Shown here one piece after another: positions 1 to 64,000 of a DNA stretch of 64,000 nt; positions within the stretch are counted from its first letter, which is position 1, and each line of letters opens with the position of its first letter. The position numbers and the translations under genes are program-made. The stretch covers positions 17,222,851 to 17,286,850 of the forward strand of contig NC_079877.1 in assembly GCF_029227915.1 (NCBI RefSeq), written 5' to 3'. Source of the DNA: Hydractinia symbiolongicarpus. Lineage: Eukaryota; Cnidaria; Hydrozoa; Anthoathecata; Hydractiniidae. The notes below the pieces were generated by a model. It saw only the letters and a list, made by a program, of their open reading frames with translations. It did not search any database and had not been told where the DNA came from.

Positions 1-1089
1 ATGGCCAAAGTGGTGAAACAGCAAAGGCATATAGACTATAAAAATGTGTTATTTGAAAATAAACAATAACACCACACAATAAAAACAATAAGAAGTCATA
101 ACCATAAGATATAGGAAGTCATTTCATTTAAAATCATTTTCATTAAACATTAGATGGAACCGGCATCACAAAAAACTTTCATCACATAATGACATCATAT
201 GAAACCGACATATAAAAAATGTTCAAATATAATACCCTGTTTACTGGCATTTGTAAAAAATTGTTTAAGGGATGGCTTATATAGTCAAAACCATAAAGTT
301 ATGTAACAAGCAGAATTGCAAGATCATCGTGTGAGCTAATTGTTTGAATAATCATTTAGCAATTCATTTAACTATTAATAAAGACAGTTGTGAGTCAGGG
401 AGAACTGTTAATCAGTCTGTAACAGGATAGTTACCTGATGCAGGAAAATTAGACGGTATGTACAGTATAATTAGCTGCTTATACGGACGGTAGAAATCTT
501 TTTTGCCTAAATTTCCACATTTTTCTTCAATATTGACTGTGCTTCATGCCTTCCTCATGTTCTTTGCGCCTGACTGCCTGTTTTCCATGTACTTTCATAA
601 CCTCAAGGTAGTGCATTGTCGTTTCAAGAGCAACATTAAATGAATCGGCTAATTAAATGATATACAGCTAATTATGCTGTAAAAAGTGCCATATTTGTTA
701 TGATAAGTCAGATTTACATATATATACAGCAATAGCTGGTATCAGTTTGAACAATGAATATCTTGTGCAGTCGTTTCTTTTACCTGTTTTTTTTTTAAAG
801 TAGAACATGTTATGGAACTAGATAGACTAAACTCATAATTTTTCCCTTATGCTAAAAAGCAGGGTTACAAAAACAGGACAGACATTGAAGCGTGAGAGCA
901 GGAAAGAGAAACAGGTGTCAGTATAATTAGCCGTATCAGCGGTTAATTATACTGCAGCTAACGTACTGTATAATTATCTTGTCAGTGATATAGTATTATA
1001 ATCATAAGTCAAAAATAAAACACTTCTGCTTGTGCTTGTTTGTAGTAGTAGTAGCAGTAGTAGTAGTAGTAGTATATTGGCTGACAACA
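1..1089. repeat. Repeat-rich non-coding stretch with TAATTAGC motifs
   Basis: No coding exon is visible. From about 385 to 1000 the motif TATAATTAGC or its complement recurs (near 468, 660, 920 and 945). The block around 390-530 resembles 50825-51005: both carry a GGGAGAACTG stretch, then CTGTAACA, then AGAAATCTTTTTT and AAATTTCCAC. I read this as a partial copy of a dispersed element. A short TAG microsatellite lies at about 1040-1075. Confidence 0.45.
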
Positions 1090-2760
1090 GTACACATCCA
1101 GCAGAAGATGTCTTTAAGACGTCTTAAGATGTCTTTTTTAAATATTCTGTTAGAAAACGCTTTTAAGATGTCTTTAATGCATCTTCTTAAAAACGTCTTT
1201 CAAAGGACATCTTTTATAGCTACGTCTTTTGAAAGTAAATAAATTCGAACCTTTAGATGTTTTTCAGAAAATCTTTAAAAGACGTCTTTCAAAAAACATC
1301 TTAAAGTTATCTAAAATATATCTTTTAAAAGATGTTTTTCTCTTCTTGATATAATGCATCTAAAACGCGTCTTTTAAAAGACGTCTTCTCCTACTTTTAA
1401 AAGTGGTCTTAAATGCGTCTTTCAAAAGAAGACATTCGTTTTTTATATGAAAAATTCAATTTAAAAAAGACGGGTGTTCGCAAACTTAGTTAACATATTA
1501 TTTTTAGAGTTCCAATTTATGTTTTACAAACTGACGTAGAAAATAGTTTACATTTTTACGCACGGATAAGTTCATAGGTAGAATTCGTAAAACGGAATAG
1601 CGGGCCGTATTCTAGACTTTTTTGTGCTTTTGTTAAATAATTGTTTGCTATATTTCAGGTATGGTATAGGGCTAACATTGTAGTATTTCTTGTATTGTTT
1701 ATTTCGTTGTTTCAGACCTTTTATAAGGCGAAAATTGGCCTCTAAGTAACTGCGTAATGATTGCATGTGATTACATCATCTGACTATATAGTGTTTATTA
1801 TATGTAAATAACATTTTATTTATTTATTTCCGGTTATATTTGCTTACATAATTGTAAAATATATTTATTGTTTAAAGTGTCAATACGAGTTTGATATAAA
1901 AAGTTCAAAATATTTTTATCATATATTTGTCGTCTTTGATATCATTATTTCTGCAATACACCTTTATGATAATTCGGGAAAACTAACACTAAATTGCAGC
2001 TTATTTTGCGATTGGAGGAGGTAAACATCACACTTTATAAAAGTTTATTAAGGAGAAAACATGTTCTTCCGTGATTACTTTTCTTGCCGCGTTTTGTTTT
2101 TAATGAAAAGTACACATAAGTTGTATCTTATTATTAATAACGTTTCCTGATAATTTGAAAGAGGTTAATTTGAAGGAAGTTAAAAAACTGGAAAAAACAC
2201 GCTTTCGCCTCTAACAAACTCTTAAAAAAACATGTTTTTTACCTCCTTTCTTCCGATATTGTATAACAATGGAGAGCCGTAGGAACGCATGTACAATTGA
2301 ATTATCGTAAAGGTGTATTTATTAAAAATGTACATTTCAACGTTAACGTACGTCAACATCTTAAATTTATTTTATAAAATACCTATTTTTTCTAAAAAGT
2401 TAAATTAAAAAAACAAAAAAAAAACAATAAAAACCAAGGTGGACGTCTTATAAATAGATAAAAGATGTCTTTCTAAAGATGCATTTAAAAAGTTGCATTA
2501 AAGATGCATTTTAGTCGCTTCTACATCTGTAAAAGGTCTAAAAGACGTCTTTAAAAAGACGCGTCGTAGAAGAACTTCTTAAAAACGTCTCTTTTAAAAG
2601 ATGTCGAAAAGAGATCTTTTGATATGCATATTTAAAAAGACCTCTTTTAGACGCTTAAAAAATGCATTACTGATGGGCAAATCAGTGCTAAAAAAGACGT
2701 CTTTTAGAAATGCGAAAGATGTCTAAAAGACGTCTTTTAGAGCTCTTTGTGCTGGCTGGG
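1090..2760. repeat. Element with two arrays of AAGACGTCTT-type palindromic repeats
   Basis: Two arrays of short imperfect repeats, about 1098-1440 and 2450-2745, contain many variants of AAAAGACGTCTTTT and AAGATGTCTT. They flank about 1 kb of unremarkable AT-rich DNA. The repeat unit is itself palindromic, so array orientation cannot be set by eye. The layout (array, core, array) resembles non-autonomous DNA transposons with subterminal repeats. No transposase is encoded. Confidence 0.5.
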
Positions 2761-4292
2761 TAGCTAGCTAGCTATATGCAAAAAATGTAGCTAGTCATTG
2801 AGTGTAACAATATGGCAGGGTATTTAAAATTTTACGCCCATCAATCGGAAGATTTAACGTAAATTTATGTACCTTCTAAATTCACGTAATTTTTAAATTA
2901 CAATTAATAATGCAAAATACTTTTAAGGCTTCCATGGTGGTGCACGAGGTGTTTGTTAATAACAGCTATGACTTAGGTTAATATCAAACCAAGGGTGACT
3001 TCTTATGTGTCACGTGACTAACCATACCGATGTGAAAACTGCAGACCGGAAAGACCTGAGGAAACGAAATGAAGCTGGACACACCTCCTGGTTATAGCGC
3101 GTCACATATCTCGAATCTCGGACGTCAGACATATCAATTGTCAAAGAAATCGTATCATTATGATCATTTTCATCATTGATCATATATATGATGAGTTACA
3201 CATCATATATATGGTGAGAAAAGACGGTGAGAAATTTTTTTGCCGTCTTCTCTCATATTAAAAAGGCGAAAATTGTTGAAGACGAGGTTGTTTTTGTTTG
3301 CTTACTTGTTTTTGTTCAAATGATTGTATATTTTTCCTATCATATTATTTTAGATTCAAGTCGAGTAGCAACTTTTTGCTGTTATAATTTATTTCCTTTT
3401 TTTTTCTATTTCTTTTCCTTTTCTTTAAAAGCGATCGTTTGATAGTTGAGAATTGAACTGTTTTTGTAAGTATGGGGTTGCCGTACAAATATGGAACGTA
3501 TGTTGTTAGAGAATGGAGTAACCGATTATGTTTGGAGTGGCTGCTTTACAAACGTCATCAATGTGATCTGAAGGGGAAAAAACTAGAAGCCAATTTTGAA
3601 ATGTTCGCAATACGGCAACAGCAACGGCGGTGATCGATGACCCAGGACTTTTACACGCGGAAAACAGAAAACCCTGTTTCCTAGATTTTAAAACATTAAA
3701 AGTCCCATATTTACGCTCCATCTCTTTATTATAAAGATATATAGGAAATAGGAAACCCTTTGTCTGGAAAATCACTAACCATTAATTATCAATAATAAAA
3801 TATGTCGTTTTGCAAAAAAAGATTGATCACTATTTTGATGGTTTTGATATATGGCGCGTACTGCGCTCGAGGGACATCCATTCACGAAAGGTGGGATTTA
3901 TTCAATTTACCCTCTCTTTTTAAAAAGAAAGAAAATGCTACGAAAATTTTCTCTTATATTTACCTCGATACGTGTCCATAATCTTTTCTCAGATAATCTA
4001 ACGAAAGCGTAAATCTGTTAAGCAAATTTAAACAAAATTTCAAATTTTCACGTTTTCGAGATGTCTAATTTTTCTAAAACAAAATAAATTCGCTAAATTT
4101 ATTTCTATTGTGCGTGCAGGGCTGTCCACTATTTTATAAAAATGAGTCGTTCATTTTTATTCTAAGTCTTTTGTACAGTATGATTTACAACTAAGTAATT
4201 TGGAATGTTCATTGTTTACTCGTGTAGCACAGAAAAAACTTTCGCTTTTTCTGGGCACAACATCGTTGTGTTTACATCTCTTTCTCGAGACT
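2761..4292. other. Intergenic, no gene seen; 3' flank of U2SURP
   Basis: Nothing coding is supported here. There is a small palindromic stretch of ATCATATATATGATG type near 3170-3215. The last few hundred bases are the presumed 3' UTR and downstream flank of the minus-strand U2SURP gene. Confidence 0.5.
4156..4161 (-). promoter_or_regulatory. Candidate polyadenylation signal of U2SURP
   Basis: AATAAA on the minus strand (TTTATT on plus), 132 bp below the U2SURP stop codon. It was chosen by position and hexamer only. Confidence 0.4.
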
Positions 4293-18349
<14,057 letters not shown>

Positions 18350-18923
18350 GATTTCTTAAAATACTTTTAGTTAATAAGAATCATTTGGATTTATTTCTAT
18401 TATATGATCTGAAAAATAAAATATAAAAAACAGTTTCTTTCAATTCAGTATAAACTAGACATTTTAAAACCAAACTAATTTATAAGAAACTGAGTATAAA
18501 GTGCTCTAAAATTTTAAGAAACGTTGCTAGTGCAGCTATTTACTTACAAATTCATGGAACTTTTGGAAAATTCCATGATGCGGTGACAGGTGCGCAATCG
18601 CACATGGATGTGCCCACACCTGCCATATTTGTATTTCTTGGTTAAGAGCAGAAATGGGACATGGAAAATGTTTTGCTTAGCATAAAGTACATAGTACTGG
18701 GGTAGCAACAAAATAACTTAACTGTAAATAATGAGACATTCGATTGAAATAAACTTTCACTGCACACAAAAATAGGATGAAATATTCCTTTCACAATCTA
18801 TTTTTATTAGACTAAAAAATGCTTGGGTGACTTTTTGAATAAAATATGTGCTTTTACGGCTGATAACTCTCCTTCTCACCTTAAAATGCAAAACAGCGTT
18901 TTCAATTCCGTTGAGTCAGTTAA

Positions 18924-19490
18924 GGATCGTCTCTAAGATCGTTTCAGTTTTGATACAAATTGAAACGATTTTCAACGTATGGAAATCATTTCAATATTTT
19001 TTTACATCAGTTCATAATTATATGAAACGAATTAAATGTTTCATATTTTATTTGCGAAACGATTTTGTATAACTAAGTAAAAATGAAACGATTGTGAAAC
19101 GATTTTGAAACAATTAGAAAAAATTCTGAAACAATTTGATACGATTGTCAAAATATTATTTGTGATACGATGTAAAAGTCTTTGAAGTTATTGAAACGAA
19201 TTTTGAAGCGATGTTGAACTAATTAAAAACCAATTAAACTTATATGTAAATGTAAAATTATTGTTTCTCTTTCTTTTATTCAACACAACATCGACATCAT
19301 CAACAACATCTTTTATCGTAAATATCGTAAAACAGTTTTTCAAAAGTAAAAATAAACAGTTTTTCTTGAAACTAACAATTTCCTTTAAAATGGAAAATAT
19401 TGCAATTAAAAAAAATTAAGAACGAAGAACAGCGATAGAAAAGCTTCGTTAGATCGCATTTCAAAAATTTAAGAACGAAATGTGGCAATA
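18924..19490. mobile_element. GAAACGAT-array element, copy A (right part missing)
   Basis: It starts with GGATCGTCTCTAAGATCGTT, then an array of GAAACGAT/ATCGTTTC variants to about 19210, then a core (about 19205-19490) that closely matches 52310-52610. Copy B at 52265-53052 has the same core followed by the opposite terminus. Together they imply a non-autonomous element with 22-bp inverted ends. Confidence 0.7.
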
Positions 19491-20007
19491 GACAAGACAA
19501 ACGACTGCCGTCCTCCACGCAAAGGTGTGATATTAGCGTGTACGCGATAGATTACATTCAGACTGTACTGTAAAAACTGTTCTCATCCCTAAGTTCCTTA
19601 TCAAAAGGTAGTACAAATTACCTGATTTCGTAAATACTTCTGTTACTTAAGTCCCTCAACTGCGAGCTAAAAGTTATGGTCAAACGGAGCTTTCTAAGAA
19701 TAACCTCGTTTTCAAAATAATTATTTTTTTTCGAACTAAAATAAAATCAAACCAGAATATTATATTGCTCTAAAAACTTCAGTTTTGTCATGATAATTTA
19801 TTATTCTATCTGAATATATATCCTTATTTAAAGAGCATAGAACCATTATTAAAATTTGATGACGTCATAATTATAATTTATGAAATTCCAGAAAGGTGTA
19901 TTGAAAGTATATTATGAAACTAGAAGGTCCTAGTTTCATGATTTACTCTCAATTCATTTAGCTGATTTACCAGTATTTGTGCAAAACTGTTTTTAAGTGA
20001 TGGCTTA

Positions 20008-20060
20008 CCGTAATTCCTCTTTTTAGCCCTCTCCCTTTACTTAGCCCCCCCCCAAAAAAA
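20008..20060. repeat. Terminus of a TACCGTAATT-type MITE
   Basis: TACCGTAATT is followed by TTTTTAGCC, CTCCCTTTA and TTAGCCCCCCCC, then an A-rich run. It closely resembles 31857-31950. The opposite end is not visible. Confidence 0.5.
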
Positions 20061-20598
20061 AAAAAATTAAAAATTAAAAAAAAAATAAAATAAAAATAAA
20101 AATAAAATTGTATATACAAGTAGTCAAAGAAATTCGATGTTATTCGTTGATTTAACGTCATAATACAACGATGTCCATATGCTGCAGCTTTAATTTTTTT
20201 CTCCCCAAGTTTTGTTTGCAAAATATCTATGGTTCTTTTTTTTTACAACGGGCTGTGTATGTTTGTATGCACTACAAGTCCATCTTCCAATTTTCTGTGA
20301 ACAGTTGGAGAAAATTTATTTATCAATAGCAATTATATACAATTAAAATAAAAATAAAATAAATATAAAGAAAAAGAAAATAAATATAATAATTGCTCAG
20401 GGTAACAAAATTAAAATATATAATGCTATTGAAGGGAGACCATACCTAATAGCATAAAGCTAAGGCAAAGGGTATGGCCACCCTTTGACAATTACAGTAA
20501 CAATATGAGATGCACACAACAAAACACACATAATAGTGGGTCAAATGATAAACAACCATGCAAGAAATAAATGGTCAAGTCTGACAATTCAGGAAGGA

Positions 20599-21240
20599 TT
20601 AGTAAGAGGAAACAAAGTACTTTTTCAGATCACTTCTAAGATTAAAATAATCAAGGGAAACAAATTTTCTAGTCATTAAAGACTGCAACTTATTCCAGGA
20701 ATTAATGGCATTAAATCTAATTGAGTTTTTACCAAAAGAAACAGTACTAAAGGTAGGGAGATTGAGCAAACCAATCTTCTCTGCCCGAGTGCCTTGAGCA
20801 TGGGTGAAGTCAACCGGAAATGTATTAAGGATAGAAGCAGGCAATTTTTCATGAAATAGTTTATGTAAAAATAGAATATTGTGACATTGGACAATATCAG
20901 AGAATTTAAGGAGCTCAAGATTACCATACCGGTGACTGGATGATGCTCTTCGAGATTCAAAAGACATGGGTCCAATAGCAAAATTTTGCAAAACGGTAGT
21001 ACGATTAACATCAAGACTGTTTGGCTGACCCTAAATTTGATTACAATATTGCAAGTGTGAATGAAAAATGGCATAGTAAACTAGAATAATAACATTTAAA
21101 GGCACAAAGTGACGAAGTTTAGCTAAAGCTCCATTGGCCCTCTTGAGCTTGGCAACCGTATCATTGATCAGAGACTTCCAGCTTAAATCAAAATCTAATA
21201 GAACACGAAGATATTTAATACAATGACTAGGTATAAGCCT
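20599..21240 (-). pseudogene. LINE reverse-transcriptase C-terminal fragment
   Basis: The minus-strand translation shows the region following the polymerase core of CR1/L2-like LINEs: KYLRVLLDFDLSW (usually KYLGVxLDxxLxW), HSHLQYCNQ, a helical block, and the C-terminal INSWNKLQSL (cf. WNxLP). A stop or frameshift near 21030 breaks it. The fragment at 31985-32190 carries the piece that would lie just upstream in the same protein, so both may come from one family. The stretch below to about 20400 is likely the 3' UTR. Confidence 0.75.
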
Positions 21241-23329
21241 TTCACTTATACATATTTTATTTTTTCACTATATACTTTTACTATGTTACTTATAATAGTA
21301 GATAATTATACAACTTACTTGTGAATAAATGTTGAAACCTAAATTCCCCCCACCTTTTTAATGTGAAATTTGTTTTTTAACGCTTTTTCCTCCATGTACA
21401 CTGTTGTTTACATTTTTACCTCATTACATATGAGATAAATATGGTGAAAATGGCATTTATATAATCAATCAAATGCGCGTACACGTATAGCTATATATAA
21501 ATCAGGACTATATATGATTCCATGCATGTATTTACTTTAAATACATACTCCAGGACTTCCCTTCAAGCCATGCCATGGCGCCCCCTCCTGGAAATAAAAG
21601 ACATGGTATACCCCTCGATATTTGTGAGGCTAGCTGCGTTAAATATGCATAGCTATCTTTCTTTTTTTTTCTTTCTTTTTTTACGACAGGCAAAAGGAGA
21701 AACAAGCAAAAAACCTTCAACTTGGACGACCTTTTTACAGGGCAGACCTATCTAAAAATGCGTCAATTTCACAATAAAAAGCTAACATAACAACTTAATA
21801 TATTAATGTCATTCCATTAATTTATGGAAAGAAATATCAGCCTTTCTAACCAAAACGATAGAAGATATTGAGACGAGAAACTATCTAGCCGTCTACCATT
21901 TTGTTAACATGGCGCGGGACCCGAATCTCGCACGAACAAAAGCGGTAAGCAACGGCAGCCCCGTCGCCTGATCCATTTCCTAAACCCTTGTTCAGCCGTT
22001 CAAACAGATGGATTTCTCAGCCAGTGTATTATCAGTACGAACTTTCCTTATTATTTCCTGAAATATTTGACCTTCAGGCATACACGCCTTTCACAAGAAA
22101 GTAAGAGGCTCTATGAGATGATTCTTTGTAAATCCGCACAGTTTTTTGAAGCTGTATAATTTACAAAGCTCGTGTTAAAATTTTAGAGTAACGATAATAC
22201 TATCATAAGTTAGAGCTCTCAGGGTGAGGCGCTATGGAGATCGGAGTTTATTTTTACTTTATGCACCTTATATGTTGTTATTAACATTTCTCCTTAATAA
22301 TTACGTCATTTCTTTCTGTACAATTTCGCAAGCGCAGATTTTGTATATTTGGTTATTTGGTTTGCAAGAGTAACCTCGAATATGTTCACGTTCGAATAAC
22401 CGCAAAGTTGTACCGCTTACACAGAACTAAACAGTGCTACATTAAAAAAAACTTTGATTTCCACAGTAAATATATAAGTCATACAATCACCAGAAATTAC
22501 GAGACACATACAATTATAAAACATAATAAATAAAACTAGTGTGGGAGGTTGCAATTTGTGAAGTGAGTGAAGGTAACTCGCACAATAATGATAAATCACG
22601 ACAGAATCGAAACTTTTGAAATCTCTGAGAATTTTCGAAGTTTTTAAATTTGGATAACTCCTACTTTAAATGAACAGACCCCATAAGAAAGTCATGGAAA
22701 TGATATGGACGTAACTGAAGACTGCAACGTTCGCAGGTCTGGTAGTCAAAGCAAAAAGGGAATTTTAAATTTACATCTATAATGCTAAGGGATCTCCTCG
22801 AAACGCTTCATTTCATAGCCAAAAAAAGTTTGTTCGAACAAAAACTATCAAAGAAGTCACTTAAACGTTGTTATAAAGCCAACTCGAAAGTTGCCTTTTA
22901 CTCAACAAAGTATAATCGTTGGACCTTACCGCACCCTTAATCAATGCCAAATTTTTATCGGTCCTGATTTCATCTGTCTTTGTTGCACGAGTATGCATCG
23001 AACGCCACGACATAAAATATTTACGTCATTTCAAAATGGGCATTAAATGTAACAAGAGCCATCAACATACATTGCAGGTAAGAAAAAAGTAGGATAAAAA
23101 TAAGTAAAATACATCGCCCACTGCAGGACTTTCACCCAAATATCAATATATTATACAAAACGTGAAAGTACTATATATATAAAAACCCAATGCTACGATC
23201 ATAAGTTTTCTAATTTTGAGTCTAGATCATCGTAAATTTGATCCATTATTTTAAACTGTAGCCAAGTCGTTTAAAAGTGTATATGTTGACAGAAAATAAA
23301 ATGACATCGAAAACCTAAATACGTCGTCG
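21241..23329. other. Intergenic, no established gene
   Basis: No exon is supported. A CpG-rich patch at 21890-21980 contains ATG at 21909 followed by 12 codons and a GTAAGC donor (see rejected items). A 45-bp sequence at 22080-22124 (TACACGCCTTTCACAAGAAA onward) recurs at 23573-23617. The region below 23330 is the presumed 3' UTR of AMMECR1. Confidence 0.4.
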
Positions 23330-32454
<9,125 letters not shown>

Positions 32455-32765
32455 TGTAGCGACGTATGTGGTGAAGTTAGTTTTAGGAAGGTGAAAGAGC
32501 CACCTTTGTATCCAACTTTAAAATATTACTATAATATATAGCTACATGCACATGGCGTAAATTTTATATTCTAAACTTTCGACTAGGTTAAGAATTTTCT
32601 TATCACCAAGCTGAATATTTTTTCTTGCTAGCGACCGGGACCGATAGCGAAGAGATGTGCAAAACAAACAGGAGAGGCTCCTGATTTTGCACCGTATAAT
32701 TATCTGCAAAATGGTAGACAATTTTTCAAAACACAAAACCGCACGCTTGTTACTTGGCACTTGTT
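32455..32765. promoter_or_regulatory. Putative bidirectional promoter of AMMECR1 and MPPED
   Basis: Only 311 bp separate the start codons of the divergent AMMECR1 (minus) and MPPED-type (plus) genes, so both 5' UTRs and promoters must lie here or overlap the opposite gene. No TATA box or other named site was identified with confidence. Confidence 0.55.
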
Positions 32766-33626
32766 ATGTCTGGAAAGAAAATCCAAGTTCACCCACTTGC
32801 CAGCCAACCAAGAGAATGCTACGAACATGAGTTAAAAGAAGGCAGATTTAAAAACATAAGAGAGCTTTGTAGAACAAACTTAATTCAACAGAAAAATGAG
32901 AACACGGTAAGATTTGTGTGCATTTCAGACACACACGGCAAAACTAATGAGTTAGTTGAGTCATTACCGGATGCTCATGTCCTTATACACGCCGGAGACT
33001 TTTCCATGCTAAGCGGTGAATCTGAAATAAGAAAGTTCAACGATTTTTTGCAGACTGTTAGCGTTAAATTCAAGCATATCGTAGTCATTGCAGGTAATCA
33101 TGAAATTTCATTTGACGAAAATACTTGTAATAAAGGAGGGCTTCTCATGTCCGCTATTAGGTTGTACAATTTAAGATCACCATTTTCGCACGACTTAACT
33201 CCTGCAGAATCTAAGAGCCTTTTAAAAAACTGCTATTACCTACAAGACGATTCAATTGAATTATTTGGTATAAAGATATTCGGGTCACCCTGGCAACCAT
33301 CACATTTCAATCTTGCTTTCAATAAATCACGTGGTGATGCACTGTTAGAAAAATGGAATAAAATCCCCGAAGATACTGATATACTGGTCACCCATGGTCC
33401 GCCGTTGGGCATTGGAGATCGGGTAAAACAATCTATGCACGTGGGATGTGCTGAATTACTTCTTACTGTGCAGGACCGAGTCAAACCTAGGTATCACGTA
33501 TTTGGACATATACACGAGGACTTCGGGGCATGGACAGACCAATGCACTACATTTATCAACGCGTCTATATGTGATAGAAAATATAATCCTGTTCATAACT
33601 ACGTTATATTCGACTACAGATTGTAA
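32766..33626 (+). CDS. MPPED-family metallophosphoesterase, single exon
   Basis: Class III phosphodiesterase of the MPPED1/MPPED2 family (vertebrate members hydrolyse cyclic nucleotides; substrate here unknown). It has 286 aa (human MPPED2 294) with an uninterrupted frame. Metal-site motifs are all present: CISDTHG at about 57-63, HAGDFS, VIAGNHE, VTHGPP and FGHIHE. The His of FGHIHE is the residue that, as I recall, is Gly in mammalian MPPED2 and lowers its activity, so this enzyme should be fully metal-competent. The start is ATG at 32766 because the four codons before it include no ATG. There is no signal peptide. It is head-to-head with AMMECR1. The single-exon structure among multi-exon neighbours could reflect ancient retroposition or intron loss. 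MPPED1 versus MPPED2 cannot be decided. Confidence 0.95.
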   Translation: MSGKKIQVHPLASQPRECYEHELKEGRFKNIRELCRTNLIQQKNENTVRFVCISDTHGKTNELVESLPDAHVLIHAGDFSMLSGESEIRKFNDFLQTVSVKFKHIVVIAGNHEISFDENTCNKGGLLMSAIRLYNLRSPFSHDLTPAESKSLLKNCYYLQDDSIELFGIKIFGSPWQPSHFNLAFNKSRGDALLEKWNKIPEDTDILVTHGPPLGIGDRVKQSMHVGCAELLLTVQDRVKPRYHVFGHIHEDFGAWTDQCTTFINASICDRKYNPVHNYVIFDYRL

Positions 33627-33802
33627 ATTGATATATATTTTCGTAAATGTAAATACTCGTGTTCGTTTCATCCACTTTTGTTTGTTTCTTTTGCGTGGTT
33701 TTGTGTTGCTTTGGTTGTTCTCATTATTTGATCCACTTTCCTCATTGGATACTACACATTAGTTTCAATTCATCTCATCTGCGTCGTCGAATTGACCATC
33801 TA

Positions 33803-33808
33803 AATAAA
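33803..33808 (+). promoter_or_regulatory. Candidate polyadenylation signal of the MPPED gene
   Basis: AATAAA 177 bp after the stop codon, with further AATAAA copies just downstream. Confidence 0.5.
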
Positions 33809-33829
33809 GAGAGCCTTACAGTGATAAAT

Positions 33830-34810
33830 AAATAAATGTGAAAGAAATAATTGTGGAAGAAACAAAATTTTTCCTTTTCTGCCAATGTTATAGTCCACAT
33901 TTTTTTAAACTAGCGCAATTTTTATGCAAAGTATAATCACCATTGGCTACGTTTGTTGGTCCTAATTTTGTTTACCTCAAAATTTTATCACGTAGGGAGC
34001 GACAAAATTTGGTCCGATTAAATGTTTTCGTAGTTTCTAATTTAAAGAGACACTTGAGAGAAGAAATTTTAACGAATTTTGTCCTTGGCAATTCGCCAAA
34101 GTTTATCCATAGCATTTTTTTAATCCCGATGGCATAACATTTGCTCTTTACATTCATTCGTAACTTTTAGTTCTGCAATTCTAACATTTTTTAGGTTTGT
34201 CGGAAAGTAAAAAAATATTGACATAGTTTTAGTCAGTCATAAAATACGATAAAAATGTAAATTTTTAAGAACATTTGAACATTCACCAATTACTTTCAGC
34301 GCAGTAACTCACACGCTTATTATTTTAACGGTCAGAAAATTGAAGCAGTGTTTAATAAATTTTGTATTGTGGCTACCAAGAGTAAAGCCTTTTACCTTCA
34401 GCGACCTCAAAAAATGGGGTTGTTTATTAAAAAATTCTCCAGAGTATAAAAAACATCCCAGGTTAGCAAGGTATTTTTTCTTAACGTACATGCACATGAT
34501 CTTTTAAGTTTTTAAGGAAAGAAGTAAATTTATTTCATTAAAAAAATTATTTCGATAGTTTTGTGTGAATATTGGATCTTTTCGCGAAAGTTTTTTTTTG
34601 TTTTTGAAAATTCTGAAAAGCAAAAGTTTATTACAATTCTTTATTCCTGATAGTTCATACACTAAATTTCCAAGTTTTTTAAAGTTGCATTATCTTTGAA
34701 AGAAAAATCTTTACGGTAAGAAAAATTCGCGTTTTGAAAAAAAAAAACGAAATCGTCGTTGTTTATTAATGCATTTTGTGTGTCTCACTACTGCTGTTAC
34801 CATTTTGCGT

Positions 34811-34845
<35 letters not shown>

Positions 34846-35804
34846 GTATAAGGGTATTATAATATAGATTCAGAGTGTTAATACTTTTTGGTACTACTTG
34901 CGCACGTTTTAGCACGATAAGATAATAAGCTCAGTTGAACCTTTTTTCTTCCCGAGGATATTTTTGACAATAAAGTACACACTTCTTTCGATACAAAACA
35001 TAAGCTTTAACCTTTTTTCAAATTTATGCTCTGGAACTTTCGTTTGTTTGTGGTCTTTAATAATTCTGTATTATCCTGTTCCTAATTTATAATGTGTATC
35101 GTTAAAATACGCTGATACGGTATTTTAGCAAACATTGACCTTAGCGAATTTAAGGATTAATTTTTTACTCGCGTTCATAAACTGTCGCCAGTCGATGTTC
35201 TTGAAAAATTTTACGACATGACTTCCCATATGTTTATCACTGCCATTTTGGGTATTTTAAAGAAGAACTAACGAAAAAACTTAACTAATCTTATCTTAGA
35301 CAATCGCAACATTTCCTCGCTTCATTAATTCAGAATACGTTTGTGTGCATCTTACGTAACACATATTATTTTACCTAACAGAATGTACTAATCGACACTG
35401 TCATGGCAGCGACGGTGGGACTACTTTGACCTTAAATATCTCGAGAACCAAAGCTCACAAATATAAAAAACTTAACACAGTTTAATTTTAGTAAACATTA
35501 TAAGCACAACTTGTTATAAATCGTTAGTTCTCCTTCAAACATTACTTTAGCGTGTACATCTTTTGTGTGTGCATGTGCTTTGGAATCTTGAAATAAAGCA
35601 AAAAATGAGGTCTTGAAAAAAACTGAAAAATATTAAAAAACTTTAAACCTTTGCGAAAGACATCTGGCACCCTACACACTTTAAAAAAGTGATTACACCT
35701 GAAGAGGAAGGCTTGACTTAATTCGAGATTTAATATCCAAATATTCTTGATGTGCGGCTGAAAGAAGAAACCTCTGGCAGGAATAAAGCAAATAAATTCG
35801 TGTT
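33830..35804. other. Intergenic between convergent MPPED and CLNS1A genes
   Basis: No gene was found. It contains a GACA microsatellite (34811-34845) followed by GGGTATTATAATATAGA, which resembles the reversed end of the element at 43759, suggesting a dispersed repeat whose other end I cannot place. Confidence 0.45.
34811..34845. repeat. GACA tetranucleotide microsatellite
   Basis: Almost nine uninterrupted GACA units lie directly before CGTATAAGGG. Confidence 0.9.
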
Positions 35805-35810
35805 TTTATT
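35805..35810 (-). promoter_or_regulatory. Candidate polyadenylation signal of CLNS1A
   Basis: Minus-strand AATAAA 82 bp below the stop codon at 35892. It supports that stop as the true gene end. Confidence 0.45.
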
Positions 35811-35891
35811 TAGCGGGATTTATTTTTTCCTGGGAATAATAGCCAAATCGCAAATTGAATTTCCAAAAGATCTTATTCAATATTAAAACGT

Positions 35892-38404
35892 CTAAGAAGG
35901 TGGGAGACATGCGCAAGAAAACTTACTGCTATGACCGTTTGTTAGTCCCTCCTCCTGTACCATCTCGCCAAACTCCTCCTGTGTTACTATTTGCATATTT
36001 TGTTGCAGTCGATGTAGTACAGCCTGAACCAGAAAAAAAGTACTAATGACGGTCATAAAAATAAACCACCTAATATATCAAGTAATGAAAATGGCTACCT
36101 GGCCTTCTGATGACAGTTCAATATTTTCTGGATCGTTATCGGACGTGAAAAATTCTTCTTCCTCTATTAACAAAAAAACAAAACGAAAACGTTTTTACAT
36201 CCGAAGTAAATAAACTATATATCAACGTAAGAATGTGAACGAGGCTACAAAAGAAAGAGTATGATTACCAAAAGGTACACGTGATATAGATAGGGGAACG
36301 TCAGAAGTACTACTAATACAAGGTTTATGTTAGTTTACCTATCATTTCATCAGAGTCTTCTTCATCTGGATCGGGATGTAACTCTTGACAATACGTAACG
36401 GCCTCATACATAGCTTTTACTGAAAAATAAAAATGTAGATTGTCATATATAGCACTCCCGCGCCTTAAATTTAATTTCTTCTTTAGACTCCCTGTATCCT
36501 CTACATCAGTGGATTTCCTTCATAAAAACACTATACAAATTTTGATGACAAAATTTTATTTCTGTTGTCGTATTTTTATCAATAAAAGCGTGTAAATAAG
36601 GCGCTAAGAAAATCCGGTTTAAATTTACCAGGTCAGTATGTTTGATTAACCTTGGGATAAACATAACAATTGATATTCTTCGCACCCATTTCCCTGACAA
36701 ATAGCATGCGAGGTTAGAGCGTTCGGAGAAATTTGATTATTTTTAATTCCAGGCAAAATGAATAAAACTATGTTATCTGCTTTGGTGTCGAGCCTTAGTG
36801 TTAACACAATATTTAGCCTTACTATTACTACTTTGTGATGGAACAAATCTGACTTCTGTCACATCTGGTTCTGGATCTCTTTCATCGGATTCGATAGCAT
36901 CTAAAGAAACAAGAACAGCGAGTTACAAGACAGGTAACTAGGGCGTTAGCTAACGTCCTGGTTACCTGTATGTACCTGTAGCATTTATTCTTACGCATTT
37001 TTTAAAATTATTTTTCTGGAGTACAATTAGAAAAGCCTTTTACAATCATCGGTCTGGATTTGTGTACATTTCCAAATTTTCCTTAAATATGAAAATCTTT
37101 TCAGGACACAGAGTCCTACATAGGTAAAATACTGTGGTACGCGGTGTTAGACCGACACAAGAGATATTGTCATTATCTTGGAGCATAGTAAAACCATTTA
37201 TAGCGTCGAGTTTTTCGTGATATTACCATTTTTCAGAGGCGTTTTCTAAGAAGTAAATGCTGTTTACCCAGTCCTGGTCTTCCCAGTCCTGCTTTTTTAA
37301 CTTGGTCTTTCCAGTCCTGGTTTTCTCGGCCCTGGCTGTCTTCACTCCTGTTTTTCTCTGTCCTGTTTTTTTCCACTCCTTGTTTTCTTAGTTCTGGTTT
37401 CCACAGTCCTGGTCTTCTCAGTCCTGGTTTTCTCACTCCTTTTCTTCCAGTCCTGGTTTTCTACGGTCCTGATTTTTTCAGAACTGGTTTTTTAAAGTAC
37501 TTGTTTTCCCAGTGCTAGTTTTCTCAGTGCTGGTTTTTCTAGTCCTGATTTTTCAAACCCTAGTTTTTTCAGTGCAGGTTTTCACAGTCCTAGCGCGTAC
37601 TTTCTTTAAGAAAGAACTTCCAAAGTTTTTGAAGTAACTTTTTCGAACTACAGTTATTTTTAGATTTTTTTTGTAAACTTGAACTAATCTGAAATATTTA
37701 CTTTTACAACATTTTTCTCGAATAAATTAACAACGTTTAAGTATTTTTTCAATAATTATTTAAGAATCAATTTCAGAATTATTTAAGTTTCAAAATGTCC
37801 TACCTGCAGATTCTAGGAGACAAAACAAACATTCGTGTGGAAAGCTGCTGGTATCTCTCGACACTGCGTGCAAAGATATTGATGGATACTGCAGCTTGAA
37901 ACCGTTTTCCTCCGTACTACTTTTCCATATCAGCACACTTGCACAGAAACAATACCAAAAGAAAAATATTAAAATTTTTACATTTTAATTCAGACAAACA
38001 TGCATGAACAGAACACGAAGTAATTTACGATATGCGCAAAAACATTTGTAAAACATTAGAAAATTCTAATAGAGGTGTCGTGTTTAACTTGTACATCAAA
38101 TCTTATTACTGTGTGTGTTTATACCTCCAGCTACTCCTTATCTCAAACACGTACCTTGTCAACACTTTACTGAAATAAATGTTTCAGAAATAGAACACAG
38201 GCATGCAGAAGCATGCAAATTTGATATCTTTGGAGGCGCAACTTATTAAAAAGCTTGTTTGGAAACAAACATAACTCACTTCTCCGTTATATACAGCGTT
38301 CCTTCTCCGCATTCTTTGTCTCCTAGAAAGGCTTTTGTGTTCGTTTCGGTATGGACGATACCTTCAGTCGGTACTTCACAAACTGTTCGAGATACCATTG
38401 TCAT
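35892..38404 (-). CDS. CLNS1A: Methylosome subunit pICln, 6 exons
   Basis: pICln chaperones Sm proteins and presents them to the PRMT5 methylosome during snRNP assembly in the cytosol. Exons: 38404-38280, 37937-37804, 36900-36823, 36419-36339, 36163-36099, 36023-35892, in phase, about 204 aa (human 237). Family landmarks in order: GEGTLYITE, LQYPSISLHAVSRD (PH-like core), an acidic DAIESDERDPEPDVTE, EVRFVPS, then AMYEAV..CQELHPDPDEEDSDE and EGQAVLHRLQ, close to the human FRFVPS and LHPDPEDEDSDD and EGQATLERL. Two in-frame Met codons (residues 1 and 3) could start it. The last exon contains a consensus donor (GTAAGT at 35921-35926), so the final 11 residues may instead come from an unseen exon. 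A minisatellite sits in intron 2. Confidence 0.93.
37267..37600. repeat. Minisatellite of about 17-bp CAGTCCTGGTTTTCT units
   Basis: About twenty imperfect copies of a CAGTCCTGGTTTTCTC-like unit lie in CLNS1A intron 2. The minus-strand open frame here (repeated KPGLRRPGL) is only the repeat read through. Confidence 0.85.
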
Positions 38405-39612
38405 CTATTTGATTTTTCTAGAACGATATTCAAAATTCAAACAAATCGATCAAGACATGTCAGACAATGGTGACTACAGAGCACGATTTCCACAGAACAG
38501 AAACGGTGTTTCCGCAGATTACCGTAATACAGACTTATATTACAAGAACAATTTTATTAGAAAACAAAACTAAGATTTTGCGGAATAAGAACAACCCTAA
38601 GGCTTATTTAAACTAAGAACAGCAGGGGGTAAATTTTGTCTAAAACAAGAACAAAACAGAATAGTAATTTTCTTGCAGTTCTCTCAAGCTATCGATAAAT
38701 GCGTTTGCTTGAAAAGTGACTATTCATCTGACAGTGTAGTGCTTGTGATTGTTTTTTTTATTGTTTATGTACAATAACTGCGAAATAATATTCATATTGG
38801 TGCAGGATCAAAGAACGAGGCTAAATCATAAAGTTGTGTTAATACTATTAACAAATAAGAGCAAATTTGACTAGTAAATATAAGAACAAACCTCTGCTGA
38901 GATTTTACTGGTTCTTATGCACCTCAGTGAGACAACCAATTAAATAATCCACATGTAGTTACAATATTTAAAAAATACTAAATTAGATTTAATTTATTCG
39001 GAAAAGCTTACACTGATTTATAATTACGTTTTATTAAGTTTTGTGTAATGAAATTAAAAACGTTTAGATTAGCTTCCAGGCTCAAAACATTTTCTATACT
39101 CATGTTGTTAAAAAAAGCTTGCCACACAACACGAAGTTGTGGCTTCACATTGATACATCCTTGTAGGTACTTGTCTTTTTTAAATGTCCTGCGTTAAAAA
39201 ACACTTTTTTGTAGTGAATTTTTTTTTAATGTATCTCTCCCTATTGATTCCCACTAAATGCCTATCTGTAAAGTAAGAAAAGCCGTTTTGGCGTTTAGCA
39301 CACACATATATATCGCATTTAAGAGCGTAATTCGGATATCAAGCTTACTTATATCGTTTATGTAAATATTTATTTTACAGACATAAATATTTACAACAGT
39401 CTCCTACGAAATCCGCCCCAGAATAAACATAATATAGTTTTGCACACATTTTCAAAATTCTGCAAAAATAAAAAATTCAGTTAATAAATATAATACAGAT
39501 ATACTATCAATAAACAATAGGTAAGAAAAGTCTCGTAGTGCTCCCCGTCGTAACTTCTGTGAAGTCACAACAAAGTCTTCCGAAGTTTGAATGCATTTAA
39601 AAGCTGTAATCA
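38405..39612. other. Intergenic between CLNS1A start and the winged-helix gene end
   Basis: No coding exon is seen. The upper part should carry the CLNS1A promoter and the lower part the 3' UTR of the next minus-strand gene. A minus-strand AATAAA lies at 39369-39374. Confidence 0.45.
39369..39374 (-). promoter_or_regulatory. Candidate polyadenylation signal of the winged-helix gene
   Basis: AATAAA on the minus strand, 239 bp below the stop codon at 39613. Confidence 0.35.
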
Positions 39613-42600
39613 TTACTGTTTACTAAATCCTGGCTCTTTCTCGCTATGCACACTATTCTGCAGCGACGCTAACCTGGGAAGATTTAGTGAGTTCCCGCTC
39701 GTAATCTCTCCTCCGCTTAGCGAATTTCTACTTGCAATCTCTCCTCCGTTTACGCATGCATGGTTAGGTTTTAACATCCGTTGGTATTGTTGCTGAGTTA
39801 ATAAGACTAAAGTTTGTTGAAGTTGTATAATCAAAGAATCTTTTTGTCGCGAAGACTGCGCTAGTTCTTCTTTTAGGCTGTTTATATCGTTTTTCAGTTG
39901 GTCTGGAAATAAAACAGACAACAAAGATTACTTGATAGAAAAGTGATGGGTAGAAAGGTGCGCACAAATTTTGTACTAAAATTACCTAACCATACCGTGA
40001 ATCCACATCCAATCCCTGACTTATTTTTTATCACCCAAACGATTTTACTTTTCGTAATAAAGTAAGAGGTTGCTTATTTGGCCAAAAAAGATTAATTTTA
40101 TTTTTTCAACACATATCGAGCACTTAAGGTTTTGATTTCTTAGAAGTTGCAAACATAAACAAAACTCTATCGATACTTCAAAAATATAAATACAAGTTGT
40201 TATAACTTTACCGATAACAGACATCAGTCCGTCAAGTTTTTCCTCCATTCTTTTTATTTCATCATCTAGACATATAAAAAGTATGTTAGTTACCAGCAGA
40301 AACTGAGATTGTTGATAACATTTACAACATAAGATTACCCACTTGAAGCAGGTGTAACTGGCGTTTGACACATACTATCTTCCATCGTGGAATGATCTAG
40401 AAAGCACCCAAGCAAATTAAAGATAAAAATCAACGTCGCTGTGTTGTGAAATTTGAAAAGCAAAAGCAAAAAGAAATTCTATTAGCAAAAAATGCTAAGG
40501 TCCACGGATACAACAGCAGTATTATTATGGATACGATCCTAAAAAAAGTGTGATAACGCATTACATTTGACCTAATCCTCAATCACATGACACTTTTTTC
40601 AGTAAAAGTGGACACGCATTTTTGACTATGGCCAACTATTTGCCTTTAATTGGAAGAGATAGGGTAATTAGTGTTTTAACTTTGATTATTACTGATAAGC
40701 CACAAGATATTACCAGTAATTTCATCTTTTTTAAGATTTTACTGATATTTCATTAGAAATTACTGGATATTACCGAGAAAACATATATTATAAACTTGGT
40801 GAGGGGTTCAAGTCCTGAAAGGTACAAAAAACCTTAATTCCCTAATTTTGATGGTTTTTGCACTAAAGTAAACTTCTAATTATCCTTCATGAAACACACG
40901 CTTTTCCTTCAAGACCCTCAGCCTCGCTTGTTGTTTAGCTGTTGCCTAAATATCCCAAGTGAAGTAACCAATTACTTCCAACCTTGTTCCCAGGATTATC
41001 TCCAACACGCTTATATCTGCTTTTTCCTCCCCTGTTAAGAGTCTGGTATAAAGCGTGAAAGAAAGAAAAAGCCTCGGGAATGCGTTTAAACTATTTTTAT
41101 CCTATGTGGAACCTTACATGTAAAGATGCTACAAAAGCCCATGGTTAATTTATCGTTATTGTTGTTTAAAGTTTAGTTTTTAACTTGTCTATCTGAGCCT
41201 GGCCTGTTGCTTATTAGTTGCTTAAATTTCATGAAATTTCAGCCTTGTGTTGCTTATAAAAAAAGCGTGTATCTCAAGCTTGGAAAAAGCTATAGTAAAT
41301 ACTACTATTTGCATATTTCTTAAAATATTAATTTTGCAGATTTTTAAAGCCTAGTATTGTACATGAAGCAGTTTTTTAATATCCCCTTTTCTCGTAAAGC
41401 TACTAAAGAACTTAATTGAAAAAATTAAGTGTCAGAAATAAAGTAACCTATAAGATTTGTTTTAGATTGTTTAGCAATAAAACAGTTTACTCTACACTGA
41501 CCTGTAAATGAAGCGATCTTGCTTAGCTTAAATGTCTGCTCTATAACGACATCACTAAAGTCGCCTTGTCTATCTTCTATATTAAAGACAGGATACGTCA
41601 CATCGAGGTAGTTGTCTGCCAGACCGACACCATAAATATATTTTCCTTCCACCTCATTCTTCATCACTATGGAAGGGAATGCGAGCTCTAATATTTGGTA
41701 TATTTTAGCGTAGGTGACACTTCCTAAGCCTTGCTTTAAGATGTCTGTAATGGTGGAAAACCTTTCACAGTGCTCGGTTGACTTGGCTGTAAGTATTTTT
41801 TTCACCCTAAACAAAACTGTGACGATTCACATGCATGGAAAGAAAAGAAAGAGGATATATAGAGTACAACAACATAAATGTATTGAGTGTCATCATTTTG
41901 AAGATTTTCTGCCAGTTAGGGTATTTAGAGATGAAGCACGATTTTAATGCATAATTTTATTCTTACGCCTTCGAATGTTACAGGTTGAAAAAAAACCTAC
42001 CATGCTGTAGCCTTTTCCAGCCACTGATCACGAGGTTTATATTGTGGCATTATTTCCACCCCTTTAACAGTTGCAAGACCGTCTCGTTTTCGATAGAAAA
42101 TATCTGGAAAAGCTTTTCTCACCAATTGCAAGGCTGCTTTTTCAGTTATTACTTTACCAATCTTTTTACAAAGAACGTTTTTCAGGTCAATAAGTTTTTC
42201 ACGATGACAATCGTTTTTGTATAGAATGCTTTGTAGCCTGAAATAAAAAGGAAAAAATCTTTTCCTTGTTCTTTTTTTACGGCCCTATTGAACATATGTG
42301 AAAAGGTCTAAAAAGATTTTGTCTATAGCGATCACTAAGTCAGTAGAGTATCTGTTATACTAGACAGGTGTCCGCAATTACCAGAAAAGGTTTTGTTAAC
42401 ATTGGTGGAAAAGCAGGAGAAGCTTAATTAAAGGTAGATGGTTAAATTAAAAAAAATTGATAAAGAGTAGAAAAATGCTAAAAGTATCACTGTATTACAA
42501 GTGAAAAGAAAATTTACTTCATTTTTTTTCTTTTCTGAGTTTAGTATCTAATTTTTCGTTTAAGCCCCAAAATATGTCTGCTACAGAAGAATGTGTGCTA

Positions 42601-45600
42601 GTCTGTCCTAGAGAGGTTGTAAATATGATCTGAACAAACTGTCTATAACGAGGTGTCTCTGACATAATTCAGATAGAATAAATTAGAATAGAATAATAAA
42701 AACCTACCAATAAACCAGCTCTTGTTCTTCTTCATTTATAACTGGTTTTGGGAGTGCAGTGCCCCTGACCTTGACAGGAGTAAATTTGACATTATTGCGA
42801 ACGGAATCATGAATAAATTGTAGTCCAACATAAAAAGCGTTCCTGTCAAATGTTTTGCGCACAACACGAGGGAAGACACACTTTATAGCAGCCATGCAGT
42901 TCTCAATGGAAACCTTACCAACATATTGATGAAGAGCCGCATAAACCATACTGCATTTTTCCTTAGCAGCATCCTTTTCTTGGATATTTGAGCGCAACCT
43001 ATTATTCAAAATATTATGATTTATAGTCAGTTTTGTAAAGACGATACTGTATTTGAGATTGCTTGTAGTTATTAGAACATAATACACAAGCAAACACACA
43101 CACATGCTATGAAGTATGAATAAACAAGAAAACACAGGCTGTCTATATTTAGAAGTTTTTTCATCATGAAGCACTATATTTCTGCTATGCAAAGGCTGAG
43201 TGATTGTCAACATATAGATCACAATGAGTTTGGAATGAAGAAAACAAATATATGGAAAGTGAATAAAGTCAAAAAACATTTAGCAAGGCAAGGCAAGAAA
43301 CAATTTTCTTTTTAAAAAAGTATCCACATATCCTTTACATAAGCAATAAAATGATGGTGACTTAGCTTTCAAATATAGGTAGATTAAACATGAATGCAAT
43401 ATACCATTCACAAGCATTTTCTAACCAAATTTTCCTGCTATTTTCTGCAGTTGTGACTTCTTTCTCTGGAAGGCTAATCCCACAATACCATCGTAATCGA
43501 TCTGACCTTCTTGTATAGACGTTGGGAAAAGCCCTTCTAACATGGCCTCCAATGCTGTTCTGTTTTACATGACCAAGTTCTTTACTAGCTATATCAAAAA
43601 GGGTGCGGCAGGACACGCTTCCAAATTTGTCTTCCTTAAATCGCTTTCTTAACCTGGAAAATAAAGTGAAAATAAAACTTTTATATTTAAAACTTTGATA
43701 GAAAATCTCAATCAGGTGCCATAAAAGGTTGCAAGTAAAAGTTTTAATAAAAAGTATCTATATAATAATACGCCACTTCTGTCTGTCTGTGACTTTTGCA
43801 AAGTGGATTATATTCTTCACAATTTTCTTTAACAAATTCTATAAAACATCGCCTATAAAATTGTTCTGTAATTTACCAAACTTTAACGCTAAAATAGTAT
43901 TGACGTCAAAGGAAAGTTAATTAAGATTAGTGAAGCCATTACAGTGCACCTAATATTTTGAGGCCAAATAACTTGGAAACGAGTTGGTGACGTCAATGTT
44001 TTTTAACCGCGTGGGTAACTAGGGACCACCTGGGACCAACTTGGGTAATTTTCCAAACCTGGGTCCCCAAATCCGTTTCGGAATGAACGGGTTTATGACG
44101 TCATAAAAAACCTTTAAACCACAATATTTACGTAACCCTTTGTCAAAAGTACACGATCCTATACATTTTCTTGATCAGCGTTTCAAGATCTATACGAGGG
44201 AGGCAACAGGTACATGAATTTCTGAAAAAAATTTTTTTGTGTTTTCACGGGCCTTTGCTGACGTCAGCACAATTTTTAAACACTTATATCTCTTTTTGTG
44301 TTCCTCGAAAACATATCATCCTACACATTATTTTGATCAGCGTGATTCAACCTCTACACATTACAATAAAATAATAAAATAAATTTCCCTAACTTTTTTG
44401 GGATCTTCACTGCTGACGTCAGCAAAACATCTAAAACAACCTATTTTTCTATTGCCCATCTGCCTAAGTGGATTTCTCCACGGGCCTTATCGACTAGTAT
44501 ATAATAATAAGCTGTTTTCCACAAACTAAGGCTATTTTATTCATCAGATGGACATAAATCTGCCTCAAAATCTTTGAAGGATAGCAGTTAAAGATTTATT
44601 TTTTCATAGTGTGCTCTCAAGCTTCTAAATTTGAATAGAAAACTTTCAATACTTACAGACTTTTCTATTAACTAGCTGCATACTTTTACTGCCTGATTCT
44701 ATTAAGCACTGATCCCTGACTAAACTCTTAACAACCAAGGGAATTATTTAATGAGCTGACTTTGATATTGGCCAAAAAAAACAAAGAAATACAAATGTGT
44801 TAACACCTAATTTATTATACTATTTCCAGCTGCATACTGCATCCAGCTCACATATCATGAATTATAATAAACTCATTTATGGTCACTAGAATTCTAGCAT
44901 TTCAATGTACAATACTGCAACTAATCATCACATAACTCTCTCACAGTAACCCACCAAATCTTTTTTGATATCCTGTCTAGTCAACTCAGGTAACACCTTA
45001 CTTGACTACGCAGGAACAATAAAGAATCTCCTATAACCTTTAGTAAACAGCTTCACTTTACCCCCAATGCTGTAAAAAACACTGTTTAAAAAACCTTAGT
45101 TGCTTAAACTTGCATAATAATTTTAAGATAACTTTACTGCTTTGTAAAAACAACTAACATTCGTTATTTTCATCTTGATATATTTTGCCATTCACTCTAA
45201 ACCAAACAAATGTGCTATAACTTAACTTATTAAACTAACTTTCCTTGCTTGTAAAGTTACCTTCCATCATTTCGTTCAAAATTTTCTCCCACATCATTCT
45301 GATTTGGTATGCATGCTAATCTGTTTAAACAGCATACAGCATATAATGTGCTGTACAACAAACCTTAGAAGTATTCATTTTTGCAGACATTTTGGCTGAA
45401 TTCATTTTAACTTGCATCATGATAAATAATACTCACAAAAAATTTATGACATTTTTCCAGAGTAAATAAAATCCCAATTTGAAGAAAAAACACTAAACGT
45501 ATAGTCAGTAAATTATGGGAATGTGCCTACCATAACATAATTTTCTCCTCGCTAGGTACATTGGGGATGAACCGTAAACCTAGATAATATATCTCTTCCT

Positions 45601-48600
45601 TGTTATTACTTTGTTGAGCTTGCAGATCAGGAAATGTTGCAACCAAACATTTGTGAACAGCTGCTGCACTGTGACCAGGCATCAATTCATTTACCACCTG
45701 AGTTATATCGCTTAGACTCTCACTGTGTCCATCATTGAGTTCCAAAAGAGATTTAAGGCTATAAAAAAAGTAAGGAATGTCCTGAGTACTTATTTTGCGG
45801 CACTAAATTCTTGAAAATAAATTCCAGAAAATTTATTTTAATTAAATCTTTAATAAAAACTTATCTTTTATACTGCTATATTATACTAAATATTAAATTC
45901 ATTTCTACTGAAAAAATGTTATTCTTGGTAGGGATACAGGCTTGGTCAGGAGAATTTACCCCTGTGAGCACTAAATCGCCTACGTAAATTAATATACGTA
46001 AGAAACCATGTGTGATCAAAAAAGCAAATTAGTTTGGTGGAGTGATCAAAAGTCTAAAATATGTACATTTTTTCTGACGTTTTTCAACAGCTGCAAAGGA
46101 TCGTCAAATTTGGGTAGTGTTTGGGGTAGTAGTTTTATTCTACTGACCAGATAATTATGTGTTCTCCTTTGCTGCTGACTTCTAGTTTTATAGATAGAAA
46201 CCATCCTAATGATTCGCATTGAAAGTTTTTAATTAGCGAACATTTTTAAATGTAAATAACTTGAAAACAAGACTTTCCCCAATGAAGGTCCTTTTAACTG
46301 TGTGATCAACTCCACAGTCTCTCATTTCAAAAGGGAAGTGGCATGGGGCATCTGGTCTGCAGAATTATTATGCAAAATTTAAATGTGGCTGAATTACGTG
46401 TTGAAAAGTGAAACATAGAGGAAAGAGCTGTTATATGTGGATTCCCACCTAAAACTAAGTTTTAGTTGTATTTCTAACATGGGTAACATTAGTAACCAGC
46501 ATAAGTTTATTAACCTTTCCGCACCGCTGTATTTTACTTTTCTCAGTACCCGGCACCGCTGTATTTTTAAAAATTTCATGCGGCTTACTAAAACTTTCAT
46601 AAAAGTTTAACTGCATGTCCTAAAGTAAAAAATGACCCCATTCTGTAAAGTAGAATAGTTCCTCTAACAAAATTATACAAGAAAAGCTAATAAAAACAAG
46701 TGGAAGGTTAGGTACCAATCGTCGAGCACTTGCGAAAAAAGAGTATAATAGATTTCAAAGCATTTATTGATGCACAAACCCACACCACACACAGCACACC
46801 AATGTCGGGTATCTTTTCGCACTCCAAGTTTGCTGCAATAAACACATTTCCTTTGAGATCTTGATTTGTTAGCTGTAGATGGTACTGGTGAAATAAAATT
46901 CCGTTCAACAAGCCTCAACATATTTGCTTCTACAGGATCCGCATTGGGACTGGTAGAAGATGAAGAGCCTGCAGATGCGTGAAACGTGATAATTTCCCCA
47001 ATAAGAATGGTACAGAAGATCGATTAGATGATCGATTTTGCTTTGTGGGTTCATCTTCTTCCAAAGAATGAAACTATTATACACTGAGATGTCAATAAAC
47101 AACTCTGCTAACTTGCAGTACCATTTCACTCTTCTCCTTTGTGTGCTATACAGTATTAACATGTGACTGACTAGATCGACACCACCCATCGTTTTATTAT
47201 AATCCAATATGACATCCGGTTTTTGAATATCTACCCCGGTATTACGATCTATCTTATTTGAATCCAATAATTTAAATGCATGGACAGTTGACAACATGCC
47301 AACATATTTCACCTTCTCTTTGTTTTGGTGACATCTTTCCATGGCATAACGCCAATATTACCCTCAAATTTCGCTTGCGGTGGTGAACCTCTCGCTGGCT
47401 TCCAAAACCAAAAATCATCGGGAGGTTAGCTTTTTTTCCATAAAGTTCCATAGCAGTCTGTATCATTCAGCAACAACGCTTCTGCCAACTCAGGTGAAGT
47501 GTAATAATTATCCAAGGTAACAGAATATCCCTTGTTGAGGTAGTCGTGAAGTAATGAGAGAACTACTTTTAAGAGACTTTTGTAGGTATCGAACGGTAAA
47601 TCAAGGTTGGCCGGTGGATTTGGATACTCTGTTGTTGCTCCTGAGTAAATAATAAAATTGAGTAAGTATTCACTTTGACTTTCACATAACATAAATACTT
47701 TGACACCATACCGTTCTCTTTTACTCAGAATATAAATGCGAAAACTCAATCGACCCTTCCAAAGCGAAAGGTACTCATCAATCGTGAAGTGCTCTGAGGG
47801 AGTATAATTTCCTTTGAATTTTGAAATCAAATGTTCAAGGAACAAGCAAGTTTTTTCAAACCGTCCACGAGATCTTCAGTTTCTGGATTAGTAAAGTGAA
47901 TTATTTTTCGCAACTGTTTGAACTGGTCTCTTCTTATAAGCCGACTGAATATCGGAGTCGAGAGAATGTGTTGACGACTCCAATATGAATGAATAGTTGG
48001 CTTATGATTCATCCCCATTAGCAGACAGCAACAAATATAGATCCATAATTCATCCCTGTCCGTGTCTTTCCAGAGGTTGAATAGAGATCTCCACTTATTG
48101 TTCATATGAGCTTGAACAGGATCATTCATTATAATATCAGCATTACTTGACTATGTCGTCAATAAGTTCATTTGTTATCAATTCTTTAAAGACACTAAAT
48201 GGACTTGTTCGGTCATCTGGATTAGTGTTTATATGCTCTCTTGATATAAAAGGAATCTTCCGCGAGGGCGTGCAGGGCTCACCCATGTATCTGGCTCCAT
48301 TGACAAGTCAGGCGTACTTTGCCCACGTCCAGGACCGCGTCCACGTCCACGCCCATGAGTACCATTGGGTCCACCACGAGTGCGAATCCCGCCTCCACGT
48401 GCACAGATGCTTCTTCCTTGTACGTATACGCTTCCGTGGGAATTCTACATCACTTTCTTCCGAAGAATTATCAGAGTAATTCACCATATTTGGAGTTTGA
48501 GTTGTTGTTTCAGCGTCTGACCGAGTTGTTGAAGAAGCGTCATCATTTGTTACTGCATAAGTTTGTACTGAATAGGAATCATTCAAGGATGCAGATGTTG

Positions 48601-51600
48601 AAATTGTTTCATCACGTTCATACTCAGACATCTCTCCATCATCTGAAGAAAAAGTCAAATTTGAATGTCTGGGTGATATTAGACAGGAAACGTCAGGATA
48701 GAGCATGGAATTCCTTATACTGAACCAAAAAAAGCATGTAAAAAATCACCAAAATACTTTCTGAGTCTAAATCATCCAAATAGTTTTGTATTTCTTCAGG
48801 CTCACAAAAAGCTCTTTTCTTTGTCACCATCTCAGAAATAGTTTTCGCGCTCAAAAAAAACAGTGAGACTCATTGCTTTATTTGTCTAAAATACAGACCC
48901 GCGCATTCCCGAAAATTGATGTAAATTGTACCCGAGTCATTCCTACGCGTAGATAAGAAGATAGAATTGGGAATAGGCCTGCGGTCCTGATATTATTCAA
49001 GTTTAAATATGAAAATTTACGTTGTACGTCCTTCGGTACTTGTGTTGGACGTACAACGTACGTCCTTCAGCGTAAAAAGGTTAATATTGAAACAAGAAAA
49101 AAATTTTCCATTCATGTAAAATGTTTAACAAAATGCTTTGTCTACAAGGAAGAGGTAACTTCATCAAGTGGAACCCATACTGATTATGGTGCACTCAAGA
49201 CGAAACATAACAACCACAAGAAGTTGTTTCACTAACATCTATACAAACATAAAATAAAGTTACCAAAATTCTTATGGCCTGATCCTGGTAAAGCATAGAA
49301 TATAGATGAGTTTTGAAATTTTTACAGAAAGGGACTGTTTTTTATATTTTTTGCTTGTGCATATCTGTGTGCATGTCAATTATTCTTGATGCAAAATCAA
49401 AACATTACATCCTGCTTCAACTCATCTATAAAATGCTATATTGAAGCATGCACCATCATTAGATCCATCATAAACTGTTGAACAGATTAATGTCAAAATG
49501 TCGCCATAGAAACAAATATTTATTATCAACTCTCAAATAAAATGAGAACCTATAGTCTAAATAAATGCATTTAATTACAAAATGAAACTTTAAGTTGCTA
49601 CTGTGATAGTGTTTTATTAAAGAAATAAAAGCATTTATCATTTAGATAAAATTCAATTCTTTTGGTTCATATTTTCAAGAAATAAACAGGGTTGCAATAT
49701 ATATATATAAATATATATTAAAAATTCTTCATAAAGTATGCACATGCATTCATTAATATACAATTACATATATTTTTAGGAATACAAAGTGCACTGAAAT
49801 CATTTCTTTAGCATTTCAGCATATGTTTCGTTGTTTAACTACAGTGATCTGTTGTTGGCATTGTTTTCAACACAAAATCACGACAGGATTCTAATTAGAA
49901 ATATAAAGCTCGTTCAAAAAAATTTGTTAACTGTAGAGAACAAAACCTCAGGCAACTTGAGGGTTTTCCACACTAAAATTATTGTAACTATACACTTCCT
50001 TTTAATCCCAGATAAATACAATAAGAGTGCTCAATTTCAAGAAATCAAACATTTTTTTATTCGGCTTGAAATCGATTAAAAAAGCAGTGTGCATTATTGT
50101 GGTGGCAAAGATTCTTTGTGAAAGGAAGAGTGAAATTTAAGTCTGAAATCTCTTGAAGTGTTTTTCCAGCATGCAACAGAAAGGAGAAAAAGAGATCTGC
50201 CAAAAACCTATAAAACAACAACTGTGTAAAGTTCTATAATATAGAATAACAAAAATTTTATTAGTCCTTTGCTTAATGTCTGTAATGTTTGGTTATTGTA
50301 TGGTCGAGTTATTAGTTAATTATTTGTAGTTTGAATCTGATTTCAATAATTAAATGTTACAAATGCTCGCCTATTTACTTTTTGTTAGTTCAACATTACA
50401 AACTGCAGCAATTCAAAAGCAACAAAGGAGTTACTTTGACAGATACCTTAAGCAGTCAAGCGACCATCCAATGGCAGTAGAGTGGTCACTGCGCTACCAT
50501 TGTAACAGTTGGCTATGCACAGAACATAAAAAAACCCTAGGCCTTTTTATGAACAGGGCATTTTAAATTTTACACATTTAACAGCTGATTTCTGTGAGAT
50601 AATATCATTGATGTTAATACACAGATTTGTTGTCCAGAATAGTATTTTTCATGCAAATTTAACCTTATTCTTCATGAAACATGATGTTGGTTTCAAATCT
50701 TTGAGTCATATTATGGAGTCAAAATTTTAAAAATTCCACTTTTTTTGCACCTGACCTTCCAACCATAAAAATATTTCTGGGAACAGCCTAAGTGTTCGCT
50801 GCTTAGCAGTTCACCATATCTTAGCTACTGATTGTCACTCGGGGAGAACTGATAGCTAGCCTGTAACAAGTGAGTCAGCAAATGTAGGATAATTATATGG
50901 TACATATACAGTATTTGATATTAATTACAGTATTTGATATTAATTATTTCTACCCTACAGTTATATTAATAATAGAAATCTTTTTTACTCAAATTTCCAC
51001 TTTTTCTTGCTAACTACAATCTCCCCATACCCATCTATATAGGTCCTATACAATGGCCTCTATGGCTCACTTCTCTTGTTAATAAAAACACTTCTCTTCT
51101 TAGTCAAAACACTTCTCTTCATTCCTCCGAAATTGTCTTTTCTGTTCAAAACACTTCTCTTTCAAAGTGAGAACACTTCTCTTCCATGAACACAAAAAAT
51201 TCCCAGACTCGATTAGGGTCCAGAATATTGATTGAGCTGGATTTTGAAAACTCACATTTTTGAATAAATGACCGACCACCCTCATCTCTAGGGTTTTTTG
51301 CCTTTTTGATATATAAGGGAGACAGCGAAATCCCATGAGACGACGTTGAATAAATGACATTGTTGTATCTGTTTAAGGCATTTGTTTATCTTTTTAAAGT
51401 GTTATACTTTACTTCTTATTTCTTTATTGTTCTGAACAAAATACGTATTATTTTAATCTAAAATCTCAGCCTGATATTCGTATAAAGTACAATCATTAAA
51501 AAGAAAAAGCCTGTAGTTTCCTTGGTGGACACTACCATGATTTTGAGGACTCTGTGCAGTCATTTATTTTGCCATTTATATATTGTGTCTTGATAAATAA

Positions 51601-54600
51601 AATAGCCTACTCTGCTACTAATCTGAATTGATTTGTGATATTATTTTAATGCACCTGCTACAATATAAAGCTGTTGGTAAATTGAGCATGTGTTAGCAAA
51701 GTATACTCTTGGGAAAAGTGAAAAAAATATACAGACCATGGGTGTAAAATTGCAGACCAGATTTTTAAACTTAGTTGTGAAAAGAAAGTTTGGGGCCACA
51801 TATCAAAATGCAGAAGAGAAGTGTGAGAATAAAAAAGAGAAGTGTTTGAATCATGAAAGAGAAGTGTTTTTAAATCGGAAGAGAAGTGAGCCATAGGGGC
51901 TATCGTAAGTTCACATTACAACTGTGCAAGATAATTAGCTGCATGAGCTATACCGCTAATTAGTCATAGATTGTATTTTCCAACAACGCACTATTCAGAT
52001 TTAAAAAAAATATGGGAAAGCTGTTAGTCAGTTGTGAAGAACACAAAGACACCTTAAAAATACAATTGATATATATTGAAAAATATTGTCTTCTCTACCA
52101 TATATATAATTAGCCATATAAGAGGCTAATTAGGCCACCCTCAAAAAAAATGATTGGCTAGCGTCAACAGACTTTAAACGCAAAATTTGAATCAGGGACT
52201 TAAAACTAAAACTTGTGCCTTTCTCTTTTCTGCACGGCAGAACCAACAAAATACATTTATCTTTACATTGAAACGATTTCCATACAATGAGTTATTGATA
52301 CGATTTTTTAAACGATGTTGAACTAATTAAACTTATATATAAATGTAAAATTATTGTTTCTCTTTCTTTTATTCAACACAACATCGATTATTATAAATAT
52401 CGTAAAACAGTTTTTCAAAACTAAAAATAAACAGTTTTTCTTAAAACTAAAAATTTCCTTAAAATGGAAAATATTGCGATGAAAAAAAATTTAAGAACAG
52501 TGATAGAAATGCTTTTTTAGATCGCATTTTAAAATATTAAGAACGAAGAAAAGTGATAGAAAAGCTTTGTTAGAGATTGTGTTTCAAAAGTTTAAGAACG
52601 AAAAGCAGCGATAGAAAAACGTACGCGACAGTTTTACGATGTAGAAATTTACCTACGTGACTGTGTATAGGCTTTATTAAGAGACCTTAATTAGATTAAT
52701 AATTTCCCTTATTCTTTTATGTTAAAAGAATGTAAAAGAAACACCTTGAAACGATTTTGAAATGATCTAAAATAAATATACTGAAACGATCATAATGATA
52801 CGATTTTGAAAGGAATTATGGTATGTGAAACGATTTCAAGTAAATATAATAAAACAATCTTGAAACGATTATGAAACGATTTTATTTTTTAATGAAACAA
52901 TTTACAAAATAGTGAAACAATTTCCATACAATCTGAAACGAGAACCTTAAACATTACCCTAAAATCGTTTCAAATTCGTATCACATGCTACGCTAATTAA
53001 AAAATGAAACGATTTGAAACAATTTTTTTTGAAACGATCTCAGAGACGATCCCAAATAGACCAAAGACAATTGATTTTCCACTTAGGGTGATAGTCCACT
53101 TTGATTGCAAAGCACTAGCTTAGCACTAGCTACATGATGATGTGTCACAGTCCACTGAAAAAGAAATGTGCCCACAAACCCAAACTGGTAGGAATTTAAC
53201 AAAATCATTGGTCAAAACAAGCAAAAAGAATGGAAACAATGTTGATTTTCATAATAGATGAATTTGGTTGTTTTGTGTGGCAGGAAAAAAGATAGGGGCG
53301 CTATTCTGCCCAGATTGCGAAAACGACCTGTTTACAACCGGGACAGCCGGATTATGTACGCACGGTCCGATTATGTTTTTTTTGCACTGGTTATGTCGTG
53401 GTGACCGGATTATGAACGCTGATATAAATAGCTGGGAGACAGGCTGTGATTGGCATTTTCTTCAAACTTTTGTAAATTAAACATTCTCTGGAAGATAGAA
53501 CACCCCTAAAAACCAGACATGGCGAAATAAAAAAAGTGTCGACGTAATTCCTAGTATAAACTACTCTTGTAGTAAATACATTTCAACATAATATACTTTG
53601 AAGCAACTAAATTTCCCGGAACCTAAATTATTCTGTTTGCAAGAATTAATTTTGGTGAAAAGTTATTTAGTATTTGCCACGAATGATATAAAAGCAGTCA
53701 GCCCTGATTATATTTGTTTTATTTAAGTCCTATAATTGTCGAATAAAATTTGACTGTCATACATAAGTCGGCCTGCCCCGATTATGTTCGTTCTATAATA
53801 AGTGAGAAATAATATTACACTGTCGTATATAAACTGCCCTGATTATGTTCCTTTTATAAGTGCCAAATAATATTTTTTGAGTAATAAGCCCGCCTGTCCC
53901 GATTATGTTGCCCTGATTATGTATTTTCTGACCTGTTCCTAACCGGGGCAAGCTGCCGTACTTAATCAGGTCAATGTTCATTATCCGGGCAGAACAGCGC
54001 TAGGTGAAGCAAAGTAATTACCAGTTTTTTTCTTTACACAAAGGCATTCTTATGACTTTTAACAAATTCAAATAAATCAGAAGGCATCAACCTGCACACT
54101 CAATATATAATAGTTTATAACCCGAACAATATCCCGTCAGAAGAAATCCACAGTAAAAGACTTTTTTTCACCAAATCCTAGCATCTTTTTTCCTGCCACA
54201 CAAATGCCAGAGCCAAGGAGCTTACTGCTAAAAAGTAAAACAAATGACGTCACACCGGAATTCATCTATTAAAACTTAAAATAGAAGCTAAAAAGTACAG
54301 CAGGCTTACATTAAAAACAAAGAACAAAATATAGCCATAGCTAGCTATAGCTGCCACTTAGGGTTTTTTTAATTTCTCAGGAAATAATTTCACCTGACCA
54401 ACTAACTTTTGCAATTAGAAATGAAGGTAACCAAACATATTTTTGAGTGTGACCTTTACTTACACCGTGCATTTAACCTGCATTGGCTACTGTCTTGTTA
54501 GGCAAATTATCAGTTCAGTTCAGACATATTTTTATGATTTGTTACCTACGAGAACTCAGAAAAATGGTTATAGTAATTACTTCGAAATAACAGTTAAATC

Positions 54601-54687
54601 ATCACCAGTACTATAGGTACTACTTTTTGCATCGTTTGGAGGAGAACGAGATTCTTTCTGATGGGCCTTTGCCCGGTCGTTGGCCAT
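39613..54687 (-). CDS. Tandem RFX-like winged-helix protein, 5 modules, 9 exons
   Basis: I know no named gene with this layout. Exons: 54687-54581 (tentative first exon), 45758-45531, 43653-43405, 42998-42708, 42237-42001, 41806-41502, 40396-40343, 40265-40212, 39902-39613; 1815 nt, 604 aa, all in phase. Exons 2-6 each encode one RFX-like winged-helix module (pattern: helix, S-x-x-x-[IV]..[FY]P, basic wing, Y-x-G-[ILV]). The best match to the RFX DNA-binding domain is module 2. Residues 490-545 form a Leu-rich coiled coil (EIKRMEEKLDGLMSVI, then LKEELAQ), so it probably dimerises. The tail has a short internal duplication (GGEIASRNSLS, GGEITSGNSLN). A nuclear DNA-binding regulator is inferred. 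The first exon (MANDRAKAHQKE) fits in phase but has a weak GTAATT donor and an 8.8-kb intron, so the true start could differ. Confidence 0.78.
41502..41806 (-). other. Winged-helix module 5 (exon)
   Basis: 101 codons, phase 2 in, phase 1 out. Core: TITDILKQGLGSVTYAKIYQ, LELAFPSIV and YIYGVGL. The wing position has NEVEG rather than the basic residues of RFX. A 45-residue acidic extension follows the fold before the coiled-coil exons. Confidence 0.75.
42001..42237 (-). other. Winged-helix module 4 (exon)
   Basis: 78 codons, phase 2 both sides. Core: DLKNVLCKKIGKVITEKAAL, VRKAFPDIFYRKRDG, VKGVEI. The basic RKR of the wing is kept, but the aromatic YxG of the last strand is reduced to VKG. It ends with WLEKATA then the split Trp codon, like module 2. 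Confidence 0.8.
42708..42998 (-). other. Winged-helix module 3 (exon)
   Basis: 96 codons, phase 2 both sides. Core: YAALHQYVGKVSIENCM, IKCVFPRVVRKTFDRN, FYVGLQFI. A linker of about 35 residues rich in Val and Pro follows before the split Trp. Confidence 0.8.
43405..43653 (-). other. Winged-helix module 2 (exon), closest to RFX
   Basis: 82 codons, phase 2 both sides. SCRTLFDIASKELG then SIGGHVRRAFPNVYTRRSD and WYCGISL line up with the RFX pattern (RSTLY, SFGKLIRxxF, RTRR, YYGLxI) without gaps over the recognition helix. Arg residues at the wing suggest retained DNA binding. Confidence 0.82.
43759..44509. mobile_element. Intronic element with four TGACGTCA palindromes
   Basis: It is flanked by an identical 12-bp TATATAATAATA at 43759-43770 and 44498-44509, perhaps a target duplication. 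Inside, TGACGTCA occurs at 43988, 44096, 44259 and 44414, and TTGATCAGCG near 44171 and 44333, so it is partly built of diverged 100-160-bp units. It is non-coding and lies in the intron upstream of module 2. Confidence 0.55.
45531..45758 (-). other. Winged-helix module 1 (exon)
   Basis: 75 full codons, phase 2 both sides. Core: DITQVVNELMPGHSAAAVHK, LVATFPDLQ, YYLGLRFIP. The wing is neutral (QAQQSNNKEE), so base contacts expected of RFX are missing. Confidence 0.75.
46510..49084 (-). mobile_element. piggyBac transposon with intact TTAA ends
   Basis: TTAA at 46510-46513 and 49081-49084 flank inverted ends reading TTAACCTTT. The left subterminal region has a duplicated GCACCGCTGTATTTT, and the right has repeated GTACGTCCTTC in a palindromic arrangement. 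The internal transposase is on the minus strand and is broken. It sits in intron 1 of the winged-helix gene, same orientation. Confidence 0.9.
46673..48830 (-). pseudogene. piggyBac transposase, frameshifted
   Basis: It starts at ATG 48830 (MVTKKRAFCEPEE), followed by an acidic Ser/Thr-rich N-terminus and an Arg-Gly-rich segment. The catalytic region keeps the three Asp contexts: FTIDEYLSLWKGR, VTLDNYYTSPELA and YNKTMGGVDLVSH. A C-terminal Cys/His-rich zinc motif (CVYCSKLG, HWCAVCGVGLC) follows. Several frameshifts and stops (near 48690, 48280, 47835, 47430, 47340 and 46910) split it into at least five frames, so no active enzyme is made. Confidence 0.9.
50825..52135. repeat. Composite TAATTAGC-type repeat hosting a second element
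   Basis: The left part (50825-51005) resembles 390-530. The right part (51905-52135) has several GATAATTAGC / GCTAATTAG motifs like those at 900-1000. A separate inverted-repeat element (51053-51903) lies between. It includes a small duplication of ACAGTATTTGATATTAATT at about 50908-50945. Confidence 0.4.
51053..51903. mobile_element. 851-bp MITE with 25-bp inverted ends and ACACTTCTCTT repeats
   Basis: The ends read ATGGCCTCTATGGCTCACTT (left) and, reversed, ATAGCCCCTATGGCTCACTT (right), continuing CTCTT. Five ACTTCTCTT copies lie inside the left end and four complementary AAGAGAAGT copies inside the right. The open frames here are low-complexity repeat translations. Confidence 0.75.
52265..53052. 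mobile_element. GAAACGAT-array element, copy B
   Basis: Short left array, then the core (about 52310-52610) shared with 19205-19490, then a GAAACGAT array (52740-53031), ending GAAACGATCTCAGAGACGATCC, the complement of the copy A terminus with one difference. It lies in intron 1 of the winged-helix gene. Confidence 0.7.
53298..53999. mobile_element. 702-bp MITE rich in CCCGATTATGTT motifs
   Basis: Inverted ends GCGCTATTCTGCCCAGAT and, reversed, GCGCTGTTCTGCCCGGAT. The interior has at least eight variants of CCGATTATGTT or CTGATTATGTT. A partial copy lies at 31333-31545. Confidence 0.75.
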
Positions 54688-55084
54688 TTTGCAAATTTTG
54701 CTTGGCAGAAGAGCTCAATTGCACTGTTGTAGATCGCGCGAAGCACAGGCAGTTGTTGCGCTGCTGGCTGCTTTCCTGGTTGGCAACAAAACCTTGCCTG
54801 AATTAAAGAAACTGTTTTAAACTAATTAATTTTTTAAAGCATTAGGCTGACGCTAAAAGAAAACTTTAAAAATAAAAAAAAAATTGTTCTGGGTAAAATA
54901 TATTTTGCAAACTGTCATTTTGACAATTTTTTTTCCCGCAAAAATCCAATATTTAAAAATTAAAAAGCTAAATCTTAGCATCGTTTTAGGGTTATTTCCC
55001 GTTTCTCCTAGAAACGAGATTAGGTTAAATCCCTTTTAAAAAAGACAAGATGCAATAATGTATATATCTCGCATCATCAACTAG

Positions 55085-55490
55085 TTACCAATTACACGGG
55101 TTTTTTTTTACAAGAAACATTTATTTGGGCTTTAGGGCTCAATCTTTCTAAGTTTTTTTGGAAAATAAGCCTCAAATGTTTCTTATTTGTTTCTTATTCT
55201 CATTTGTTTCAAAAACATGCTTTTCGATGATACTTCCTACCTGAGAAAAATCGATGCAAGTGTTTTCATGCGAGTTTCTTTCTGATTTTCTTTACTGTTC
55301 GCTATGCTGGTAGGCAGAAAGGGTGCAGATGATGGAAACATTTTTGATTTGTTTCACTTTTAGTGCTTTCTGTTTAGTTTTCTTCCTTTTTAAGCCTGCC
55401 CATGTTTCTTAGATGTTTCTTAGTTTTTTGCCAATATGAGCCTATGTTTTTTGTATGCATGTTTCTTTAAAAAAAACGTGTAATTGGTAA
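55085..55490. mobile_element. 406-bp MITE with TTACCAATTACACG inverted ends
   Basis: TTACCAATTACACG at 55085-55098 and its exact complement at 55477-55490, each followed inward by a T/A run and AAGAAACAT. The interior repeats ATGTTTCTTAG/TTTGTTTCTTA. Confidence 0.8.
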
Positions 55491-55549
55491 AAATGTATTT
55501 CAGTGAAAGCACTTTGTATTTAATAATCTTTAAATTTTAATATATAAAT

Positions 55550-55555
55550 TTTATT
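55550..55555 (-). promoter_or_regulatory. Candidate polyadenylation signal of the 888-aa gene
   Basis: Minus-strand AATAAA 97 bp below the stop codon at 55652. Confidence 0.4.
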
Positions 55556-55651
55556 CCAAATTTACAAAAGAAATCACATATTAAAAAAAAGTAAAAGTAA
55601 ATAACAAAGAAAAATATTTATAAAAGTTATATTTCAAGAATTTTAAAATTT

Positions 55652-58600
55652 TTAAACCGACGTCGCATCTATCTTGTCGATAATTTCCAATGGCGGAGTG
55701 GAAAAAAAATCTGACGTCACTTTGTATCGAGGATGAATTTCGTCAGTAGTCGTTGAACAAATGACGGATGAAATCTCGCTAATATCTAACGATTGATGAT
55801 TCAACCAAGCTTCTAACTGATGAAGGATTCCATCAACTTTCTGCACGGATATTTCTTGATTATTTTCCAGTAGCAAGCTTGGTGAGATGCTTCGTCTAAG
55901 AAACAAACGGCAAAAAGGGTAAAGCTGACAACGCAACCTTATGGAAATTGACAAGTTGTAGAAATAAGATGAAGATTTGAGAGATAATTACAAAGAGTGT
56001 ACACTAAACGTCAAGCCAACGCGTAAACTTTACATTCAACCCTCCACCCATGTCCTGAACGAGAAAATCAAAAAATCTAATGTTTAAGTATCGTCGATCT
56101 CTGGATGGAATAATAAGCACGTCTGCTCATGTGATACGCTTCTATTTTCCAAAAAAAAAAAATCTCGTATAAAATATTTAAATGTTAAAGGTTTTATTCT
56201 CTGTCTCCCAAGGTCGAATTGTACTTTTTGAGTCGCCCTGAAAATTGCAAATTATTGTGTTGCTTACAAAGTTTATTCTCCATTAGCACACAATTAAATT
56301 TCGAAATATCGAGAGAAGTTGGAGAAAGGAGTTGGAATAGATACAGCGTTGAAAATCTAGATTTTCAAAAGTACAGGGGTGGTCTCAAAACTTTTTAAAT
56401 TAACAAAATCAACATTCAACATGAATGCTTTGAACATATAGAACAAAAGATCTGTAATATAGCACATTTCAGATGAATGTGTACCTTAAATTGATAAGAC
56501 TAATTTTCCCGAGGTCAAAAAAGTGCATTTCGTAAAAAGATTTTTTGCGAATCAGTCAATTTCAGATATTTCGCGAATATTAATTTTCGCAAATTGGTCT
56601 ACCTTAAGGGTACATATTTTCGCAGGTGTTGAATTTTGCGGATGGGCAAAATGGTATTTTTCGTGGGTATTAAATTTCGCGGATCGAGATTCTCAAAATA
56701 TTGGCGCGCTTACTTAATTTCGTGGATGAGGTTTTGACTCAGTTTTTTTTTAAAAAAAATTTGGAATAACGGCGGAATGAACAGAAGAATATAAGGAATT
56801 CAATATTTTTTAAGGTTTTTTTTTGTTCATTCATTTGTTCATCATCAAAACATGCAAAGGCATTTCTGCAGAAATCAACATCAAAACTCGTAGAGAAATC
56901 TTTAAAAAAAAATTAAAATAAAAATTTCGCGGGAATTTTTTTCGCGTATTGACTATTTTTAGATTTGTTATTCTAGCACTCCACAATTTTCTTTTAATTT
57001 AGAATTTATCATATGCACTAAAGATATCCGCGAAAGTTTCAATGAAGCAGATAAACGTAATAAAGCTATAAAGTGTTCTTATTAAGGAAGAAGAAAGAGA
57101 AAAAACGAACAAAAATCAAATAATTTAACGAAGATTAATTTTAACGAGTGCGCTCTTTAAAGTAATTTCGCGAATTGACCTGTCCTGGGTTTTTGCGAAT
57201 ACAAATTTTCGCGAATATAAGTAAAATTTATGAGAGAAAGCAAACCTACCTGGCAACATCTTGTGCGATCACCTTCAATTTATTCTCCGTACAACTACAC
57301 GTACGCATTGCCTTCTGAAGAGAACAGACTTTTCTACGGTAACGATCTTCCAATTTCTGGTACGCGTTAGCCACCTTCTTTTGTTCTTCAAGTTTCTTCA
57401 GAAGCTTCCGTCTCTCGTGTTCAAATTCAAATTTCATTTCTTTAATTTTTGCAGCTAAAACGTCTTCCTCGTAATTTTCTTCCGGGTCGGTGTTATCTGT
57501 TTGTACGGCGGCGTCACATTTTTGAGACGCCAAACCCGACGTTAAATAAACAAATTGCTCGCGTGCGTTGTTGACGTTTATGTATGATGGTTCCACAATT
57601 ACAGTATCAACGGATGCTTTCTTCGGCTTTGGAAGAGTAGCAGGGGCGTTTTTTCGCCTGGGCGTGTGCGGTGTATTCGGTACAGACAGAAGTGCGCACT
57701 CGACAGGTTTCCCCTCGTCGTTAATCTTAGATATTTTTTCGTGAGACTTGTTATCGAAACTAGCGGAAGAGGAAAGATTTTGAGAGGATAAGTTTTGGGT
57801 CGACGTTCCGTGAGATTCGATCAGGTTGGCATCGTGGAAATCATCGAGACTGTAATTCGTTAATCCAATGGTGGTGTGTCTTTTCAAAGACATGGACTGT
57901 TTATTCTTAAGTTCTACAAGTGATGTCTTTCGTGGGTTTTCAAAAATATTGTCCAGCGCTTTTAAACTAGACGAAGCTCCCGCAGACACGCGCGCAATTT
58001 CTTGTTCGTGAATACGAATAAGATCTTTCAAGCTCATACTCACTGTTTTCGATAAATCATTGTGTGGTAAAACACAATCGCAGTTGGAAGAATGACTGCA
58101 GCGACGCTTTCGATGAACGTCGTGACAATACGCGTCGGTTTCAGAAAGGTTTCGTCTGCCCTTATTGTACTTATGTATATTGCCACTAGAGCTAGCACAG
58201 TCTGAAGTTTTTGCAGATTTAGAACAGGAAGATAGCACCTCTTGAACAGTTCGTTGTACGGGTAATGGTGGTCTTTCTGGTGGATCATCGCTTGATCCAG
58301 CGTTGTATAAATCGCCACAGTTGCTTTCATTGTTATTACAATCACTACGATCGAGATGGCCAACAGAATTATTTTTTGCTTCGCTGATATCGATATCATG
58401 CTCAAGCAGAGCCTGATTGTTTAATTTCTCCTCACTCTTTTCTGTGTTGTAACCACTTTCAGTTTTATTTAAACTGTTTCCCTTTAAAACATCTGTCTCA
58501 CTATAATTATTTGCATCTCTTTCCGGAAGTAAAGCTCGTTTTGGCCACGAGAAAGCCTTTACTTTCCGTATTAGAGGTGATATACGTCGTGCTGCTCCTT

Positions 58601-61287
58601 TCTTAGTGGCATTATCATCTGATAATCTTGTGGGCTCTGGTGCAGAGGACATGCGAACATGAAAGGGTTGAATTGGGCGTTTAGTTAAAGAGCCCGATAG
58701 TTCTCCTTTGTGTAGCGGTTTTGTGACAGTTAAAGGTGTATCCGTAAAGTTTTCTGGTGACAGACGGTTTTTACCCAAAATTGTACTACTGACTAAACCA
58801 TTGTTCTCTTCGGCAGTGCTAGCGTCTTTTTTATTAACACTTTTCAATAAGTACGAGTGACTTTCCACCGCCGACTTTGGCCTCACTTTTCTTGGTTTTA
58901 TAACAACGTCAGAAGCGCTAGTCGTTGTCTCCTGAGTTAAAAAGGGAGAGTCGAACTGCTGTCCCATCAGAGGTGAAGAAAGTCTTTTGCTCGGACTTCT
59001 GTTTTGAAGTTTTAGTTTTCTACGTCGTGGAAAGGTGTTCCCCTTGTCAGCAGAATAGTAATAATAGTTGACTGGCGTAGGTGTGTCATGCATCAATTCA
59101 CCTCCATCATCCGTGTAAATGTGTTCTTCATCTCTTGTCGTATACAGAGACTTTTTACTTACAAGTTGATCTAGCCGAGGACTATAACGACGACGCATCA
59201 AATTCGGCGAGTAATACCTTTTTCGGTCAATCCTTCCAAACTTGAAATTATCCAAAGATTTATCTTGGAAGGTTTGAATATGTTCCTCGGACCTATACCT
59301 TGGGAAGTAATCGGTAGAGTTCCATTCCTCGGGGTACACTGGCGAACTATAAGTTTCTACCGCGCTGCTCGATCTCAGCGACGACCACGAGTCTTCGTCC
59401 GGTGGAGGTTGGCGTGAACACTCGTGTTGGTGGACCAGCCACTTTTGCACGCGTTCAAAACTCTTTTCTTGCTCCAAAACAACGTTGTGACGCAATGAGT
59501 TCGTTGCAGCGAAGTATTGGTAATCAAACACCGGTCTAAAACAGGAATAACGTACGTGAGAAGGTATTAAAAATAACACGAGTGTCGTGGTCACATTACT
59601 TAACGCAAAGCCCTACTTAACAAGTACCCGTCTATAAACACCAACAAAAACACTTTCTATGCTCTTACGTTTGCTGTACGACCGAAAAAACTTTTAACAC
59701 ATCGAAACTTCAGCACAAGCGAAAGGAGTGAACTCTCAAGTTAAACATTATAATAGCTACGTATAGGGAAAAAATTACTTGCAAAATAGTCTAACCGCTT
59801 ATCGGTCGTTCTTTGCGCAAAACCAACAAAACTTCTTATAACTTCTGTTTTAACAGACTGGAGTTTAATCTTTTACTTAGCTGCAGAATATTTAATTTTT
59901 TCTCTCATACAAAAGCCATGCATGTGTATAATTTTTTTTCCATCTAATTGGATTTAAAGCTTAAAAAAATCTCCGCGATGGAGTGTTATTTTAATTGAAA
60001 TGATGAAGTGTTTATTCTAATTGAAAATGATATGAATGAACCCTTCAAAGGACACATTGTCAGTGCTGAATGGGGATGATTGAAACATATAACGTCGTAT
60101 TTCGTATGGTAAATCATTTTAAGAATAACTCTAGCTTAAAAGATCATGTAAATGTATCTGGGTCCCATTCTTTAATTAGAAGGAACACACCAACGCAACT
60201 CAATGTTTTGACTTTTTGTAAAAAAACTGTCACACAAAAGATAAAAATCCAAGTCATAATGCTAATTTAGATGTACGTTTTAGATCTCCACAAAAATTTA
60301 AAATAGGGTTGTAAAATTTTAAAAAAAGGTTTATAAAATGTATTCCCAACACAGCGTACATATTTTCACCCAGATCACATGAAAAAATATTACAATAAGG
60401 CATACTATTTGAATCTGGCGAATGATAAACTAATCAAAAAACCACACATGTACTCATCAAATGAAAACTTAAAGAGAGACGCAAGTGTCTAATTAAAATT
60501 AATTTAGACAATTAAGAAAGCGCAGACGCATGCATTCTTAGGGAAGTTTGTAAACAAAACTTCAAAGTGAATTTCCACCACTGAAAAAACAATCTGGGAC
60601 AGAACGGAACGGACAAATGTTTATAATTTCACCTTTTACTTATTCGTAACAAAAAAAACCCGAATTAGATGCGAACCTTTCACTACGATAGTCACCAAAT
60701 TATAGTCATGTGGAACCAGTTAAAAAAAGGTATGCACTTACACCTGCTTTGCTTGTTGTTGATAATATTTGTGTGCAATAAGATTTAGAATAGACAAATC
60801 TTGCTCGTCGTACGCTGATGTGTATGCAGATGTTGCCTGCTTGCCTTCCATATCATAAGCTAAAGAAAACATTAAAAATAACAACCAACGAAGTATCACA
60901 TTCAAAGGGTACTTCGAACAAGTGTTGTGTTTAAAAACAATTTGCAAGCGGTAAGCTTACCATAAGATAACCATTTGAAAGTTAATTTAAGTCGAGGCAA
61001 TAACAAACTTCAATTTGACTCAGGCTATAGTATATGCATTACAAGTATCTACAAGTGTTTAAAATGCAACCGTGAATGAACATAGGAAAGAGTGCTATGC
61101 AGTCAATGCATTTAAAGGAGAAACCAGTAATCTCGTTATGTACATTAAATCACTTCCTTAGAATTAAAAATTACGAGTGAAGCTAAATAAAACATTTAAA
61201 CTATGTGTTTCCTTGCACGTGAGTTGATATAACATAAATAATCCAGATGACAGATGACAGCTTATTACCTCTGGATACTTTAAACAT
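55652..61287 (-). CDS. Unrecognised 888-aa protein with C-terminal coiled coil, 4 exons
   Basis: I do not recognise this protein. Exons: 61287-61269 (6 codons, MFKVSR, strong GTAATA donor), 60859-60742, 59535-57250 (one 2.3-kb exon), 55895-55652; 2667 nt, in phase throughout. The N-terminal 90 residues look folded and conserved-like (LSILNLIAHKYYQQQ, FDYQYFAATNSLRHN, RVQKWLVHQHEC). Residues 90-740 are Ser/Arg/Asn-rich and probably disordered, with PxxP stretches (DDPPERPPLP, PNTPHTPRRK). Residues about 740-800 form a charged coiled coil (FEFEHERRKLLKKLEEQKK), and the last exon adds two short helices (VDGILHQLEAWL) and ends in DATSV. No signal peptide or membrane segment. A cytoskeletal or signalling scaffold is a guess. 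The tiny first exon is the least secure part. Confidence 0.82.
56505..57230. repeat. TTCGCGAA-motif element in the last intron of the 888-aa gene
   Basis: Variants of TTTCGCGAAT or TTTCGCGGAT occur about a dozen times in 56530-56730 and 56920-57220, on both sides of a plainer core. This fits a non-autonomous transposon with subterminal repeats. The ends were not determined. Confidence 0.5.
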
Positions 61288-61701
61288 CAAAAGTTAACCT
61301 TTTTGTTGATATTTTGCATGCTCTTAACACAAAGTTGTTGTTGTTGTTTTTTGCTGTGTTTTGTTAACCTATGGACGTTTGCTAGATTTAGAAAAACTGC
61401 AAAAAAAAAACCACTTAAAAAACAACGCACAATGATCTTGCTTCTACATAAATAATAGAATAAGTGAAAGAATCTACACCAACATAAGAACAAAACTTCA
61501 AACTAGTATTCCCTGGTTTGAGGCCAAGCTATTATTCGAACAAGATAATAGTTTAACCTTTGCAGAGTGGCACATATCTGCTAAACAAAGAATTATAAAA
61601 CTTGATAAATGAATACATACAGTATATATATAAAGATTACTATATAACACATTATATAATATAAATATAATCATGAATGAAATCACAAAACAAAAACACA
61701 A

Positions 61702-61836
61702 TTAAGTAAAAAAGAACAAAGAATTTCTAAATTTGAAATTTGAAAAACATGATAATAAACATAAATTAATTTCAACATCGTCTTCTTCTTTGTCCTCGTT
61801 AAGATCATCGTCGTCGTCATCGTAATCATTCTGGAT
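61702..61836 (-). CDS. Candidate acidic terminal exon of a gene continuing upstream
   Basis: An acceptor (CAGTCTAG) at 61837 opens a 44-codon phase-0 frame, IQNDYDDDDDDLNEDKEEDD, then a hydrophobic tail to TAA. Its phase matches the exon at 63776-63622, so both could belong to one gene whose 5' part lies beyond 64000. Acidic repeats arise easily from GAT/GAC microsatellites, so this is tentative. Confidence 0.3.
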   Translation of the reverse strand: MQNDYDDDDDDLNEDKEEDDVEINLCLLSCFSNFKFRNSLFFFT

Positions 61837-62326
61837 CTAGACTGTGTCAGTGATACACTTAAATCCCTCTGCAGCAAGTCTGTCCTTATAACCTCCTACT
61901 AACCCATTCTCGAGTTACTGGGGTTTGCCTCAGAAACTAAAAGTCTTAACACTTTCTAACCCAATTATCCGTCCTCATTCTTTCCAACAGTCCAAACAAA
62001 CACAATCTTTTTACGTGGATAACATCTCTAACGCTAAAAATACCTATCCTGCTTCTTAGCTCTCAATTCTTCCGGTCTCTCACTATTTCAGGTTAAGGTC
62101 AGTATCAGGGTAGCCATAAAAGTTAGATGGAAAAAATGCCCTTAGCAAGGTCAGCTCTTCTTAAATCAGGGCTGGTTTTTCAAAAAAGATTTGTTTATTA
62201 GCTTTGAACCTGACATATTGTGTAAGCTTTTGGACAGTTTTCACTATTGGTTATAATTCAGATGCTTGTAATTCTTGTTTAATTATATAACTTACCTTCC
62301 ATTAAAACATATAGGACACATCAGAC

Positions 62327-62500
62327 TTCAAAGTTTCGCTAATTATGCAAAGCTATGACATCATCAAGTAGCTTTAAAACAAGTAACTGCTGTTATAATG
62401 ACTGAAAAGATTTATACCCCTATATATGCCTTGGTAGCATCTTACAACATATTAATCATTGCTACGTGATGATGTCATGCATAATTAGTAAAACTTTGAA
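62327..62500. mobile_element. 174-bp palindromic MITE
   Basis: About 45-bp inverted arms: TTCAAAGTTTCGCTAATTAT at the left and, reversed, TTCAAAGTTTTACTAATTAT at the right, continuing to GACATCATCA. Confidence 0.7.
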
Positions 62501-63185
62501 CTCCAAAATCTTAGAAAGTGATAAAGGTTTTTTTTAAAAAAAAATAAAGAAATTTACCGGCAACCTTTCAATGTCTTTTATATAAAAGAAATTTGTTTTC
62601 TTAGTTGAAGGTACACTTCAAGGCTTCTTTAGTGAGAGTTTGACCATGAAACCTAAAAAAGGGTCACACATGATTTATATATTATTATATTATTATTAAT
62701 GTATATGTATTTCACTGTTAACTAATATAAATTAGTGCATCAAATCTTCAAAAGTTTATGCTCCTCAAACCTATTGTTTATATTTCAACAAATAACTTTT
62801 TCACACTTAAATAAGGTATCACTTTTACAAAAAAGTCCCAGAAACACGAAAAGTTATTTCTCACTGACCTTAATTCTTATGCATCTCACATCAAAATAAA
62901 AACGTCATGGAATTGAGAAAATTAAATTACATAACATTTTGCTTTTGAATGTTTGGCTTTATGCTTAATTCCACACCAAACATATGCCCTGTTTACCCAC
63001 ATTTTTGGTGTAGCTATAGGCAAGGTCATTTAGTTATGTAGTAGCAGGATGTATTTGGAGCTGTTTGTTTAAATAACCACATAAAATGACAACAAAATGA
63101 ACATAAAATGACTACACTAGATATCCTGATAGCTATCTGAATGTAACAAAAGATGTTAAATAAATATTATGGCCGTCATTAAAAA

Positions 63186-63566
63186 TATGTTGTGTTCGCG
63201 TCCTCCGACCGACCCACTTTTGGTAATAAAAACACAAGTCGGTAAGTCGGAAAAAAAACGGAAAAAAATTTTGCGAGATATTTTTCAAAAAGAAAATTTT
63301 TTTCACCAGAACTTATTTATGCAATATTGACAAAAACTCGCGAAAATTAATTTCTGTAGAAATTAATTCCTTTAGGGCACTCCTGTGGCTATTGACAGTT
63401 TACAAGGCGGCGAAAAATGTTCTACAAACAATGTCGAGTGGTGCTATACTGTTTTGGCCCTGGGAACGAATTTGCTTGCTCCAATATAAAAATCCCAGTA
63501 AAAAATATGCCCAACCACCCGCCCAACTCATTTTTGCTGGGTCTTCAGGACGCTAACACAACATAT
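63186..63566. mobile_element. 381-bp MITE with TATGTTGTGTT inverted ends
   Basis: Left TATGTTGTGTTCGCGTCCT and reversed right TATGTTGTGTTAGCGTCCT, flanked by TA. The interior has CGACCGACCCAC and poly-A/T runs. A related CGACCGACCCA stretch lies at 63937-63947. Confidence 0.65.
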
Positions 63567-63621
63567 ATTTTGATGGTGGCCTAGCTAGCTATATTTAATA
63601 GCTAGCTATAAACATCGTCAC

Positions 63622-63776
63622 CTTTTCTCTTTCTTCATACGCAGCCAGCTCGCTACCTTTGGTACTTTGCTTTAGTGTAATAAGATTTTTAACTACGGTC
63701 TCATCAATAATGTTGTTAATAAATGACGACAACTTAAAGTGACCTTTAGTTTCAAATATTTCTTTTTTTAAATCAT
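63622..63776 (-). CDS. Internal exon of an unrecognised gene leaving the window
   Basis: A 155-nt open exon between a TTTTAAG acceptor and a GTGACG donor, phase 1 in, phase 0 out. The 51-residue translation is amphipathic and compositionally protein-like: DLKKEIFETKGHFKLSSFI, NNIIDETVVKNLITLK, then ELAAYEEREK. It has no Met and was found by splice-site reading. I do not recognise the family. Upstream exons would lie above 64000; a possible last exon is at 61702-61836. Confidence 0.5.
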
Positions 63777-64000
63777 CTTAAAAGATGATGTCACTCTATG
63801 CAATAATAAATTACGAGTTCAAATAGAATAATAAAATAATAAATTCAACGAAATCTTATTACCTGGGTACGGGCAGTCGGAACTTAAAACACAGCAAATG
63901 GGTAAGTTCATAAAAAATTTTGATTGCCACACACGACCGACCCAGCAGCCATCTTAAAAAAATCTGGCTCGTTTTACAAAAAAGAACAAAAAGATGGCGG

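Follow-up and report, generated by a model that had tools for sequence, protein, structure and literature searches.

The closest described relatives of the gene reported here are the RFX factors, which carry one DNA-binding domain (DBD) per protein in the available excerpts of the RFX literature (PMC2533330, PMC2873420); RFX1–4 and 6 add the dimerisation domains B, C and D, and RFX5 and 7 have the DBD alone (PMC2533330). According to the excerpt of PMC2873420, an RFX factor must reach 40% identity to known RFX DBDs across the entire domain and retain all nine DNA-contacting residues, a rule by which ARID2, with 29% identity to RFX1, is excluded. In the RFX1–DNA complex, as described in the excerpted structural accounts, the wing lies in the major groove as the main contact and helix 3 helps in the minor groove (PMC6212790, PMC4212688). 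In the excerpted cnidarian literature, a single Rfx1/2/3 orthologue was described in Clytia (PMC6078951), and predicted RFX members were mentioned in a paper on the Hydractinia embryo whose excerpt does not identify the present gene (PMC10368294).

The gene was found in a window of 64,000 nucleotides of the Hydractinia symbiolongicarpus genome (NC_079877.1, positions 17,222,851 to 17,286,850). It is a spliced gene on the minus strand, extending from 54687 to 39613, and reading of the strand and scripted joining of the exons gave GT-AG introns with compatible phases. The joined exons form a single in-frame model of 604 aa: after a short first exon come the five module exons and the linker exon, and two coiled-coil exons close the chain. 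All five consecutive minus-strand module exons claimed in the earlier note were recovered: M1 at 45531..45758, M2 at 43405..43653, M3 at 42708..42998, M4 (237 nt) at 42001..42237 and M5, with a linker, at 41502..41806; M1–M4 are of phase 2-2 and M5 of phase 2-1. These are followed by the 54-nt linker exon (HSTMEDSMCQTPVTPASN; 40343..40396), the omission of which keeps the frame and gives a protein of 586 aa instead of 604, by the first coiled-coil exon (40212..40265) and by the second, which includes the C-terminal tail (39613..39902) and ends with the stop TAA at 39615-39613. A family search yielded seven public proteins (P0001–P0007) out of 6089 candidates, and the best protein match, P0001 (Hydractinia symbiolongicarpus "uncharacterized protein LOC130636036 isoform X4"), contains the 54-nt exon and is identical to the 604-aa model from M1 to the stop in 568 of 568 residues. 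The exon chain is therefore no artefact of the earlier reader. The first coding exon of the earlier model (MANDRAKAHQ..., 54581..54687) has an ATG, a GT donor and a fitting phase, ending in phase 2, and its start is used by none of the seven public family proteins. An alternative first coding exon (MQVKCTV, 54464..54483), also ending in phase 2, gives together with M1 the exact first 20 residues of P0001; since P0001 starts from this exon, the one at 54687 is still a splice-signal prediction and one possibility only.

Several other features were observed in the window. The first intron harbors piggyBac-type pieces on the minus strand (46673-48150), with PF13843 on three separate frames and zf-Tnp_2, under its cut-off, on a fourth. 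A reverse transcriptase fragment (PF00078) lies on the minus strand at 25145-25828, and the plus strand at 32718-33626 has an open frame of 302 aa that encodes a metallophosphoesterase domain of the calcineurin-like type (PF00149). A 788-aa open frame on the minus strand (57246-59612), with no Pfam match at E 0.001, may represent a long exon belonging to a different gene.

The relationship of the modules to one another was evaluated with a profile built from 21 of the 24 available module sequences (Clytia M1, M3 and M4 were omitted), the window's own five among them. Across the 1107 stop-to-stop frames of at least 30 aa in the window, five strong matches were obtained, with scores of 68.6–80.8 bits, and the next match reached 7.0 bits. 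As this profile contains the window modules, a leave-one-module-out run was added, in which each missing module was found at 14.2–43.1 bits by the profile of the other four modules; shuffled controls scored at most 8.8 bits, and none of 2000–2500 shuffles reached the weakest true module, in agreement with the earlier claim of diverged copies of one fold. Five of the ten module pairs were aligned by hhalign with a probability of at least 86%, the top pair being M4-M5 (96.4%), and the remaining five ranged from 67.7% down to 4.0% (M1-M2). A 28-sequence tree placed all 21 modules on one side of a branch, with RFX and ARID2 domains on the other (support 95/84); the modules were grouped by position, not by species, for M2 (91/85), M3 (94/94), M4 (93/98) and M5 (98/90), with the M1 sequences forming no resolved group. 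These sequence comparisons show that the modules are homologous to one another, and the grouping by position indicates that the duplications are most likely older than the split of these hydrozoans.

Measured against orthodox RFX factors, the modules depart in several respects. In 25 comparisons with five RFX DBDs under standard gap costs, the identity was 11–26% of the 72-residue domain, or 12–33% per aligned columns; under very loose gap costs it was at most 35% of the domain, and values above 40% were obtained only with gapped columns dropped. These figures are plain identities, which do not reproduce exactly the corrected identity of PMC2873420, and they fall below its 40% bound; similarly, the one-DBD architecture is departed from by the five modules. 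The RRLGxRGxSKYH wing signature is missing from all five window modules, and the F-to-G stretch with the wing measures 17 residues (19 in M1; the 17 of M4 was counted by eye) against 21 in RFX. Whole-module net charges were -4 to -8 for M1, +6 to +9 for M2, +2 to +5 for M3, +5 to +8 for M4 and +1 to +7 for M5. Of the motif proposed in the earlier note, the FP and the later G were present in all five window modules, and the Y-x-G in three only (VKG in M4, IYG in M5); the wing of M1 is not basic, with a net charge of 0 to -4 across helix 3 and the wing (4 rows). By the rule of PMC2873420 the modules are RFX-like, in the manner of ARID2, and not as RFX DBDs proper.

The reading that we moderately favor is that of an RFX-exon-derived, five-module protein, assembled by its coiled coil into a multivalent binder of DNA or chromatin. 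An RFX-type winged-helix exon, from an RFX gene with a DBD exon starting TG/G in phase 2, would have been duplicated repeatedly; the product has five winged-helix modules that have diverged from one another, and a coiled coil at its C-terminus. Assembly would most likely proceed via this coiled coil; 12 of the 18 a/d positions of the C-terminal helix are hydrophobic in the best register, a count equalled or exceeded in 167 of 10000 shuffles. Several weak modules, chiefly the basic M2–M4, would most likely hold DNA or chromatin, with the acidic M1 turned into a protein-binding module, and skipping of a phase-2 module exon, as in the Hydra proteins without M4, would alter the module number.

A serious rival, possible and clearly less probable, is that of a pure protein scaffold, RFX-derived and devoid of DNA binding, in which the winged helices would serve protein–protein contacts as in ESCRT-II or UFL1 arrays. 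The loss of the wing signature throughout the window modules and the acidity of M1 are consistent with it, as are the motif PDLQAQQSN of M1, invariant in five of five family proteins, and the tandem winged-helix proteins that fill the top Foldseek rows for the whole model. Against it, helix 3 plus the wing stays positive in M2 (+4 to +7, 5 rows) and M3 (+2 to +4, 4 rows), and the motifs RRSDR (M2) and YRKR (M4) are likewise invariant in five of five family proteins. Less probable still, and in our opinion doubtful, is a use of the RFX fold resembling a zinc-finger array, in which a coiled-coil oligomer would read a long composite DNA site with a wing geometry unlike that of RFX1 and splicing would set the module count. 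The multi-finger-like DNA reading and regulator role put forward in the earlier note are weakened by the shortened wing of all window modules and the acidic M1.

The likeness of the modules to RFX was determined with profiles and structure models, and here convergence of generic winged helices on the RFX form, with no RFX descent, has to be weighed. The low identity to RFX is consistent with convergence, as is the alignment of M1, M4 and M5 to the RFX profile across just 33–36 columns; moreover, the profile of the five window modules matched MAGE-type chains among PDB sequences as weakly as RFX5 (E 0.37 versus 0.40). Nevertheless, the curated Pfam cut-off for PF02257 (RFX_DNA_binding; 27 bits) was passed by two of the five family proteins when scored as whole chains (27.7 and 27.2 bits), P0005 and P0003 scoring 16.8 and 11.4 bits and P0004 not being listed, and PF02257 was the sole Pfam family to reach its cut-off in the family proteins. 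When single window modules were searched, one of the five matched PF02257, with a score under the cut-off. M2, which the earlier note had aligned with the RFX DBD, was the most RFX-like module by profile and also the most basic; M5 was the weakest RFX match. For template-free models, the solved RFX5 and RFX1 domains were found at the top of about 1000 aligned PDB chains, two models placing RFX structures ahead with a distinct gap in Z; for the single-module model of M4, RFX5 and RFX1 came first by VIA-align. These models support an RFX-like winged-helix fold for the modules, as read in the earlier note.

A further mark of descent was provided by exon boundaries. In M2–M5 the 5' exon boundary cuts the codon of the tryptophan (W) with which the RFX fold opens, dividing it TG/G in phase 2. 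Elsewhere in the 480.9-Mb genome, PF02257 gave seven exon matches (L001–L007), corresponding to five loci, of which four are canonical RFX and one is ARID2-like. At two canonical loci, C3:13704401-13704728 (near 13.70 Mb) and C15:1388468-1388733 (near 1.39 Mb), which comprise matches L003–L006 and which we take to be RFX4/6-like, the DBD exon (L004, L005) starts at the same codon and phase as M2–M5, the acceptor having been read by eye from the genomic sequence. Plausible upstream exons ending TG/gt, picked by eye out of 15 and 13 candidates, precede both loci. At the RFX1/2/3-like L001 (C2), which groups with human RFX1 in the tree (98/87), the intron lies two codons upstream of the W in phase 0, and L002 gave no reading; two of the four canonical loci agree with the modules. 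The separate ARID2-like locus (L007) reads through the W with no intron there. The intron position may mark RFX subfamilies, two loci having phase 2 in the W versus phase 0 at L001. Introns within the domain were seen by eye at three of the four canonical loci, whereas the module exons have none; the simplest history would be a loss of the inner introns from a single RFX exon, followed by tandem duplication of that exon. The shared intron position and phase, read by eye, support descent from an RFX gene independently, and convergence is improbable in view of the structure ranking and of the exon start that two RFX loci in this genome have in common with the modules.

The gene chain and its conserved architecture are matters of observation. 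The five modules and the coiled coil were found in P0001 (Hydractinia), P0002, P0003 (Hydra vulgaris LOC100197387 isoform X3) and P0004, and the chain of P0005 (Clytia), which may be partial, has four modules and stops after M4. P0006 and P0007, further Hydra isoforms of LOC100197387, both fall short of P0003 by 79 residues; removal of M4 from P0003 gives P0007 exactly, and P0006 also lacks this 79-aa module. As the Hydractinia M1–M4 exons are of phase 2-2, the frame survives the skipping or doubling of one of them. Among the four full-length proteins, the mean pairwise identity was highest for M2 (0.58), followed by M1 (0.54), the coiled coil (0.53), M4 (0.47), M3 (0.44), M5 (0.36), the tail (0.25) and the linker (0.16). 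No family protein outside Hydrozoa was found among the organism-named matches of the protein searches; every named orthologue is hydrozoan, which gives provisional support to the lineage specificity suggested earlier, provisional because two of the three protein searches missed known Hydra members and because P0002 and P0004 carry no organism label. Hydroids, Hydra and related animals seem to have acquired the five-module layout long ago and to have conserved it since. A gene-model artefact or decaying pseudogene, to which the piggyBac-type transposase pieces in the 8.8-kb first intron and the different first exon of P0001 might point, is hardly credible given the full identity to the public Hydractinia protein over 568 residues and the frame and layout kept in the Hydra and Clytia proteins.

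The kind of domain is already known; the five-fold architecture, the exon origin and the hydrozoan conservation appear to be undescribed in the excerpted open-licence literature. The gene offers a clean case, so far from Hydrozoa only, of a winged helix made into a repeat array by duplication of an exon whose intron footprint can still be traced, and it opens a test of whether tandem winged helices can work like zinc-finger arrays. Gene knockout tools exist for Hydractinia and Hydra, and Clytia is also amenable to gene knockout, according to the excerpt of PMC6078951.

Compared with known systems, the protein resembles TFIIIC, UFL1, STK19 and ESCRT-II in having multiple winged helices per chain and differs from them in whole-chain superposition, which is poor (rmsd 13–34 Å in the top four Foldseek rows); none of these families was found at the Pfam cut-off in the family proteins. 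In ARID2, unlike in the five-module protein, a single RFX-like domain sits within a far larger chromatin-remodelling subunit. This PBAF subunit shares with the modules a diverged RFX-like domain below the 40% bound; its own identity to RFX1 is 29% according to the excerpt of PMC2873420. From RFX factors (PF02257) the protein is set apart by its five copies, 11–26% identity over the domain, a wing stretch that is shorter by 2–4 residues and lacks RRLGxRGxSKYH, intron-free module exons and a C-terminal coiled coil. It is like RFX factors, perhaps those of the RFX4/6/8 subfamily, in the winged-helix fold of the models, in the W-L that opens M2–M4 (W-V in M5), in the FP that precedes the wing and, for three of the five window modules, in the Y-x-G behind it, and it is like two Hydractinia RFX loci in an exon start within the W codon in phase 2.
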